NCBI RefSeq assembly: GCF_900105985.1
Contig: NZ_FNUB01000004.1
Coordinates: 37,501 to 101,500 of the forward strand
Direction: 5' to 3'
Origin: Tenacibaculum sp. MAR_2010_89
GTDB taxonomy: Bacteria; Bacteroidota; Bacteroidia; Flavobacteriales; Flavobacteriaceae
DNA length: 64,000 nucleotides
In this document: positions 1 to 64,000 of the stretch, piece by piece
Layout of the letters: each line of letters begins with the position of its first letter
Numbering within the stretch: position 1 is the first letter of the stretch
The notes under the pieces: model-generated
Database searches by the model: none
What the model saw: the letters and a program-made list of their open reading frames with translations, nothing else
Told to the model about the DNA's origin: nothing
Made by a program: the position numbers and the translations under genes

Positions 1-932
1 TTAATAATACATGTACTCGTTGAATTAACCTTACTAATTCTTTTAACTAATTTATCTACATCCACAAGTTTCACGTCTTTTTCTTTATCCATTTGAAGAG
101 AATAATTTAATATTCCATTAATCAGTAAATCCATTTGATCAACTTGTTCTTGTAATGTGATTAAGTTTTCAGACACTTCTTGTGTTTTATCTTCATCGGA
201 TCTATCGGATTCAATAACCCAACTTGCTAAGGTATGTATATTACGCAGTGGTCTTTTTAAATCGTGAGATACCACATAAGCAAACTCTTCTAAATCTTTA
301 TTTCGTTCATATAGTTCTTTAGCTCTGTTTTCTAAATCTAAAGTACGCTGCTTTATTTTATCTTCTAGATTTTGATTTACTTCTAACAAGCCTTGACGAT
401 ATCTAATAAAACCATTGAGTATAATAAATGAATATATGAATATGGTAGTTGTTGATATTAAAATAGCGCCTTCTGTTACAATATCTATATCAGATGTTAA
501 CACTCTGTATCCCATATGTAAAAGCTGAGATGCACTAAAGACCAATATCAACCCTCTATTGTTAAGCATTAATATAGCCCCAAACATTACCACATAAGTT
601 CCTAATAAATAATCTAACGAAAAATTATTAAGTGCAACTGTATAGGTTAGATAATGTTGAAATATAAAAAGTGCGAAAAAAACATATAAACCATAATAAT
701 TAATTACTATTCTTTTTTTTGTTAATGGAGCTAAGCCGACCATAAAAAATACAACTCCTAAAATCTCTCTCATATAAGGGATTTCTTGAGCTTTTAAATT
801 ATAGTGAAATATTAAAACAGAATATAAGTACAAGCCTGGTGCTACTAAACACAAAACCAAACTACTATTTTTGATTTCGAAAGGTTCTAGCTTACCTGTT
901 TTTTTTAAAAAGTCTAGCATAGCAACTATCAT
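1..932 (-). CDS. Sensor histidine kinase, C-terminus cut by window edge
   Basis: The minus strand is open from an ATG at 932 (or a second in-frame ATG at 920) to the window edge. The first ~190 codons give several hydrophobic segments, read as about six membrane helices. A coiled linker follows (NLEDKIKQRTLDLENRAKEL), then a HisKA dimerisation/phosphoacceptor box containing FAYVVSHDLKRPLRNI, where the His should be autophosphorylated. The ATPase domain would lie beyond position 1. The membrane part resembles integral membrane sensor kinases of Flavobacteria rather than a PAS-type sensor. No response regulator is visible beside it. Signal unknown. The family call is firm; the choice between the two close ATG codons is open. 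Confidence 0.85.
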   Translation of the reverse strand, partial: MIVAMLDFLKKTGKLEPFEIKNSSLVLCLVAPGLYLYSVLIFHYNLKAQEIPYMREILGVVFFMVGLAPLTKKRIVINYYGLYVFFALFIFQHYLTYTVALNNFSLDYLLGTYVVMFGAILMLNNRGLILVFSASQLLHMGYRVLTSDIDIVTEGAILISTTTIFIYSFIILNGFIRYRQGLLEVNQNLEDKIKQRTLDLENRAKELYERNKDLEEFAYVVSHDLKRPLRNIHTLASWVIESDRSDEDKTQEVSENLITLQEQVDQMDLLINGILNYSLQMDKEKDVKLVDVDKLVKRISKVNSTSTCII

Positions 933-1245
933 TAACTAATATTAATTGGATTTTAAAGATAAGTATTTCATTTTAAAAGCAATTTTTACTATAAAAAAAC
1001 AAATTAAAAAGGTATTTTTCCCAAACTGTATTTTTAAGTTTTCAAATTTCATAAAACCTTTTTGTTTTGAAATAATTGAAATAATTGGAATAAAAAAATA
1101 TTAAAATGAAACCTGATAATTTAGAGTATTATTTTTAAAAATATAATAGCAGACTAAAAAGGACTTTTGTTGAAATTAAAAGTATGTAATTACTATTTCA
1201 CCACTATGTTTCCCTGAGATATTTACAACAAATAGAATTAATACA
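933..1245. other. Intergenic region between divergent genes
   Basis: About 310 bases separate the divergent kinase and WYL regulator genes. It is very AT-rich with A/T runs. I see no ORF, RNA gene or convincing hairpin, and no full TTG-N19-TAnnTTTG promoter. Presumably it holds both promoters. Confidence 0.5.
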
Positions 1246-1947
1246 ATGGAAGAAAAAGAAAAACCAAGACTTTCAAGATTAACTGCTATCCTTACTCAAC
1301 TTCAATCGAAAAGGATTATTACAGCTAGACAACTTGCTGAAAAACATGCTGTAAGTTTAAGAACTATTTATAGAGATATTAGAACACTTGAAAAATCAGG
1401 AATTCCTATTGTTACTGAAGAAGGAAAAGGCTATTCAATTATGGAAGGGTATCACCTCCCTCCTGTAATATTTTCAGAAGATGAAGCAAATGCTTTAATT
1501 ACATTAGAACAACTGGCTATAAAAAATAAAGACCAATCATTAGTTGATAATATTACCAGTTCATTAGAAAAAATAAAAGCTATTTTACGTTATTCTCAAA
1601 AAGGAAATGCTGACTTATTAGCTGATAGAATTTATTTTAGTGGTAATAACAGTGAAGAAAAAACGAGTAATAATCTAATGCAAATTCAATCAGCTATTAC
1701 TCAATATAAGATAGTATCAATACATTATATTACACCAGAAAAGAAACAAAGCACTCGGAGTATTGAGCCTTTTGCTATTTATAGTATTCGTGGAAACTTT
1801 TTATTAATTGCCTTTTGTAGGTTACGAAATGATTTTAGACATTTTAGAATAGATTCTATTGAAAAAATAAGAACTGAAAAGCAATATTTCACACCTCACA
1901 AGATGACTATAAAAGAGTATTTTGAAAAATATATAAAAAACCAATAG
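1246..1947 (+). CDS. HTH and WYL-domain transcriptional regulator (YafY-like)
   Basis: 233 residues. Residues ~10-65 form a DeoR/HTH_11-type winged helix (RQLAEKHAVSLRTIYRDIRTLEKSGIPI), and the C-terminal part (~140-215) fits a WYL ligand-binding domain with its variant of the core (IHYITPEKK, RGNFLLIAFCRLRNDFRHFRIDSI). Such proteins bind DNA through the HTH and sense small ligands or nucleic acid through WYL. The membrane-protein gene starting 68 bases downstream on the same strand is the obvious candidate target or partner, but this is inference. The call on domain architecture is strong; the ligand is unknown. Confidence 0.85.
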   Translation: MEEKEKPRLSRLTAILTQLQSKRIITARQLAEKHAVSLRTIYRDIRTLEKSGIPIVTEEGKGYSIMEGYHLPPVIFSEDEANALITLEQLAIKNKDQSLVDNITSSLEKIKAILRYSQKGNADLLADRIYFSGNNSEEKTSNNLMQIQSAITQYKIVSIHYITPEKKQSTRSIEPFAIYSIRGNFLLIAFCRLRNDFRHFRIDSIEKIRTEKQYFTPHKMTIKEYFEKYIKNQ

Positions 1948-1980
1948 TACCCTTGACATATCTTTGTCACTACCCTAATT

Positions 1981-1988
1981 TAAATTTG
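1981..1988 (+). promoter_or_regulatory. Candidate -7 box for the DUF4345-like gene
   Basis: TAAATTTG matches the Bacteroidota -7 consensus TAnnTTTG 27 bases before the ATG at 2016. TTG triplets upstream lie 14 or 25 bases away, outside the usual 17-23 spacing, so only the -7 box is convincing. Confidence 0.4.
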
Positions 1989-2015
1989 CGGATATATAAA
2001 TTAAAATATCTAAAG

Positions 2016-2396
2016 ATGGAAATTATCAGAATTATAGTATTATCATTATCAGCTTTCTTACTGGCATTTGTTGGAGTAGCAAGGTTAACAAATCCAATAC
2101 AAACATTTTTAAAAAACTCAGGAATTGCACTTAAAAACGATGCTAGTTTATTAAATGAAATGAGAGGAATTTCTGCAGTTATGCTTTGCGCCGGACTTAT
2201 TATTTCACTTGGAATATTTATTGATAAATTAACTTTTAACTCACACTTAGTTGCTTCATTAATTTTTTTAGGTTTTGCTATTGGGAGATTAATTAGCTTA
2301 AAAGCGGATGGCAAACCAAGTATACAAATTACTCAAGGAATTGTATTTGAAGTTGTATTTGGCTTAGCAAATTTATTTTATTTAATTAATGCCTAA
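2016..2396 (+). CDS. DUF4345-like small integral membrane protein
   Basis: 126 residues from the ATG at 2016. A longer reading from 1953 would place the -7-like box inside the gene and adds an unlikely polar N-terminus, so the shorter start is chosen. Four hydrophobic helices are visible (around residues 3-22, 50-68, 77-95 and 105-125), with the polar loop NPIQTFLKNSGIALKNDASLLNEMRG after the first. This layout and the LLNEMRG-type motif match DUF4345 proteins, whose function is not known. It follows the WYL regulator and may be under its control. A terminator-like hairpin lies after it. Confidence 0.65.
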   Translation: MEIIRIIVLSLSAFLLAFVGVARLTNPIQTFLKNSGIALKNDASLLNEMRGISAVMLCAGLIISLGIFIDKLTFNSHLVASLIFLGFAIGRLISLKADGKPSIQITQGIVFEVVFGLANLFYLINA

Positions 2397-2439
2397 TTTT
2401 ATTATAAGGTAATACTTAAAATAAACACAACTTATAAAC

Positions 2440-2480
2440 AATAGCAGCTTGGTTTTAAACTAAGTTGCTATTTTCATTTT
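2440..2480 (+). terminator. Probable intrinsic terminator after the DUF4345-like gene
   Basis: An imperfect stem, AATAGCAgCTTgG paired with CtAAGttGCTATT around a TTTTAAA loop, is followed by TTCATTTT. It lies 44 bases after the stop codon. Confidence 0.6.
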
Positions 2481-2516
2481 AAAACAATTTGGTTTTTATC
2501 ATAGCTAAGAGTAAAG

Positions 2517-2605
2517 GTACTATTTTTCTATATTTACCAATAATTCCATTTATTCGGAATTACAACAGAATAAATAAAATTTTATTCTCTATAAAGTTGT
2601 TAGTA
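2517..2605 (+). repeat. Diverged copy of the repeat at 5617-5705
   Basis: From GTACT through TATATTTACC, the small CGGAAT/ATTCC inverted repeat and TTCTCTATA to GTTG, this stretch aligns by eye along its whole length with 5617-5705, with numerous substitutions. The downstream copy ends exactly at the GTTGGGC core that opens the HNH cassette, so this copy may be a decayed recombination site of the same kind. A short ORF reading through it (2489-2671) is not credible as a gene. Confidence 0.45.
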
Positions 2606-2700
2606 ACATCAAAATTTAAAATAATTGAAAAAAGAAAAAGTAATAGAAAAGCTAAAAAAACATTGTGCTGAAAAACTCTATGTTCATTTAACAAGAAGAC

Positions 2701-2817
2701 TGGTTGACTCAGTCTTATGAACGTATCACTAATAAAAAAGGTATAAATATTGAATTACATGAGAAATTTGATATTCTTACTCCGTCAAAACTTATCCCTC
2801 CATTAAAAACAGAATAA
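2701..2817 (+). pseudogene. Possible C-terminal remnant of a lost gene
   Basis: One frame gives WLTQSYERITNKKGINIEL followed by about 20 more protein-like residues and a stop at 2815-2817, without any start codon or upstream continuation. An overlapping frame just before it reads EKLYVHLTRRLVDSVL. This looks like the tail of a longer, degraded protein. It directly precedes the interrupted gene at 2824, so the pair could be the remains of a toxin-immunity-like module, but nothing in the residues identifies a toxin family. Confidence 0.35.
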
Positions 2818-2823
2818 ACAATA

Positions 2824-3450
2824 ATGATTAATGGTCAAGACATTAAAAAATTAGAAGATCTAAGTGAGTAATTTTCTACTTGGATATTTAAATATCATTC
2901 AGAAAACTTTGCAAAACCACTATTTTTAATTTGGTATAGAGATAATGATTTCAATAAAACTGAGAAAATTTTAACTTATAAAAATGGTAGTTTTTTCACA
3001 GCTACTTCTTTAATAGAATTAAAAGAAAAACTATATACTGAACGAAATGAACTTATAGCTCCTAATCATATTCATTTATGGTTAACAGCTATTAAAGAAA
3101 TAAAAGCGGTTGAATCTATAAATTACAACCTAGCTTCAGTAATTACTGATTTAGAAAAAGGTATTTTAGAAGAAAAAACAATTGAAGGCTTTGCGGAATT
3201 CATTAATTTATTTGATGACTTTATACATCAAGATAAAAAAAACAATCATCTTCAAATATATATTGATAATGGATTGATAAGAGAAGCTTGGGAGTATTAC
3301 TATGAATTTATTTTTTGGCCAAGATTTAATGATCAAGAAAAATATGATAGTTGGGATCGTCCAAAATTAGAGATTAACATTCCAAAATTAGTTGAAGAAT
3401 TTAAAAATGTTATCTTGAAGTTTGAAGAAAGCATAAAAGTTACTATCTAA
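2824..3450 (+). pseudogene. Hypothetical protein gene interrupted by a premature stop
   Basis: An ATG at 2824 opens MINGQDIKKLEDLSE, then TAA at 2869-2871 stops it. The same frame then stays open for 192 codons to TAA at 3448, with typical coding composition (for example FKYHSENFAKPLFLIWYRD and WEYYYEFIFWPRFNDQEKYD) and no internal ATG. One substitution in the TAA codon would restore a protein of about 208 residues. It is acidic, without signal peptide or membrane segments, and of a size common for immunity or antitoxin proteins. I do not recognise the family. Confidence 0.6.
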
Positions 3451-3477
3451 ACTATCATCCTAAATAAAATCAAAAAT

Positions 3478-4050
3478 ATGTGTAGATATGGAATGACAAT
3501 CTATAAATCTCATTATGCGTGTTTTCAATGTAGAAAAACATTCAAAAGAAGATTAGAGAAAGATATTTATGATGGTTATAATAAATACAGAGAACAAAAC
3601 CCTGCTAAATGTCCTGAATGTGGAGATCTTATGGCTAATATGGGGCTAGATTTTGAGTCTCCTAAGAAAAAAGATATTAAATCTTGGGAGCATATGGCTA
3701 CGCTTTATGAAGTTGGAATTACTTTTCACTCCTGTGGCTGCAGTGGACCAGGTTATATTCCATCGAACTCTAATGATCTACTTCGTTACTTTTCAAAAAT
3801 AAAAGCAGATTATATTGAGCACCAACGATTTTGGGCACGACGAAAATCGGATCCAGAAAGCCAAAGCGAAATAGCAAAAGACAGGCATTATAATTGGGAG
3901 TATTTTCAGAAAATTCCTAATGAGATGAAAACTGGCACTGATAAAAAACCGAAATTTAATGCCACGGAAGCACAAAAATATTGGCATCAAAAAATAGTAG
4001 AAATTGAATCAAAAATTGAGAAAGTAACCAATGACACTTTAAAAAATTGA
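3478..4050 (+). CDS. Hypothetical zinc-ribbon protein
   Basis: 190 residues. The N-terminal half has two Cys pairs typical of a zinc ribbon, CFQC (around residue 16) and CPEC (around residue 44), plus a later CGCSGPGYIP motif. The C-terminal half is charged and probably helical, with a coiled-coil-like end. Similar cytosolic proteins occur in many Flavobacteria as conserved hypotheticals; I know no assigned function. It stands alone, followed by a C7 tract (4081-4087) before the next gene. The alternative start at Met6 (3493) cannot be excluded. Confidence 0.6.
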   Translation: MCRYGMTIYKSHYACFQCRKTFKRRLEKDIYDGYNKYREQNPAKCPECGDLMANMGLDFESPKKKDIKSWEHMATLYEVGITFHSCGCSGPGYIPSNSNDLLRYFSKIKADYIEHQRFWARRKSDPESQSEIAKDRHYNWEYFQKIPNEMKTGTDKKPKFNATEAQKYWHQKIVEIESKIEKVTNDTLKN

Positions 4051-4115
4051 AAAACATACGTTTTTATTTAATTTTACTTACCCCCCCTTACCATAAATTT
4101 GACATTTAACAAAAA

Positions 4116-5033
4116 ATGATAGAACTAGAATATTATTTAGTAGATGTTTTCACATCAATAAAATATGGAGGTAATCAGCTTGCCGTTTTCATTGATTTTG
4201 AAAATAACGTTTCTACTAAAAACATGTTAAACATAGCAAAGGAGCTTAATTTTCCTGAAATAACGTTCATTAAAAAAAATAATAACAACCAATCTTTTGA
4301 TGTTCGAATTTTCACTCCTGAATATGAAGTTCCTTTTGCAGGACATCCATCATTGGGAACAGCCTTTATTATTTCAAAATACGTATTACCAACACCAAAA
4401 GAACGAATATCGCTAAATTTAAAATATGCTAATATTAGTATTGATTTAACTACACCCAAAGACGTTGAGCGTAGTCATTTTATCATGAAACAAGCAAAGC
4501 CAGAGTTTATAGCAACCTTTAATTATCAAGAAATTGTTACCGGACTTGGAATAAATATAACTGCATTAAATACTAAAAAACCAATAGAAGAAATAAGCAC
4601 GGGGTTACCCTATATAATCATTCCTATTATCAATTTAGCAGAAATTAATCAACTAAAATTGGATTCAAAAAAAGTTATCGAGTTTTTACGTTTACATAAA
4701 AAATACAAAACCAACAGTTCAACTGGACTAACAACTTCTTTATTTTTTGTAACTGATGAAACTTTTGAAAAAACAAACAGTTTTAATACTAGAATGTTTT
4801 GTATTGAAAACGAAAACCTGCTAGAAGATGCCGCTACAGGAAGTGCAAATGGTTGTTTTCTTTCGTATCTGTTAAAAAATGAATCTTCAGAAATATCAGC
4901 TATCGTAGAACAAGGGTTCCAAATGGGAAGAAAATCATATATACATTTAAACGGGGAATGCACCAGTGATACCTACAGTATAAAAATTGGTGGTCAGGTT
5001 ATTGAATTAAGTAAAGGTATATGGAATGTTTAA
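4116..5033 (+). CDS. PhzF-family isomerase/epimerase-like protein
   Basis: 305 residues with the PhzF fold signatures: the N-terminus YYLVDVFTSIKYGGNQLAVF with the GGNQLAV motif, the glutamate of LNFPEITFI corresponding to the catalytic Glu of PhzF, the FTPEYEVPFAGHPSLGTA motif near residues 67-84, and the second-half DAATGSANGC motif. Members fold like diaminopimelate epimerase. The substrate of most, including this one, is unknown, and no phenazine genes lie nearby. Cytosolic, monocistronic. Confidence 0.9.
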   Translation: MIELEYYLVDVFTSIKYGGNQLAVFIDFENNVSTKNMLNIAKELNFPEITFIKKNNNNQSFDVRIFTPEYEVPFAGHPSLGTAFIISKYVLPTPKERISLNLKYANISIDLTTPKDVERSHFIMKQAKPEFIATFNYQEIVTGLGINITALNTKKPIEEISTGLPYIIIPIINLAEINQLKLDSKKVIEFLRLHKKYKTNSSTGLTTSLFFVTDETFEKTNSFNTRMFCIENENLLEDAATGSANGCFLSYLLKNESSEISAIVEQGFQMGRKSYIHLNGECTSDTYSIKIGGQVIELSKGIWNV

Positions 5034-5077
5034 GTTAATTAATATTATTATTCAAATAAAAAGTTTTTCATATATTG

Positions 5078-5454
5078 GTAAATGTACATTATCCCAACAA
5101 ACATTTTTGGGTTTCTGAAGGTATTGCTACTTTAGTAAGTGGTAGCCGAGGTAGAGCATTAAAATGGTATATACAACGTACCAACTTATATTAAAAAAAG
5201 CATCCTGAAATTGACTAAACAATATGCTACAATTAAAAAACGTAAATACTACAACTTCTTAGCACTATGTATTGGATGGACTTATTGCTAAAAAACATTA
5301 GGTAAAGGAGGCTGGTCTTTTGCCTAAAAATTTTATGAAAAGTGGAAAAACCAACACTAACTATTATACAGCTATTAAAAAGTTTCTTGGTATAAAAAAG
5401 GACGCTTTAAATAGTTATATGCGAGAACAATTAGAACTTGAATCTACAAAATAG
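5078..5454 (+). pseudogene. Decayed gene, possible zinc-metallopeptidase remnant
   Basis: Protein-like stretches continue through at least three frames with stops: HYPNKHFWVSEGIATLVSGS, then LKLTKQYATIKKRKYYNFLA, then KTLGKGGWSFA*KFYEKWKN, then KKFLGIKKDALNSYMREQLE and a stop at 5452. The FWVSEGIATL segment resembles the region carrying the third zinc ligand (Glu) in gluzincin peptidases, but the HExxH helix is missing, so this is only the C-terminal part of a broken gene. Multiple shifts and stops argue for true decay rather than one sequencing error. Confidence 0.5.
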
Positions 5455-5616
5455 GTTACAGCCATTTTTTTATTTTTACTAGTTGCAAAAAGCAATTATA
5501 TTTCTTAGGTTTGAAACACAAAAAATTGTACGGATACAAAATTGCTATATCTACACTTTTTTAGGCTGTATTTTTACTAAAAACAAAGAACTACGGTTAC
5601 CCATTAAGTTATCTTA
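5455..5616. other. Non-coding stretch with an outer inverted repeat
   Basis: TACAGCC at 5457-5463 is complementary to GGCTGTA at 5564-5570, enclosing about 100 AT-rich bases with small internal hairpins (TTGCaaaaaGCAA). It may be the folded remnant of another recombination site. No gene is seen. Confidence 0.35.
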
Positions 5617-5706
5617 GTACTTCTTTATATATTTACCTAAAGTTCCTTTTATCCGGAACTATAAACCAATAAACGAGAACTTTGTTCTCTATATAACGAG
5701 TTGGGC
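5617..5706 (+). repeat. Candidate recombination site opening the cassette array
   Basis: The stretch holds two short hairpins (AGTTCC/GGAACT and GAGAAC/GTTCTC) and ends with GTTGGGC at 5700-5706, a perfect match to the integron R' core GTTRRRY. The complement, GCCCAAC, begins the site at 7550 that closes this cassette. A left-hand core is not clear, so the site may be degenerate. A diverged copy is at 2517-2605. Confidence 0.45.
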
Positions 5707-5713
5707 TCCATAA

Positions 5714-6313
5714 ATGAAAACACTGTTGAATAAAGATTTTAAACAAAAAACCATTAATACTCTTAGAAAAAGAGCTGGTGAAATGTGTTCTATTTGTAAA
5801 CGCCTGACTTCTATACCTCATACGAATCCAGATAAGTTTATTAACCTTGGAGAGGCCGCACATATTAATGGGCAAAATGATGCTCCAAACAAAAGATACG
5901 ATTCATCCCTTACAAATGAATTTTTGTCTAGTGTTGCAAACGGAATTTGGCTATGCAGGGAATGTCATAAAAAAATCGATTCTGACGATAAGCATTATAC
6001 TGTTAAATTTTTAAATGGTTTAAAGGAGCAACATGAATCGGACTTATTTTCTGGTAAACTTAATTACACCAAATTTACTGAATATCAAAAACTCGAATTT
6101 GAAATATACTATTTAAAGGATGAGTTAAGCAAAATGAATAATTCTGAACTTGCCATAGAATTAAAAAATGCAGAGAAAGAAAAACAACAATTCAAAGAAA
6201 AAATAGAGGATATAGAACGGTCATTATTAACCACGAATAAATCTCTTGATGAAGCTAAAAAATGCTTTTTTGAAAAAAAACGATTTAGAAGCAACTTTGA
6301 ACATTATCAATGA
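5714..6313 (+). CDS. HNH endonuclease domain with coiled coil, frameshifted from the TPR part
   Basis: Residues 1-110 form an HNH nuclease domain: the zinc-like pair CSIC (25-28), GEAAHI with the presumed catalytic His50, RYDSSLT, NGIWLCRECHKKID (77-90) supplying CxxCH, and a YTVKFLNGLKEQHE helix. This is the HNH type often used as the DNA-cutting part of anti-phage effectors. Residues ~125-185 are a Glu/Lys-rich coiled coil. The frame then breaks in an A6 run (6257-6262). Removing one A joins it directly to the TPR protein in the next frame, giving one protein of about 611 residues. As it stands the reading ends at 6313 with an unrelated tail. A defence role is inference. Confidence 0.75.
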   Translation: MKTLLNKDFKQKTINTLRKRAGEMCSICKRLTSIPHTNPDKFINLGEAAHINGQNDAPNKRYDSSLTNEFLSSVANGIWLCRECHKKIDSDDKHYTVKFLNGLKEQHESDLFSGKLNYTKFTEYQKLEFEIYYLKDELSKMNNSELAIELKNAEKEKQQFKEKIEDIERSLLTTNKSLDEAKKCFFEKKRFRSNFEHYQ

Positions 6314-7550
6314 AAATAATTCATTAGTAGAAGAAAAGGTTATTTCTCAAAAAAGGTTATTAATAGCCCAAGTAAAAGAGGCGCAAGGAAAAATTGTTGA
6401 AGCTAAAATAAACTACAAAAAGTCTATTGAGATTTATGGCTATTTAGAAAATCTATTTTATTTTGGTAAATTTCTATATATCAATGGTCATTATACTGAA
6501 GCCATTAAAACATTTAAACGAATTGTTGGCCCAGAAAATGACCAATCAGTTAAAGAAACAAAACTTGACTATTCAACAATTCATATTCTAAATAGAACTT
6601 GCTTATTTCTTGCTCAAATATTCCAGTCTTTCAAAGACCTCAAAAGTGCTACACAGTATATTAATAACTCATTAGAATTTCAAAAATACTTAATCCAAAA
6701 GAATCCAAAAGAGATAGATTACCACATTAACACACTATCTATACAGGCAAGTTTACTTATCGAAAATGGACAACACAAAGATGCTCTGAAATTTAACAAC
6801 AAAGCTTTAGAGTTAACAGACTTAATTTTTGAGCCAAATTCTTATGAAAGAGCATCGTGTTTAGCTAATTTGGGAATCAACTACTACAACTTAAAAGATG
6901 GTGTTAATTCAAAAAAAAATCTCGATGAAGCCTTGAATATTTTAGAAAGCAAGCAAAATCATAATGAAAAAAGTAAAAGTACTTTAGCAAAACTATATTC
7001 TTGGCTATCCAGATTGACAGCGGACAAATCTTATTGTAAAAAAGCTTTAAACCTCTATTCAGAATTATCTTTACAAAATCCAAACAAGTATCTACGAGAA
7101 AAAATTATTTCTCAAATTGATTATGCCGGATCAATAGATAAATTAGAACAAAAAGAAAAATTATACGAAAACATATTAAAGCAAGAAGAAGAACTAATAA
7201 AATTTGACAAAAACATATATGAGCCTTTAATAGCTAATGTATACAGGATTTATGTTATGGATTTAATAAGTAATAATAAATTGGATAAAGCCCTTTTGAA
7301 AATTACTAAGTCTGTACAATTATTAATTAAAATTACTGACATTAATGAAAACTATCTTAAAGATTTAATAATCGCACTTAATATAAAAATTGATCTATTA
7401 CTTCACGACAAAATCAAAAACTTAAAGGAATTAGAAAATGATATCAATCTATTCAAAAGTATAATGAAAAAAGAAATGAATGAATCTAAAGAGTTCATGG
7501 ATGTATTTGAACAAAGACTAATATACTGTGAAGAAAAAATAAAAACGTAG
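6246..7550 (+). CDS. TPR-repeat region, probably the C-terminal part of the HNH protein
   Basis: About 430 residues of helical repeats. Recognisable tetratricopeptide units include KINYKKSIEIYGYLENLFYF, HKDALKFNNKALELTDLIFE and SCLANLGINYYNLKDGVNSK. The open frame has only weak internal starts (TTG-ATG at 6246), and its first residues (KNAFLKKNDLEATLNIINE) continue the coiled coil of the upstream HNH reading if one A is removed from 6257-6262. I therefore read both as one gene: nuclease, coiled coil, TPR sensor. TPR arrays fused to effector domains are a common layout in bacterial immune proteins. The gene ends exactly at the attC-like site at 7550. Confidence 0.7.
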   Translation: MMKLKNAFLKKNDLEATLNIINENNSLVEEKVISQKRLLIAQVKEAQGKIVEAKINYKKSIEIYGYLENLFYFGKFLYINGHYTEAIKTFKRIVGPENDQSVKETKLDYSTIHILNRTCLFLAQIFQSFKDLKSATQYINNSLEFQKYLIQKNPKEIDYHINTLSIQASLLIENGQHKDALKFNNKALELTDLIFEPNSYERASCLANLGINYYNLKDGVNSKKNLDEALNILESKQNHNEKSKSTLAKLYSWLSRLTADKSYCKKALNLYSELSLQNPNKYLREKIISQIDYAGSIDKLEQKEKLYENILKQEEELIKFDKNIYEPLIANVYRIYVMDLISNNKLDKALLKITKSVQLLIKITDINENYLKDLIIALNIKIDLLLHDKIKNLKELENDINLFKSIMKKEMNESKEFMDVFEQRLIYCEEKIKT

Positions 7551-7609
7551 CCCAACAAAACCTATAAAGCATACCCTACGGGATACGCTTCATAGCCGGG
7601 GCGTTACCT
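7550..7609 (+). repeat. attC-like site 2 (between HNH-TPR and serine hydrolase cassettes)
   Basis: Left core GCCCAAC (matches RYYYAAC), right core GTTACCT at 7603. Between them CTATAAAGC and GCTTCATAG form a 9-bp stem with one mismatch, capped by a CCC/GGG hairpin. Length 60 bp. The left core is the exact complement of GTTGGGC, which opens this cassette at 5700 (8 bases, AGCCCAAC/GTTGGGCT), as expected for an integron-type cassette. Confidence 0.65.
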
Positions 7610-7748
7610 TTCATTATTTATGAAAAATTGAAAGTTCACTAATTAAACACAAAAAAGTAATCATTTTATTGAATGTTTAAATTAAAAAGTTTTTAACCTT
7701 TACAAAATATAATTTGCGCTCTAATTAAAACGTTTAAATAAAATACCT

Positions 7749-9272
7749 ATGAAAGTAACAATAACATTATTCTTATCCACAATCTTACTCTTTTCTTGTA
7801 CAAAAACAAAGAAAACCAACTATTCTGAGTTCAATAAAGCATATACTAATTTCATAGAATTAGTTACAAATGAATACGGAGCGAAGTATGGAATGGCTAT
7901 ATCGGTCGTAAAAGACGACCGTATCATATTTGAGAAATATCTCGGAATGGCTGATGTAGATAAAAACATAAAGGTTAGCAAAAACACCCTCTTTTACATC
8001 GCTTCAATCACCAAATCTTTTACTGCAATGGCTGCCTTACGTCTTGAAGCTAAAGGAAAACTCGATTTTGATAAATCATTAGCCGAATTATTACCTGAAA
8101 TTAATTTTGCTCCAGACCTTAAAGCTGATAGTATTAAAATTGAACACTTAATTACACATACATCTGGAATAGAAAATAACCCATTAAGGAATTTAAAAGC
8201 TTATTCAGGCTCATATGACAAAAATAATTTACAAACTATATTGGAGAAATTCACTGTAGTTAACGAAGATGCTCCTTTTGGTAAATTTGAATATACCAAT
8301 ACAGGATACATCATCTTAGGAATGATTATGGAAAAAGAATTGGGGGTTGATTGGAAATCTTTAGTTCAGCAGGAAGTATTGCAACCCTTAAAAATGAAGC
8401 ATACAAGTACCCAAATGTCTAAGGCTATTGAGCAAGGTTTGGAAATTGCAAAACCACATACACAGAATAATGATGAAAATAAATTAGTCCGTCTTTTTTT
8501 AGAAAAAAAAGACAATACAATGCATGCCGCTGGAGGTATACTATCAACTGCTAAAGATATGGCTAGATATATGGTCGTAGCATTAAACAATGGTAAAATC
8601 GATGGAGAACAAGTAATTGACTCAAATTTGGTTAAGAATAGCCAGTTAAAACATGCTAAGCAGAATAGAATGTGGTATGATCTTAAACGATTCGGTTATG
8701 GTTACGGTTGGAACATCGCGACAACTCCGTTAGGAGATACACTAGTACACCATTTTGGCAGTTTTACCGGAATGCATCCTCAATTCTCATTCGTACGAGA
8801 AACCGGAGTAGGTGTTGTTATAATGGCAAATGAAGGAAAAATTAGTTATGATCTTAATATGCTCCTTAGTGCGTATGTATTTGATTATTTCTCTAAACGA
8901 GAAAACCTCGATACTCACTATAAAGATAAACTAAAAGAGTATCACGAAAACTACACTAAAAAGAAAAAATCAGATACTGAATATATGATTAAATTGGCGA
9001 AAAGAACTTGGAAACTTGAACTGCCTTTTTCTTTATATGCTGGAACCTATACAAGTGATTTATTTGGTACACTACTAGTAAAAGAAGTTGAAGAAAATAA
9101 ATTGATAGTTACAATTGGAAACCTTAAATCTGATATAGCAACACCACACAGAACTAATGCTATTAGAGTTGTTATGGGTGAGGAAGGTTCAGTAGTCCAA
9201 TTTGTAGTAAACGATGGTAAGGTAGAAAAAGCTATCTGGAAAGGACTAACATTTACCAAAATGACACATTAA
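7749..9272 (+). CDS. Serine hydrolase of the beta-lactamase/class C family, lipoprotein
   Basis: 507 residues. The N-terminus is a lipoprotein signal (LFSC, lipidated Cys17), so it is periplasmic and membrane-anchored. The beta-lactamase/esterase fold shows SITK (Ser86 nucleophile, Lys89), YTN (Tyr182, Asn184) and HFG (334-336) in place of KTG. These features suit a D-aminopeptidase, esterase or PBP4-like hydrolase; a true antibiotic-hydrolysing role is not implied. A C-terminal region (from ~400) forms a small beta domain common in this group. The gene is the only one between the sites at 7603 and 9285, so it appears to be a single-gene cassette. Confidence 0.9.
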   Translation: MKVTITLFLSTILLFSCTKTKKTNYSEFNKAYTNFIELVTNEYGAKYGMAISVVKDDRIIFEKYLGMADVDKNIKVSKNTLFYIASITKSFTAMAALRLEAKGKLDFDKSLAELLPEINFAPDLKADSIKIEHLITHTSGIENNPLRNLKAYSGSYDKNNLQTILEKFTVVNEDAPFGKFEYTNTGYIILGMIMEKELGVDWKSLVQQEVLQPLKMKHTSTQMSKAIEQGLEIAKPHTQNNDENKLVRLFLEKKDNTMHAAGGILSTAKDMARYMVVALNNGKIDGEQVIDSNLVKNSQLKHAKQNRMWYDLKRFGYGYGWNIATTPLGDTLVHHFGSFTGMHPQFSFVRETGVGVVIMANEGKISYDLNMLLSAYVFDYFSKRENLDTHYKDKLKEYHENYTKKKKSDTEYMIKLAKRTWKLELPFSLYAGTYTSDLFGTLLVKEVEENKLIVTIGNLKSDIATPHRTNAIRVVMGEEGSVVQFVVNDGKVEKAIWKGLTFTKMTH

Positions 9273-9284
9273 AAACAACGAAAA

Positions 9285-9415
9285 GGTAACATCGTATAAA
9301 ATTAATTGCTAGGTAAACCTAATTACGAAAATCCTCGCGGATTTTCTTTGTCAGTATTTATTTACTAAATTAGTTGATTAAACCACGTAACAAACCATAT
9401 ACAAACACGTTACCA
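9285..9415 (+). repeat. attC-like site 3 (after the serine hydrolase)
   Basis: Left core AGGTAAC at 9285-9291, right core GTTACCA at 9409-9415, 131 bp long. Inside are CGTATA near the left end, TATAC near the right end, and internal inverted repeats such as GAAAATCC/GGATTTTC around CTCGC. GAAAAGGTAAC complements the GTTACCTTTC that opens the serine hydrolase cassette at 7603, with one extra base. Confidence 0.6.
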
Positions 9416-9461
9416 CACATTATGACCCGTCCTGAAATAAGGCTACATAATTTTAAACATT

Positions 9462-9833
9462 ATGTATAGAAATGACAAAGTCATTAGACGTTACAGTGAA
9501 CCTTTCAAATTAAAAATTTTAGCCGAACTTACAATCGGAAAACACACAAAGAGCCAACTTTGTAAACTCTACTCCATTGCACCTACAACTGTAAACGAAT
9601 GGATTAAAAAATACAATCGTAAAGACTTAATGAACACCAGAGTAAAAGTGGAAACTAAAGACGAAATATCTAGAATCAAAGCACTTCAAAAAGAGATTGA
9701 ACAGCTTAAAAAACTACTACTTAAAAAGGATCTCGATGCTATGGTATTGGATTCTTACCTTGAAGTAGCAGCTGAAGACCTTGGGTACAAATCAGTTAAT
9801 GAACTAAAAAAAAAGCTAAGTATAAAGCCTTAA
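9462..9833 (+). CDS. IS3-family transposase OrfA
   Basis: 123 residues. An N-terminal helix-turn-helix (YSEPFKLKILAELTIGKHTK through TTVNEWIKKY) binds the element ends, and a leucine-zipper-like coiled coil follows (RIKALQKEIEQLKKLLLKK). Its last codons lie in the slippery run of nine A followed by G (9806-9815), where a -1 slip joins it to OrfB. It is the regulatory and DNA-recognition half of the OrfAB transposase. Confidence 0.9.
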   Translation: MYRNDKVIRRYSEPFKLKILAELTIGKHTKSQLCKLYSIAPTTVNEWIKKYNRKDLMNTRVKVETKDEISRIKALQKEIEQLKKLLLKKDLDAMVLDSYLEVAAEDLGYKSVNELKKKLSIKP

Positions 9834-10684
9834 TTAAAGCTAAAGAAAAAGCTAAGAGATTTGCTTCTTTAACTACTATAACACATTGTTTTGGGCTTAA
9901 ACGTGATGCGTATTACAAATACAAATCTAGAGCTGATAAACGTTTAGAACTCGAGAAACAGATTATAAAAATAGTTAGAAAAAGACGCAAATCTCTTCCT
10001 AGAGAAGGCGTACGTAAACTTGTAAAATCATTAGATGTAGATTTTAATAAAGGGAATATTAAAGTTGGTAGAGACACTTTATTTAATGTCCTTAGAAAAC
10101 ATCAAATGCTAACACTAAGAAAGAAAACTAGTGCCAGAACAACCAACTCTTATCATCGTTTTTATAAGTACAATAACCTAATAAAGAATATGAAAGTTAC
10201 TAAATCTAATCAAGTTTGGGTCTCAGATATAACATACATTAGAACCCTAAAAGGTTTTTGTTACCTAGCCTTAATAACTGACATGCATTCTAGGAAAATA
10301 GTTGGGTATGATCTTAGCGATAGTCTTGAACTAAAAGGATGTGTAAGAGCACTAAACAAGGCCATTTACCAAGCTAAAAATATTAAACAACTTATTCATC
10401 ATTCAGACAGAGGTATACAATATTGCAGTAATGTATACACGCAAATATTAAAAAGAAAAAAGATAGATATTAGTATGACTCAAGAAAATCATTGTTATGA
10501 AAATGCCATGGCAGAACGTGTAAATGGGATACTAAAAGATGAGTTTTATCTCGATCAAACCTTTGATAACGTAGCACAAGCAAAGAGAGCTACAAAAAAT
10601 GCAATTAATTTATACAACGAAATAAGATTACACTTATCTTTAGACTATAAAACACCTAATATGGTATACAAATTATCAGCGTAA
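9806..10684 (+). CDS. IS3-family transposase OrfB (DDE integrase domain), -1 frame
   Basis: The -1 frame is open from inside the A9G slip site at 9806 to the stop at 10684. The first part, KALIKAKEKAKRFASLTTIT and the YYKYKSR region, belongs to the OrfB HTH_21-like segment, so the ATG at 10106 is internal and not the real start. The rve/DDE core shows the first Asp in VWVSDITYI, the second in HHSDRGIQY and the Glu in NAMAERVNGILKDEF. It has no start of its own, so it is expected only as the OrfAB fusion that carries out transposition. Confidence 0.9.
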   Translation, partial: KKKAKYKALIKAKEKAKRFASLTTITHCFGLKRDAYYKYKSRADKRLELEKQIIKIVRKRRKSLPREGVRKLVKSLDVDFNKGNIKVGRDTLFNVLRKHQMLTLRKKTSARTTNSYHRFYKYNNLIKNMKVTKSNQVWVSDITYIRTLKGFCYLALITDMHSRKIVGYDLSDSLELKGCVRALNKAIYQAKNIKQLIHHSDRGIQYCSNVYTQILKRKKIDISMTQENHCYENAMAERVNGILKDEFYLDQTFDNVAQAKRATKNAINLYNEIRLHLSLDYKTPNMVYKLSA

Positions 10685-10729
10685 ATTCAATTTTAACCTG
10701 TAGCCATATTTCAGGACGAGACATAAGAA

Positions 10730-11209
10730 ATGACTAAGAAAAATAATAAATACACAAAGGTTTTATTCCGATACCACAGCAATGTTTTAGATGAAACGAC
10801 TGTTGAGACTATGTGGGCGATAAAAGTTGACGAGAAAAACGGAATTTATAAGTTGGATAGTATTCCCTTTTATGGCCCCCAAATTGCAACAGATGATGAA
10901 TTTTTTGCTGAGTATGATGAGTTAGAACAGATGCTAACTTACAGGAAAACAACCAAGTTTTCAGGGAATTCAATTGTATTGATTTCGATTATAAAAGAGG
11001 GAATTGATAAGGAGATAATTCGTGAGGAATTCAAATCAATGAACTGTACTTCTGAAGGACTTAATGATAGATACTTTTCTATGGAAATATTAGCATCTTC
11101 TAATTATCTGAAAATTAAAACCAAATTAGAGGAATATGAAAATCAAGGTATATTTGAATATGCTGAACCTTGTCTGTCTGATAAACACAGAAATGAAATA
11201 AATAACTAA
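10730..11209 (+). CDS. DUF4265-like hypothetical protein
   Basis: 159 residues, soluble. The WAIKVDEKNGIYKLDSIPFYGPQIATDDEFFAEYD stretch (two segments, residues ~23-60) fits DUF4265, in which a conserved Trp-Ala and an Ile-Pro-Phe-Tyr motif recur; function unknown. The start lies only 7 bases after the right end of the IS3 element, so its native upstream sequence has been replaced by the element and it may now depend on outward transcription. Its closing site (GCACAAC at 11210) does not match the cassette opening left of the IS. Confidence 0.65.
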   Translation: MTKKNNKYTKVLFRYHSNVLDETTVETMWAIKVDEKNGIYKLDSIPFYGPQIATDDEFFAEYDELEQMLTYRKTTKFSGNSIVLISIIKEGIDKEIIREEFKSMNCTSEGLNDRYFSMEILASSNYLKIKTKLEEYENQGIFEYAEPCLSDKHRNEINN

Positions 11210-11261
11210 GCACAACAAAACCTAAACTGCATTAAAACGCAGCTTAGCCAAACCGTTAGGC
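11210..11261 (+). repeat. attC-like site 4 (short form, before SUFU)
   Basis: Left core GCACAAC, right core GTTAGGC at 11255-11261, 52 bp. The stem CTAAaCTGC pairs with GCAGcTTAG around ATTAAAAC. The left side CACAACAAAACCTA closely matches CCCAACAAAACCTA of the site at 7550, which shows a shared site family. Confidence 0.6.
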
Positions 11262-11278
11262 ACAAGCTGAAAAAACCA

Positions 11279-11980
11279 ATGGCTGAATATCAAAATCCGT
11301 TCTCGGACAAAAAACATTATCACGAACACGCTGAATGGATTGAGGACCATTTAAGTAAATTCTTTGATGATAACTTGGTTTCCGTATTTCACGAAATCCC
11401 AACATTGGATTTACATCTTGATGTTTATTTAATAAAACCTGAAAATTCATCATTTAATATACTTCTAACTTCTGGAATGAGTATGTTAAAAATGAATGTC
11501 GATGAACAAGCAGAAAATCCAAAAAATTTGGAGTTTGCCGAATTAATGATGCTAATTCCGAAAAGTATTGAATTCGGACAAGTTTACTCTGGGAAGAATA
11601 AAAATGATTGGATTATTTCAATTCTTAAAAGAACAGCCAAATTCGCACATTTTTACGACACTTGGATAGGAATTGGACACACAATACAGGCAGAAGAAGA
11701 TTTGACACCTTATGGTAATGATACCGATTATGTTGGTGCATTAATTCTTCCTTCTGTTACTTTCGAAAAGGATTTTACTGAAATCAATAAAAACGGACGA
11801 AAAATAAATATTTATAACGTTCTTCCACTCTATAAAAACGAGATGGAGTTTAAAATAGAAAACGGATATAGTAAATTATTGGATTTACTAATAAAAGCGA
11901 ACGGAAAGGAAGTCTTGGATTTGAATAGAAAAAATCTGATTTCTAAAAAATCGTTTTGGGATAAAATTAAAGGCAAGTGA
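11279..11980 (+). CDS. Suppressor-of-fused (SUFU) domain protein
   Basis: 233 residues without signal peptide. The pattern HLDVYLIKPENSSFNILLTSGMS (two segments from residue ~46), the ELMMLIPK segment (~88) and the late VGALILPSVTF and INIYNVLPLYKNEM pieces are typical of bacterial SUFU-family proteins (PF05076). These are often immunity proteins of polymorphic toxins or orphan cassettes; no toxin is adjacent here. It is flanked by GTTAGGCAC (opening, 11255) and GTGCCTAAC (closing, 12001-12009), an exact 9-base complement. Confidence 0.85.
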   Translation: MAEYQNPFSDKKHYHEHAEWIEDHLSKFFDDNLVSVFHEIPTLDLHLDVYLIKPENSSFNILLTSGMSMLKMNVDEQAENPKNLEFAELMMLIPKSIEFGQVYSGKNKNDWIISILKRTAKFAHFYDTWIGIGHTIQAEEDLTPYGNDTDYVGALILPSVTFEKDFTEINKNGRKINIYNVLPLYKNEMEFKIENGYSKLLDLLIKANGKEVLDLNRKNLISKKSFWDKIKGK

Positions 11981-12000
11981 TTAACCGAAAAGAAAAGCCA

Positions 12001-12134
12001 GTGCCTAACAATGTATAAAAATAATGCTAAATTAGGTGCTTAATTAAAGGTTAGTGCAATTTTGTTACGTCTGATTTTCCTACGGAAAATCCTCGCACAC
12101 AAAACCGCACTATTCTTATACTAGACCGTTACCA
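12001..12134 (+). repeat. attC-like site 5 (after SUFU)
   Basis: Left core GCCTAAC (12003-12009, matches RYYYAAC), right core GTTACCA (12128-12134). The arms GTATAAAAATAATGC and GCACTATTCTTATAC pair at 13 of 15 positions. A second hairpin inside has GATTTTCC/GGAAAATC around TACG. Total 134 bp. GTGCCTAAC is the exact complement of the GTTAGGCAC that opens the SUFU cassette. Confidence 0.7.
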
Positions 12135-12155
12135 GCAATAAAAACTAACTCACAA

Positions 12156-12812
12156 ATGATAAACTTTTTCAACCGAACAAAATCAAATATAAATTCAATT
12201 GTAATTCCTGATTTTGGGTGGAAAAAACAAAAAGCAGACAAAAGTATAATTCAATGGATTAACGCTGAACAAACAATCGCTTTATCCTTAAATTATTTTG
12301 ACTTAAAACCTGACTTACCTTCATTAAAAAAGATTGACGTAGTTAGAGCTTTTTACAGAGGTCAGATTTCTCAAGCAAATGGAGGATTAATTCAAGTTGA
12401 CTATTCTGATATAAAACATCAAGCTATCAAAACAATATTTAAAATACCTCAAGAGCCTTCTGGTATGGTTTACTTAGCTTCATTAACAATTCCTTTTAAA
12501 AACTGTAGTTATGTTATAAAAATACAAGCACCTGAAATAGGAATGACTGGAATAAGAGATTCTATTATAGCTGACAAATTAATGCAAGAGGGAAAAATAG
12601 ATATTGGAGAGAATGGATATAAAAACTGGTTTTCTGATCCATATGATAGTAATTATAGTGGTGGAACTTTGATGAATAAATCTGAAGACCCTATTTATGA
12701 TTTAGATTTTGAAAACCACCCTTTAACACAAGCACGCAAATTGATGTCTCAAATTGAAAAAGAGATTGAATTTAAACCTGAAATTGAAAAATTAAAACAG
12801 TTCATAAAATAA
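12156..12812 (+). CDS. Hypothetical cassette protein
   Basis: 218 residues, soluble, family not recognised. No signal peptide or membrane segment. An N-terminal half of alternating beta-like strands (IQWINAEQTIALSLNYFDL, VYLASLTIPFKNCSYVIKIQ) is followed by WFSDPYDSNYSGG, a conserved-looking turn, and a helical C-terminus after HPLTQARKLMSQIEKEIEF. The shape suggests a single compact domain like many immunity or antitoxin proteins, but this is a guess. It is the only gene between the sites at 12128 and 12817. Confidence 0.5.
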   Translation: MINFFNRTKSNINSIVIPDFGWKKQKADKSIIQWINAEQTIALSLNYFDLKPDLPSLKKIDVVRAFYRGQISQANGGLIQVDYSDIKHQAIKTIFKIPQEPSGMVYLASLTIPFKNCSYVIKIQAPEIGMTGIRDSIIADKLMQEGKIDIGENGYKNWFSDPYDSNYSGGTLMNKSEDPIYDLDFENHPLTQARKLMSQIEKEIEFKPEIEKLKQFIK

Positions 12813-12813
12813 C

Positions 12814-13016
12814 TGCAGGTAACACGGTATATAAAACATAGCTAATAAAGGCTAAACCGAAAGGTTTGTGTATATTTATGAAGCCCGCTAAATTTTTAAT
12901 TTGGCTTTTAAAAAGAGAAAAATTAAAAACAAAATATAAAAATTCGGCTCTGTGTTTATCCGAAAAGTTAGTGTCTTTTTATACGCTACGTTTCATACAC
13001 AAGACCGTTACCTGCA
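12814..13016 (+). repeat. attC-like site 6 (long form, end of the array)
   Basis: TGCAGGTAAC at 12814-12823 is the perfect 10-base complement of GTTACCTGCA at 13007-13016. The inner arms are GTATATAAAACATAGC and GCTACGTTTCATAC. About 150 bases of AT-rich inner sequence contain further inverted pieces (GGCTAAACC/GGTTTGTG, AAATTTTTAATTT). About 200 bp. The opening of its own cassette (GTTACCAGCA, 12128) matches at 9 of 10 positions. Confidence 0.6.
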
Positions 13017-13020
13017 AGTA

Positions 13021-13090
13021 TGACCCGTCCTGAAATACGACTACAGCCTAAAGTCTATCTTAACCTGTAACCGTATTTCAGGACTAGACA
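13021..13090. mobile_element. Ends-only miniature derivative of the IS3 element (70 bp)
   Basis: TGACCCGTCCTGAAATACGA opens the element, identical to the left IS end for 17 bases, and CGTATTTCAGGACTAGACA closes it in inverted orientation. Only about 30 bases lie between the repeats, with no transposase. It resembles an internal-deletion derivative (MITE-like) of the IS at 9423-10723 or a close relative. It sits 4 bases after the last attC-like site. Confidence 0.75.
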
Positions 13091-13107
13091 AAGTTCATTT
13101 CTTAAAA

Positions 13108-14142
13108 TTATTTAATCACCTTCACAATACCTCTATCAATAATATCTAAAGCCGTTGTTATCTTCGACATCTCTTTAAATAGCTTACCATTTTTACCAGA
13201 ATGATGGCTGTGTCCAATTGGTTCAAAAAAATAATTTTTTGAAGTTTTTATCTTATCTAAATAAACATCAATAGCATATACAATTGCGGGTTGGCCAACT
13301 CTTCCAGAACCACTATAAATACTATCATTTGGAAAACGATCTTTACTGTAATATTTATTCCAATTAAATGACTGATTGACTTCCATTAACACTCTAAATT
13401 TATTTAACTTTCCAATCTTTGCTTTTGAATTAATAATAAAATCATCTGTTGGTGTTGCTCCTGAAACAGCGTCTATATCATAAGATTTCCCTAACGGAAT
13501 GTATAATCCGTCTGAAGCTCTAATCCCTCTTTTATGTGCCCAATACGGTAATGACTCTGGTCTACGAACAATTGCTGATTTCCAAATTCCATTTTCATTT
13601 TTCTGACCATTTACATATTTACTTGTAGCAATTGATTTAGGTACAAATAAACTTTCAATATAATTACCATCAATATCTTCAACCCAAACTACCATCATTG
13701 CGTAACGAAACGCATCACCTTTCTTTACATCAATTTCAACCGAAATATCATTAAGTTCTTTCTTTACAGTAATACTTTGCTTTCCATCCTCTAATGTTTC
13801 TTTTCCCTGTAAACTATTCCTGTACTCATTCCCAAAATCATATATTGTATTAAACCCTTTAATATTAAAAAATAATCCCATTAATAATATCCCAGTTACA
13901 AATAATAACCCTACAGAATGAGTATTTAAAAAGTTATTTTTTGAATTTATACTATACATTTTTAGGGATTTTATATTATTAATAATGTGAGAAATCACCC
14001 CTATCGAAAACAAAAAACCGAAAACTGTATGTATAGAGGCTATGGATTTGTTATAAGGTTTTATATACATCAAAACTCCAGTTACACCTAATACTAAAAA
14101 CAATACAGCAATGCTGGTACTTATTAATTTTCTTAACTTCAT
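13108..14142 (-). CDS. DUF4405-like membrane protein with periplasmic domain
   Basis: 344 residues. Helices at residues ~8-28 (ISTSIAVLFLVLGVTGVLMY), ~35-55 (IHTVFGFLFSIGVISHIINN, with His38 and His51 that could bind haem as in cytochrome b-like DUF4405 proteins) and ~78-95. The rest is periplasmic: a DUF2271-like domain (VEIDVKKGDAFRYAMMVVWV, DAVSGATPTDDF), used in related flavobacterial proteins for redox or flavin-linked partners. Last gene of a three-gene minus-strand operon, starting 3 bases after the upstream stop. The haem role is inference from His positions. Confidence 0.6.
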   Translation of the reverse strand: MKLRKLISTSIAVLFLVLGVTGVLMYIKPYNKSIASIHTVFGFLFSIGVISHIINNIKSLKMYSINSKNNFLNTHSVGLLFVTGILLMGLFFNIKGFNTIYDFGNEYRNSLQGKETLEDGKQSITVKKELNDISVEIDVKKGDAFRYAMMVVWVEDIDGNYIESLFVPKSIATSKYVNGQKNENGIWKSAIVRRPESLPYWAHKRGIRASDGLYIPLGKSYDIDAVSGATPTDDFIINSKAKIGKLNKFRVLMEVNQSFNWNKYYSKDRFPNDSIYSGSGRVGQPAIVYAIDVYLDKIKTSKNYFFEPIGHSHHSGKNGKLFKEMSKITTALDIIDRGIVKVIK

Positions 14143-14145
14143 ATT

Positions 14146-16326
14146 CTAAAAATCAAATCTATAATTAACCTTAAATGCTATGCCCCAATTGGTTCTTGTA
14201 ACCTGTTCATTAAAATTATCTGTCACTACAAAATAGATATATGACAATGGTTTATATTCCCATTGTAAACGACTATTAATGTTAAAGTTATTTCTCTGTG
14301 TGTTATACTGTACATAAGTTGTCCAATTTAAACGATTACTAAAAAACACTTCACCTGTAAATTGAGCCAAATGAAAGGTTTCTTTTCCTAGATTATAAAG
14401 ATTAATATTGTTTAAAGAATAATTAATATTTAATTGTGCAAATGGTAAAAGTCTATAACCTATTTCGGAATTAAAACCACTTCTTTTTCCGTTAAAATAT
14501 CCACCGTAAAAAACTTCGGTACCATAATATATATTTTTGTTACTTGAACGGTTATTGTAACCAATTTTAATATCGAAGATATTGTAAACATCTGGTTGTA
14601 TAGGTTTTCCATTGTTTAGAATATCAAACCCATATTGAAGATTGAAGTAATTATGTGTTAAGTTGAAATATAAAGATGATAAGTTCTTCTTAAACCAAAT
14701 CGAATTCCCAATTACTGTAGACATCTCGGTAAGCTTCCCCTCTCTATTCCAAAATGCATCATTTACTACTGATAAATAACGAAAACGGTCTATCGTTTTA
14801 GATTTTGTAGGATAGTACGTTTTCTGAAAAACAAAATACGAATCTAAATATGATTTTCTAATAACTTGATTGTTTATAGCATCGTAATTATAAAGTCTAG
14901 GTGTAAACCCCACATCTGTTATAAAATTTTTATCTACCGTTTTAAATGCTCCCTTGGCATATGTCTTTCTTGAATTATATTGTCCTTCAACATTGAAAAA
15001 ACTATTATCAGATTCAATCTTATTACTTAAGCTCTTACCATAGTTTGTCTGTGCAGACCATAGCTTGTTATTTGATTTATAGTTTAAGTTTAAACCAAAA
15101 ACACGGTTGTAATCATTTTTAAATTTGACTCCGTTAGTTTGCTGTCTATTAACCCAATAAGCAGTAGTAGTAAAGTCTCTTGATAATTTATGCCGACCAA
15201 CCACAACCGCATAATTTTGCGCTTGATTTCCTCCAGTTTTTTTGGTTTGAGCACTTAAAATTCCGACACGTGTGTTTGGAGAAATATTTCCCGAAAGTTT
15301 TAATCCAAATTGCATATCTGTTGTAGCTCCAATTATTCGAGAATAAAACGGATTAACTCCAGAAGTTCCTAAATTATTAAACAAATCACTATTTTCTAAA
15401 AAAAAGTTTCGCCGCTCAGGAAAATTAATCGCAAAACGTGTTAAATTAACTACCTGTTGATCAACATCTACTTGCGAAAAATCAGGATTAATGCTAGTCT
15501 CTAACCTCAAAGAAGAAGTTATATTATATTGCGCATCAATACTTGGTTTAAAAGTAGACTCTTGTATGCTCTTAGTAACATCTTTTTCAAAATTATAAGT
15601 TACTGATGGTACTAACACAAATTTTGATGTATTTGTTTGAGGTAAATTTTGAATAATTACATCTTCTGTAAAGCGTAAATCAAACTGAAAAAAGTTGCGT
15701 GACATATCGGTATAAGTCATCCATTTATTAGTCTTAAAGTCTCTGTAAAAAAATTGAACACCCCAAGTATTGTTATTTATATCAAAATTTAAAGCTTTAA
15801 ACGGAATTTCTATTTCGTATATTTTTTTAGTGCCCTTAATCCCGGTTTTCGAATACCAAACTGAGTTCCAACTTTCATTAAAACTGTAATCAGTTCCATT
15901 AAAATCTACCAAAGCATCTACTTGAGTATTTCCAGTGTTTAATGTGAAATAATAACCGTTATTTTCTTTGTTGAAGGGGTCTAATACTATTCCAAAAGCA
16001 TCACTACTCACAACAGCATCGCCATGATTGTCGCGTTTTAATGTGCTAATTTTACTTTTTGATGTTGTATCATGATATACTACCCCTATGTATAGATTTG
16101 TCCCATCATGATACATTCTAACTTCAGTTTTATTTTCTGATTTACCTGTATCATTAGGGTAATAATTATTAAAATTACTAAATACTTGTGCTTTTTGCCA
16201 CATTAATTCGTTTAACTTTCCATCTATCTTTGCTGATTTATTAATAAAATGAATTGTTTTATTTTGTGAATATCCATAAATACATATACCAACGATTGTT
16301 AAAAAAGTGAATAGTTTAGTTTTCAT
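14146..16326 (-). CDS. DUF5916 outer-membrane protein with CBM9-like domain
   Basis: 726 residues from the ATG at 16326, chosen because a Sec signal (MKTKLFTFLTIVGICIYGYS) follows at once; the longer reading from 16344 is unlikely. Residues ~22-210 match the CBM9-like domain that precedes DUF5916 (KSAKIDGKLNELMWQKAQVF, DALVDFNGTDY). The remainder is a long aromatic-rich beta-barrel with RRNFFLENSDLFNN, typical of DUF5916, ending in a terminal aromatic-rich strand. Probably an outer-membrane protein binding a glycan or hydrophobic ligand. It overlaps the upstream lipoprotein gene by 11 bases, so the two are translationally coupled. Confidence 0.85.
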   Translation of the reverse strand: MKTKLFTFLTIVGICIYGYSQNKTIHFINKSAKIDGKLNELMWQKAQVFSNFNNYYPNDTGKSENKTEVRMYHDGTNLYIGVVYHDTTSKSKISTLKRDNHGDAVVSSDAFGIVLDPFNKENNGYYFTLNTGNTQVDALVDFNGTDYSFNESWNSVWYSKTGIKGTKKIYEIEIPFKALNFDINNNTWGVQFFYRDFKTNKWMTYTDMSRNFFQFDLRFTEDVIIQNLPQTNTSKFVLVPSVTYNFEKDVTKSIQESTFKPSIDAQYNITSSLRLETSINPDFSQVDVDQQVVNLTRFAINFPERRNFFLENSDLFNNLGTSGVNPFYSRIIGATTDMQFGLKLSGNISPNTRVGILSAQTKKTGGNQAQNYAVVVGRHKLSRDFTTTAYWVNRQQTNGVKFKNDYNRVFGLNLNYKSNNKLWSAQTNYGKSLSNKIESDNSFFNVEGQYNSRKTYAKGAFKTVDKNFITDVGFTPRLYNYDAINNQVIRKSYLDSYFVFQKTYYPTKSKTIDRFRYLSVVNDAFWNREGKLTEMSTVIGNSIWFKKNLSSLYFNLTHNYFNLQYGFDILNNGKPIQPDVYNIFDIKIGYNNRSSNKNIYYGTEVFYGGYFNGKRSGFNSEIGYRLLPFAQLNINYSLNNINLYNLGKETFHLAQFTGEVFFSNRLNWTTYVQYNTQRNNFNINSRLQWEYKPLSYIYFVVTDNFNEQVTRTNWGIAFKVNYRFDF

Positions 16327-17185
16327 CTGTAAGTTTATAAGCAATTAATTTATGCTTTAACATAGCAGGTACTAGTATCATTTTTAACTCTGGTATATAA
16401 GTAATATCAGCAGCGTTTACTTTTTCTTTAGTAGTATTTAAAAGTAAGATTTTAGTACCGTTTTTAGTTACATAATGTATCATTCCCTCCCAACTGGATA
16501 TTAAATAATCACCGTTACCTATAGCTACAATTCCATCTGGATTAGATATATTTTTTGCTATTATTTTTGAAGTTTTTGTTTTTAAATTATAACTGCTTAT
16601 AGTTTTATCACCCAAACCAATTAGTATATTCTTATCTTCATAAAGCACTCCGTTTGGCCATTCTAAATTATTCTTTAAGATGATTGCCTTTCCTTTTTTC
16701 AATGCAAATAATTTTCCGCTTTTTGTACCACTCCCATAAACGGTTCCATCTTCACTTACAGTTAAATCATTGATCCGCTTTGTACCTTCAATTTTATACT
16801 TCTTGATAATCCTTGATGTAATAAGGTCTATTTCTAAAACTGTATCAAAATCAGCAACGAATAATTTATTTTTATATATAGTCATTCCGGTTGGCCCTTC
16901 AATTTTATCAATCCATTTATGACTTATAATTTCACCATTTAAATCTATTTTACTTATAAACCCTTTCCCATTGGGTTTTAACCAATGCCCGTTAATACAG
17001 GTAACATAAAGTATATTATTAGTCTTATCATAAATAACCGATTCTAAATCATTTAAAACTGTATCGGTTTCCCATAGTTTTGTCAATTTTGGATTCTTTA
17101 AAGTTTTTGTGAAACCTAATTTTTGTGGCATACACGATTGTAGATAAAAAGTAGTGATTACTACGAAAATTAAAATAGTTCTCAT
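16316..17185 (-). CDS. SMP-30/gluconolactonase-like beta-propeller lipoprotein
   Basis: 289 residues from the ATG at 17185. A lipoprotein signal (LQSC) anchors it outside the cytoplasm. Repeated strands with the pattern ESVIYDKTNNILYVTCINGH, EGPTGMTIYKNKLFVAD, INDLTVSEDGTVYGSG and NPDGIVAIGNGDYLISSWEG are blades of a six-bladed NHL/SMP-30 propeller with the calcium-site Glu and Asn positions retained. Substrate unknown: such proteins may be lactonases or non-enzymatic binding propellers. First gene of the minus operon, divergent from the sensor kinase pair. Confidence 0.75.
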   Translation of the reverse strand: MRTILIFVVITTFYLQSCMPQKLGFTKTLKNPKLTKLWETDTVLNDLESVIYDKTNNILYVTCINGHWLKPNGKGFISKIDLNGEIISHKWIDKIEGPTGMTIYKNKLFVADFDTVLEIDLITSRIIKKYKIEGTKRINDLTVSEDGTVYGSGTKSGKLFALKKGKAIILKNNLEWPNGVLYEDKNILIGLGDKTISSYNLKTKTSKIIAKNISNPDGIVAIGNGDYLISSWEGMIHYVTKNGTKILLLNTTKEKVNAADITYIPELKMILVPAMLKHKLIAYKLTDEN

Positions 17186-17384
17186 ATTTGTAATTGTTTT
17201 ATACCCCAAAACTATAACTTACTTAAATTGTAATTTTAAAAAGAGGACAAATCTTCAATTTTTGTACACATACTTCCTATAATACATTTATAACCCTTCA
17301 ATACTTGTCTGTATTCTCTTTTACATTGTTTGTACACTAATTACTAACAATAACTTGTTTTTATTGTACTTTTATGAATTGAAA

Positions 17385-18473
17385 ATGAAGCGTTTTTTAA
17401 AAATATTTAATCTCTCTATTTATAAGTACATACTCTTTTGGATCGTGGTTTTCTTGTTTTACACAACATCAGCAAGAGAACGGTTTGGTACTACCGAAGA
17501 AGTTCTAGTTACCTATACTTTTCATGTACTGTATCAAATAATAATTGCTTATACTATTTTGCATTTTATTATACCTTATTATAAAAAGAATAGAAGTATT
17601 TTAAAACTCTTACTTTTAATTATTCTAGTATTTTTCGTTATAAACTTTTTAAATGTTTCGATCCGAATGTCTTTTCTTGAAAAAGCATATCCCGATTGTT
17701 ATAAGGTATTTTTAGACAACAACGGAAACATTACGTTTTGGGAACGCATATTTGATGTAAAAACAATTTTCATTCATTTGCCCCTGTTTTATTTACAACC
17801 TTTATTCTTTTTAGTTGGTCTAACATTTTATGAAAACCAATACAAACTTTCAAAAATTAGAGAACAGAAAAAAGAATTGGAATTAAAAGCATTAAAGCAT
17901 CAGTTAAACCCTCATTTTTTATTTAACACTTTAAATAACTTGTACGCTATGTCTGTTGAAAAATCAGATAAAGCACCAGAAGTCATTGAAAAACTTTCTA
18001 GTATATTAGATTATATGTTATACGGAAGTGATACTAAATTTGTACCAATTTATAAAGAAATAGAACTTATTGAAAATTATCTGGCCTTAGAACAAGTACG
18101 TTATGAAGATAGAGTTTTAGTATCATTTAAAAATTCGATAACTGAAAATTATAAAATTGCACCTTTATTATTACTAACCTTTATTGAAAATGCATTTAAA
18201 CATGGTGTTAGTCAGGAATTAAAAATGGCAACCGTTAAAATTAATTTATCGACTGATGATGATCATATTTTTTTTAATATTTTTAATACTAAACCTTTAT
18301 TAAACATCGAAAAATCAACTAAAAAAAAATCAATTGGTTTAACTAATGTAGAGTTACAACTTAACTTGTTATATCTTGACTCTTATGATTTAAAGATTGA
18401 AGAAACTTTAGAAAGTTTTTCAGTAAATTTAAAACTCAAAAAACAAAAAAATGTATACGTGTTTAATAATTGA
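17385..18473 (+). CDS. LytS/YehU-type sensor histidine kinase
   Basis: About 362 residues from the ATG at 17385 (an upstream ATG at 17355 adds ten hydrophobic residues and cannot be excluded). Four membrane helices occupy residues ~10-155. The cytoplasmic part has the His_kinase PF06580 box LKHQLNPHFLFNTLNNLYAM and the ATP-binding segment LLLLTFIENAFKHGVS with the N-box. It overlaps the next gene by 23 bases and surely signals through it. The divergent operon starting at 17185 is a plausible target. Confidence 0.92.
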   Translation: MKRFLKIFNLSIYKYILFWIVVFLFYTTSARERFGTTEEVLVTYTFHVLYQIIIAYTILHFIIPYYKKNRSILKLLLLIILVFFVINFLNVSIRMSFLEKAYPDCYKVFLDNNGNITFWERIFDVKTIFIHLPLFYLQPLFFLVGLTFYENQYKLSKIREQKKELELKALKHQLNPHFLFNTLNNLYAMSVEKSDKAPEVIEKLSSILDYMLYGSDTKFVPIYKEIELIENYLALEQVRYEDRVLVSFKNSITENYKIAPLLLLTFIENAFKHGVSQELKMATVKINLSTDDDHIFFNIFNTKPLLNIEKSTKKKSIGLTNVELQLNLLYLDSYDLKIEETLESFSVNLKLKKQKNVYVFNN

Positions 18474-19149
18474 CGATGAAAAATTAGCAAGACAGCTCAT
18501 TGAAAACCATCTCGCCAAGATTGAAACATTTAAAGTTGTGGCTTCTTGCAAAAGTGCCATAGAAGCTATCAATATATTAAACATTCAACATATCGATTTA
18601 CTTTTTTTAGATGTTGAAATGCCTGTTTTATTGGGTACAGATTTTTATAAAAACCTTGTACAAAAACCTAAAGTAATTTTCACAACTGCTTATCGCGAAT
18701 ACGCTGTTGACGGTTTCGAATTAAATGCCATTGATTATTTAGTAAAACCTATAACATTTAGCAGATTTTTTAAAGCAATTGAAAAGTTTTCAGCATCACA
18801 AAATAGTAAAACAGAGATACAAATCAATGATAATAAGATACAAAATAACAGCTATATTTTTGTAACAGAAGATAGAAAACAAGTAAAAATTCTTTTTGAC
18901 GAAATACTATTTATTGAAAGTATAAAAAACTATATTAAAATTAAAAAAGAAAATAAATCACATCTTGTCAAATACAGTATATCTGCATTTCAAAATGTTT
19001 TAGATTCTCGTTTTCTTAGAGTTCATCGTTCATTTATTATTAATAAAGATAAAGTAACTGCCTATACCAAACATGATATTGAAATTGGAAAGATTGAAAT
19101 CCCTATTGGAGAAAGTTATAAAACAACTTTAGTTAATCAAATTACATAA
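18451..19149 (+). CDS. LytTR-family response regulator
   Basis: 232 residues. Receiver domain 1-120 with the acidic pair IIDDE, phosphoacceptor Asp54 in LLFLDVEMP, the Thr of FTTAYREYAVDGFELNAIDY, and Lys in YLVKPI. LytTR DNA-binding domain ~140-230 (ILFIESIKNYIKIK, FLRVHRSFIINKDKV). It is the partner of the overlapping LytS-type kinase. LytTR proteins bind paired direct repeats near promoters; none was identified with confidence in 17186-17384. Confidence 0.95.
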   Translation: MYTCLIIDDEKLARQLIENHLAKIETFKVVASCKSAIEAINILNIQHIDLLFLDVEMPVLLGTDFYKNLVQKPKVIFTTAYREYAVDGFELNAIDYLVKPITFSRFFKAIEKFSASQNSKTEIQINDNKIQNNSYIFVTEDRKQVKILFDEILFIESIKNYIKIKKENKSHLVKYSISAFQNVLDSRFLRVHRSFIINKDKVTAYTKHDIEIGKIEIPIGESYKTTLVNQIT

Positions 19150-19346
19150 TGAAAATCAAATAAATATTTACAGGAATTTTCGTAAACTACCTATCCAAAG
19201 GGGGGGGGGAGAATATTATTTATAGTTTTACTTCAGAATGCTTATCTAAACTAGCACAACTTACTTTATATCTAAAGCCATAACATTCATTTACTGAAAG
19301 TTACCTATACTGGTAATAAATTCTATTAAAAACCCAAAAAAAACTC

Positions 19347-19376
19347 TTGTAAATTCTAGAAACTATATTATATTTG
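19347..19376 (+). promoter_or_regulatory. Promoter of the tRNA-Gly cluster
   Basis: TTG at 19347-19349, a 19-base spacer and TATATTTG at 19369-19376 exactly fit the Bacteroidota sigma consensus TTG-N19-TAnnTTTG, 13 bases before the first tRNA. Confidence 0.85.
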
Positions 19377-19389
19377 CAACCGCTTTACT

Positions 19390-19462
19390 GCGGGAGTAGC
19401 TCAGTTGGTAGAGCGTCAGCCTTCCAAGCTGAATGTCGCCAGTTCGAACCTGGTCTCCCGCT
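19390..19462 (+). tRNA. tRNA-Gly (UCC), copy 1
   Basis: 73 bases folding as a full cloverleaf. Acceptor stem GCGGGAG/CTCCCGC, discriminator U, D-arm GCTC/GAGC, anticodon stem TCAGC/GCTGA with loop CTTCCAA (anticodon UCC), T-arm with GTTCGAAC. CCA is not encoded. It differs from copies 2-4 by a paired G-C to A-U change in the acceptor stem. Confidence 0.95.
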
Positions 19463-19507
19463 CTAATTAAAATAGTACAAGGAATTGTACAAAAATCTTT
19501 ACCAAAT

Positions 19508-19580
19508 GCGAGAGTAGCTCAGTTGGTAGAGCGTCAGCCTTCCAAGCTGAATGTCGCCAGTTCGAACCTGGTCTCTCGCT
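19508..19580 (+). tRNA. tRNA-Gly (UCC), copy 2
   Basis: Same cloverleaf as copy 1 except acceptor stem GCGAGAG/CTCTCGC, where both partners of the fourth pair have changed (G-C to A-U), so pairing is kept. Anticodon loop CTTCCAA. Confidence 0.95.
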
Positions 19581-19625
19581 CTAATTAAAATAGTACAAGG
19601 AATTGTACAAAAATCTTTACCAAAT

Positions 19626-19698
19626 GCGAGAGTAGCTCAGTTGGTAGAGCGTCAGCCTTCCAAGCTGAATGTCGCCAGTTCGAACCTGGTCTCTCGCT
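19626..19698 (+). tRNA. tRNA-Gly (UCC), copy 3
   Basis: Identical to copy 2 over all 73 bases, with the same acceptor stem and UCC anticodon. Confidence 0.95.
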
Positions 19699-19743
19699 CT
19701 AATTAAAATAGTACAAGAAATTGTACAAAAATCTTTACCAAAT

Positions 19744-19816
19744 GCGAGAGTAGCTCAGTTGGTAGAGCGTCAGCCTTCCAAGCTGAATGTCGCCAGTTCG
19801 AACCTGGTCTCTCGCT
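19744..19816 (+). tRNA. tRNA-Gly (UCC), copy 4
   Basis: Identical to copies 2 and 3. The terminator hairpin begins right after its 3' end. A protein frame running through this gene (19669-19881) is an artefact. Confidence 0.95.
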
Positions 19817-19817
19817 C

Positions 19818-19850
19818 AAAAACCGAAACAATATTGTTTCGGTTTTTTTA
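19818..19850 (+). terminator. Intrinsic terminator of the tRNA cluster
   Basis: A 24-base perfect inverted repeat, AACCGAAACAAT paired with ATTGTTTCGGTT (19821-19844), followed by a T-run. Confidence 0.92.
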
Positions 19851-20004
19851 CTACATAAAACTTAGGCCAATACAATACTAGCTTAATCTTCTCTTAGAAT
19901 AAAAAACACACTCCTTTTATTCTTGCTTATTATCTATTAATTTAAAATTAAATAAAAAAAATGGGTAATACTATAAAGCTCCTCATACTAGTTAGAAAGA
20001 ATAA

Positions 20005-20026
20005 TTATTAAATGCGCATTTAATAA
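20005..20026. promoter_or_regulatory. 22-bp perfect palindrome upstream of the RiPP genes, candidate operator
   Basis: The core ATTAAATGCGCATTTAAT extends by two further complementary pairs on each side to 22 bases with no mismatch, 60 bases before the precursor ATG. It has no loop, so a DNA-level dimer-binding site is more likely than an RNA hairpin. The regulator is not known. Confidence 0.5.
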
Positions 20027-20086
20027 AATTGAGGAAGCTGAAAATCATTAATAGAGTAAGCACGATAATAAACAAATACTAATACA

Positions 20087-20323
20087 ATGAAAAAAAAGTT
20101 TTTTTTACCTAAAGGGTTAGACAAATTTTCAAATTTAGAAATTAAAAGTTTAGACAAGTTTAAAGGTGGTGCTATCGGTCCAGTTACTGATGATATTATT
20201 TACATACCAACAGGTGGTGGAGGTAGACGTTGTCCAGATGGAATGGTTTGGTCTGAAACATTAAGTAAATGTGTTACTAGAATTGCAGTTGAAGAAAAGA
20301 AAGAAGTACGATTCAGCATGTAA
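20087..20323 (+). CDS. RiPP precursor peptide with Gly-Gly leader
   Basis: 78 residues. The leader (1-28) is Lys-rich and ends LEIKSLDKFKGG, the double-Gly type that C39 peptidases cut and that is common in rSAM-modified precursors of Bacteroidota. The core (29-78) has a Gly4 stretch (43-46), the motif CPDGMVWSETLSKC with Cys49, Trp55 and Cys62, and a charged tail. A radical SAM/SPASM maturase lies 72 bases downstream on the same strand. Candidate modification site is the Trp55 region, judged from the preference of cyclophane-forming enzymes for aromatic residues (inference). A terminator follows the gene directly. Confidence 0.75.
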   Translation: MKKKFFLPKGLDKFSNLEIKSLDKFKGGAIGPVTDDIIYIPTGGGGRRCPDGMVWSETLSKCVTRIAVEEKKEVRFSM

Positions 20324-20335
20324 TTTAAAGTATAG

Positions 20336-20372
20336 GGAATTATATCTGAATGTTAGATATAATTCCTTTTTT
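20336..20372 (+). terminator. Hairpin terminator between RiPP precursor and maturase
   Basis: GGAATTATATCT pairs perfectly with AGATATAATTCC over 12 bp around a 7-base loop, followed by six T. Partial read-through would give much precursor and little maturase mRNA. Confidence 0.85.
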
Positions 20373-20395
20373 ATAAACTTAACCTATCTAATATT

Positions 20396-21616
20396 ATGAT
20401 TTTCGATGCTTTAGTTTTAAAAGTTGCTAGTAGATGTAACTTAAATTGTTCCTACTGTTTTATGTATAATCTTGGTGATACAACCTATAAAAATCAACCA
20501 AAATTTATGTCAGACACTACTGTAGACAATATTTTAAAGAAAGTAAAATCATATATCCTAAAATTTAATAAAGAAAAATTCACTTTCCTTTTCCATGGTG
20601 GTGAACCTTTACTAGCTTCTGAAGAATTTTATAGACTCTTTATATCGAAAGCCAATCAGTTACAAAAAAACCTTGATAAGGTTACTTTTTACTATGAAAT
20701 GCAAACCAATGGTGTACTTATTAATGACAGCTGGTTGAACTTGTTTAAAGAACTTAATATTTATCCTAGTGTTAGTGTTGATGGAACCCCAAAAGCACAT
20801 GATATGTTTAGAGTAGATCATAAAGGTAAAGGGAGTTATGAAGACGTTTTTAAGGGAGTATCTCTTCTTAAAAACAAAATGGGACACGCTGATATAGCTT
20901 GTGTAATTAATACAAAGGAGAATCCAAAAGAAACTTACGATAGTTTTAAAAAAATGAATGTAAGCTTAGTGAATTTCTTAATTCCTGACTATACTCACGA
21001 TAATTTCCCTTTTAACAAGGACAAAAATACAATGTCAAATTGGCTAATTGAGTTATTTGATATCTGGATTAACGATCCTGAAAGATATAAAATACCAATG
21101 TTTATCGGTTTTATTAATAGCTTACTAAGAATTACTGAAAATACTGAAAATGAATCAAAAGTATTAGTCATAGAAACTAATGGTGAAATAGAAGCTATCG
21201 ACTCATTAAAAGCATGTGGTAATGGTTTTACTAAAACTGGGTTAAGCATAAACAACAATGAGTTTTCAGATATAAAAAACTCTCCTTTAGGAAGTTTATA
21301 TTTTGGAAGCCATGGAAGTAAATTGTGCAACCAATGTATGGAATGTCCTTTAAACGAAATTTGTAAAGGAGGACGATTAGTTCATAGATATAGTAAGAAA
21401 AATGGTTTTAACAACCCTTCAGTGTACTGTAAAGACCTTATTACTTTCATAGCTCATATTCAAAATTACTTTATGAATACACTTCCTGAATTACATAAAG
21501 AGGAAAATATTGAAGCTATTAACCCTTCTGAAATTATTGAATACCTAAATACGATTCCTTCAAGATCTTCACATTCTTATTCTAAAGAATTAGAAGCATT
21601 TTCAAATAGTATTTAA
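20396..21616 (+). CDS. Radical SAM/SPASM peptide maturase (FxsB-like)
   Basis: 406 residues. Residues 14-21 (CNLNCSYC) are the CxxxCxxC that binds the SAM-cleaving 4Fe-4S cluster, in the FxsB-like context CSYCFMYNLGDTTY. FLFHGGEPLL (~64-73) is the SAM-binding GGEP motif. The C-terminal SPASM region holds Cys near 273, 310, 313, 316, 322 and 344 (LCNQCMECPLNEICKGG, HRYSKKNGFNNPSVYC), enough for two auxiliary clusters. The HRYS..GF.NPSVYC ending is characteristic of the FxsB-type branch, several members of which form cyclophane crosslinks. Its substrate should be the upstream 78-residue peptide. No transporter or peptidase gene is adjacent. Confidence 0.88.
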   Translation: MIFDALVLKVASRCNLNCSYCFMYNLGDTTYKNQPKFMSDTTVDNILKKVKSYILKFNKEKFTFLFHGGEPLLASEEFYRLFISKANQLQKNLDKVTFYYEMQTNGVLINDSWLNLFKELNIYPSVSVDGTPKAHDMFRVDHKGKGSYEDVFKGVSLLKNKMGHADIACVINTKENPKETYDSFKKMNVSLVNFLIPDYTHDNFPFNKDKNTMSNWLIELFDIWINDPERYKIPMFIGFINSLLRITENTENESKVLVIETNGEIEAIDSLKACGNGFTKTGLSINNNEFSDIKNSPLGSLYFGSHGSKLCNQCMECPLNEICKGGRLVHRYSKKNGFNNPSVYCKDLITFIAHIQNYFMNTLPELHKEENIEAINPSEIIEYLNTIPSRSSHSYSKELEAFSNSI

Positions 21617-21622
21617 GAAAAA

Positions 21623-21656
21623 AAAGACTGTCTTTAAAAGGACAGTCTTTACATTT
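21623..21656. terminator. Bidirectional terminator, RiPP maturase / ettA
   Basis: AAAGACTGTC (21623-21632) pairs with GACAGTCTTT (21641-21650) around TTTAAAAG, between convergent genes, with A and T runs on either side. Confidence 0.88.
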
Positions 21657-21659
21657 TAT

Positions 21660-23351
21660 TTATCTAATTAATTTTTTATACTTAATTCGTTTAGGCATTA
21701 TATCACCACCTAAGCGTTTCTTTTTATTTTCTTCATACTCAGAAAAAGATCCTTCATAGAAATAAATTTGACTATCTCCCTCAAAAGCTAAAATATGAGT
21801 ACAAACTCTGTCTAAAAACCATCTATCATGGGAAATTACTACAGCACAACCTGCAAAATTCTCTAAACCTTCTTCTAAAGCTCTTAACGTATTAACATCT
21901 AAATCATTGGTAGGCTCATCTAAAAGTAGTACGTTTCCTTCTTCTTTTAAAGTCATTGCTAAATGTAAACGATTACGTTCACCACCAGACAATGTGTTTA
22001 CTTTTTTATTCTGCTCGCTCCCTCCGAAATTAAACCTACTTAAATAAGCTCTAGAGTTCACCTGCTTACCTCCCATCATTACCAAATCTTGTCCTTCAGA
22101 AAAGTTTTCCCAAATTGATTTTTCAGGGTCTATATTAGAATGCGCTTGATCTACGTAGGCTATTTTAGCAGTTTCACCAACATTAAAGGTTCCAGCATCA
22201 GGAGTTTCTTCACCCATTATCATTTTGAAAATAGTAGTTTTACCAGCTCCATTTGGACCAATAATACCGACAATTCCAGCTTGAGGTAAATTAAACTCTA
22301 AGTTTTCATACAATAATTTATCTCCAAAAGCTTTAGAAACACCTGAAGCTTCAATTACATTAGTACCTAATCGTGGTCCGTTAGGAATATAAATTTCAAG
22401 TTTTTCTTCAGTTTGCTTTTGGTCTTGACTCATTAATTTCTCATAACTCTTCAAACGTGCTTTTTGCTTTGTTTGTCGACCTTTTGCTCCTTGACGTACC
22501 CAATCTAACTCTCGTTCTAAAGTTTTTTGACGTTTTGAAGCTGTTTTACTTTCCTGAGCTAATCTTGTTGATTTTTGATCTAACCAAGATGAATAGTTTC
22601 CTTTCCAAGGAATTCCTTCACCTCTATCTAATTCTAAAATCCAACCAGCTACATTATCTAAAAAGTATCTATCGTGAGTAACCGCAATAACTGTTCCTTT
22701 ATATTGTGCTAAATGATGCTCTAACCAGTGAACAGACTCTGCATCCAAGTGGTTTGTTGGCTCATCTAATAATAAAATTTCTGGTTCTTGAAGTAATAAT
22801 CTACATAAAGCAACTCTACGACGCTCTCCTCCTGATAAAACACCTATTAATTTATCTGAATCTGGTGTTCGTAAAGCATCCATTGCTATTTCTAGCTTGG
22901 TATCTAATTCCCATGCATTCGAAGCATCTATCTGATCTTGAAGTTCAGCCTGACGAGCCATTAACTTATCCATTTTATCAGCATCAGAATATACTTCTTC
23001 TAAACCAAACATGTCATTAATTTTGTTGTACTCATCAAGAATTGCAACCGTTTCAGCTACCCCTTCTTTTACAACTTCCATTACTGTTTTAGTTTCATCC
23101 AGTTGAGGCTCTTGCTCTAGGTAACCAACTTTATATCCTGGTGAAAAAGTTACATCACCTTGATAGTTTTTTTCAACACCAGCAATGATTTTTAATAATG
23201 TAGATTTTCCTGATCCGTTTAAACCAAGAATTCCAATTTTAGCTCCATAAAAGAAACTTAAATATATATCTTTTAAAACTTGTTTTCCTGTACTTTGATA
23301 GGTTTTAGAAACCTTATTCATCGAAAAGATTACTTTCTTATCGTCACTCAT
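21660..23351 (-). CDS. ettA: Energy-dependent translational throttle protein EttA (ABC-F)
   Basis: 563 residues, the usual length for EttA. Two ABC ATPase domains with Walker A GLNGSGKST (~44-52) and GPNGAGKTT (~345), signatures LSGGERRRVAL and LSGGERNRLHL, and Walker B LLLDEPTNHLD and LLLDEPTNDLD. Between them lies the P-site tRNA interaction (linker) region with DWVRQGAKGRQTKQKARLKS. ABC-F proteins have no membrane domain and act on the ribosome; EttA gates entry into elongation according to ATP/ADP. Transcribed with the small membrane protein upstream. Confidence 0.95.
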   Translation of the reverse strand: MSDDKKVIFSMNKVSKTYQSTGKQVLKDIYLSFFYGAKIGILGLNGSGKSTLLKIIAGVEKNYQGDVTFSPGYKVGYLEQEPQLDETKTVMEVVKEGVAETVAILDEYNKINDMFGLEEVYSDADKMDKLMARQAELQDQIDASNAWELDTKLEIAMDALRTPDSDKLIGVLSGGERRRVALCRLLLQEPEILLLDEPTNHLDAESVHWLEHHLAQYKGTVIAVTHDRYFLDNVAGWILELDRGEGIPWKGNYSSWLDQKSTRLAQESKTASKRQKTLERELDWVRQGAKGRQTKQKARLKSYEKLMSQDQKQTEEKLEIYIPNGPRLGTNVIEASGVSKAFGDKLLYENLEFNLPQAGIVGIIGPNGAGKTTIFKMIMGEETPDAGTFNVGETAKIAYVDQAHSNIDPEKSIWENFSEGQDLVMMGGKQVNSRAYLSRFNFGGSEQNKKVNTLSGGERNRLHLAMTLKEEGNVLLLDEPTNDLDVNTLRALEEGLENFAGCAVVISHDRWFLDRVCTHILAFEGDSQIYFYEGSFSEYEENKKKRLGGDIMPKRIKYKKLIR

Positions 23352-23384
23352 TATAATTATTCTTTAAAAAATTAGTGGATATTA

Positions 23385-23567
23385 TTATACTCTACCTTTT
23401 AGTGCATTAAACACCCATGCATTTGCAAAAAAACCAAGACCAACTGCGCCAAATCCATACCCTGCTATTTCATCGTATTTAAATACTGCTAAAGTTACAA
23501 GTAAAATCCCCATTAAAATCATTATCAATGTAGCCCAACCAAGAACTGTGTTTTTATTCATTGCCAT
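23385..23567 (-). CDS. Small membrane protein, CAL67264-family-like
   Basis: 60 residues (or 58 from the second Met). Two transmembrane helices: TVLGWATLIMILMGILLVTL and the GFGAVGLGFFANAWVFNAL stretch. Short proteins of this form lie beside ettA in many Flavobacteria and carry the placeholder family name CAL67264; role unknown. It lies 33 bases upstream of ettA on the same strand and probably shares its transcript. Confidence 0.7.
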   Translation of the reverse strand: MAMNKNTVLGWATLIMILMGILLVTLAVFKYDEIAGYGFGAVGLGFFANAWVFNALKGRV

Positions 23568-23640
23568 TCTATTGTATTTTGTAATAATATCACAAATATC
23601 GGTAAATATTTAGATTTATCAATAAATTCAGGTTTTATAA

Positions 23641-23673
23641 AAAAGAAATCCTGCAAATTGCAGGATTTCTTTT

Positions 23674-23675
<2 letters not shown>
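23641..23675 (-). terminator. Terminator after the dienoyl-CoA reductase gene
   Basis: AAGAAATCCTGCA pairs with TGCAGGATTTCTT, with A-run and T-run flanks, so it can stop transcripts in either direction. It reaches the stop codon of the gene at 23674. Confidence 0.88.
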
Positions 23676-26405
<2,730 letters not shown>

Positions 26406-26406
26406 A

Positions 26407-27447
26407 CTATTTACCTACTTTTAAAACTTCAACTTCAAAAATCAAATCAGATTTCCCAATTATTGGCCCTAATCCATCTTCACCATATCCTAGATAATAA
26501 GGAATAAAAAACCTAGACTTATCACCTTCCCTCATCGTTTTAACACCTTCTTTCCACCCGGCAATTAAATCCATTTCATCTATTATAAAAGTAAATGGCC
26601 TGCCTTTATCTATACTCGAATCTATTTTTTTCCCATCTATTAAATAAAGTGTGTAATGAACTGTAGTTGGAATAGCAGGATTCACTTTCTTACCTTTACC
26701 TTTTTGTAATGATAATATTTTCAATCCAGACTCAGTAGAAATAGCTTTATCTATTCCCATTTTTTCTAGATACTTCTTTTTTAATTCTTCTAATATTCTT
26801 TTGCGTTCCTCTTCTTTTTGAGCTGCATTTGCTAATTCATTTTTGAATACTATTGGGGCATCAAATTTCTTTGCCTCTTTACCTACTCTAATAATTTCAA
26901 TATGATTTATATAATCATTTTTCTGAATAGTATCAACAATAGACTGTCCTTTTTGCACCATTCCAAATATAGAATGCATTCCATCTAACCAAGGTGTAGC
27001 TTTGTGCGTAATAAAAAACTGACTTGAATTTGTGTTTTTACCTGAGTTAGCCATAGATAAAACACCTGCTTTCTCATGTTTATAAATTAATTTTCCTTCG
27101 GCATCCATTGGAAACTCATCTCCAAATTTATATCCAGCATTACCACCACCAGTTCCTGTAATATCTCCTCCTTGTATCATAAAATCTTTAATAACTCTAT
27201 GAAATTTTGTTCCATCAAAATAAAGCTTTCCTTTTAATGAATCGGTTACTTTAGGATTGTCACCTTCTGCTAAAGACACAAAATTAGCAACTGTCATTGG
27301 AACTTCTTTATCATGAAGTTTAATTAATATATCACCTCTATTCGTCTGTATATCAGCATACAAACCGTTTTCTAAATCTGGATATTTTATTGTTTTACAA
27401 GCAGTTAATACAACTGTAATAATTAATAAATATTTTACTAATTTCAT
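26407..27447 (-). CDS. Cyclophilin-FKBP fusion peptidyl-prolyl isomerase, lipoprotein
   Basis: 346 residues. Lipoprotein signal ending LTAC (Cys17). Residues ~28-195 are a cyclophilin domain (DILIKLHDKEVPMTVANFV, FHRVIKDFMIQGGDITGTGG, GVLSMANSGKNTNSSQFFIT). After a charged helix, residues ~235-346 are an FKBP domain (VHYTLYLIDGKKIDSS, FIIDEMDLIAGWKEGV, FFIPYYLGYGEDGLGPI). Both catalyse proline cis-trans isomerisation, here in the periplasm. The two catalytic folds in one chain give a double foldase. It is separated from the next isomerase gene by a strong terminator. Confidence 0.92.
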   Translation of the reverse strand: MKLVKYLLIITVVLTACKTIKYPDLENGLYADIQTNRGDILIKLHDKEVPMTVANFVSLAEGDNPKVTDSLKGKLYFDGTKFHRVIKDFMIQGGDITGTGGGNAGYKFGDEFPMDAEGKLIYKHEKAGVLSMANSGKNTNSSQFFITHKATPWLDGMHSIFGMVQKGQSIVDTIQKNDYINHIEIIRVGKEAKKFDAPIVFKNELANAAQKEEERKRILEELKKKYLEKMGIDKAISTESGLKILSLQKGKGKKVNPAIPTTVHYTLYLIDGKKIDSSIDKGRPFTFIIDEMDLIAGWKEGVKTMREGDKSRFFIPYYLGYGEDGLGPIIGKSDLIFEVEVLKVGK

Positions 27448-27480
27448 TTCTCTATTTTTAGTTTAGCTAAAGTACTAAAA

Positions 27481-27516
27481 AACAATTAGGCTAGTGAATT
27501 CACTAGCCTAATTGTT
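27481..27516. terminator. Terminator between two isomerase genes
   Basis: A 36-base perfect inverted repeat with core AGGCTAGTGAATTCACTAGC, flanked by AACAATT/AATTGTT and a T-run. It divides the run of isomerase genes into separate transcripts. Confidence 0.88.
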
Positions 27517-27536
27517 TTTAAATATGTTGTGATAAA

Positions 27537-28268
27537 TTACTTAATTTCTAATAATTCTACTTCAAAAATTAATGCAGAAAATGGTTTTAATAATTTACCT
27601 CTTTGTTGAGGTCCGTAAGCCAATTCTTGTGGTATAAAGAATTTGTATTTAGCTCCTGGTTTCATTAACTGTAAACCTTCAGTCCAACCTTTAATTACTT
27701 GCCCTACTCCAAATTCAGATGGCTCTTTTCTTTCTACAGAACTATCAAAAACAGTACCGTCAATTAAAGTTCCGTGATAATGTACTTTAACTCTAGAGTT
27801 AGCCTTAGGAGTATCTCCAGTACCTTCTTTTAAAACTACGTATTGTAATCCACTAGCAGTAGTAACTACTCCACTTTTAGTTTTATTATCAGCTATAAAC
27901 TTTTCGTTTTCTTTTTTATACTCTCCAAATTCTTTTTCAGCTTTCTTAGTTTGCTCCTCCTGCATTTTTTTCATTCTCTCTTGCTGTTGTTTTTGGAAAT
28001 AGTTACGTAAAACAACGTTTACATCTTTATTTTCCATTAACATATTAGTAGAATCCATTCCGTTTTTAAAACCTTGAATAAATAAATCATTATCCATGTC
28101 TTTAAAGTTAGCCCTTATCTTTGTTGCCATATCTAAACCAATAGCGTAACTTACTGAATCTACCTCAGATGTTAATGAACTTTTAGTTTTTGTTTGACCG
28201 CTGCCATTACTACAAGAAGCTATTGATAAGCCTATAATTGAAGCTGCTAAAATTTTAGTTAATTTCAT
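27537..28268 (-). CDS. FKBP-type peptidyl-prolyl isomerase, Mip/FkpA-like lipoprotein
   Basis: 243 residues. Lipoprotein signal ending IASC. Residues ~35-125 are an alpha-helical dimerisation domain (SYAIGLDMATKIRANF, then a long Glu/Lys coiled coil). Residues ~135-243 are the FKBP domain with VKVHYHGTLIDGTVFDSSVE, VIKGWTEGLQLMKPGAKYKF and IPQELAYGPQ, the catalytic-pocket aromatics being present. Periplasmic folding catalyst. It starts 6 bases after the stop of gldI and is probably cotranscribed with it. Confidence 0.92.
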   Translation of the reverse strand: MKLTKILAASIIGLSIASCSNGSGQTKTKSSLTSEVDSVSYAIGLDMATKIRANFKDMDNDLFIQGFKNGMDSTNMLMENKDVNVVLRNYFQKQQQERMKKMQEEQTKKAEKEFGEYKKENEKFIADNKTKSGVVTTASGLQYVVLKEGTGDTPKANSRVKVHYHGTLIDGTVFDSSVERKEPSEFGVGQVIKGWTEGLQLMKPGAKYKFFIPQELAYGPQQRGKLLKPFSALIFEVELLEIK

Positions 28269-28274
28269 TTTTAT

Positions 28275-28802
28275 TTATTTGTTTTTAATGTCAATTAATG
28301 TTACTGTACTTTGTATAGGCTGATTTACACCTATTTTATTTCCATCACCAGTAATACCATAAGCTCTGTATGAAGGGATCACAAATGTAATGGTTTCTCC
28401 TATTTTCATCAACTTTATTCCATCTTGTAAAGCAGGAATAAAATCTTCTTTATCTATTTTGTATGTTCTTTGTTGTTTTTCGTATATAATATCACCAACC
28501 ATACTCTTTACATTATACTCTATATCAACAAATTGCTCAAATTTAGGAGTATTACTTTGAAGCGTATCTTTTTTTACATAATAGTACCAATACCCTTTGG
28601 TACTTTCAATAAAATCATGAATTGTATCTTTAGATATCCATAACTCTATACGCTTTTTTTGTAGGTCGTTTATTTTTTTATTCTCTTTTAATACTTCTTT
28701 ATAAAAGTTTTGTGTGCCATGCTTCTTAGGTCTTCTTGCTTTGGGTTCGTTACAAGAAAACAGTATAATTACTACTAAAAAAAATACACTTTTATACTTC
28801 AT
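28275..28802 (-). CDS. gldI: Gliding motility-associated peptidyl-prolyl isomerase GldI
   Basis: 175 residues from the ATG at 28802 (a longer reading from 28856 lacks a signal peptide at its N-terminus). Lipoprotein signal ending LFSC. The sequence CNEPKARRPKKHGTQNFYKE and the FKBP-like domain (EDFIPALQDGIKLMKIGETI, FVIPSYRAYGITGDGNKIG, NQPIQSTVTL) fit GldI, a lipoprotein isomerase of Flavobacteria required for gliding in F. johnsoniae. It overlaps the end of the nrnA-like gene by 11 bases. Motility genes such as gldA-N are not seen in this window. Confidence 0.9.
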   Translation of the reverse strand: MKYKSVFFLVVIILFSCNEPKARRPKKHGTQNFYKEVLKENKKINDLQKKRIELWISKDTIHDFIESTKGYWYYYVKKDTLQSNTPKFEQFVDIEYNVKSMVGDIIYEKQQRTYKIDKEDFIPALQDGIKLMKIGETITFVIPSYRAYGITGDGNKIGVNQPIQSTVTLIDIKNK

Positions 28803-29820
28803 AAGATGTTTGTAATTCGTCAATATATTGAGGTAATAACGATTTAAATTTAGCAATCGTATCTTCCATATTTAATTCACTTTTTCCTCCTGACGCATTA
28901 TCATGTCCTCCTCCATTAAAATAATTTCTTGCAAATTGATTTACAGAAAACTTTCCTTTAGACCTGAAAGATATTTTTATGATCCCCTGCTCTTCATCTT
29001 CTATAAAAATAACTCCAAATACAATTCCTTTTAATGATAAAGCATAATTTACAACACCTTCAGTATCTCCTTTCTCATAATTAAACTTCTTTTTTTCTTC
29101 TTGTGAAAGTGTTATAAAAGCTGTTTTATATTCTGGTAAAATTTCCAAATTACTCAACGATTGTCCTAATAACAACAATCTGCTATACGTGTTCGAATCA
29201 TTAACATTGCTATGAATTTTATCATTTTCCGCTCCTTTATCTATTAAATCAGCAATAATTCTATGTGTTCTACTTGTTGTAGAACGAAAACGAAATGAGC
29301 CTGTATCTGTCATTATACCGGTATATAAACAGGTAGCAATGTGTTTATCTATCATATCCACATCTTCCATCATCTCAATAAAATTATATACCATTTGACA
29401 AGTTGAAGACATTGACGTATCAGAATACATATACGTAAAATCATCAGGCTGTTGATGATGATCAATTAATGCGAAATCATTTTCATACTTTTCTAAAGTA
29501 TTTTGCATGTCATGACCAACTCTATGCAATGCATTAAAATCTAATAAAAATATAATGGTAGATTTTTTTAATGCTTTTACACTTTGGTTATTCTGTCTGT
29601 CAAATCTATATACAGTTTCAGAGCCAGGAATCCATTGTAAAAAATCAGGATATTCATTAGGCATTAACACTTGTGCTTTATGCCCTTTTTTATCTAAATA
29701 ATGTTTTAAACCTAATGTAGATCCAACTGCATCTCCATCAGGATTTCTATGCCCTATTATTACCACTTCTTGAGGCCGTGATAAGAATTCTTTTAATTCC
29801 TTAAATTGTTTCAAAATCAT
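28792..29820 (-). CDS. DHH-family phosphoesterase, NrnA-like (nanoRNase / pAp phosphatase)
   Basis: 342 residues. DHH motifs: VIIGHRNPDGDAVGSTLGL (~20-38), IFLLDFN (~88), DHHQQPDDF (~118) and DTGSFRFRS (~170). DHHA1 C-terminal domain with FRSKGKFSVNQFARNYFNGG and GGHDNASGG. Hydrolyses short oligoribonucleotides and 3'-phosphoadenosine 5'-phosphate with manganese. Cytosolic. First gene of the run that continues into gldI with an 11-base overlap. Confidence 0.92.
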   Translation of the reverse strand: MILKQFKELKEFLSRPQEVVIIGHRNPDGDAVGSTLGLKHYLDKKGHKAQVLMPNEYPDFLQWIPGSETVYRFDRQNNQSVKALKKSTIIFLLDFNALHRVGHDMQNTLEKYENDFALIDHHQQPDDFTYMYSDTSMSSTCQMVYNFIEMMEDVDMIDKHIATCLYTGIMTDTGSFRFRSTTSRTHRIIADLIDKGAENDKIHSNVNDSNTYSRLLLLGQSLSNLEILPEYKTAFITLSQEEKKKFNYEKGDTEGVVNYALSLKGIVFGVIFIEDEEQGIIKISFRSKGKFSVNQFARNYFNGGGHDNASGGKSELNMEDTIAKFKSLLPQYIDELQTSYEV

Positions 29821-29899
29821 AAGTGGCGAAGATACAAATTAATGTTTTATTAATCTTTTTGTCCTTTTCTTTTTGTTTCTTTCAGAAAAAATTAAACAC

Positions 29900-30904
29900 A
29901 TGATTCGTTATAAATTTATTTTACCATTTCTAGTTTTATTATTTACTACTAACTCTTTCTGTCAAGAGAAATTCACCATTGCTTTTGGTTCTTGTAATAA
30001 TCAAAATTTGCCAAATCCTTTTTGGCAAGACATCACTTCTTTACAACCTAATGTATGGATATGGGGCGGTGATAATATTTATGCCGATACTAATAGCATG
30101 CGTAAAATGAAAAGATTATACACTCAACAAAAAAATCGCTTCTTTTATAATAAATTAACTAAAACAACTCCTATTTTAGGAACTTGGGACGATCATGATT
30201 ACGGAAAAAATGACGGAGGATTCGAATACAAAAAGAAGAAAGAAAGCCAACAATTATTTTTAGATTTTTTAGATGTTCCTGAAAACTCTCCTAGAAGACA
30301 ACAAGAAGGAATTTATCATACTAAAACCTTTAAAACAAAAAACAATAGTGTTAAAATAATAGTATTAGATTCTCGATACTTTAGAACTAAACTAACAAAA
30401 GGCACTGGAAGTAAACGATTCCAACCTAACACTCATGAAGATGGTTCTATTTTAGGAACTCAGCAATGGAAATGGTTAGAAAATGAATTAAAAAACTCAA
30501 ATGCTAACTTTAATATAATTGTAAGTAGTATTCAAGTATTATCAAAAGAACATGGTTTTGAAAAATGGGGAAACTTCCCAAATGAAGTAACTAAACTTTT
30601 TAAGCTTATTAAAACTTCAAAAGCAAAAAATGTTATTTTTCTTTCAGGAGACAGGCATATTTCTGAATTTTCTAAAACTACAATAAAGGAAGTTCCGTAT
30701 CCAATTATCGATTTTACTTCTAGTGGATTAACACATTCTTACACTTCTTTTAAATCGGAAGAAAATAAATTCAGAACCGGAAAAGTTGTAAGTTCTTTAT
30801 CTTTTGGTGTGTTATCTATTGATTTAACAAGTAATAAAGTTGTTTTTCAAATGCGAGGTAAAAACAATGCTATCCTTCAAGAAATCGGTCAAACGTATCC
30901 TTAA
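29900..30904 (+). CDS. PhoD-like (alkaline phosphatase D) family metallophosphatase
   Basis: 334 residues from the ATG at 29900, which gives a signal peptide ([20 protein letters not shown]). Motifs: [23 protein letters not shown] (metal Asp), [22 protein letters not shown] and [12 protein letters not shown] with metal-binding His. This is the short PhoD/PhoX-like metallophosphoesterase found in Bacteroidota; it should cleave phosphodiesters or monoesters outside the cytoplasm. It overlaps no other gene; ndk follows with its own promoter. Confidence 0.88.
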
Positions 30905-30905
30905 C

Positions 30906-30935
30906 TTGTTAATAACATTAAAAAGTGTATTTTTG
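30906..30935 (+). promoter_or_regulatory. Promoter of ndk
   Basis: TTG at 30906-30908, a 19-base spacer and TATTTTTG at 30928-30935 match the Bacteroidota consensus exactly, 30 bases before the ndk ATG at 30966. Confidence 0.85.
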
Positions 30936-30965
30936 CGCCGATTAAAAAACAAGAAGATTATTAAG

Positions 30966-31385
30966 ATGGCAACAAATAGAACTTTTACAATGATTAAACC
31001 AGATGCAGTTGAAAACGGACATACTGGTGCAATTTTAGAAAAAATTAATGCTGCAGGATTTAGAATTGTAGCTCTTAAAAAAACACAAATGACAAAAAGT
31101 GATGCTGAAGCATTTTATGCTGTTCATAATGAGCGTCCATTTTTTGGTGAATTAGTTGAATTTATGACTCGTGGTCCTATTGTTTCTGCAATTTTAGAAA
31201 AAGAAAATGCAGTAGAAGACTTTAGAACATTAATTGGTGCTACAAACCCAGCTGAAGCTGCTGAAGGAACAATACGTAAAATGTTTGCTACTTCAATTGG
31301 TGAAAACGCTGTTCATGGTTCAGATTCTGATGAAAACGCAGCTATTGAAGGTGCTTTCCATTTTTCTGGTAGAGAAATGTTTTAA
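30966..31385 (+). CDS. ndk: Nucleoside-diphosphate kinase
   Basis: 139 residues from the ATG at 30966, chosen because the promoter lies just before it and the conserved [16 protein letters not shown]-terminus starts here. Catalytic region [15 protein letters not shown] with the phosphorylated His. Transfers gamma phosphate among nucleoside di- and triphosphates. Monocistronic with its own promoter and terminator. Confidence 0.97.
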
Positions 31386-31407
31386 TTAAAAGCATTAAAA
31401 AATATAA

Positions 31408-31440
31408 AAACTCGCTACAAATATGTAGCGAGTTTTTTTA
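31408..31440. terminator. Terminator after ndk
   Basis: ACTCGCTACA pairs with TGTAGCGAGT around AATA, with T7 after it. It also serves the convergent gene at 31448. Confidence 0.9.
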
Positions 31441-31447
31441 TTTAGTG

Positions 31448-31954
31448 TTAAATTAATTCATTTTCTATAAATTTCTTTACCTTTTTATGTTGTGTTTTTT
31501 TATTTTTCTTTTGAAAATCATCTTCTAATATAAATTTGGGAATCCCATAAAAATAATGTTTCTCTATAAACGGGAGCATCTCATTCAATTTAGTTATATA
31601 AATTTTTCCATTTTCAAATTCCCATACTCCTTGTGGTGGAAAATAGTGAACTCTATATTTTATTTTATTAATTTCAATAGTATCAAGAACAATAAACTCT
31701 TCTTCAACCATACCTTCTACCAAGAAAGTTAATATCATAACACCAAAAGAAATTATTATTGAAAAATACTTTAAAGTTCTATTAACTAATGATGATTTCT
31801 TCCAATTTATTATGGTTAAAATTATTATGATTACTGATACTAAAATTGCAAAGAAAACATCACTATAAAAACCTGTTAAAGAAAAAATTGTATAATTAAT
31901 AACACCTACATAAAAAATCAATATTAGTATTAAAAATGTTACTATTTTATTCAT
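31448..31954 (-). CDS. Hypothetical membrane protein
   Basis: 168 residues, not recognised. Three to four hydrophobic helices fill residues ~5-100 (TFLILILIFYVGVINYTIF, FAILVSVIIIILTIINW, YFSIIISFGVMILTFLV). The last ~70 residues are soluble with a tail of Lys and Gln (KKNKKTQHKKVKKFIENEL). It starts 1 base after the end of the DUF721 gene and so follows recF-DUF721 in one run, though there is no sign of a DNA role. Confidence 0.55.
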   Translation of the reverse strand: MNKIVTFLILILIFYVGVINYTIFSLTGFYSDVFFAILVSVIIIILTIINWKKSSLVNRTLKYFSIIISFGVMILTFLVEGMVEEEFIVLDTIEINKIKYRVHYFPPQGVWEFENGKIYITKLNEMLPFIEKHYFYGIPKFILEDDFQKKNKKTQHKKVKKFIENELI

Positions 31955-32251
31955 TTAAACCAACATCAACTTCTTTACTAAATCTTCTCCCATTTCTTCA
32001 TTAATCATTCTTATTATTTTGTCTTTACCGTAACTCAATTCTTCTCTTAATACAGAAGATTTTAAACGTACAATTAACGTTCCATTCTGTAATTTCACGC
32101 CATCTGTATAAGAAGCTACACCAGTTCCCATTAACTTTGCCCATGCTTCTTCAATATGAATTTTTTGAAACCCTTTATTTAAATTATTTTCTTTAATAAA
32201 ACTTCCCATTAAGTCTTTTACTGAAAAACTATCATTCTCTCTTTTTGCCAT
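31955..32251 (-). CDS. DUF721 (DciA-like) protein
   Basis: 98 residues. Matches DUF721: IHIEEAWAKLMGTGVASYTD, LQNGTLIVRLKSSVLREELSY, and a final INEEMGEDLVKKLML. DUF721 proteins related to DciA help load the replicative helicase; the usual location next to recF agrees. It lies 17 bases after recF on the same strand. The precise role in Bacteroidota is less well established than in Proteobacteria. Confidence 0.85.
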   Translation of the reverse strand: MAKRENDSFSVKDLMGSFIKENNLNKGFQKIHIEEAWAKLMGTGVASYTDGVKLQNGTLIVRLKSSVLREELSYGKDKIIRMINEEMGEDLVKKLMLV

Positions 32252-32268
32252 CTCTTAATTTTTTAATA

Positions 32269-33348
32269 TTAAAGTTTAAATATTTGGTATTCTTTATTAC
32301 TTTTTTTAATTACATTTTCAGTTCTATCAGCATGAGTATCAGTAATAAAAATCTGACCAAACTCATCATCATTAACTAAATCAACAATTTGACCAACTCT
32401 ATTTTCATCCAACTTATCAAAAATATCATCTAATAATAAAATTGGTACCACATTGGCTTGTTGTTTTATAAATTCAAACTGTGCTAATTTTAATGCTATT
32501 AAATATGATTTTTGTTGCCCTTGAGATCCAAATTTTTTAATTGGATACTCTTCTATTACAAAACTTAAATCATCTTTATGAATTCCAACTGTTGTGTACT
32601 GTATCATTCTATCTTTTTCCAAACTTTGTGCTAATAAGTCTTCAAAAGAAGTATCGTTCAACTGACTTTTATAGAATAAATCTACTTTTTCATTAGCTCC
32701 AGAAATTATTAAGTGCTTTGCATTAAAGATAGGTACAAATTCTTCTAAAAACAATTTTCTTTTTTTATGAATCACAGATCCATACTGTATTAACTGTTCA
32801 TCATATACTTTCAAATTTAATGCGTCAAATGTTCTATTCGCAGCAAAATATTTTAATAGCGCATTACGCTGTACAAGTACTTTATTATAAGATATTAAGT
32901 TGTGTAAATATTCTTTGTCTTGTTGAGAGATAACACCATCAATAAACTTTCTTCTTGTATCACTTCCTTCAGTAATCAAATCTCTATCTGCTGGTGATAT
33001 TATTACCAATGGTAATTGACCAATGTGTTCAGAAAATTTATCGTACGCCTTTCCATTCCTCTTTAAAACTTTTTTTTGACCTCTTTTTAATGAGCAAATA
33101 ATTTTTTCAACTCTTTCATTTAATAAATAATCTCCTTCAATCATAAAAAAATCTTCACCATGTCTAATATTTTGCCCAGCTACAGAATTGAAATAACTTT
33201 TAGCAAAAGATAAATAGTATATAGCATCTAACACATTTGTTTTACCAATACCATTGTTACCTACAAAACAATTTATCTTCTTTTGAAAATTAAATGTTTG
33301 TACTTCAATATTTTTAAAATTAACCAATGAAATTTTCTGCAAATACAT
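32269..33348 (-). CDS. recF: DNA replication/repair protein RecF
   Basis: 359 residues. SMC-like ATPase with Walker [21 protein letters not shown] (~27-46), signature region [18 protein letters not shown] and Walker [21 protein letters not shown]. RecF loads RecA at gaps with RecO and RecR. The order recF-DUF721 is usual in this phylum. Confidence 0.96.
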
Positions 33349-33430
33349 GTAAAAAAGGTGTTTCTAAAAAGGTAGCGCAAATTATTGAAAATTTACGAAA
33401 AATCGATTTTTAAAATCCAATTAAAAAAAC

Positions 33431-33438
33431 TATTTTTG
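33431..33438 (+). promoter_or_regulatory. Candidate -7 box for the TPR membrane protein gene
   Basis: TATTTTTG fits TAnnTTTG 24 bases before the ATG at 33462. No TTG at a proper distance was found. Confidence 0.35.
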
Positions 33439-33461
33439 TCGGCACTAATTTTTAAGCAATT

Positions 33462-34244
33462 ATGGCTACATATAAGAAAAGAGGTTATAAACCTAAAAAA
33501 GAAAAGATTGTAAAGGAAGTAGAAGAAACTTTTGACGAAACACAAAGTACTACTGCTGAAGTCTTTAATAATTTAGATGAAGCCGCTAATAAATCTGAGC
33601 AATGGATTGAAAACAACAGCAAACCTTTGTTTTATGGTTTAGTAGCAGTTGCTGCTTTAATTTTAATATACTTAGGATATAATAAATTTATTGCTGAACC
33701 TACTGAAAAAGAGGCTTCAAATGAATTAGCATACCCTAGAACATTTTTTGATAAGGCTGCTACTTCTAGTGGAAAAGTTGCAGATTCTTTATACAACTTA
33801 GCGTTAACTGGTGGTGATGGAAAATATGGTTTTCCTGATATTGCAGAAACATTTAGTGGTACTAAAGCTGGAAATGTAGCAAATTATTATGCTGGTATTT
33901 CATATTTAAAAATGAAAAAATACGAAGAGGCTATCGAGTATTTAAGTAATTTTTCTTCTGATGATGAATTATTAGGCCCTACTGCTTTAGGAGCTATTGG
34001 AGATGCTTTTGCAGATATCAACCAAGCTGAAGACGCTTTAGAATACTATGAAAAAGCTGCTACTAAAAAAGATAATGAATTCACAGCACCTTTATTTTTA
34101 TTCAAAGCAGGTCAAACTGCTATGAGTTTAAAAAAGTATAGTGTAGCTGAAAAACATTTTTCTCTTATTAAAGAAAAGTATTCTAATACTGATCAAGGAA
34201 GAGATATTGAAAAATACATTAACAGTGCTAAATACGCACAATAA
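33462..34244 (+). CDS. TPR protein with one transmembrane helix (YfgM/BamD-like layout)
   Basis: 260 residues. A charged cytoplasmic stretch (1-55) is followed by a helix, PLFYGLVAVAALILIYLGYN. The C-terminal part (~125-255) carries tetratricopeptide repeats such as ANYYAGISYLKMKKYEEAIE, ALGAIGDAFADINQAEDALE and AEKHFSLIKEKYSNTD. Such proteins act as periplasmic scaffolds or chaperone-like partners; no specific role is shown here. It lies upstream of ribH in many Flavobacteria. Confidence 0.8.
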   Translation: MATYKKRGYKPKKEKIVKEVEETFDETQSTTAEVFNNLDEAANKSEQWIENNSKPLFYGLVAVAALILIYLGYNKFIAEPTEKEASNELAYPRTFFDKAATSSGKVADSLYNLALTGGDGKYGFPDIAETFSGTKAGNVANYYAGISYLKMKKYEEAIEYLSNFSSDDELLGPTALGAIGDAFADINQAEDALEYYEKAATKKDNEFTAPLFLFKAGQTAMSLKKYSVAEKHFSLIKEKYSNTDQGRDIEKYINSAKYAQ

Positions 34245-34307
34245 TTAAAAAAAATCTGCCATTACCAATTAATATTACTTTTAATTAGTAATAGCAAAAA
34301 ATAAAAT

Positions 34308-34814
34308 ATGGCAACAACAAATTTATCACATTACGATAAAGCTTCAATCCCAAACGCGAAATCATTTCGGTTTGGGATTGTTGTTTCTGAATGGAATCCA
34401 GAAATAACAGGCAGCATGCATCAAGGAGCAATTGAAACTTTTCTTGATTGTGGAGCAGAAAAAGAAAATATTATTTCATGGGAAGTTCCAGGAAGTTTTG
34501 AATTAGTATATGGTTGTAAAAAAATGATTGAATCTCAAAAACTTGATGCAATCATAGCTATTGGAAATGTAATTCAAGGAGAAACTAAACATTTTGATTT
34601 TGTTTGTGAAGGTGTAACTCAAGGAATAGTAGATTTAAACATTAAATACGATGTTCCTGTAATATTCTGTGTTTTGACAGATAATACCAGACAGCAATCT
34701 ATTGAAAGATCTGGAGGAAAACTAGGTAACAAAGGTATTGAATGTGCAGTTGCGGCTATTAAAATGGCTGCTATTAAAAATCAAGAAAGAAAATCTAGTT
34801 CATTAGGTTTTTAA
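34308..34814 (+). CDS. ribH: 6,7-dimethyl-8-ribityllumazine synthase
   Basis: 168 residues. Lumazine synthase motifs: FGIVVSEWNPEITGSMHQGA, WEVPGSFELVYGCKKM, AIGNVIQGETKHFDFVCEG with the catalytic His, and PVIFCVLTDNTRQQSIERSG. It condenses ribitylaminouracil with dihydroxybutanone phosphate in riboflavin synthesis, as a 60-mer or pentamer. No other rib gene is in the window. Confidence 0.97.
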   Translation: MATTNLSHYDKASIPNAKSFRFGIVVSEWNPEITGSMHQGAIETFLDCGAEKENIISWEVPGSFELVYGCKKMIESQKLDAIIAIGNVIQGETKHFDFVCEGVTQGIVDLNIKYDVPVIFCVLTDNTRQQSIERSGGKLGNKGIECAVAAIKMAAIKNQERKSSSLGF

Positions 34815-34840
34815 TTTTACAAGCTCAAAAAGTATTTACA

Positions 34841-34878
34841 AGCCAAAAGAAAAATAATTATTTTTCTTTTGGCTTTTT
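34841..34878 (+). terminator. Terminator after ribH
   Basis: A perfect 34-base inverted repeat with arms starting AGCCAAAAGAAAAATAA and a T5 tail. Confidence 0.85.
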
Positions 34879-35018
34879 CATGACCGATAAATACCATTGC
34901 TTATCACATACTATTTTATCAACATTGTTTGAACACCAATCTTTAATTCAGTAACTTTGATTTTTTACTTTTTATGGTGTGATTTTTGCAGAAACTCATC
35001 TAAAAAACAACAATTTTT

Positions 35019-35303
35019 ATGGGATTTATTAAAAGAGAAAATAAAAAATTCGATTATACGCCTCGTTATTACAAAGGAGATGGAAATCCGTATGAAGTTA
35101 AACATAAATTTGATGAATTTCGTACTACGGTAGGAAAGAGAAAAAGTTTAAAAGGAAAGTTAAATTCAGCTATTGATGAATTTAAAAATTCTAAGAACGG
35201 AGGACTTAACAGTACTATAATTATTATTATAGCTGTTCTTGTGTTGTTCTTTTTATTTATAATTGATTTTGACTTATCCATATTTTTATCAAAAGATAAT
35301 TAA
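35019..35303 (+). CDS. Small single-helix membrane protein upstream of mutL
   Basis: 94 residues. A basic, soluble N-terminal two thirds (YTPRYYKGDGNPYEVKHKFD, KRKSLKGKLNSAIDEFKNSK) is followed by one C-terminal helix (TIIIIIAVLVLFFLFIIDF). Proteins of this form are often named riboflavin synthase subunit beta in Flavobacteria, apparently only because ribH lies next to them; no enzymatic domain is visible, so I treat it as unknown. It overlaps mutL by one base (TAATG), so translation is coupled. Confidence 0.65.
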   Translation: MGFIKRENKKFDYTPRYYKGDGNPYEVKHKFDEFRTTVGKRKSLKGKLNSAIDEFKNSKNGGLNSTIIIIIAVLVLFFLFIIDFDLSIFLSKDN

Positions 35304-37171
35304 TGTCTGATATAATACAACTATTACCCGATCATGTAGCAAATCAAATTGCTGCAGGCGAAGTGGTACAACGACCTGCTTCTGTTGTTAAAGAATTATT
35401 AGAAAATGCTATTGATGCTGGTGCTACTTCTATAAAGTTGCTTTTAAAAGACGCTGGTAAAACGCTTATTCAAGTAATTGATGACGGAAAAGGCATGAGT
35501 ACTACTGATGCTCGTTTATCGTTTGAACGCCATGCTACCTCTAAAATAAAAGACGCTCAAGATTTATTTAACTTAAATACCAAGGGATTTCGAGGAGAAG
35601 CCTTAGCTTCTATTGCTGCAATTGCGCATGTTGAGTTAAAAACAAAACAAGAAGATGAAGAGTTAGGTACACAAATAAAAATTGAAGGAAGTAAAATTAC
35701 TTCTCAAGACACTATTTCAACAGCAAAAGGTACTAGTTTAGCTGTTAAAAATTTATTTTATAACATCCCTGCTCGACGTAATTTTTTGAAATCTGACACT
35801 ATTGAAACTCGACATATTGTTGACGAATTTCAACGTGTAGCTTTAGCACATCCTGATATTACTTTTTTATTACATCATAATAATAATGAAGTATATCATC
35901 TTAAAAAAAGTAACCTACGCAAACGTATTGTTGCTATTTTTAGTCCAAAGATGAATGAAAAACTGGTTCCTATCCAAGAACATACAGACATCATTACTAT
36001 TACTGGTTTTGTAGCTAAACCTGAATTTTCTAAGAAAAAAAGAGGAGAACAATTCTTTTTTGTTAATGATAGGTTTATTAAAAGTTCTTACTTGAATCAC
36101 GCTGTAGTAAATGCTTTTGAAGGTCTTTTAGAAAATGGATCACATCCTTCTTATTTTTTATATTTAGATGTACCTCCAAACAGCATTGATATTAACATTC
36201 ACCCAACTAAAACAGAAATAAAGTTTGATAATGAAAAAGCTTTATATGCAATTTTACGAGCTACTATAAAACATAGTTTAGGTCAATATAATGTTGCTCC
36301 TGTATTAGATTTTGAAAGAGATGCTAATTTAGACACACCTTATGATTACAGTAAAAAAGGAACTCCTTCTGTTCCTCCAATAACTGTAGACCCTAATTTT
36401 AATCCTTTTAAAACAGAGACTCAGTACGAATCAACTCCAACTATTAATTCTGGTTCTTCAAGTAATACTTCTTCAAGTTCTACCCAAAGTTATCAGGCTA
36501 ACTTTAAAAAAGACCCAGGTAATTGGGAGGCCTTATACACTAGTAATATTGAACCTCTAGATCCTGTACCTCAAGAACAACTTTTTGAATCTTATCAAGA
36601 AACTGAAACAGGTAAAACATTTCAAATTCAAAAAAAATATTTGTTAAGTTCAATAAAATCTGGAGTTGTTTTAATACATCAATCTTTAGCACATCAACGA
36701 ATATTGTATGAAGAGTTTTTAGAAAACATTACCGTTAAAGAAGCTAGTAGTCAACAACTATTATTCCCAGTTAGTATTTCTTTTTCTACTTCTGATATTG
36801 AAATGATATATACCATAAAATCAGATTTAGAAAGTGCTGGTTTTATGTTTGATGAATTCACCAAGGAGAGTGTTGTAATTGGAGGAATACCAACCTCTAT
36901 TACAGAAAGTCAAATTACACTTATATTGGAACAATTACTTGACGATATTAAGTTAGAAGTTCCAGACGCAAGTTTTAGTCATTTTGATGTTATGGCTAAG
37001 TCATTTGCTAAATCATTGGCTATAAAAACAGGAACTTTATTATCAACAAAGGAGCAAGAAAACTTAGTAAACGATTTATTTTCTTGTAAAGAACCTTCAG
37101 TTTCTCCTTTTGGTAAACCAATTTTTAAAACATTAACCTTACATGAAATTGATGCTATTTTTAACAAATAA
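35303..37171 (+). CDS. mutL: DNA mismatch repair protein MutL
   Basis: 622 residues. GHKL ATPase: ELLENAIDAGATSIKLLL, VIDDGKGMSTTDARLSFERH and GFRGEALASIAAIAHVELKT; S5-like domain to ~330 (FFVNDRFIKSSYLNHAV, IDINIHPTKTEIKF). A Ser/Thr-rich linker (385-410) leads to the C-terminal dimerisation domain. There the endonuclease-region motif reads LIHQSLAHQRILYEEF, so the usual Asp of DQHAxxERxxYE is replaced. MutL couples mismatch recognition by MutS to strand incision. The final FGKPIFKTL resembles the C-terminal metal-site motif. Start coupled to the upstream gene. Confidence 0.96.
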   Translation: MSDIIQLLPDHVANQIAAGEVVQRPASVVKELLENAIDAGATSIKLLLKDAGKTLIQVIDDGKGMSTTDARLSFERHATSKIKDAQDLFNLNTKGFRGEALASIAAIAHVELKTKQEDEELGTQIKIEGSKITSQDTISTAKGTSLAVKNLFYNIPARRNFLKSDTIETRHIVDEFQRVALAHPDITFLLHHNNNEVYHLKKSNLRKRIVAIFSPKMNEKLVPIQEHTDIITITGFVAKPEFSKKKRGEQFFFVNDRFIKSSYLNHAVVNAFEGLLENGSHPSYFLYLDVPPNSIDINIHPTKTEIKFDNEKALYAILRATIKHSLGQYNVAPVLDFERDANLDTPYDYSKKGTPSVPPITVDPNFNPFKTETQYESTPTINSGSSSNTSSSSTQSYQANFKKDPGNWEALYTSNIEPLDPVPQEQLFESYQETETGKTFQIQKKYLLSSIKSGVVLIHQSLAHQRILYEEFLENITVKEASSQQLLFPVSISFSTSDIEMIYTIKSDLESAGFMFDEFTKESVVIGGIPTSITESQITLILEQLLDDIKLEVPDASFSHFDVMAKSFAKSLAIKTGTLLSTKEQENLVNDLFSCKEPSVSPFGKPIFKTLTLHEIDAIFNK

Positions 37172-37255
37172 ATAATTTTTAAAATTAAAAAGAATAGTTA
37201 ATTTTATATGCGTTCTTTATTTAAATGATTCAGAACACTTTAAAACTTTTTTAAG

Positions 37256-37981
37256 ATGCCTAAATTAACAGATGCTATTAAGCATTTAATTATTATAAAT
37301 GTAATCATGTTTGCAACTCCATTGCTATTAAAAATGGATTTAACAAATATTTTTGCACTACATCTACCAACAAATGAACACTTTGGTTTTTGGCAATATA
37401 TTTCTAGTATGTTTATGCATGGTGGATCAATGCATTTAATATTCAACATGTATTCTTTATGGGCTTTCGGAACTCCGCTAGAGCAAATGTGGGGAAAAAA
37501 CAAGTTTTTATTCTTTTATTTTTCAGCAGGACTTGGAGCAGGCTTAATATATACTTTTGTTAATTATTATCAATTTAATGATATTTATGAGCAATTAATT
37601 AGTCTTGGTCTTTCTTCTTCTGATATTCAACAAATTTTAGAATTTGGTAAATACAATGATGACATAATAACATTGTCTAATAAAACAATGAGTGAATTTT
37701 ATTCTTTATATCATACACCCGCAGTAGGTGCCTCTGGAGCTATTTATGGAGTTTTAGTTGCTTTTGCTATCTCTTTTCCTGATGCTAAGCTAGCAATGAT
37801 CTTTTTTCCTGTACCAATAGCTGCTAAATACTTTATTCCATTAATTATTTTAAGTGATTTATTTTTTGGATTAACTAAATACTCTGTTGGAAACATTGCT
37901 CACTTTGCACATATAGGAGGTGCTATTATTGGTTTTATAATCGCTTGGTATTGGAAAAAAAATCAATTTAAAATTCTTTAA
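37256..37981 (+). CDS. Rhomboid-family intramembrane serine protease
   Basis: 241 residues and six predicted helices. Catalytic motifs: GASGAIYGVLVAF (Ser in GASG) and HFAHIGGAIIGFIIAWYW (His). HGGSMHLIFNMYSLWAFGTP is the HxxxxHxxxN helix. It cleaves membrane proteins within the bilayer; substrate unknown. A second rhomboid follows 29 bases later on the same strand. Confidence 0.93.
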   Translation: MPKLTDAIKHLIIINVIMFATPLLLKMDLTNIFALHLPTNEHFGFWQYISSMFMHGGSMHLIFNMYSLWAFGTPLEQMWGKNKFLFFYFSAGLGAGLIYTFVNYYQFNDIYEQLISLGLSSSDIQQILEFGKYNDDIITLSNKTMSEFYSLYHTPAVGASGAIYGVLVAFAISFPDAKLAMIFFPVPIAAKYFIPLIILSDLFFGLTKYSVGNIAHFAHIGGAIIGFIIAWYWKKNQFKIL

Positions 37982-38010
37982 ATTTACCTATTAATTTTCG
38001 TTTATTAAAG

Positions 38011-38871
38011 ATGGATGTATTAGAAAACATAAAGCATAGATTTAAACACGCAGGCATAGTCGAAAAACTAATTTACGTAAACCTTATCATCTATTTTGTT
38101 ACATTGATGTTCGATGTTTTTAGTAAATGGTTTAAAACTGGTGAAAATATTATTGTAAAATGGTTTTCTCTTAATTCGAGTTTTGATGTATTTGTTTCAC
38201 AACCTTGGACTATTTTTACTTACGGCTTTTTACATGCTAACTTCATTCATATTTTATTTAATTTAATTGCCCTGTTTTATATAGGTCATTTATTTAAACA
38301 ATACTTCACTTCAAAACAACTTCTTAATTTCTATCTACTAGGGACAGTTTCTGGAGGTATATTGTTTTTATTAGGATATAATTATATCCCTCTTTTTAAA
38401 AATCAATTAGTACCTCTTGTTGGAGCATCGGCAGGTATTTCAGCTATTTTTATAGGAATAGCTAGTTATATACCAAATTATCAATTAAAAATTAGATTTA
38501 TTGGATTCATACATTTGTGGAAACTAGCCCTTATATGGGTATTATTAGACTTAATACAATTATCAGGAAATAATGCGGGTGGTCATTTTGCACATTTAGG
38601 TGGATCTTTATTTGGTTTTATGTATGTAAAATATGCTAGTAATAAACAATTTAGTATCTTTAAGCCTTTTACCGATTTATTTAAAAGAAAAGAAAAACCT
38701 TTAAAAACTGTATATAAATCTGGTAAAAAACCAACGTACTCTACTGCAACAAAACGTAAATCTAAAACACAACAAGAAGTTGATCTGATTTTAGAAAAAA
38801 TAAGTAAATCAGGATACGAAACACTTTCTAAAGAAGAAAAAGAGTTTTTGTTTAAACAAGGAAAGAACTAA
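38011..38871 (+). CDS. Rhomboid-family intramembrane serine protease, second copy
   Basis: 286 residues. Same layout with VGASAGISAIFIGI (Ser) and HFAHLGGSLFGF (His), and HANFIHILFNLIALFYIGHL. The C-terminus adds ~75 basic cytoplasmic residues (KRKEKPLKTVYKSGKKPTYS onwards), ending in a KISKSGYETLSKEEKEFL motif that is also seen in other flavobacterial rhomboids. It follows the first rhomboid closely and is probably cotranscribed. The two copies are not close duplicates, judging by their low similarity outside the motifs. Confidence 0.92.
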   Translation: MDVLENIKHRFKHAGIVEKLIYVNLIIYFVTLMFDVFSKWFKTGENIIVKWFSLNSSFDVFVSQPWTIFTYGFLHANFIHILFNLIALFYIGHLFKQYFTSKQLLNFYLLGTVSGGILFLLGYNYIPLFKNQLVPLVGASAGISAIFIGIASYIPNYQLKIRFIGFIHLWKLALIWVLLDLIQLSGNNAGGHFAHLGGSLFGFMYVKYASNKQFSIFKPFTDLFKRKEKPLKTVYKSGKKPTYSTATKRKSKTQQEVDLILEKISKSGYETLSKEEKEFLFKQGKN

Positions 38872-38936
38872 ATAACTCTTTATTAAGAATTCCCCAAAGA
38901 AATACTATAAGACCATAACTTTTAAAATTTATTTGT

Positions 38937-39683
38937 GTGAAAAAGCTTTCAATTATAAACCCTCTTTTACTTTTTATTAATTCGATATTAGCAACCGCTT
39001 TGTTATTATCTTATTTACTGCCTTACATTTCACCAAAAACAGTACCCGCATTAACCATTTTTAGCTTATTTGTACCTTTCCTTGTACTAACTAATTTAGG
39101 ATTCCTTATTTACTGGTTAATTAAGCTTCATAAAAACACACTTTTATCAGCTTTTGTTTTACTTATAGGCTGGTTTGTAGCTCCGCCTCTTCTTAAATTT
39201 TCTAACAAGGAGATAGTTCTTACTAATGATTTAAAAGTAATGAGTTATAATGTAAGGATGTTTAATTATTACAAGTGGAATGATGATGTTACTACTGAAC
39301 AAAAAATTTATGAGTTTATAAATAATGAATCTCCAGATGTTATTTCACTACAAGAGTTTTATCAATCAGATTTATTAGATATTAAACTTCCTTATAAATA
39401 TATAAAAACAAAATCTGCTACTAATAAATTTGGTCTTGCTATTTATTCAAAACATCCAATTGTAAATTCGGGTTCTTTAAATTTTAAAAATAGCGCTAAC
39501 AATACAATTTTTATTGATATTGTAAAAAACATGGATACCATACGTATATATAATGCACACCTCGAATCTTTAAAAATTAATCCTAATAAAGAAAATTTTG
39601 GAGAAAAGAGTTCTGAACGTTTATTCAAACGTTTATCTAACGGATTTAAAAAAACAGGTAAGTCAAACCGAAAGTATTATTAA
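38937..39683 (+). pseudogene. Endonuclease/exonuclease/phosphatase (EEP) gene, 5' part, frameshifted
   Basis: A GTG start at 38937 opens 248 residues with two to three N-terminal helices, then the EEP fold: LKVMSYNVRMFNYYKWNDDV, DVISLQEFYQSDLL (metal Glu), FGLAIYSKHPIVN and IYNAHLES. In the A7 run at 39648-39654 the frame runs off to a stop. Removing one A joins it to the downstream frame, giving a full protein of about 338 residues. Membrane-anchored EEP proteins of this type are conserved in Flavobacteria. Either a recent mutation or a homopolymer sequencing error. Confidence 0.8.
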
Positions 39684-39951
39684 ACACGAATATAGCTGGA
39701 AAGGTAAAAAAATTATGTGCGGTGATTTTAATAATACTTCTTACTCATGGGTATATCGAAAATTATCAAAAAACAAAAAAGATGCTTTTATTGAAGGAGG
39801 TTTGGGTTCTGGAAAAACCTTTCGTTATATATACCCTATGCGAATTGACTTTATTTTAACAGACAAAAGTGCTGTTATAAATCAGTTTAAAACATACAAT
39901 GACAATAAACTTTCTGACCACTACCCTATTATGAGTCGTTTAAATTGGTAA
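39649..39951 (+). pseudogene. EEP gene, 3' part in shifted frame
   Basis: Continues the protein after the A7 run: KKQVSQTESIIKHEYSWKGK, then the EEP core IMCGDFNNTSYSWVYRKLSK (metal Asp and Asn), FRYIYPMRIDFILTDK and the terminal catalytic SDHYPIM. All remaining motifs of the family are here, in the frame one base ahead of the 5' part. The ATG at 39598 is inside the 5' part and not a true start. Confidence 0.8.
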
Positions 39952-40006
39952 TTTTAGTTCTTATTTTTAAAAATAATGTATTTTTGCCTGCACCAAATAA
40001 AAACAT

Positions 40007-41146
40007 ATGAAACATTACGATGTAGCTGTAATTGGTAGTGGCCCTTCAGGCGCTTCAACAGCTTTTCATTTAGCTAAAAAAGGAATTTCAACTGTTATTA
40101 TAGAAAAAGAAACGTTACCACGTTATAAAACTTGTGGTGGTGGTTTTGTTTTTAGAGGACGTAAAAATTTACCTTTTGAGATTGACGAAGTAGTTGAAAA
40201 AGAATTTCATACTGTTGATATTTATTTAGGTGACAAACTACATTTTAAAACTCATAGAGAAGATCCAACTATTTCTATGATTATGCGTGACTCTTTTGAT
40301 AATCTTATTACTCAAAAAGCAAAAGAATTTGGAGCTACTTTATTAGAAAATCACAAGTTAAAAGGATTATCTTTTGAAGGTAATCTAATCACTTTAGAAA
40401 CATCACAAGGTAATATTACTGCTAATTTTGTAATTGCTGCTGATGGTGCTTTAAGCCCTACAGCTAAAATGGCTGGTTGGAAAGAAGATACTCGAAAATT
40501 AATTCCAGCTTTAGAGTATGAGGTTGAAGTTTCTGATGAAGATTTTGAACGTTTATCAAAAGAAGTTCGTTTTGATATTGATGCTATTCCTTATGGATAC
40601 GCATGGAGTTTCCCTAAAAAAAATCATTTATCTATAGGAGTTGCTTCTGCTAGAAGAACTAAAATTAATTTAAAAAAGTTTTACCAAGAATATATGGAAA
40701 CACTTGGTATTACAAATGTAATTAGTGAATCTCAACACGGGTTTCAAATTCCTGTATCTCCTCGTACTGATGGTTTTGTTAAAAACAATGTCTTTTTAAT
40801 TGGAGATGCTGCAGGTTTTGCTGACCCTATAACCGCTGAAGGTATTTCTAATGCAATTTACAGTGGGAAATTAGCTGCTGAAGCTATTATTGAAAGTAAT
40901 AAAAATAATGAGCTTGCTGGTAAATTATATATAGAAAAAATAGAAGAAAACTTATTACCAGAAATTAAAACTGGTTTATGGCTTTCTAAATGGTTTTACG
41001 AACAAAAAACAGTTAGAAATATTTTACTAAAAAAATTCGGTCAACAATTTAGTGAAGCAATGGCTGATGTGTTTCATGGTGACAGAAGTTATCCTAAAGA
41101 CATTAAGAAAACAATTAAACAACGAATTAAGGATTTAGTATTCTAA
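40007..41146 (+). CDS. Geranylgeranyl-reductase-family FAD-dependent oxidoreductase
   Basis: 379 residues. FAD-binding Rossmann motif VAVIGSGPSGASTAFHLAKK at the N-terminus, then YKTCGGGFVFRGR, VIAADGALSPTAKMAG (DG motif), and FLIGDAAGFADPITAEGISN (FAD GD motif) near 265. The family reduces double bonds of prenyl chains of lipids or quinones. In Bacteroidota the substrate is not settled; menaquinone or archaeal-type lipid roles are only possibilities. Preceded by TATTTTTG (39979-39986) resembling a -7 box. Followed by a terminator. Confidence 0.87.
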   Translation: MKHYDVAVIGSGPSGASTAFHLAKKGISTVIIEKETLPRYKTCGGGFVFRGRKNLPFEIDEVVEKEFHTVDIYLGDKLHFKTHREDPTISMIMRDSFDNLITQKAKEFGATLLENHKLKGLSFEGNLITLETSQGNITANFVIAADGALSPTAKMAGWKEDTRKLIPALEYEVEVSDEDFERLSKEVRFDIDAIPYGYAWSFPKKNHLSIGVASARRTKINLKKFYQEYMETLGITNVISESQHGFQIPVSPRTDGFVKNNVFLIGDAAGFADPITAEGISNAIYSGKLAAEAIIESNKNNELAGKLYIEKIEENLLPEIKTGLWLSKWFYEQKTVRNILLKKFGQQFSEAMADVFHGDRSYPKDIKKTIKQRIKDLVF

Positions 41147-41175
41147 TTCTAAGTACCAAAAAATAATACCTTTTA

Positions 41176-41212
41176 AAAAAACGCTCTAAATGAATATTTA
41201 GAGCGTTTTTTA
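41176..41212 (+). terminator. Terminator after the geranylgeranyl-reductase-like gene
   Basis: AACGCTCTAAAT pairs with ATTTAGAGCGTT around GAAT, followed by T6. Confidence 0.88.
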
Positions 41213-41274
41213 TTAAATACTAAAACTCATATAAACATAAGTTTACTCTAATTAATAGTACTTACATAAAACAA

Positions 41275-41306
41275 AAAACACCATCAAAATGTTGATGGTG
41301 TTTTAT
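41275..41306 (-). terminator. Terminator after the coiled-coil protein gene
   Basis: AAAACACCATCA pairs with TGATGGTGTTTT around AAATGT, just past the stop of the minus-strand gene at 41328. Confidence 0.85.
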
Positions 41307-41327
41307 TATATGAAACCTATTAAATTC

Positions 41328-42203
41328 TTAAGGGTTCTTCAATTTTTCAATTGCTGCCTTTTTCTCTTGAATTTCAGCTTTTATTTTATCTAATCTTTGG
41401 TTTATTTTAGAAACTATAGATGCTTTTCTATTTATTTCTTTTTGAGTAGCATTATCATCAGCTTTAACTTTAGCTAATTTAGCCTGTGCTCTTTTTAAAC
41501 CTTCTTGACCACTTATTAAAATCTCTTCATTAACGATAATATCATCTTCTAACTCATTGATTTTATCACGATTCGCTTCAATTTTCTGATTTCTAATTGC
41601 TTCTTTTTGCTTAATTATTTTTTCTTTCTCTACTTTTATCTCACTATCAAGTCTATTTAACTTTTCAGCTTCTTTTAAAAGTTCTTCTTGCTCTTTACGA
41701 TATTTCTCTTCTCTTTCTTTTCTTTCTCTTTCTAACTTTTCTCTTGCTATTTTTAACCTTTCTTGACGTTCAGCTAATTCTTTTTCGTTATTCAGAAATG
41801 CAGTTTTCTCAACTTTAGTTTTAACTTTAGCTACTTTTGTTACTCCTTTTTTAGCCGTTTTTTTCCCTAAATCTTCTTTATAATTAACTAAAGTTCTTTT
41901 TTGCTTCTTTATTTTTTTATCTAAAGTGTTTAATCTACTTTGAACATTAGCAAAAATTTTACGTTTTCTTTCAATTTCTTTTCGTGTAGATTTTTTAGTT
42001 TTTTCTGTATTTGAAAATCTTTTCTTGATTCTTTCTAAACCATCAATTCCACTTACTAACATTTCTTCGTTAACGCGAATCTCTTCTTCTAAATTTCCAA
42101 TTTTTTTTCTAATTTCTTTTGATGTTTCTTGAGCAGTTGCTTGTTGTACATTTACGAAACTCAAAAAAGCAATTAAAGGGATAATGAACTTTAATATTCT
42201 CAT
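41328..42203 (-). CDS. Secreted coiled-coil protein with internal duplication
   Basis: 291 residues. Sec signal (LKFIIPLIAFLSFVNVQQAT, cleavage near TAQ). The mature protein is almost wholly charged coiled coil. Residues ~33-105 and ~215-288 are a duplicated unit: IGNLEEEIRVNEEMLVSGID aligns with INELEDDIIVNEEILISGQE, and RKEIERKRKIFANVQSRLN with QKEINRKASIVSKINQRLD, separated by a Lys/Glu-rich rod. The shared VNEExLxSGxxGLxR motif suggests a defined fold. Unknown function, probably a periplasmic structural or tethering protein. Confidence 0.6.
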   Translation of the reverse strand: MRILKFIIPLIAFLSFVNVQQATAQETSKEIRKKIGNLEEEIRVNEEMLVSGIDGLERIKKRFSNTEKTKKSTRKEIERKRKIFANVQSRLNTLDKKIKKQKRTLVNYKEDLGKKTAKKGVTKVAKVKTKVEKTAFLNNEKELAERQERLKIAREKLERERKEREEKYRKEQEELLKEAEKLNRLDSEIKVEKEKIIKQKEAIRNQKIEANRDKINELEDDIIVNEEILISGQEGLKRAQAKLAKVKADDNATQKEINRKASIVSKINQRLDKIKAEIQEKKAAIEKLKNP

Positions 42204-42664
42204 TTTATTAAATTTAATTTAAATAACATTTACTTGAAATGCGACACATATTAGCAATTTTAGTCACATTTTTTCATTTAACTTTTGTGGGCACAAATGA
42301 AATAATATTATTTTACAATTCCTAATTATTTTAACACCAAAAAAAACAATCAACAATCTGTTATACATCTATTTAGTTAATGAAGCTATAAATGAAACAC
42401 AAACTAAAAACCTTCAAAATTTAACACTTTTTTAGTCTTTTTATTTCGTTTTAACTCCTAGTATTTCTTATTGATTATCTTACTATTTTTTTTAATTACT
42501 GTATTTTAGTCTATTGTAATATATTTAGAGTTGATATTTTTACTTTAATGATAAAAAACACATTTGATTAATCATTAAAAAAGGGTTCTAGCAATTCAAA
42601 TAACAAAAAAAAACAAGCCATAAATAAGGCTTGCTTTTATCTTTTATAAATAACTACTCTAAAG
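42204..42664. other. Intergenic region with a terminator at its end
   Basis: About 460 AT-rich bases upstream of the coiled-coil gene and downstream of the amidohydrolase gene. Near the right end CAAGCC (42614-42619) pairs with GGCTTG (42628-42633) and serves as the amidohydrolase terminator. No ORF is supported elsewhere. Confidence 0.5.
42614..42640 (-). terminator. Terminator of the amidohydrolase gene
   Basis: CAAGCC pairs with GGCTTG around ATAAATAA with an A-run on the left, which reads as a U-run in the minus-strand transcript. The short stem makes it weaker than the others. Confidence 0.6.
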
Positions 42665-44404
42665 TTATTGAATAAAGTAAACTTTTTTAATTTTATTATT
42701 TTCTATGTGATATATAGCAACTGCTTCTAATATTCTATTTCCAAACTGAACACGCTCCTTATCTATTACAATATTTCCTTGACTAATTCTACTAACTAAT
42801 TCACAATGTAAGTTCGGTGTGTTTTTAAACATTTGAGCATATCCTTTTCTCATTGTTTCTTTACCTTTATATTGTAATTTATTTGGATAATTATATACCT
42901 CAACATCATCTGCATATGGTTCTAAAAAGGCATCAATATCTCTTAAGTTATAAGCATTTAATTGCCTTTGTGCTAAATCAGCAGGAGTGGTTTGAAGTAT
43001 TTTAGAAGGTGTAAAAACCTCTCCTTTGTTTATCACTTTATTAATCTTGGTTATATTCTCTATATTTTCAATTGGATTCGCATCTAATAAAATAAGGTTT
43101 GCTTTTTTTCCAACACTAACGGTTCCGAATTCTTTTTCTTTATTAAGAACTTTAGCACCATTTATAGTAGACGCAGTTATTAATTGCCAATTATTCATTC
43201 CACTTTTATGCATCGCTTTTAATTCTGCTAAATAAGAAGAAGCATGTAACGTTCCAATATTTCCTGCATCAGTTCCTGTAGCTATTAAAACTCCTGCATC
43301 AGACAACTTTTTAAGATTAGTCATCATTATTGACCTACTTTTTTTAGAGCGAGCAATACTTGCTTTGGAATTAACACTTTTCTTATAACGTTTTATAAGT
43401 AGAGTATCTGGTAAGTGTTTTAAATCAAGTAACGACCCTAATTGATCAGGATCTGCTTTTTCTAACTCATGATGACTCATTTTTATCTTTTGTCCTAATG
43501 TGTTCATATAACCATCATACACTACTAATGTTGGACAAAGAACTGTTTTCTTTTTTAACAATAACTGAACAAAATCATCTTTTAACTCTTCATCATCCAC
43601 ACTATGCACTAAAAAATCACATCCGTTTTCTACCGCCAACTGAGCCGTAATTCTTTGAGAAGCGTGAACTGCAACTTTCAAATTATTTTCATGAGCTTTA
43701 TCTATAATTGCTTTTACTATTGGTAAATTTTTTCGCGCACTCTCTTCTTTTGAAAGTCCATCAGTACCAACTATATACCAAATTTTAATAAAATCAGGCT
43801 TGTATGCTAATTGTTCTTCTACCATTTTAACTCCATCTTCTTTAGTTTTTACTAAATTAAAAGGAGCATCGTTTTTTAAGTTTTTATAGGCTTTAGGTAA
43901 ATATGTTGTTAACAAAGGTCCTGTCATATAAACAGAAGGACTCTTCTTATTTTCTTTATACTTATCTCTTGCTTTTAATAAATTATAAGTTGCTCCAACA
44001 TCTATTACATTTGTAATCCCATTCTGTAAATATCGTTGCATTTTATTCTCCATTTTAGTGTGAGAATTTTTTATTTCTTTATGATAAGGCAAGTCTTTTC
44101 GCAAGTCTATTACATCTGGTCGTGTATAGAGTCCTCCACTTTGAAAAAAGTGGATATGAGCATCAGTTAATCCAGGAAATAAAAATTTTCCTGTTCCGTC
44201 TATTATTTTCCCTTTAGAAGGTATTTTTATTTTTTTACTAGATTTAATCGAAGTAATAATATCATCTGTAATTTCTACAGTTTGATTAGATACTAATCTT
44301 TGTTTTTCTACATCAACTATTGTAACATTTGTAATATAGGTTTGTGCACACAGTGGCACAGATGAAATTACTAGAGCCAACACTCTTAAAAACTTATTTT
44401 TCAT
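42665..44404 (-). CDS. Amidohydrolase with C-terminal SnoaL/NTF2-like domain, exported
   Basis: 579 residues. Sec signal (FLRVLALVISSVPLCAQ). Residues ~40-455 are an imidazolonepropionase/prolidase-like amidohydrolase: GLTDAHIHFF metal motif, IKIWYIVGTDG with the bridging Lys, VAVHASQRITAQ, DFLVHSVDD, and ATGTDAGNIG with the catalytic Asp. From ~460 a SnoaL/NTF2-like cone domain follows (LAQRQLNAYNLRDIDAFLEP, DDVEVYNYPNKL, KERVQFGNRI). The combination in one polypeptide suggests a periplasmic hydrolase with an auxiliary domain. Substrate unknown, possibly a dipeptide or cyclic imide. Confidence 0.85.
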   Translation of the reverse strand: MKNKFLRVLALVISSVPLCAQTYITNVTIVDVEKQRLVSNQTVEITDDIITSIKSSKKIKIPSKGKIIDGTGKFLFPGLTDAHIHFFQSGGLYTRPDVIDLRKDLPYHKEIKNSHTKMENKMQRYLQNGITNVIDVGATYNLLKARDKYKENKKSPSVYMTGPLLTTYLPKAYKNLKNDAPFNLVKTKEDGVKMVEEQLAYKPDFIKIWYIVGTDGLSKEESARKNLPIVKAIIDKAHENNLKVAVHASQRITAQLAVENGCDFLVHSVDDEELKDDFVQLLLKKKTVLCPTLVVYDGYMNTLGQKIKMSHHELEKADPDQLGSLLDLKHLPDTLLIKRYKKSVNSKASIARSKKSRSIMMTNLKKLSDAGVLIATGTDAGNIGTLHASSYLAELKAMHKSGMNNWQLITASTINGAKVLNKEKEFGTVSVGKKANLILLDANPIENIENITKINKVINKGEVFTPSKILQTTPADLAQRQLNAYNLRDIDAFLEPYADDVEVYNYPNKLQYKGKETMRKGYAQMFKNTPNLHCELVSRISQGNIVIDKERVQFGNRILEAVAIYHIENNKIKKVYFIQ

Positions 44405-44522
44405 ATTATATTTTGTTTGATTAGGGTTACATACTTTTATAAGTACTGCTTTTTTTGTAATGTGTTACAGTTAACGAATATAAATATTAAAGTTCAAGAA
44501 AATTCATTTCTTCTATAAACAC

Positions 44523-44547
44523 AAAAAACTCCAATTGGAGTTTTTTT
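44523..44547 (-). terminator. Terminator after the leucine-rich repeat gene
   Basis: AAAACTCCAATTGGAGTTTT is a perfect 20-base inverted repeat flanked by A and T runs, 20 bases beyond the stop of the gene at 44567. Confidence 0.85.
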
Positions 44548-44566
44548 ATGTTATTTTGAATCGAAC

Positions 44567-46543
44567 TTATTCTTTTAATACTTTTTTTAAAGCCACTTTA
44601 CTATTGGTGTTTTCTATTTTTAATAAATAGATTCCACTAGGTAAATTTGTAAAATCAATAATCACTTCTTTACTTTTTATGAGCTCTTCTCCTAAGATGT
44701 TAAATACACTAATACTTTTAATTTTATCTACCTTAGAAAAATTAATAGACAACTTGTTATTTACTGGATTAGGAGCTATTAAAATTCTTTGAGTAAAAAC
44801 ATCATCAATATTAGCTGTAGCAGTACAAGTTTCACTGTAACTAGCTGTAGTATCTTTACACCAACCTCTGTAATTTGTTCCTGTATAACATGTAGGATAA
44901 GTAGCCTGTTTATTATCTACTTCAATACATATTAAGTTTGAATTATTATTAGCAAACATTGTTCTTATCCTACCATTATTACCATTCTTAACATTTAAAT
45001 TCACTAATTTGTTATCTCCACAATTTAAATTTTGAATTAATTTATTATTAGAAACATCTAAACTGGTTAGTTGATTTTCCATACAATATAAACTAACTAA
45101 ACTTGTAGTACCTTTTACTTCTAGAGTTGTTAATTGATTTTCATAACAAGATAATGCTTTTAATTTTTTATTACTAGAAACATTAAGAGTTTTCAGCCTG
45201 TTTTTATAACAGTATAAATTTATTAATTCTTTATTATTAGAAACATCTATACTTCTTAATTGGTTATTATAGCAAAATAGTTCAGTCAAAGCAGTATTAT
45301 TTGCAACATTTAAGCTGCTTAAATAATTATCAGAACATACTAACTTTGTTAGTAACTTATTTTTTGAAACATCTAAATTTGTTATTAAATTTCGAAAGCA
45401 TTGTAAATTGGTTAATTTTATATTCTTAGAAATATCTATACTTCTTAATTGATTTCCCCAACAAGTTAACCCCGTTAAATTAATAAAAGCTTCAATCCCT
45501 TTTAATGATCTAATGCTTCTAAAAGAACAATCAATTGTTTCTGTAAACCTCTCTGCTTCGGTTATTTGAATTTCGGAATCGCCATTTATATTAATACTAG
45601 TATTACTTAATAAGTATTTTTTAAAATTAGCATCAGAAATACTTACATTTTGAGATGCAGTATTACAATCTTCACTATAACTAGCTGTACTATCTATACA
45701 CCAGCCAGCATTCCCATTTTTATTACAGCTAGGTTTTGTTGTATTTTTATCATCTACCTGAATACAGGTTAAATTTGGATTAATATCAGCCCACATAATC
45801 ATGTTGCTATTGTTCCCATTTTTTAAATTTAAACTAGTTAACTTATTATCTGTACAATTTAACCAAGTTAATTTACTAGCATTAGAAACATCAATACTTT
45901 TTATATAATTTTTATTACACCATAATCTATCTAAAGCCTTGTTTTTTGAAACATCTAAACTAGTTAACTGATTATCAGAACATCTTAAAAAATACACTGC
46001 AATATTTTTTGAAACGTCAATATCAGTAAGCTCATTTCTCCAAAAACTTAATCCTTCTAATAAGGTGTTTTTTGAAACATCTAGGTTTGCAAGTTGATTT
46101 GTATTACAATCTAGCCAAGTAAGTTTTGTGTTTTTTGAAATATCTAAACTTCCTAATTTATTTATAGGGCATTTTAACCTATTTAATTCAGTAGCTCCAG
46201 AAACATTTAAACTCGTAAGTTTATTGTTATCACAATACAAGTTTTTTAAAGCTACATTTTTTGAAACATCTAAACTTGTTAATTGATTATTTGAACAGTT
46301 TAATTCTGTTAATGAAGTAAATGCTTCAATACCGGTTAGGTTAGTAATATTTTTATTCATACACCAAATAAGTCCATTATGGGCTTTCGCTTCACTCACT
46401 TGTATCTCATTATCTCCATTAGTGTTTATAGTTTTATTTCCTACCAAATATGCTTTAAAATTGGCATCAGGAATAGAAACGTTTTGAGCAGTTAAAAAAG
46501 AAGCATAGCAAAATACTACTACTAAAAAGTAATACTGTTTCAT
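44567..46543 (-). CDS. Secreted leucine-rich repeat protein with T9SS sorting domain
   Basis: 658 residues. Sec signal (FLVVVFCYASFLTAQ). Two homologous halves (about 20-293 and 296-575), each beginning NVSIPDANFK / NVSISDANFK, carry 20-21-residue repeats of the form L(T/R)xLDVSKNxxLxxLxCxxNQ with a Cys in most units. Each half ends with a Cys-bounded TASYSE segment. Residues ~585-658 form a type IX C-terminal domain (IAPNPVNNKLSINFS, GIYLLKIENTNS) so the protein is probably exported by T9SS and held on the surface. Likely an adhesin or binding scaffold. Confidence 0.88.
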   Translation of the reverse strand: MKQYYFLVVVFCYASFLTAQNVSIPDANFKAYLVGNKTINTNGDNEIQVSEAKAHNGLIWCMNKNITNLTGIEAFTSLTELNCSNNQLTSLDVSKNVALKNLYCDNNKLTSLNVSGATELNRLKCPINKLGSLDISKNTKLTWLDCNTNQLANLDVSKNTLLEGLSFWRNELTDIDVSKNIAVYFLRCSDNQLTSLDVSKNKALDRLWCNKNYIKSIDVSNASKLTWLNCTDNKLTSLNLKNGNNSNMIMWADINPNLTCIQVDDKNTTKPSCNKNGNAGWCIDSTASYSEDCNTASQNVSISDANFKKYLLSNTSININGDSEIQITEAERFTETIDCSFRSIRSLKGIEAFINLTGLTCWGNQLRSIDISKNIKLTNLQCFRNLITNLDVSKNKLLTKLVCSDNYLSSLNVANNTALTELFCYNNQLRSIDVSNNKELINLYCYKNRLKTLNVSSNKKLKALSCYENQLTTLEVKGTTSLVSLYCMENQLTSLDVSNNKLIQNLNCGDNKLVNLNVKNGNNGRIRTMFANNNSNLICIEVDNKQATYPTCYTGTNYRGWCKDTTASYSETCTATANIDDVFTQRILIAPNPVNNKLSINFSKVDKIKSISVFNILGEELIKSKEVIIDFTNLPSGIYLLKIENTNSKVALKKVLKE

Positions 46544-46851
46544 AGTTTTTTTTTAAAAATTTTGAGCAAAATTAATAAAATATTCATTGTTTACAAATTA
46601 CCTAAATTAGCTTTTGAAGTTATTAAGTAACTTTCTTCGTTTTATATAAGATGAAGACATTCTTTGCAACTATTACAAAGTTAAAATTTCTTACACTTTT
46701 CAATATTTTTACAATAGGCCTTCTTACTAAACTTAAAAGTGATAATTTATTACTTGATGAAACTGTACTCTTAAGTTTCTCATTCGATTTGTAATTGCTT
46801 AAATTAGATGCTTAAACTTCGATGTAAATTATTTATAAATACCTAAACTAA
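46544..46851. other. Intergenic region
   Basis: 308 bases between the divergent leucine-rich repeat and FRG genes, rich in A/T tracts. I see no gene and no clear terminator or promoter. Confidence 0.4.
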
Positions 46852-47679
46852 ATGGCAATAGGAAATATAGCAGATTTTGTAAAGGAATTACAGAATATTC
46901 CAAAAATGAAGAACTATGAGCTCTTTTTCAGAGGGCACTCTGATTTGAATTATGGTTTAGAACCAAGCATTTATAGAAATAAAAGATTAATATCTAATGA
47001 AAATAAACTGTTCAAAGAATTTATTTTAAGAACCCCTTCAGATTTTTTAAATGAGAAAAGTGCTTTAGAAAAACTAGTGAAAATGCAACACTATGGTTTA
47101 CCCACACGACTGTTAGATATTACAACTAACCCGCTTGTTGCTTTATACTTTGCAAGCAGCAGTAAAGGAAAAAGAGATGGAAAAGTAGTTGCTTTTAAAG
47201 TACCTAAGAAAGATATCAAATATTACGACAGTGATACCGTAAGTGTTATTGCTAACATTGCTAAAAGACCTAGCTCTTTTTCAGTTGAGAAAATAAGGGA
47301 TTTAAGTACTAAAGAGTTTAACGATGAAATAGGATACTTGATTCACGAAATTAAAGAAGAGAAATCTTACTTTCAATCAATAATCAATCCTGAAGACATT
47401 GAACGAGTTGTTGCTGTGAAAGTAAAACAGAGTAATAATAGGATAATTAAACAAAGTGGTGCTTTTTTAATATTTGGTATTGACGGACATAAAACCAAAC
47501 CAGCTAAAATACCCAATGAATGGATATTAAATCTTGATTCAACAGGTGTAGATTTCAACATTAACAACGATAGTAAAGAAAATATAATCAACGAATTAAA
47601 TGTATTAGGAATTAATGAGTCTACCTTGTTCCCTGAACTTGAAAATCAAGCAAAATACCTTAAGAAGTACTATGGGTAA
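46852..47679 (+). CDS. FRG-domain protein
   Basis: 275 residues. The FRG domain spans residues ~1-130: YELFFRGHSDLNYGLEPSIY (the FRG motif itself) and MQHYGLPTRLLDITTNPLVA, then LYFASS. FRG is shared by ADP-ribosylation-type toxins and phage-defence proteins, and other members have no known partner. The C-terminal half (from ~180) has helices and no obvious second domain. It stands alone. A defence function is an inference from family occurrence only. Confidence 0.85.
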   Translation: MAIGNIADFVKELQNIPKMKNYELFFRGHSDLNYGLEPSIYRNKRLISNENKLFKEFILRTPSDFLNEKSALEKLVKMQHYGLPTRLLDITTNPLVALYFASSSKGKRDGKVVAFKVPKKDIKYYDSDTVSVIANIAKRPSSFSVEKIRDLSTKEFNDEIGYLIHEIKEEKSYFQSIINPEDIERVVAVKVKQSNNRIIKQSGAFLIFGIDGHKTKPAKIPNEWILNLDSTGVDFNINNDSKENIINELNVLGINESTLFPELENQAKYLKKYYG

Positions 47680-47759
47680 ACAATTAATAAACGAAACTAA
47701 CTATTACAATTTTCAAGTTCTAATATCTTTTTATATAAATTAGCACAAAATGCTATACC

Positions 47760-48299
47760 ATGAAAGCAGTTATTAAAATATGCGCCCTTTTATTAATTTT
47801 CAACTTACAGTCTTGTAAAAATCTAGTTCAAAATACTAAAAATCAACAATTAACGACTGTGTTTGATTTCTCAACCATTGAGAAATTTAGGAATTCTAAA
47901 TCTAAAGGATTATTTATTAACGATTACGATAACCTATTTACTACTGTTCAAATAAACGAACTTTCAGATATTATTTATAACTATAATTTAAAAACAACAC
48001 GACAAATAGTACTTGTAACCATTGACAATATTACCCCATATACTGATATTCAAAAATACGCTACCGATTTATCAAACTATTGGGGTGTTGGAACTTCTGA
48101 AAAAAATAATGGCCTTACAATCTTACTATGTAAATCTTGTAAAAAAATCACCATTGTAACTGGTACCGGTACTCAATTGATTTTAACTGATGAAATTTGT
48201 AAAAAAGTAATCGATGAAAAAATAATCCCTGAATTTAAACAAGGAAATTATTATACTGGTTTAAAAAATGGACTACTTGAATTAATTGATAAGTGGTAG
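47760..48299 (+). CDS. TPM-domain lipoprotein (YgcG-like)
   Basis: 179 residues. Lipoprotein signal ending LQSC (Cys19). TPM_phosphatase domain ~55-175: GLFINDYDNLFTTVQINELS, TTRQIVLVTIDNITPYTDIQ, ATDLSNYWGVGTSEKNNGLT and FKQGNYYTGLKNGLLELI. The family includes thylakoid TLP18.3 and bacterial envelope proteins with unclear activity. There is no C-terminal glycine-rich helix as in the long TPM proteins. Periplasmic, lipid-anchored. Confidence 0.82.
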   Translation: MKAVIKICALLLIFNLQSCKNLVQNTKNQQLTTVFDFSTIEKFRNSKSKGLFINDYDNLFTTVQINELSDIIYNYNLKTTRQIVLVTIDNITPYTDIQKYATDLSNYWGVGTSEKNNGLTILLCKSCKKITIVTGTGTQLILTDEICKKVIDEKIIPEFKQGNYYTGLKNGLLELIDKW

Positions 48300-48315
48300 A
48301 TAAATAATTATACTA

Positions 48316-49947
48316 CTACAAATCTATTTCTTTTAACGCCTTGATATTATTACGTTCCAAGAAAGCATCAATAGTTTCAAAGTGCTCAATAACACGTTGG
48401 TCTTTAAATTCAAATACTTTTTGTGATAATCCTTGTAAGAAATCACGGTCGTGAGATACTAGTATTAATGTTCCATCAAAATGCAACAATGCTTCTTTAA
48501 TTACATCTTTTGAACGTAAATCTAAATGATTTGTAGGTTCATCTAAAATCAATACGTTTACAGGCTCTAACAATAACTTAACCATCGCCAAACGTATTTT
48601 TTCTCCTCCAGAAAGTACTTTTACTTTTTTATCAATATCCTCGCCACCAAACATAAAACGACCAAGAATATTTTTTATTTGTGTACGAACATCTCCTTCT
48701 GCAACCTCATCTACCGTTTGAAAAACAGTTAACTCAGGATCTAATAACGAAGCTTGATTTTGCGCAAAATATCCTACTTTAGCGTTATGTCCTAATCCAC
48801 ATTCTCCTTCAAAATCAATTTCTCCCATAATAGCTTTTATCATGGTTGACTTCCCTTCTCCATTTCTTCCAACAAAAGATACTTTCTCTCCACGTGCAAT
48901 TGAAAAACTTGCTTCTTTAAATACTATTAAATCACCGTATTTTTTAGTTAAGTTCTCAACCTTTACTGGATAATCTCCAGAACGAGGAGATGGTGGAAAG
49001 CGTAATTTTAAAGAAGTTGTATCTACCTCATCTATTTCAATAGGAACAATTTTTTCTAACATTCGCTCACGTGATGCTACTTGATTCGTTTTTGAATAGG
49101 TTCCTTTAAAACGTTCTATGAACCCTTTAATATCAGCAATTGTTTTTTGTTGCTCTTGATACGCTTTTAACTGATGTGATCTACGTTCTTTCCGTAACTC
49201 TAAATAATGGGAATAATTAGCTTTATAGTCATGAACTGTCCCCATAGTAACCTCAATAGTTCTATTAGTAATATTATCAATAAATGCTTTATCATGTGAT
49301 ATTACTACAACTGCTTTCGCTTTATTCAATAAAAAGTTTTCCAACCAAATTACAGACTCAATATCCACATGGTTAGTAGGCTCATCTAATAAAATTAAAT
49401 CAGGTTTTTGCAATAGTATTTTAGCTAATTCAATACGCATTCTCCAACCTCCACTAAATTCAGAAGTTAATCTTTCAAAATCATTTTGCTTAAAACCTAA
49501 TCCTTTTAACGCTTTTTCAACCTCAGCCTCGTAGTTAACTTCTTCTAACGCATAATAACTTTCTCCTAAATCAGAAACACGCTCAATAATTTTCATGTAC
49601 TCTTCCGATTCATAATCAGTACGTGTTTCTAACTGTTTATTTAGCGATTCCATTTCATTTTTCATTGCAAAAATTGCTTCAAAAGCTTTGGATGCTTCCT
49701 CACGTACTGTACATTTATCTTCCATTAATAAATGCTGGGGTAAATAGGCAATTACTGTATCTTTAGGACTTCTTACGGCTCCTTTAGTAGCTTTAGAAAC
49801 TCCTGCTATAATTTTCATCATAGTAGATTTTCCTGCCCCATTTTTACCCATTAAGGCAATTTTGTCATTTTCATTAATAACAAAAGACACATCACTAAAC
49901 AAAGCCTTTCCACTAAATTCAACTGTTAATTGATCTACAGTAATCAT
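48316..49947 (-). CDS. ABC-F family ATPase
   Basis: 543 residues with two ABC ATPase domains and no membrane segment: Walker A GKNGAGKST (~34) and GRNGEGKST (~353), signatures SGGWRMRIEL and LSGGEKIRLAM, Walker B LILLDEPTNHVD and VLILDEPTNHLD. The linker ERRSHQLKAYQEQQKTIADI differs from EttA (21660-23351). It probably acts on the ribosome or in rescue of stalled translation; the subtype is YbiT/Uup-like by overall length. Monocistronic. Confidence 0.92.
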   Translation of the reverse strand: MITVDQLTVEFSGKALFSDVSFVINENDKIALMGKNGAGKSTMMKIIAGVSKATKGAVRSPKDTVIAYLPQHLLMEDKCTVREEASKAFEAIFAMKNEMESLNKQLETRTDYESEEYMKIIERVSDLGESYYALEEVNYEAEVEKALKGLGFKQNDFERLTSEFSGGWRMRIELAKILLQKPDLILLDEPTNHVDIESVIWLENFLLNKAKAVVVISHDKAFIDNITNRTIEVTMGTVHDYKANYSHYLELRKERRSHQLKAYQEQQKTIADIKGFIERFKGTYSKTNQVASRERMLEKIVPIEIDEVDTTSLKLRFPPSPRSGDYPVKVENLTKKYGDLIVFKEASFSIARGEKVSFVGRNGEGKSTMIKAIMGEIDFEGECGLGHNAKVGYFAQNQASLLDPELTVFQTVDEVAEGDVRTQIKNILGRFMFGGEDIDKKVKVLSGGEKIRLAMVKLLLEPVNVLILDEPTNHLDLRSKDVIKEALLHFDGTLILVSHDRDFLQGLSQKVFEFKDQRVIEHFETIDAFLERNNIKALKEIDL

Positions 49948-50555
49948 AAATTATTCATTTTGAATCGCGAAAATACTAATTTTGTTGGTGTCTATTTTGA
50001 TTATTTAAATAGGTTTTTTATTAACTTAATTACTAGCTAATAAAATTTTGAGTTCCGTTTATACTGCTATTTAAATATATAAGCAAAACTAATTCGATCA
50101 CTTACTTAATAAATGTTATTTATATCTATTTATTTTTATATTAGTTGTACCTTGTAACACATATAACTCTCTTATAAAGAAATATTTTTATCTGTTTTTA
50201 GTTATACATACTCAAAATCAGTGTTTTTAATACTTGCAAATTATTTCTTTAAATGATCAATTTATTTTTCCAAAACGCCGCAGCTGGTCTTCTTTATTCA
50301 GATGAATTATCTCTTGAAATTAATTCCATTTCTAGTCTTTCAAGTTTACGATTAGTATTGGAAATTTCTGTTATACGTTCTGAACCTCTATCTGCTAAAA
50401 ACTCTCTTGTTTATTTTGTTATAAAAAACGACAAACTAAGCGGAAAAGTAAAACACCAGATTGTTACTCATTTTGAAAGCCATGATAGGTTCCGGTTTTA
50501 TTAACTAAGTTTTCCTTCTTTAATATTATAATGCATTAAAAAAACTATTTTATAC
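49948..50555. other. Intergenic region without a supported gene
   Basis: 608 bases. A short plus-strand ORF (50253-50504) has no recognisable features. On the minus strand one frame gives a short protein-like stretch (LERLEMELISRDNSSE) ending at about 50301 with an upstream stop, which might be the tail of a lost gene. No hairpin of note. Confidence 0.45.
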
Positions 50556-53270
50556 TTATAAGGTATAAACAAACCTAAAAGTAACAAAACGGGGCTGAAT
50601 AAATGTTTCAGAACTAAATACTGAAAAATTATTAGCACTACTTCTTATTTGAGAATCTATATTTAATAAATTGGTTGCTTTAATTTCATATTCCCATTTT
50701 GCATCTCTGTTTTTTCTATACGAAAGAGTTGCATTCCAGTTTTGAAAAGACTGTGATTCTCCATTTCCAAGATCTTGATTAGTATATGAATAATTAGTAC
50801 GAAAAGAAACTGTTTTCCATATATAGGCATCAAACTCAATTGAAGGTGCATTGGTTACAAAAGTTGTTTTACGACTTCCTTGATTGTTTGTAGATACACT
50901 ATAACGATATCTTAAATTTATATTAGGTGCCTTTAAATAATTTGTACGAATACCAGGCGTATAGCTTTGAGTGTACCTTTCATTTAATGATTGTACTCCC
51001 TGAATAAATTGATTAATTTTACTATAATTAAAACTTGTACTTAAACTTGCTCTTATTTTACCAAATGTTCTTTGTACACGGCTAAACACATTCACATTTT
51101 CATCTGCAAAATTAGAATTAAAAAAAGTACTGGTTCTAATTACATTTTCAAAGTTTGTTACACTTCTTACTTGATCAATATTACTTGAATATGCTGCCCT
51201 TGCAAATACATTAGTATAATTAAACAAATTAAAACTACTGTAAAAAAGACTAATATTATGTGATAATGCATTTTGAAGTTCTGGGGCACCAAATTGAATA
51301 CTATTGTAATTATTCAACATCAAGCCTTCAGCTAAACGTGTTACATCAGTAAATTGATTTCGCATTTCATAGCGTAATGTTAAAGCCTCGCTTTTTTTAA
51401 ATTGTATTCTGGTTTCAAAGTCTGGTAAAATTCTAAAAAAATTATCTTCATATACTTTTCCAAATTGAATATTCTTATTTCCGTAAGCATGAACCGAAAA
51501 ACCAGGTGTAACAGTAAACTTTCCTTTTTTAAAACGATAGTGAACTCCTAAATATATATCACTAAAATTATATTCAATATCATTGCTTGCCTTCCCATTA
51601 TTGATTGTAGGAGTAGGATTAAACCTTGATCCATTATCAAGAAACTGAAAAATAGTTGAATTAAATTCTTGCTTACTTAAAATAGTTCCTAATGTTAGAT
51701 TTAAATTACTTTTAGTATTAATAATATTATAGTAATCTAATTTAGCATCTAATTGATTGGATTTAATGCGCCTGTTTTGAGCAAGATTGTATGTATTTAA
51801 AGATGTATCTAAACCTAAAGCATTTGCTGTTGTATCAAATGGATCATTAGCATTAGGATCATTTACTAACACAGCATTATAAAATGGATCTTCATTTTTG
51901 ATTAAGTGCTGAGCCTCTAAAGCAAAAATATTCGTTTCATTTAAAGTGTAATAGTAGTTTATATTTTGATTGATACTATATGGTGTAACTTCATCTATTT
52001 GATTCGTATTACCAACTACTGTAGAAAATATGTTTTGATTTTGTCTATCATTTGATATTCTTCCAATCACATCGTAATCTACTTGATTATTTACATTAGG
52101 TTTGTAAGATGCACTTAGTTTTAACAATCCTTGATTTGAACGTTCATTACTAGTTTGTTCAGTAGCTTCATCTGGAATTCCCAAATCTTTATTTGTATAT
52201 TGAACAAAACTTGTTTCTTTAGAAAGTATTTGACTACTATTGTAAATAAGGAAACCACTTAAATCTAATGATTTTTTAGGAGAATAACTAAAGTTTGCTG
52301 TTGCTAGTTGATTTTCAATCTCTAAAGCATTCCCTTGGCTAGTTAAAAAATTAAGGCTGTTATCTCCTAAATTTATACTTGTCCCACTACTTCTACTTGG
52401 AGCTCTAAAACCTCCTCCGAAACCTCTAATATCTCTTCGGTTTAAAGCTACTTCTCCAATATTATTAACATCTCCTATAAAATTTACACTGTACTTAGGT
52501 GTATAATAAAACAACTTCGGTTGTACTAAGTAAAGTTCTTCCTGTGGTGCTGTTCCTGCTCCTACCGTTACGTTACCAAACCAAAAACTCTCTTTTCCTT
52601 TTTTCAACTTGATATTTAAAGCAACATTATCTTGATTATTTCTTACACTACTTAGTTGACCTACTTCTGAATAATTACGTAGAACTTGAATTTTATCTAC
52701 TGCTTTTGAAGGAATATTTTTCGTTGCTAATTTGGTGTCTCCATCAAAAAAATCTTTTCCATTTACCATTAACTTATTAACTACCTTACCTTCTACCTCT
52801 ATTTGTCCTTCTTCATTTATCTCTACTCCTGGTAGCTTTTCTAAAACGTCCTCTAACTTTCTTTCTGTTCCATTTTTAAAAGAATCTGCATTATAAATTA
52901 AAGTGTCTCCTTTTATAGTCACTGGCATTTCATAAGTAACTTCTACTTCATCTAAAGTATTATCTAACTGCAGTGTAAAGTTTTTAATAATTTTATTTTC
53001 TTTAGTAACCAAAACTTCTTCTAACGTTTTCATTCCCACATAGCTTATTTGAACTTTATATGTTTCATTCTTTTTAAGTTCTAACTTGTATGTACCATCA
53101 GAATTGGTAATTCCATATGATTCTAATAAATCTGTTGCTTTATTTATAGCTATTACATTTGCTAATTCTAAAGGAGTATTTAAACTATCTTTTACAATTC
53201 CTTGAAAACTTATTTGTGCGTAGGAATTGATTATTATAAATAAAAACAAGAAACTAACTGTTTTTTTCAT
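50556..53270 (-). CDS. TonB-receptor-like outer-membrane beta-barrel protein with carboxypeptidase-like domain
   Basis: 904 residues. Sec signal (FLFLFIIINSYAQ). Residues ~20-105 are the CarboxypepD_reg-like domain (FQGIVKDSLNTPLELANVIA, SDGTYKLELKKNETYKVQIS). A plug-like part with VLEKLPGVEINEEGQIEVEG follows (~140-235), then a long beta-barrel with the outer-membrane family ending RFVTFRFVYTL. It fits the Bacteroidota outer membrane beta-barrel protein family (PF14905). Substrate unknown. The GLPGLI gene lies directly upstream on the same strand, 41 bases away, as is usual for this family. Confidence 0.88.
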   Translation of the reverse strand: MKKTVSFLFLFIIINSYAQISFQGIVKDSLNTPLELANVIAINKATDLLESYGITNSDGTYKLELKKNETYKVQISYVGMKTLEEVLVTKENKIIKNFTLQLDNTLDEVEVTYEMPVTIKGDTLIYNADSFKNGTERKLEDVLEKLPGVEINEEGQIEVEGKVVNKLMVNGKDFFDGDTKLATKNIPSKAVDKIQVLRNYSEVGQLSSVRNNQDNVALNIKLKKGKESFWFGNVTVGAGTAPQEELYLVQPKLFYYTPKYSVNFIGDVNNIGEVALNRRDIRGFGGGFRAPSRSSGTSINLGDNSLNFLTSQGNALEIENQLATANFSYSPKKSLDLSGFLIYNSSQILSKETSFVQYTNKDLGIPDEATEQTSNERSNQGLLKLSASYKPNVNNQVDYDVIGRISNDRQNQNIFSTVVGNTNQIDEVTPYSINQNINYYYTLNETNIFALEAQHLIKNEDPFYNAVLVNDPNANDPFDTTANALGLDTSLNTYNLAQNRRIKSNQLDAKLDYYNIINTKSNLNLTLGTILSKQEFNSTIFQFLDNGSRFNPTPTINNGKASNDIEYNFSDIYLGVHYRFKKGKFTVTPGFSVHAYGNKNIQFGKVYEDNFFRILPDFETRIQFKKSEALTLRYEMRNQFTDVTRLAEGLMLNNYNSIQFGAPELQNALSHNISLFYSSFNLFNYTNVFARAAYSSNIDQVRSVTNFENVIRTSTFFNSNFADENVNVFSRVQRTFGKIRASLSTSFNYSKINQFIQGVQSLNERYTQSYTPGIRTNYLKAPNINLRYRYSVSTNNQGSRKTTFVTNAPSIEFDAYIWKTVSFRTNYSYTNQDLGNGESQSFQNWNATLSYRKNRDAKWEYEIKATNLLNIDSQIRSSANNFSVFSSETFIQPRFVTFRFVYTL

Positions 53271-53311
53271 GATGTGAAATGACTTATGGTTTATAAAAAG
53301 TTTTATTTTAA

Positions 53312-54118
53312 CTATCTCCTTCTTCTTCCTCTGTTATTTCTCATTTCAATCATTTTTCCTTTAATAGTTTTTTGGTATTCACTCTTTGTTATTTCTTTTC
53401 CTTTTTCAGGAGCCTCTATAATTATTTCTTCTTTAGGATTTAAAACTACTTTAGAACACAACATAATGGTATTTCCAGCTCCTACCTCAAGTATAAGTCC
53501 TGGTAATCCCCAATATTCTGCAGGACCATGGCTAACGGGTATCTGTGGTGTATACCAAGCTTCGACATCTGTCATTTTCACAGTTTCTTCTTTATCTTTA
53601 CTTGGCCTTAAATCGCTCCATGAAAAATTATACCACGTTAACTCTGATGTTGGTATAGACGCAGTAGCCTTAAAACACAAATACTTTCCTATTTTTTTAG
53701 ATTCTTTTCCAAGTTTCCACTTAATTACTTGTAACTTGTCTTTTACTAAAAATTTTTTCCCATAAAACTCTTGACTTTGTACCAATGTATTTTCTTTTAC
53801 ATTTTTGTATTGTTCTCCTTGTGTAAAATTTTTCCCCCAAGAATCTGTTGCTCCAGAAATAGCATCTAACTTATCTTCTTCTTTAAAATAAGATTCTTTT
53901 TTATTAAAATTTAATACATATGTTTTTTCTAATCTATTTTTTAAACGTGCTTGAATTTTCTTTTTCTGAGCTTCGCTCATTCTTGCTCCCCATCGGCCTA
54001 ACTCCATTTTAGATTTAGAAAAATATACTGCTTGACCAGTAAACTCTTTTGCTGTTGGTTTAAAAGATACAAGAATGAAAAAAATAAGAAAACTTAATTT
54101 ATAAAGAATTGGTTTCAT
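53312..54118 (-). CDS. GLPGLI-family protein
   Basis: 268 residues. Signal peptide at the N-terminus (YKLSFLIFFILVSFKPTA). The hallmark YWGLPGLILEVGAGN occurs near residue 200, in the typical context DVEAWYTPQIPVSHGPAEYW. The C-terminus is basic (MRNNRGRRRR). GLPGLI proteins are secreted proteins of unknown function that almost always accompany a TonB-receptor-like barrel, here 50556-53270, and the two probably work together. Confidence 0.92.
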   Translation of the reverse strand: MKPILYKLSFLIFFILVSFKPTAKEFTGQAVYFSKSKMELGRWGARMSEAQKKKIQARLKNRLEKTYVLNFNKKESYFKEEDKLDAISGATDSWGKNFTQGEQYKNVKENTLVQSQEFYGKKFLVKDKLQVIKWKLGKESKKIGKYLCFKATASIPTSELTWYNFSWSDLRPSKDKEETVKMTDVEAWYTPQIPVSHGPAEYWGLPGLILEVGAGNTIMLCSKVVLNPKEEIIIEAPEKGKEITKSEYQKTIKGKMIEMRNNRGRRRR

Positions 54119-54378
54119 AATGAGAGTTGATTTAATTTTTGTTTAACAAATATACATAAACATTAAACAAAACAATATTTCTTTAAAGAAATTTAACATT
54201 TACTCAGGATTTAAAGATACTAAAAACCAATATTTTATGCATGTTTAGTGGAGGTCTTAGAGTTAAAACATAGAGAAATCAATAAAACAATTATGTTAAA
54301 ATTTGTTCATTTGGCTTAAATTTTGATGCTTTCTCAGCTTAAAATCACAAACCAAAAGCATTAAAAAAATCTAATTAT

Positions 54379-55080
54379 ATGGGTAAATTATCTTTTAGAG
54401 AAGTAAAAGAACTAGCATCAACTAAAAATTTAACTGATAAAACTTATTTTACTCCATTTGGAGGTGGGGTAAATAAGAAAGCATACGGAATTAACAATTC
54501 TCCTTGGATTGTATTGAGTGCTCCTAAATCAAAAGAGCGTTTAATTAAAGCAGAAATTGATCAAATTTTATCCCTTAAGAAAAATGGTGTTTACACACCT
54601 GACTTAGGAGTTTCAACTACTGATGAAGCTATTTTTGAGGTTCAAGAAAATACTGAGAAAAAAATTGCTTTTATTGAAGAAAAAATTGATGGATTTGAAA
54701 TACCTAGAGCTGGCACCGCTTTTTCAGAAGATGAAGTTAAAAAATTCAGTATTCAAATTCTTAAATTTATAGCAACTCAACCTACTATAGAAGATGCTGA
54801 AATAAAAAGAGAAAATGCCATTAAAAGTATTGAGCTTTTAATTCCGCAAATTAAAAAAGCTGATGTTCCAGATTTTCAAGTACGATTTGATAACGCTACA
54901 GGTAAAATATTAACCTTAGATCCTGGTGATCCATTAAACTCTGAAAATGCTCAAGACAAACACTTAAGGTGGTTAAATTTTTGGCAAAAAGATTTAGCTG
55001 ATAAACGCTACTTATCAAGACTTTGGAATGAACAACATCCAAATAATAAAGTAAATTCTAACGGAAGTAGTTGGAAATAA
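54379..55080 (+). CDS. Hypothetical protein, weakly kinase-like
   Basis: 233 residues, family not recognised. No signal or membrane segment. Soluble, with a beta-rich N-terminal half (ITKNVAYGI-like pattern around KKAYGINNSPWIVLSAPKSK), then FIEEKIDGFEIPRAGTAFSE, helices, and a sequence FDNATGKILTLDPGDPLNSE whose order after a helix pair resembles the metal-binding loop of kinase-like folds. The HxD loop is absent, so activity cannot be inferred. Followed by a strong terminator. Confidence 0.5.
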   Translation: MGKLSFREVKELASTKNLTDKTYFTPFGGGVNKKAYGINNSPWIVLSAPKSKERLIKAEIDQILSLKKNGVYTPDLGVSTTDEAIFEVQENTEKKIAFIEEKIDGFEIPRAGTAFSEDEVKKFSIQILKFIATQPTIEDAEIKRENAIKSIELLIPQIKKADVPDFQVRFDNATGKILTLDPGDPLNSENAQDKHLRWLNFWQKDLADKRYLSRLWNEQHPNNKVNSNGSSWK

Positions 55081-55090
55081 AAATTCATTT

Positions 55091-55124
55091 TTTTAAACAC
55101 CATTATTTTAATGGTGTTTTTTTA
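55091..55124. terminator. Bidirectional terminator overlapping the end of the next gene
   Basis: AAACACCATT pairs with AATGGTGTTT, followed by T-run. The last codons of the minus-strand gene (CAC CAT TAA at 55108-55116) lie inside the hairpin. Confidence 0.85.
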
Positions 55125-55800
55125 AATCACGTTTTATTTTATTTCTTAACACTATAATATCAGTAATATGAGTGTAAATAACTATTGGTACAATTACCCC
55201 AGCCAACAATATAATTGGAAAGTACGCTATTCCTCTGTTGGGTACTGAATATCCAAACTTTGTATAAAATAACTCTTGTGATAAAAACCCATTAGTCAAT
55301 ATAAATAGTATAAAAACCAACCCTATTATATTCCAATACAGCAATAATTTATCACTTATTTTTTTAAAATTTAATAAAATAACTAATACAATTGAAGTAA
55401 CACCAGGAATAATATCATAGTTCCATCCTTCATAAGTCATTTCAATAGGAATCCATTTATGTATTGCTAACTGAAATAATAAAAGTTCTACAGGAAATCG
55501 AAGAATATGAACAGCCGTACTCCATCGTAAATCTCTCTTTTGATAAACAACACTTCTATTAACCAGAAAAATGATAAAAAAAATTACAGGCAAAAGCACA
55601 AATAAAAATCTAGAAAAAACATCTCCTTCTTTAAAATGATATACTCCATTGTATGCCATTACAGAAATAAATACTATCCAAAAAATGATTAAAGCTTTAG
55701 TACTATTTTTTAATTGATTTGATTTTTCGAATAAGAAAAGAGCATAAAAAGTTATTATTAAAAAAGATACAGAAATATATATTGGTAAATTAGGAATCAT
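55108..55800 (-). CDS. Multi-pass membrane protein, function unknown
   Basis: 230 residues, with about seven transmembrane helices (for example YISVSFLIITFYALFLF, ALIIFWIVFISVMAYNGVYH, YFPIILLAGVIVPIVIYT). No catalytic motif recognised. It is next to a Crp/Fnr regulator gene on the same strand, 70 bases downstream of it, so the regulator may control it. Conserved as a hypothetical in Flavobacteria, as far as I can tell. Confidence 0.55.
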   Translation of the reverse strand: MIPNLPIYISVSFLIITFYALFLFEKSNQLKNSTKALIIFWIVFISVMAYNGVYHFKEGDVFSRFLFVLLPVIFFIIFLVNRSVVYQKRDLRWSTAVHILRFPVELLLFQLAIHKWIPIEMTYEGWNYDIIPGVTSIVLVILLNFKKISDKLLLYWNIIGLVFILFILTNGFLSQELFYTKFGYSVPNRGIAYFPIILLAGVIVPIVIYTHITDIIVLRNKIKRDLKKHH

Positions 55801-55870
55801 AATTCATAAAATTAGATATCCAAAAATAATCTACTACGTAAAAAAAAATCTTGTCATATGACAAGAAATA

Positions 55871-56449
55871 CTAGTTAGCTAACTCTTTTCTAATTCTACT
55901 TAACGATGTATCTGTTATTCCTAAAAAAGAAGCAATCTGCTTTAAAGGTGCTTTTTGGATAACTTCTGGTCTGTTTTTTAATAAGTTTTGATATCTATAA
56001 GTAGCAGTATCTGTTATCATTGCCAAACTTCTTTCTTTTAAGGCAAAGAAATTTTTAACCAAATGTTCTCTACCCCAGTCTCTATATTTTTCAAACTCAT
56101 TAAAGTGCTCATTAAAAACAGTAACGTGTTTACTCCACAAAATACAATCTGACAACGCTTGAATATATTCCTTAGATGGTAATTTTAAAAAAAATGAACT
56201 TTCTTCTATGATTAAACTGTTCTTTGAAAAAAAGTTAGTAGTAACCTCTTCTCCTTCATAATTTATAACAAATGAACGAATGAACCCATCAGTTATAAAA
56301 TAATATGCATCAGAAATTTGACCTGCTTTTAAGAGAAAATCTCCTTTTTTTACAGTAGTTTTTTTATACCCTGAAGCAATACTTTCTAACTCGTTTTTTG
56401 TAAAACCTATCCCTTCAAACTCTTTTAATAAAAGATCATTATCATTCAT
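55871..56449 (-). CDS. Crp/Fnr-family transcriptional regulator
   Basis: 192 residues. cNMP-binding-like domain ~15-120 (KGDFLLKAGQISDAYYFITD, GEEVTTNFFSKNSLIIEESS), then a C-terminal HTH (RPEVIQKAPLKQIASFLGIT). No Fnr-type Cys cluster is seen, so it is not an oxygen-sensing Fe-S Fnr, and the cyclic-nucleotide ligand residues are not conserved either. Divergent members of this group are common in Bacteroidota. The start is 2 bases from the end of holA on the same strand. Confidence 0.88.
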   Translation of the reverse strand: MNDNDLLLKEFEGIGFTKNELESIASGYKKTTVKKGDFLLKAGQISDAYYFITDGFIRSFVINYEGEEVTTNFFSKNSLIIEESSFFLKLPSKEYIQALSDCILWSKHVTVFNEHFNEFEKYRDWGREHLVKNFFALKERSLAMITDTATYRYQNLLKNRPEVIQKAPLKQIASFLGITDTSLSRIRKELAN

Positions 56450-56451
56450 TA

Positions 56452-57456
56452 TTAATGTAGAATTTTAAATAACAACTCTTTTAAAATGTCTGATTGTGGC
56501 ATAGCATTAGCTCCAACCCCCTTACTTTTAACATCTGCATCTCTTAATAACCCTATTATTTGAGACACTTTTCGCATGGGGTAATTTCGTCCTGCAGTAG
56601 CATAATCATCAACAAAATAAGGATTCACACCCAAAGTTTTAGCTACTGACCCTTTAGATTTATCTTTTAAACCATGATACATTAACATTTGTGTAAAAAA
56701 ACTATTCAATAATGAAATAGTCATTACTAAAGGATTATTCTTAGGGTTTTGAGCAAAGTAATTAATAATTCTATTAGCCTTAACCACATCTTTTTGACCT
56801 ACAGCTTTTCTTAACTCAAAGTTATTAAAGTCTTTAGATATTCCAATATTCTCTTCTATATGAGAAGGATTAATAATTGTTTCAGCTGGTAATACAGAAA
56901 TTAACTTATCTAATTCGTTACTTATTTTACTTAAATCTGTTCCTAAAAACTCAACCAACATCTGTGAAGCCTTAGGTTCAATATTGTATTTTTTTCCTCC
57001 TAAAACTTTACGAATCCAATCTGCAACTTGGTTTTCATACAACTTCTTGCTCTCGTAAATCAGGCCATTTTTAGCAATTGCTTTGTATGCCTTTTTACGT
57101 TTATCAAGTTTTTTGTATTTGTAATTAAAAACTAATACAGTAGTTGGCTGTGGATTACTGGCATAACTTTCAATTTTATCTATAGTCCTACTTAAATCTT
57201 GTGCTTCTTTTACGATAATTACTTGGCGATCTGCCATCATAGGATATCGTTTAGCTGATGATACTATTTCATCTATAGAAACATCTCTTCCATACATTAC
57301 TACTTGATTAAACCCTTTTTCAGATTCGTCCAAAACATTTTTTTCAATGTATTCAGAAATTTTATCAATATAATACGGTTCTTCACCCATTAAAAAATAA
57401 ATAGGCTTAAGAGCTCCGTTCTTTATATCATTAACTATATGTGTTACGTCGTTCAT
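56452..57456 (-). CDS. holA: DNA polymerase III subunit delta
   Basis: 334 residues. Clamp-loader delta: PIYFLMGEEPYYIDKISEYI near the start (Walker A not functional, as usual for delta), VSSAKRYPMMADRQVIIVKE, and the C-terminal collar domain with LGVNPYFVDDYATAGRNYPM. It opens the beta clamp for polymerase III. The gene precedes the Crp/Fnr gene by 2 bases. Confidence 0.93.
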   Translation of the reverse strand: MNDVTHIVNDIKNGALKPIYFLMGEEPYYIDKISEYIEKNVLDESEKGFNQVVMYGRDVSIDEIVSSAKRYPMMADRQVIIVKEAQDLSRTIDKIESYASNPQPTTVLVFNYKYKKLDKRKKAYKAIAKNGLIYESKKLYENQVADWIRKVLGGKKYNIEPKASQMLVEFLGTDLSKISNELDKLISVLPAETIINPSHIEENIGISKDFNNFELRKAVGQKDVVKANRIINYFAQNPKNNPLVMTISLLNSFFTQMLMYHGLKDKSKGSVAKTLGVNPYFVDDYATAGRNYPMRKVSQIIGLLRDADVKSKGVGANAMPQSDILKELLFKILH

Positions 57457-57512
57457 TTAAAATAAGTAAACAATTGAAAATTAAATATTGAAAGTTTTTA
57501 TATTTTTGACTA

Positions 57513-57956
57513 ATGCAAAAACTGAATTTACCTACATATCCTTTCAAGCTCAAAAGTAACGAAAATAAGACGCTTATTTTTGATAGTTTACGAAAAAAAT
57601 ACATGGTACTAACTCCTGAAGAATGGGTTCGTCAACATTTTGTTCAGTTTTTAATTAATGAAAAAAAATATCCAACAACTTTAATTGCAATTGAAAAACA
57701 ACTTACCATTAACAATTTAAAAAAACGTACGGACATTGTTATTTTTTCCCCTAACGGAACCCCTAATATAATTGTAGAGTGTAAGGCTCCAAAAGTAAAA
57801 ATAACACAAGCTACTTTTGATCAAATTGCTCGTTATAACCTAAAGCTAAATGCTCAATTTTTAATAGTTACCAATGGTTTGGAGCATTTTTATTGCATGT
57901 TAGATACCGAAAATGAACGTTATATCTTTTTAAAAGATATTCCTTCATATAATTAA
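57513..57956 (+). CDS. HsdR N-terminal (PD-(D/E)XK nuclease-like) protein
   Basis: 147 residues. PEEWVRQHFVQFLINEKKYP, KRTDIVIFSPNGTPNIIVEC and KAPKVKITQATFDQIARYNL are the N-terminal type I restriction-enzyme R domain, with the nuclease core Asp of RTDIVIF and Glu-x-Lys of VECKAP. No helicase domain and no HsdM/HsdS are adjacent, so this is a stand-alone nuclease-like protein found singly in many Bacteroidota. Target unknown. TATTTTTG at 57501-57508 could serve as a -7 box, but TTG spacing is 24. Confidence 0.85.
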   Translation: MQKLNLPTYPFKLKSNENKTLIFDSLRKKYMVLTPEEWVRQHFVQFLINEKKYPTTLIAIEKQLTINNLKKRTDIVIFSPNGTPNIIVECKAPKVKITQATFDQIARYNLKLNAQFLIVTNGLEHFYCMLDTENERYIFLKDIPSYN

Positions 57957-57967
57957 TATTGTTCTCC

Positions 57968-58525
57968 ATGGCTTTTAACTTAACAACTGAATTAACATCA
58001 ATAGTAGAGAATGATTCTTGGATGCTTAACATTTTAAAAATAGTAAGAGATTTAAATTTAACTGACTGCTGGATTGGTGCTGGTTTTGTAAGAAATAAAA
58101 TATGGGATTATAAGCACAACAAAGAAAGGTCTTTATTAAATGACATTGATGTTATTTATTTTGATAATAATTCATTTACTAAAAATGATGATTTCATAAT
58201 TGAAGCTAAATTAACAAACATAAACTCAACCTTAAATTGGTCAGTAAAAAATCAATTTAGAATGCATACTAGAAATGGTCATCCTCCTTATAAAAACTGT
58301 GAACATGCAATTTCATTTTGGCCTGAAACTGCAACCTCAATTGCTATACGCATAAACACTAATAATAAAATTGAATTTATTGCACCTTATGGTTTAAGTG
58401 ATTTATTTAACCTTATAGTTAAACCAACTCCAAATTTTAATTTAACAGTTTATAGAAAAAGAATAAATGAAAAGTCTTGGAGAAAAAAATGGCCTCTATT
58501 ATCTTTTTATAATTATATAGAATAG
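57968..58525 (+). CDS. Nucleotidyltransferase-family protein
   Basis: 185 residues from the ATG at 57968 (a TTG at 57959 adds three residues). Pattern of the nucleotidyltransferase family related to PF06042: CWIGAGFVRNKIWD, LLNDIDVIYFDNN (metal-binding Asp-x-Asp in NDIDV), NQFRMHTRNGHPPYKNCEHA and FIAPYGLSDLFNLIVKPTPN. These transfer a nucleotide to an unknown acceptor. Located 11 bases after the HsdR-N gene on the same strand. Confidence 0.85.
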   Translation: MAFNLTTELTSIVENDSWMLNILKIVRDLNLTDCWIGAGFVRNKIWDYKHNKERSLLNDIDVIYFDNNSFTKNDDFIIEAKLTNINSTLNWSVKNQFRMHTRNGHPPYKNCEHAISFWPETATSIAIRINTNNKIEFIAPYGLSDLFNLIVKPTPNFNLTVYRKRINEKSWRKKWPLLSFYNYIE

Positions 58526-58629
58526 TTTTTATTCTTCTTTTCAATAACTGTATTTGATTCAACAATGATAGATTCAAATTAACAAATTATTACCTTTTAA
58601 AACCACTTTAAAAGTGTAAGTTTGCGAAC

Positions 58630-59628
58630 TTGAAAACTGCAATAGTCATATTAAATTGGAACGGTAAAAAGCTTTTAGAACAGTTTTTACCATCTGTCGT
58701 AAATTTTAGTGAAAATGAAGCTGAAGTATATGTAGCCGATAATGCTTCTACAGATGATTCTATTCAATATATCCAAACTTATTATCCATCAGTGAAAATT
58801 GTTAAAAACACAACTAATGGTGGTTATGCAAAAGGCTATAACGATGCCTTAAATTTTATAGATGCTGATATTTATTGTTTATTAAATTCAGACATTGAGG
58901 TTACTCAAAACTGGCTAACTCCTATTTTAGAAGTTTTTAAGAATGATAAAAATACTGCTATTATTCAACCTAAACTGCTAGATTTTAAAGATAAAAACAA
59001 ATTTGAATATGCAGGAGCTGGTGGTGGTTTTATTGATTTATTTGGATATCCTTATTGTCGCGGACGTGTTTTTAATAATTTAGAAACTGATACTGGTCAA
59101 TTTAACGATACTACTTCAATATTCTGGGCTTCTGGAGCATGTATGTTTATTCGTTCTGAAGTATACCATAACTTAGACGGTTTTGACGAAGATTATTTTG
59201 CGCATCAAGAAGAAATTGACTTATGCTGGCGTGCTCAAAATGAAGGTTATCAAATTAAATATGTTGGTCTTTCTACAGTTTATCATGTTGGTGGAGCTAC
59301 TTTGCAAGAGAGCAATCCACATAAAACATTTTTAAACTTCAGAAATAGTTTACTAAACGTTGTTAAGAATGTACCAAAGCAATGGTTTTTATTTGTTGTT
59401 TTTTCTCGTTTAGTTTTAGATGGTATAGCAGGACTTAAATTTCTTTTAGAATTAAGGCCAATACATACCTTGGCAATTTTAAAAGCTCATTTTAGTTTCT
59501 ACGCTAATTTTTTTAAGTTTTTAGGAAAGCGACGTACTCTACAAAAAAAATCAAATTACAACCTACATACTTCTATTGTTTGGCAGTATTTTGGTTTAGG
59601 TAGAAAAAAGTTTAAAGACTTACATTAA
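58630..59628 (+). CDS. Glycosyltransferase family 2 protein
   Basis: 332 residues. The start is a TTG at 58630; the conserved TAIVILNWNG N-terminus begins right after it and no ATG or GTG in frame lies closer. GT2 fold with VADNASTDDSI (nucleotide-sugar binding), YCLLNSDIEVT (DxD-like metal site) and GFDEDYFAHQEEIDLCWRAQ. Two late hydrophobic helices suggest membrane association. Typical of rhamnosyl- or related transferases of surface polysaccharides. TAAGTTTG at 58617 resembles a -7 box only a few bases before the start, which would make the transcript leaderless. Confidence 0.88.
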   Translation: MKTAIVILNWNGKKLLEQFLPSVVNFSENEAEVYVADNASTDDSIQYIQTYYPSVKIVKNTTNGGYAKGYNDALNFIDADIYCLLNSDIEVTQNWLTPILEVFKNDKNTAIIQPKLLDFKDKNKFEYAGAGGGFIDLFGYPYCRGRVFNNLETDTGQFNDTTSIFWASGACMFIRSEVYHNLDGFDEDYFAHQEEIDLCWRAQNEGYQIKYVGLSTVYHVGGATLQESNPHKTFLNFRNSLLNVVKNVPKQWFLFVVFSRLVLDGIAGLKFLLELRPIHTLAILKAHFSFYANFFKFLGKRRTLQKKSNYNLHTSIVWQYFGLGRKKFKDLH

Positions 59629-59632
59629 ACTA

Positions 59633-60253
59633 TTACAAAATATCTAAACTTCCTTTACCTTCTCTTATTACTTCAGGATAATCATCAGTTAAATCAATCA
59701 CTGTTGAAGCGTAATTATCTCCATAACCTCCATCAACTACAACATCTACAATATTTTGCCATTTTTCAAAAATTAACTCAGGATCAGTTGTGTATTCTAT
59801 AATTTCATCTTCATCATGAATTGAAGTAGAAACAATTGGGTTTCCAAGAGCTTCTACAATAGCCCTTGCTATTGTATTATCTGGAACTCGAATACCTACA
59901 GTTTTTCGTTTTTTAAATACTTTTGGTAATGAATTACTTCCCGGTAAAATAAAAGTATAAGGTCCTGGTAATGCTCTTTTTAATATTTTATATGTAGGTG
60001 TGTTAATTTGCTTTACATAATCAGATAAGTGACTCAAATCATTACATATAAATGAAAAATTAGCCTTTTCTAATTTTACACCTTTAATTTTAGCTATTTT
60101 TTCTAAAGCTTTTGTGTTTGTTATATCACATCCTAATCCATAAACGGTATCGGTAGGATAAATTATTATACCTCCATTTTGTAAAACCTTTACAACCTTG
60201 CTTATTTCTTTTGGATTAGGGTTTTCATTATATAACTTAATAAACTGTGCCAT
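59633..60253 (-). CDS. YciO/YrdC/Sua5-family protein, YciO-like
   Basis: 206 residues, the size of E. coli YciO. PTDTVYGLGCDITNTKALEK and LPGPYTFILPGSNSLPKVFK, KTVGIRVPDNTIARAIVEAL, GNPIVSTSIH and the C-terminal STVIDLTDDYPEVIREGKG match YciO subfamily features closely. The SUA5/YrdC fold binds ATP, threonine and bicarbonate to make threonylcarbamoyl-AMP for tRNA t6A. YciO homologues are weaker or different in activity, so the t6A role is not assured. Confidence 0.87.
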   Translation of the reverse strand: MAQFIKLYNENPNPKEISKVVKVLQNGGIIIYPTDTVYGLGCDITNTKALEKIAKIKGVKLEKANFSFICNDLSHLSDYVKQINTPTYKILKRALPGPYTFILPGSNSLPKVFKKRKTVGIRVPDNTIARAIVEALGNPIVSTSIHDEDEIIEYTTDPELIFEKWQNIVDVVVDGGYGDNYASTVIDLTDDYPEVIREGKGSLDIL

Positions 60254-60318
60254 ACTATAAACGTACTATATTATACATAAAACTCAATATTTGTCATTTT
60301 TAAATTTTAGATTACATA

Positions 60319-60810
60319 TTAATAGTTATCAAAATCAAAATCATCTAAGCTTTCAAATTCGTCTTTAAAATCATCATTAAGACCTGAATGTATATCTTCA
60401 GCTTTAAATTCTTTGTCAGGAGCTTCAGTTGGAACTTCACCTACAGATAATATTACTTTGTTTTCAGAAATATTTTCATCAGTTTGATCTATTAATTCAA
60501 TATAGAAAGTCCACATATGTAAAAAGTCATATACATAAATAAGCTTATCATTTGTATTACGCAACGTTTCGTGCACCATACAAATTGCCATTGACAAACC
60601 TTCTCCTGCCTCTGCCATATTAAACAATGGAATTTCCTCTCCTTGGTTCCACTCTTCATCTGTACGATAAAAAGAAGCCATTTCTTGCCCATCAAAACCA
60701 AATGCTTTAGCTACTGAAAAATGTAATTCTTCCAAAGATTTCTTTTCATCAATCAACAAAGTTCTTATTACATCTTCTTGTGTATCTAATATTGCACGTA
60801 CTTTATACAT
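60319..60810 (-). CDS. Plasmid pRiA4b ORF-3-like family protein
   Basis: 163 residues. Features of the pRiA4b ORF-3-like family (IS1096 passenger TnpR type): VRAILDTQEDVIRTLLIDEK, LEELHFSVAKAFGFDGQEMA, FYRTDEEWNQGEEIPLFNMA, LIYVYDFLHMWTFYIELIDQ. An acidic tail follows (DDFKDEFESLDDFDFDNY). Cytosolic; found as a conserved single gene in Flavobacteria despite the plasmid name. Its promoter shares an 18-base palindrome with the divergent thioesterase gene. Confidence 0.88.
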   Translation of the reverse strand: MYKVRAILDTQEDVIRTLLIDEKKSLEELHFSVAKAFGFDGQEMASFYRTDEEWNQGEEIPLFNMAEAGEGLSMAICMVHETLRNTNDKLIYVYDFLHMWTFYIELIDQTDENISENKVILSVGEVPTEAPDKEFKAEDIHSGLNDDFKDEFESLDDFDFDNY

Positions 60811-60814
60811 TCTC

Positions 60815-60848
60815 TTGTTTTTTATGGGTACAAAAATACGTATTTTTG
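60815..60848 (+). promoter_or_regulatory. Promoter of the thioesterase operon, overlapping the divergent one
   Basis: TTG at 60815-60817, a 23-base spacer and TATTTTTG at 60841-60848 serve the plus strand. CAAAAATACGTATTTTTG (60831-60848) is a perfect palindrome, so the minus strand has the same -7 box face to face, 20 bases before its ATG at 60810. Confidence 0.65.
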
Positions 60849-60872
60849 GGTGATTTTACTCTAGCATTTATT

Positions 60873-61292
60873 ATGGATAAGCAACAGACTCTTGATAAAC
60901 TTAATAGTTTTAATAAAAACACCCTAATGGAGACTTTAAATATTGAGTTTACAGACGTAGGTGATGATTTTTTAACCGCAAAAATGCCTGTTAATTCTAA
61001 AGTTCACCAGCCCTATGGTATTTTACATGGAGGAGCTACTGCTGCATTAGCTGAAACTGTTGGTAGTTGTGCTTCTGGCTTTTTATTTATTGATACTAAA
61101 ACTCAAATTGCCAAAGGACTAGAACTTAGTATTAACCATATTAAAAGCAAAAAAGAAGGAATTGTTTTTGCCACTGCAAAACCAATTCACAGGGGTAAAA
61201 CTACTCATTTATGGGAAGTTAAAATTGTTGATGAATATCATAACCTAATTTCTATTTGTAAAATCACTAATATTATATTAGCAAAAAAATAA
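60873..61292 (+). CDS. Hotdog-fold thioesterase, PaaI/MenI-like
   Basis: 139 residues from the ATG at 60873; the longer reading from 60780 runs through the promoter. Hotdog thioesterase motif HQPYGILHGGATAALAETVG (catalytic Glu/Asp in the helix) and SINHIKSKKEGIVFATAKPI. It lies first in an operon with an alpha/beta hydrolase and isochorismate synthase, which suggests 1,4-dihydroxy-2-naphthoyl-CoA thioesterase activity in menaquinone synthesis (inference from context). Stop overlaps the next start (ATAATGA). Confidence 0.85.
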   Translation: MDKQQTLDKLNSFNKNTLMETLNIEFTDVGDDFLTAKMPVNSKVHQPYGILHGGATAALAETVGSCASGFLFIDTKTQIAKGLELSINHIKSKKEGIVFATAKPIHRGKTTHLWEVKIVDEYHNLISICKITNIILAKK

Positions 61293-62143
61293 TGAGAAGA
61301 CTTAAAAAATTTCTTAAAATAACAAGTATCATTTTTTGTTTTCTTTTAATAGGAGTCTATACACTTTTTGTTTATTTTTCTTCTCCTGATTCAGATAAAG
61401 ATTTACTAGAAAAGTTTGATAAGTTTCCTCAAAAACCAATTATACAACATCAAAAATATAAAAACTTTAATTACAGAACTCTAAAAATTATTAAAGATAC
61501 TAATTTACCTACGTTAGTATTTATTCATGGGACTATTGGGTCATGTAGTAATTTTGTTAAATATATGTCTGATAACGAACTACTAGAAAAGTTCAATATG
61601 ATTTCTTATGATCGAATTGGGTATAATTACAACGATAAATATCATGTTCAAGAAAGTATTTCTTTTGAAAAAGACTTGGTTGAAGATTTAGTTAAAAACA
61701 TTCCTTCAGAAAAAACAATACTCGTTGGCTATTCCTATGGAGGTCCTATAGCCTTAGCTGTAAAAAAGAAACTTAATAAAATTATACTATTAGCTCCTGC
61801 GGTACATAGTAAGGTAGAACCTATGCCTTGGGCTTTAAATTTTTATAAATGGAAATTAACTAGGTGGTTAGTTCCTAAAATATGGAAGGAAGCTTCTAAA
61901 GAAAAGATTTCTCATATTAGAGACTTACAGAATTTTGAACAAAACTGGAAATCTACAGCTAATACAATTACTAGTATTCATGGTAATTCTGATTGGATTG
62001 TTCCTTATAGTAATTCTGAATTTTTACAAAATCAGTTCCCTAAGGAACAATTTGAATTAATCACAATTCAAAACGCTGGTCATGATTTAGTTTGGAGTGA
62101 ATTTCCAATTATTAAACAACAACTTTTAAATTTATCAAATTGA
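61292..62143 (+). CDS. Membrane-anchored alpha/beta hydrolase
   Basis: 283 residues. N-terminal helix ~10-30 (ITSIIFCFLLIGVYTLFVYF), then the hydrolase fold: LVFIHGTIGSCSNF (oxyanion), VGYSYGGPIA (nucleophilic Ser ~152), IHGNSDWIVPYSN (acid Asp) and the late His of NAGHDLVWSEF. It sits between the thioesterase and isochorismate synthase genes. MenH is also an alpha/beta hydrolase, but it is soluble and has no N-terminal anchor, so a menaquinone step for this protein is not shown. Overlaps the preceding stop and the following start by a few bases. Confidence 0.85.
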   Translation: MRRLKKFLKITSIIFCFLLIGVYTLFVYFSSPDSDKDLLEKFDKFPQKPIIQHQKYKNFNYRTLKIIKDTNLPTLVFIHGTIGSCSNFVKYMSDNELLEKFNMISYDRIGYNYNDKYHVQESISFEKDLVEDLVKNIPSEKTILVGYSYGGPIALAVKKKLNKIILLAPAVHSKVEPMPWALNFYKWKLTRWLVPKIWKEASKEKISHIRDLQNFEQNWKSTANTITSIHGNSDWIVPYSNSEFLQNQFPKEQFELITIQNAGHDLVWSEFPIIKQQLLNLSN

Positions 62144-63177
62144 GCATTTTTATCCATATTGAAAAATCCTTTAAAGAAGGACTTCCTTTTGTTTCATATA
62201 GAAAACCTAATAGTAAAAAGATTAGCGCGTTTTTTCAAAAAGATACTTCTTTAAACATTATTGATGAATATTCAAATAGTGGATTTGTTTTTGCCCCATT
62301 TAATAATACTGATGATGCTATTTTTATTCCAAAAGAATCATCTATCTATATAGAAGAAGAACAACCTATATTTGATTTTAAACTACATCCTAAAAATACT
62401 TCAATTAACTATTTATCTAAAGAAAATCATATTGATTTAGTAAAAAAAGGAATTGACGCTATTAATAATAATGACTTTCAAAAAGTTGTTTTATCAAGAA
62501 AGGAACTTGTTGAATTGGAAAATTTTGATTGTTTAGTTGTTTTTAAAAACCTGCTATCTATTTACGCCAATGCAATGGTATATGTTTGGTTTCATCCAAA
62601 GGTAGGTTTATGGCTTGGCGCTACTCCTGAAACACTTGTTAAAATAGATGGAAATTCATTTGAAACAATGTCACTTGCTGGTACACAACCCTACCAAGAA
62701 AATGAAAATGCAATTTGGAATCAGAAAGAAATTGATGAACAACAATTTGTTACTGATTATATAGTTGAAAAATTAACTCCAATAAGTGAAAGCATACATA
62801 CAGGTAAAACAGAAACCATAAAGGCAGGGAGTATTTTACATTTAAAAACAAAAATAACAGGAACTTTTAAAGTTAAAAACTCTAAACTCATTGCTGCTTT
62901 ACATCCAACTCCTGCCGTTTGTGGGTTACCAAAAGAAGAGTCTAAAAATTTTATTCTTAAAAATGAGCTCTATAAACGATCATATTACACAGGTTTTCTT
63001 GGCGAATTAAATAACAACGAAAAACAAACTCAGCTTTTTGTTAATTTACGTTGTATGCAAATTATAAGTAACAATGCTATTATTTATATAGGAGGAGGAA
63101 TTACTAAAGATAGTATTCCTGAAAAAGAATGGGAAGAAACTGTAGCAAAAGCTTTGGTTATGAAAAAAGTTCTATAA
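62140..63177 (+). CDS. menF: Isochorismate synthase (chorismate-binding enzyme)
   Basis: 345 residues from a TTG start at 62140 that overlaps the preceding TGA as TTGA; translation should be coupled. Chorismate-binding domain from ~110: FQKVVLSRKELVELENFDCL, WLGATPETLVKIDGNSFETM, SLAGTQPY, LHPTPAVCGLPKEESKNFIL and RSYYTGFLGEL. Expected to convert chorismate to isochorismate, the first step of menaquinone or siderophore synthesis. Menaquinone is more likely, as Flavobacteria respire with it. EntC- and MenF-type enzymes are not separable here. Confidence 0.85.
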   Translation: MSIFIHIEKSFKEGLPFVSYRKPNSKKISAFFQKDTSLNIIDEYSNSGFVFAPFNNTDDAIFIPKESSIYIEEEQPIFDFKLHPKNTSINYLSKENHIDLVKKGIDAINNNDFQKVVLSRKELVELENFDCLVVFKNLLSIYANAMVYVWFHPKVGLWLGATPETLVKIDGNSFETMSLAGTQPYQENENAIWNQKEIDEQQFVTDYIVEKLTPISESIHTGKTETIKAGSILHLKTKITGTFKVKNSKLIAALHPTPAVCGLPKEESKNFILKNELYKRSYYTGFLGELNNNEKQTQLFVNLRCMQIISNNAIIYIGGGITKDSIPEKEWEETVAKALVMKKVL

Positions 63178-63178
63178 A

Positions 63179-63216
63179 AAAACCACCAAATTAAACATAA
63201 GTTATTGGTGGTTTTA
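63179..63216. terminator. Terminator between menF-like and DUF3276 genes
   Basis: AAACCACCAA pairs with TTGGTGGTTT around a 14-base loop, with A and T runs, between convergent genes. Confidence 0.8.
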
Positions 63217-63311
63217 TTGTGTAAATTGAATTTGAATTGAAATTTTAAAGTCTAAATACAACACAGAATAAAAGTCTCTGTCAAATCTTTAAACTAAAGT
63301 AACTTCAGTAC

Positions 63312-63674
63312 TTATATATCATCAAAAGAAACATCTGTAAAACTATCAGTTGATGCTTCAGCTACAGCTTCAGTTTCTTCCTTTTTGTAATCTTTTTGGT
63401 GACGTTCACTAATAACTTCTTCACCTTTTTCTTTTACTATATAATCAGTAGCTTTATCTAACATTTCTCTAAAGTCAGAAAAATCTTCTTTGTATAAGTA
63501 AATTTTATGTTTTTGGTAATGAAAAGAACCATCATCATGAGTAAATTTCTTACTTTCTGTAATAGTTAAATAGTAATCATCTGCTTTTGTAGACCTAACA
63601 TCAAAAAAATAGGTTCTTCTTCCAGCTCTTAAAACCTGTGAAAAAATTTCTTCTTGTTCAACTCTCTCGCTCAT
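63312..63674 (-). CDS. DUF3276/PUR-family nucleic-acid-binding protein
   Basis: 120 residues. The PUR-type pattern is clear: VLRAGRRTYFFDVRSTKADD, YYLTITESKKFTHDDGSFHY and KHKIYLYKEDFSDFREMLDK, ending in an acidic tail (EETEAVAEASTDSFTDVSFD). PUR-domain proteins of Bacteroidota bind single-stranded DNA or RNA; the biological role is not settled. Monocistronic, followed by the truncated ABC exporter gene on the same strand upstream. Confidence 0.9.
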   Translation of the reverse strand: MSERVEQEEIFSQVLRAGRRTYFFDVRSTKADDYYLTITESKKFTHDDGSFHYQKHKIYLYKEDFSDFREMLDKATDYIVKEKGEEVISERHQKDYKKEETEAVAEASTDSFTDVSFDDI

Positions 63675-63755
63675 AATTCTTGTCTTAAGTAATAGTTGTT
63701 TGTTTAAATTTGCTCAACAAATCTAACAAAATATTTTAGGTAACAATACGAAACC

Positions 63756-64000
63756 TTAGATTTCTTTTTCTAAAAGTTGTTGGTTATACAATTCTTTATA
63801 GTAACCATCTTCTTCTATTAACTGATTATGAACACCTTGTTGCACTATTTCTCCTTCATCTAATACAATAATTTTATCAGCATTTTTGGCTGAAGAAACT
63901 CTATGACTGATTATGAAAGTTGTCTTATTTTTTGAAACTTTTTCTAAATTTGATAATATTTTCTCCTCTGTTTCTGTGTCTACAGCTGATAAACAATCAT
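63756..64000 (-). CDS. ABC exporter ATPase domain, 5' part outside the window
   Basis: The C-terminal 80 residues are visible. D-loop and following strand DCLSAVDTETEEKILSNLEK, switch His in TTFIISHRVSS, DKIIVLDEGEIVQQGVHNQL and the final GYYKELYNQQLLEKEI, stop at 63756. The pattern is that of fused exporters (MsbA-like, lipid or drug) with the transmembrane domain expected upstream, beyond position 64000. Substrate unknown. Confidence 0.9.
   Translation of the reverse strand, partial: DCLSAVDTETEEKILSNLEKVSKNKTTFIISHRVSSAKNADKIIVLDEGEIVQQGVHNQLIEEDGYYKELYNQQLLEKEI

Follow-up and report, generated by a model that had tools for sequence, protein, structure and literature searches.

The systems closest to the one described here are the sedentary chromosomal integrons of the Vibrio superintegron type, in which single-gene cassettes run in one direction, each with a hairpin attC whose outer cores end in AAC and start with GTT, and in which these cores pair across their own cassette, attI lies by the recombinase gene and dozens of accessory genes are held. 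The IntI gene is oriented as the cassettes are in the reverse integrons of Treponema denticola and Blastopirellula (PMC6557892). The IntegronFinder 2.0 paper gives a single complete integron for the Bacteroidetes proper (PMC9024848), and the Bacteroidota are listed among integron-bearing phyla in a review (PMC8618304). The IntI insert, according to a further paper, is not fully conserved in the integron-like subgroup (PMC8138268). We found no earlier report of Flavobacteriaceae arrays like those described below in the literature searched, in which preprints were absent and subscription papers sparse.

The window, by which we mean the whole stretch of 64,000 nt analysed, is from Tenacibaculum sp. 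MAR_2010_89 (NZ_FNUB01000004.1:37,501-101,500, forward strand), and the region considered here is very probably a satellite array of cassettes belonging to an integron-like chromosomal system that is widespread in Flavobacteriaceae and whose cassettes are moved by a XerA-like recombinase. The system shares with sedentary chromosomal integrons all of the features named above, and differs from them in a recombinase that lacks the IntI insert and forms a separate clade, in right cores that mostly depart from GTTRRRY, in a stem with two conserved G.T wobbles, and in the presence of several attI-headed arrays per genome. As in the reverse integrons (PMC6557892), the recombinase gene and the cassettes lie in one direction, whereas here the gene is not IntI, and attI lies across its 3' end or downstream of it. 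The window sites also resemble CALINs in having no adjoining recombinase; unlike CALINs, the window array has its own attI copy and a likely recombinase in the same genome (PMC9024848).

Scores below refer to R1, a covariance model built from the five window sites alone, and to R2, which, like model A6, was trained partly on loci later scanned with it. The features of the region are as follows.

2544..2593, plus strand: decayed remains of an attI unit, matching the main attI at 78% across 51 columns
5471..5703, plus strand: solitary attI unit, ending at the GTT core
5700..5707, plus strand: opening core GTTGGGCT
5714..7550, plus strand: cargo of cassette 1, an HNH_2 ORF (5714-6313) and a TPR ORF (6246-7550), overlapping in different frames
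7549..7609, plus strand: attC-like site 1, short form, with a bottom-strand stem; R1 59.2 bits (an R1 training row)
7749..9272, plus strand: cargo of cassette 2, a serine hydrolase of beta-lactamase-like fold (PF00144)
9281..9417, plus strand: attC-like site 2, long form; R2 89.8 bits, weak with R1
9423..10723, plus strand: IS3-family copy (HTH_Tnp_1 9462-9833, rve 10106-10684), its right end judged by eye
10730..11209, plus strand: cargo of cassette 3, a DUF4265 protein
11208..11263, plus strand: attC-like site 3, short form; R1 56.8 bits (an R1 training row)
11279..11980, plus strand: cargo of cassette 4, a SUFU-domain protein
12001..12137, plus strand: attC-like site 4, long form; R2 69.4 bits, no end-to-end R1 alignment
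12156..12812, plus strand: cargo of cassette 5, a protein for which Pfam gave no match at E<=1e-3
12814..13016, plus strand: attC-like site 5, long form, 203 nt; R2 58.4 bits
13021..13090, plus strand: 70-nt remnant of an IS3-family element, its length counted by eye

A first-pass annotation of this DNA had placed both the opening core and all five sites correctly. Of its 5 single-gene units, unit 3 is split by the IS3-family copy, and unit 1 reads as two overlapping ORFs, HNH and TPR. The IS3-family copy begins 14 nt past the G of an attC right core, as does the remnant at 13021, which derives from the same IS. R1 recognized sites 1 and 3 well and site 5 partly, and it matched sites 2 and 4 weakly or out of alignment because their loops had been cut for training. 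R2 found sites 2-5 among the matches listed, and in an Rfam scan no family at gathering score covered the window sites.

The internal stems that had been noted in all sites correspond to one common stem on the bottom strand, in which 97.7% of 87 cells are paired and 7 stem pairs are changed on both sides, the structure having been drawn from the five tested sequences themselves. None of 500 shuffles equalled these sites in cells paired, both-side changes or covariation, although 7/500 and 34/500 scored as high on 2 measures that count pairs and types. A wider set of sites was 97% paired, with covariation above all 500 shuffles. The bottom strand forms the more stable fold in 5/5 window sites and in 450/472 sites of the wider set, owing to the 2 conserved G.T wobbles of the stem, and we suggest that recombination acts on this strand in its folded form. 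These sites resemble attC in their bottom-strand hairpin and in outer cores that end in AAC and start with GTT. Canonical cores are infrequent (GTTRRRY in 37 and RYYYAAC in 41 of 477 sites), in keeping with the earlier suggestion of a Bacteroidota variant, and sites were present in 92/100 Flavobacteriaceae genomes, one per genus, as scanned with an improved model that yielded the best 32 matches or fewer per genome.

Complementarity between the core that opens a cassette and the core that closes it had been reported for cassettes 1, 2, 4 and 5 of the window, and in each we observed agreement at 6/7 ungapped positions after GTT; cassette 3 gave 0/7. The plus strand of the window contains 1131 GTT triplets, and for every closing core its exact 5-nt continuation follows just one of these. 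With closing cores 1, 2 and 4 this triplet belongs to the opening core of the same cassette, with closing core 5 to the right core of site 5 itself (the opening core being 1 mismatch off), and with closing core 3 to an unrelated place, 61066. A search near the IS did not reveal an opening core for cassette 3. Possibly, pairing in cassette 3 was lost because the IS3-family copy interrupts this unit.

In the wider set, from which 11/502 matches without clear cores were dropped, full complementarity (4/4) was found across 333/411 cassettes and within only 26/411 single sites; the mean was 3.61/4, against 1.56/4 for shuffled cores, and full pairing was absent in 78/411 cassettes. An array-direction ORF was present in 334 of the 358 cassettes that have an ORF of at least 50 aa. 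Among near-identical cassette pairs, 144/213 end 2-6 nt past G/TT and 69/213 end more than 6 nt from the cut; the left boundary is often blurred because the attCs resemble one another. L042, a locus overlapping the window, contributes to the pairing and cassette-pair counts, as do L028 and L043, two loci of a single genome that account for 3 of the 213 pairs. At the level of sequence, these comparisons establish copies of cassettes whose right boundary is exact, sharp in those 144 pairs, and suggest that each cassette moves by itself, delimited at G/TT.

Hairpins that start, as these do, a median of 12 nt after stop codons might be placed at gene ends simply as terminators, REP elements or MITEs; such elements would not account for the near-uniform strand within each array, the compensatory changes, cores that pair from one side of a gene to the other or the linkage to one recombinase, and this interpretation, already contradicted, retains almost no probability. 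It is also highly improbable that the arrays are frozen relics of a past enzyme, duplicated at present solely by homologous recombination between attC repeats. Single genomes do contain many cassette copies, and attCs so alike would permit homologous exchange, but such exchange would not preserve outer-core complementarity cassette by cassette (333/411), and the XerA-like recombinase is conserved, with R233, K258, H322, R325, H348 and Y357 among the invariant columns of 71 sequences.

An attI-like sequence, CCGGAAA...TATATTTG...GATATAACnAG/TT, lies across the 3' end of the recombinase gene or after it in 53/75 loci and is absent in the other 22/75, as compared with 3/1600 random 80-mers that contain the motif; from an initial 80 loci, 5 that lacked a stop or had <60 nt after it were left out. 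Its core pairs 4/4 with the first closing core in 20/28 cases, versus 3/28 within that closing site, and the attI that adjoins the recombinase gene thus appears to serve the first cassette. The source genome has 6 solitary attI copies in addition to the main attI. Nucleotides 5639-5702 of the window copy are 92% identical over 64 nt to the main attI at the recombinase gene 3' end, a match that includes the last codons of that gene (..KFLLSG..) and its stop. The 5 other solitary copies match the window copy over 205-252 nt, 4 of the 5 ending at GTT or within 1 nt of it. Judged by these matches, the window array is a satellite that starts at a solitary attI copy. We found no recombinase relic upstream of the window attI, tblastn giving 2 chance matches elsewhere in the window. 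A cassette promoter (Pc) was also sought at attI. TAnnTTTG, a Bacteroidota promoter motif, occurs in 24 of 57 attIs (57 loci out of 60 preselected), at -22/-23 from GTT in 23 and at -17 in 1; TTG near -33, the second promoter element, is absent from all 24.

The window contains no tyrosine recombinase, the 9 PF00589 places found in the genome all lying outside it, and the first-pass annotation had suggested either an enzyme encoded elsewhere or another recombinase. A XerA-like tyrosine recombinase gene (~390 aa) was located on another contig (G000:C5:1681534-1682727). It is the candidate for the integron-type integrase that had been anticipated, but scores 193.9 bits against the IntI family TIGR02249, under the cut-off of 265. 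By sequence it is closest to the XerA type (NF040815; 5hxy, 4a8e), with 204.5 bits against NF040815 and 138.8 bits against 5hxy, and differs from that type in falling below the NF040815 cut-off of 220, in an extra N-terminal domain of ~95 aa, and in its linkage to cassette arrays. The IntI-specific insert near patch III is lacking: a run of 39 columns that is filled in >70% of 11 IntI is gapped in >80% of 28 XerA-like recombinases, and in all of their members shown in the alignment, and IntI4 residues 199-244 have no counterpart in the recombinase. In a tree of those with a usable reading frame (28 XerA-like recombinases, 11/12 IntI loci and 3/8 other recombinase loci), the XerA-like enzymes form a clade apart from IntI. 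The N-terminal 86 aa weakly resemble the fork-binding fold of HARP and of the XPB damage-recognition domain, with ACT-like CASTOR domains slightly above XPB in VIA-align, and HARP membership is a lead.

We propose that each cassette, a single gene with a 3' hairpin site (attC), would enter in circular form at the attI-like site at the 3' end of the recombinase gene, or at solitary attI copies such as that heading the window array at 5703. The recombinase, encoded elsewhere in the genome, would recombine cassettes at G/TT of the right core and act in trans on satellite attIs, its HARP/XPB-like domain perhaps replacing the missing IntI insert. Array anatomy, own-cassette pairing, the linkage of recombinase, attI and array, and the dispersed attI copies are evident from sequence comparison, and support the integron-type cassettes of the first-pass annotation. 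By such comparison the system behaves like an integron of the reverse kind yet its likely enzyme falls outside IntI, and because of this combination we regard it as a variant distinct from known integrons. That it represents a second enzymatic route to gene capture via folded single-stranded ends, in which a XerA-like recombinase uses a HARP-like domain as IntI-insert substitute and serves dispersed attI-headed arrays in trans widely in Flavobacteriaceae and in some other Bacteroidota, we consider an evenly balanced proposition.

A custom site model, which had been recommended as a check, connects sites and recombinase. A set of 80 loci was assembled with homology to a single tyrosine recombinase as the sole criterion, and almost all of them carry the label Flavobacteriaceae or Flavobacteriales; in this set, 64/64 R1 matches (E<=1) lie downstream of the recombinase, 63 of them on one strand. 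Broader models placed 183 sites in 357 kb downstream and 0 in 737 kb upstream, with a site in 35/38 loci having at least 3 kb downstream. Among 20 genomes picked from the 100 above, the recombinase (E<=1e-50) was detected in 11/12 with sites and 0/8 without. The longest one-strand arrays have 97, 76, 56, 49 and 49 sites, the largest spanning 78 kb.

Could these be ordinary integron cassettes, a classical CALIN whose canonical IntI was lost or is external, with the XerA-like neighbour unrelated? The anatomy does resemble that of integrons, and R2 also matches in phylum members with true IntI, including G224 and G286, which have no XerA-like recombinase at E<=1e-55 and in which the true IntI might serve R2-type sites. 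However, IntI exceeded its cut-off in 0/39 relatives, 24 of them Tenacibaculum, and in 70/247 genomes of the GTDB phylum but 0 of the 27 Flavobacteriaceae (family f1) in that draw. The arrays begin at the 3' end of the XerA-like recombinase gene, only 37/477 right cores fit GTTRRRY, and in G173 and G189, whose IntI is on another contig, the XerA-like recombinase has R2-type sites at a distance of 1-2 kb. We judge this explanation very unlikely. On the preferred reading, with a XerA-like recombinase, Flavobacteriaceae appear to collect single genes in long chromosomal rows via an enzyme unlike IntI, and the arrays may have been overlooked because that enzyme differs from the integron-defining one. 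If it works as we infer, gene storage on a superintegron scale would exist in a major marine family, and an enzyme without the IntI insert would be available to test the view that integrons cannot function without it; solitary attI copies would let a genome open new capture sites without duplicating the recombinase.

Several loci depart from the general pattern. In G100 there are 29 sites but the recombinase is absent at E<=1e-50, and outside the family 9/19 tested site-bearing genomes, G224 and G286 among them, have none at E<=1e-55. G181, G173 and G189 carry a short recombinase (280 aa in G181 and G173) in a divergent layout, for which we identified no attI. Wrong-strand matches occurred once each in L048, L062 and L123:4945, that in L062 coming from a filterless listing and being removed by a later filter. 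With the broader models, L079, L090 and L104 showed a recombinase gene but no site in at least 3 kb downstream; R1 does match in L090 and L104.

The window (C4:37501-101500) contains units separated by five hairpin sites plus an opening core, all rightward, as the first-pass annotation had described. The same annotation held that the core opening a cassette (one gene plus a 3' attC-like site) is complementary to the core that closes it; this was borne out for cassettes 1, 2, 4 and 5 (with no gaps, 6 of the 7 positions following GTT) but not for cassette 3 (0 of 7). An IS3-family copy at 9423-10723 sits inside cassette 3. In a bottom-strand alignment, one 18-pair structure fits all five window sites, with 97.7% of 87 cells paired, 13 cells changed on both sides versus a shuffled mean of 5.0, and two invariant G.T wobbles; the bottom strand was more stable than the top at 5/5 sites. 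HNH and TPR ORFs at window 5714-7550 overlap in different frames close to an A-rich run, and may be one frameshifted gene.

A custom-model search, which the annotation had proposed, did reach further sites in the same genome. The covariance model R1, built from the five window sites only, matched three window sites, one weak candidate (E 0.37) and two strong ones outside the window, at C5:1672638 and C5:1680035 on contig C5, adjoining a tyrosine recombinase gene:

C5:1681534-1682727 (L024:11535-12728), minus strand, tyrosine recombinase gene

The fetched locus L024 is a cassette array beginning at the 3' end of this gene; a 274-aa cassette protein occurs twice in it, and by eye the flanks diverge just beyond the GTT cores. 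The proposed integrase search yielded a tyrosine recombinase beside the array on C5, but not a classical integron integrase (IntI), its IntI model score being 193.9 bits, split over two stretches, against a cut-off of 265. The XerA model score, 204.5 bits, is also below cut-off (220). The 397-aa protein comprises Phage_int_SAM_4 and Phage_integrase plus ~95 additional N-terminal residues, and IntI4 residues 199-244 have no counterpart in it. When 11 IntI and 28 family members were aligned, a 39-column run was filled in >70% of IntI and gapped in >80% of the recombinase family. A 46-row tree, which has some very long branches, placed the family in a single clade (91/97; grouped in 92% of bootstrap trees) and IntI in a separate one (100/100). 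Columns invariant in 71 members include R233, K258, H322, R325, H348 and Y357, which we take to be the catalytic residues of tyrosine recombinases generally.

The recombinase alignment, used to scan genomes, gave at least 544 loci; linkage was examined in the best 80, all labelled Flavobacteriaceae, Flavobacteriales or their genera except one labelled Bacteroidetes only. R1, built without these loci, gave 64 matches at E<=1, every one downstream of the recombinase and 63 of them on the strand that an array leading away from its 3' end would occupy. With nhmmer models, 183 sites were found in 357 kb downstream versus 0 in 737 kb upstream, and 35 of the 38 loci with >=3 kb of downstream sequence had sites; opposite-strand sites downstream numbered 0 after a length filter and one (L062) without it. 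A motif resembling attI, the putative insertion site at the recombinase gene 3' end, follows the stop codon (WTAWARCNNGTT; median distance 33 nt) in 53/75 loci versus 3/1600 random 80-mers, and its wider consensus is GGAAA...TATATTTG...GATATAACNAGTT. The attI core pairs with the first cassette's closing core in 20/28 cases, versus 3/28 between the two cores of that site. Co-occurrence was scored in 20 of 100 Flavobacteriaceae genomes, namely all 8 site-free and 12 of the 92 site-bearing ones: the recombinase (E<=1e-50) was found in 0/8 and 11/12, respectively, G100 being the sole site-bearing genome with none at that threshold.

In a set of 411 cassettes, all four bases that follow GTT matched in 333 own-cassette pairs versus 26 same-site pairs, and six bases in 321 versus 16; circle insertion would leave this pattern, with a cassette retaining its own core pair as the neighbouring cassettes change. 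In 144 of 213 near-identical cassette pairs at separate places, the right-hand end of the shared sequence fell 2-6 nt beyond G/TT. On the left, identity often continues into a similar upstream attC, and therefore the right boundary alone is diagnostic. A 1418-nt cassette of genome G051 occurs in two arrays ~0.5 Mb apart, 99.6% identical. ORF direction equalled array direction in 334 of 358 cassettes with an ORF >=50 aa (24 opposite; 52 cassettes had no such ORF), with the median start codon 30 nt after GTT and the median stop 12 nt before AAC. The departure of right cores from GTTRRRY, noticed earlier in the window, proved general, just 37/477 fitting that consensus. The bottom strand was the more stable in 450/472 sites, and the two stem wobbles were G.U in 148/149 and 149/149 of a best-scoring, model-picked and hence biased set. 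Cargo was surveyed in 139 cassette ORFs of L024 and L123-L141 (A9), the families seen being the first 25 of 112 and of 78. Among those listed it was mixed, with defence-model matches of single members each (PtuA, SoFic, PifA, PD-Lambda-2), ParE-type toxins (4), immunity proteins, dehydrogenases and acetyltransferases.

A 64-nt attI copy heads the window array; it is 92% identical to the main attI (C5:1681504), and the recombinase end codons are included. This genome carries six such solitary copies:

C4:43100, window copy, within the 5471-5703 unit
C4:294970, core ATT instead of GTT
C5:1453446, with a further tyrosine recombinase domain (C5:1453942) ~0.4 kb away
C5:2850876
C5:3161341
C5:3214325

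Among the matches listed for R2, a later and better covariance model, sites in fitting orientation lie 0.4-3 kb beyond 4/5 copies outside the window, and none follows C4:294970. The five other copies align to the window copy over 205-252 nt; four alignments stop at or <=1 nt from GTT and one extends ~25 nt beyond. In G051, the second, recombinase-free array likewise starts with a 101-nt attI copy, 99% identical, ending at GTT. From these comparisons, attI appears to spread as a unit. In our genome the copies form a dispersed family of ~200-230 nt units. A degenerate attI relic lies at window 2544-2593, and the R1 scan of the window found no site behind it.

R2 detected a site (E<=1e-3) in 92/100 Flavobacteriaceae genomes, one per genus. 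The arrays below were delimited with nhmmer:

G135, 97 sites over 77.6 kb, one strand, largest array
G080, 76 sites, one strand
G051, two arrays of 56 and 49 sites, each on one strand
G097, 49 sites, one strand

The covariance model adds one opposite-strand match, L123:4945, outside the G051 arrays; in G135, ~0.6 kb separates the last detected site from the recombinase 3' end. Across the phylum, 75/247 genomes had sites at E<=1e-4. Site carriage is not uniform across Flavobacteriaceae, and genus g116 had 4/14 genomes site-bearing in this draw. Outside the family, 19 site-bearing genomes picked from 58 gave a related recombinase (E<=1e-55) in 10 and none in 9. IntI exceeded cut-off in 70/247 phylum genomes, 0 of them Flavobacteriaceae.

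IntegronFinder 2.0 reports a single complete integron for Bacteroidetes proper, that of Salinibacter (PMC9024848), a review names Bacteroidota among integron-bearing phyla (PMC8618304), an archaeal integron paper calls the IntI-specific domain defining (PMC9668308), and reverse integrons are already known (PMC6557892). The Flavobacteriaceae arrays would, on sequence evidence, work as integrons do, but their recombinase falls below the IntI family cut-off, and our literature search found no report of such Flavobacteriaceae arrays; on these grounds we consider the system a new, integron-like variant.

Short related recombinases, with open frames of 280-319 aa and matches beginning past the N-terminal domain, occur in G181, G173 and G189 (L169, L170, L171), each beside a divergent array, the usual integron layout. 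G173 and G189 also carry true IntI on a different contig.

Exact matches to the IS3-family left end occur at five places:

Window 9423-10723
Window 13021-13090
L204:1654
L205:1637
L061:12250

In 5/5 the element starts exactly 14 nt past the G of the attC right core, and it looks like an insertion sequence homing to attC in fixed register. By reading of the sequence, the same 14-nt start is present in L024, and 13 of the 20 long IS matches listed in the genus extend back to the start of the attC preceding the IS, or close to it.
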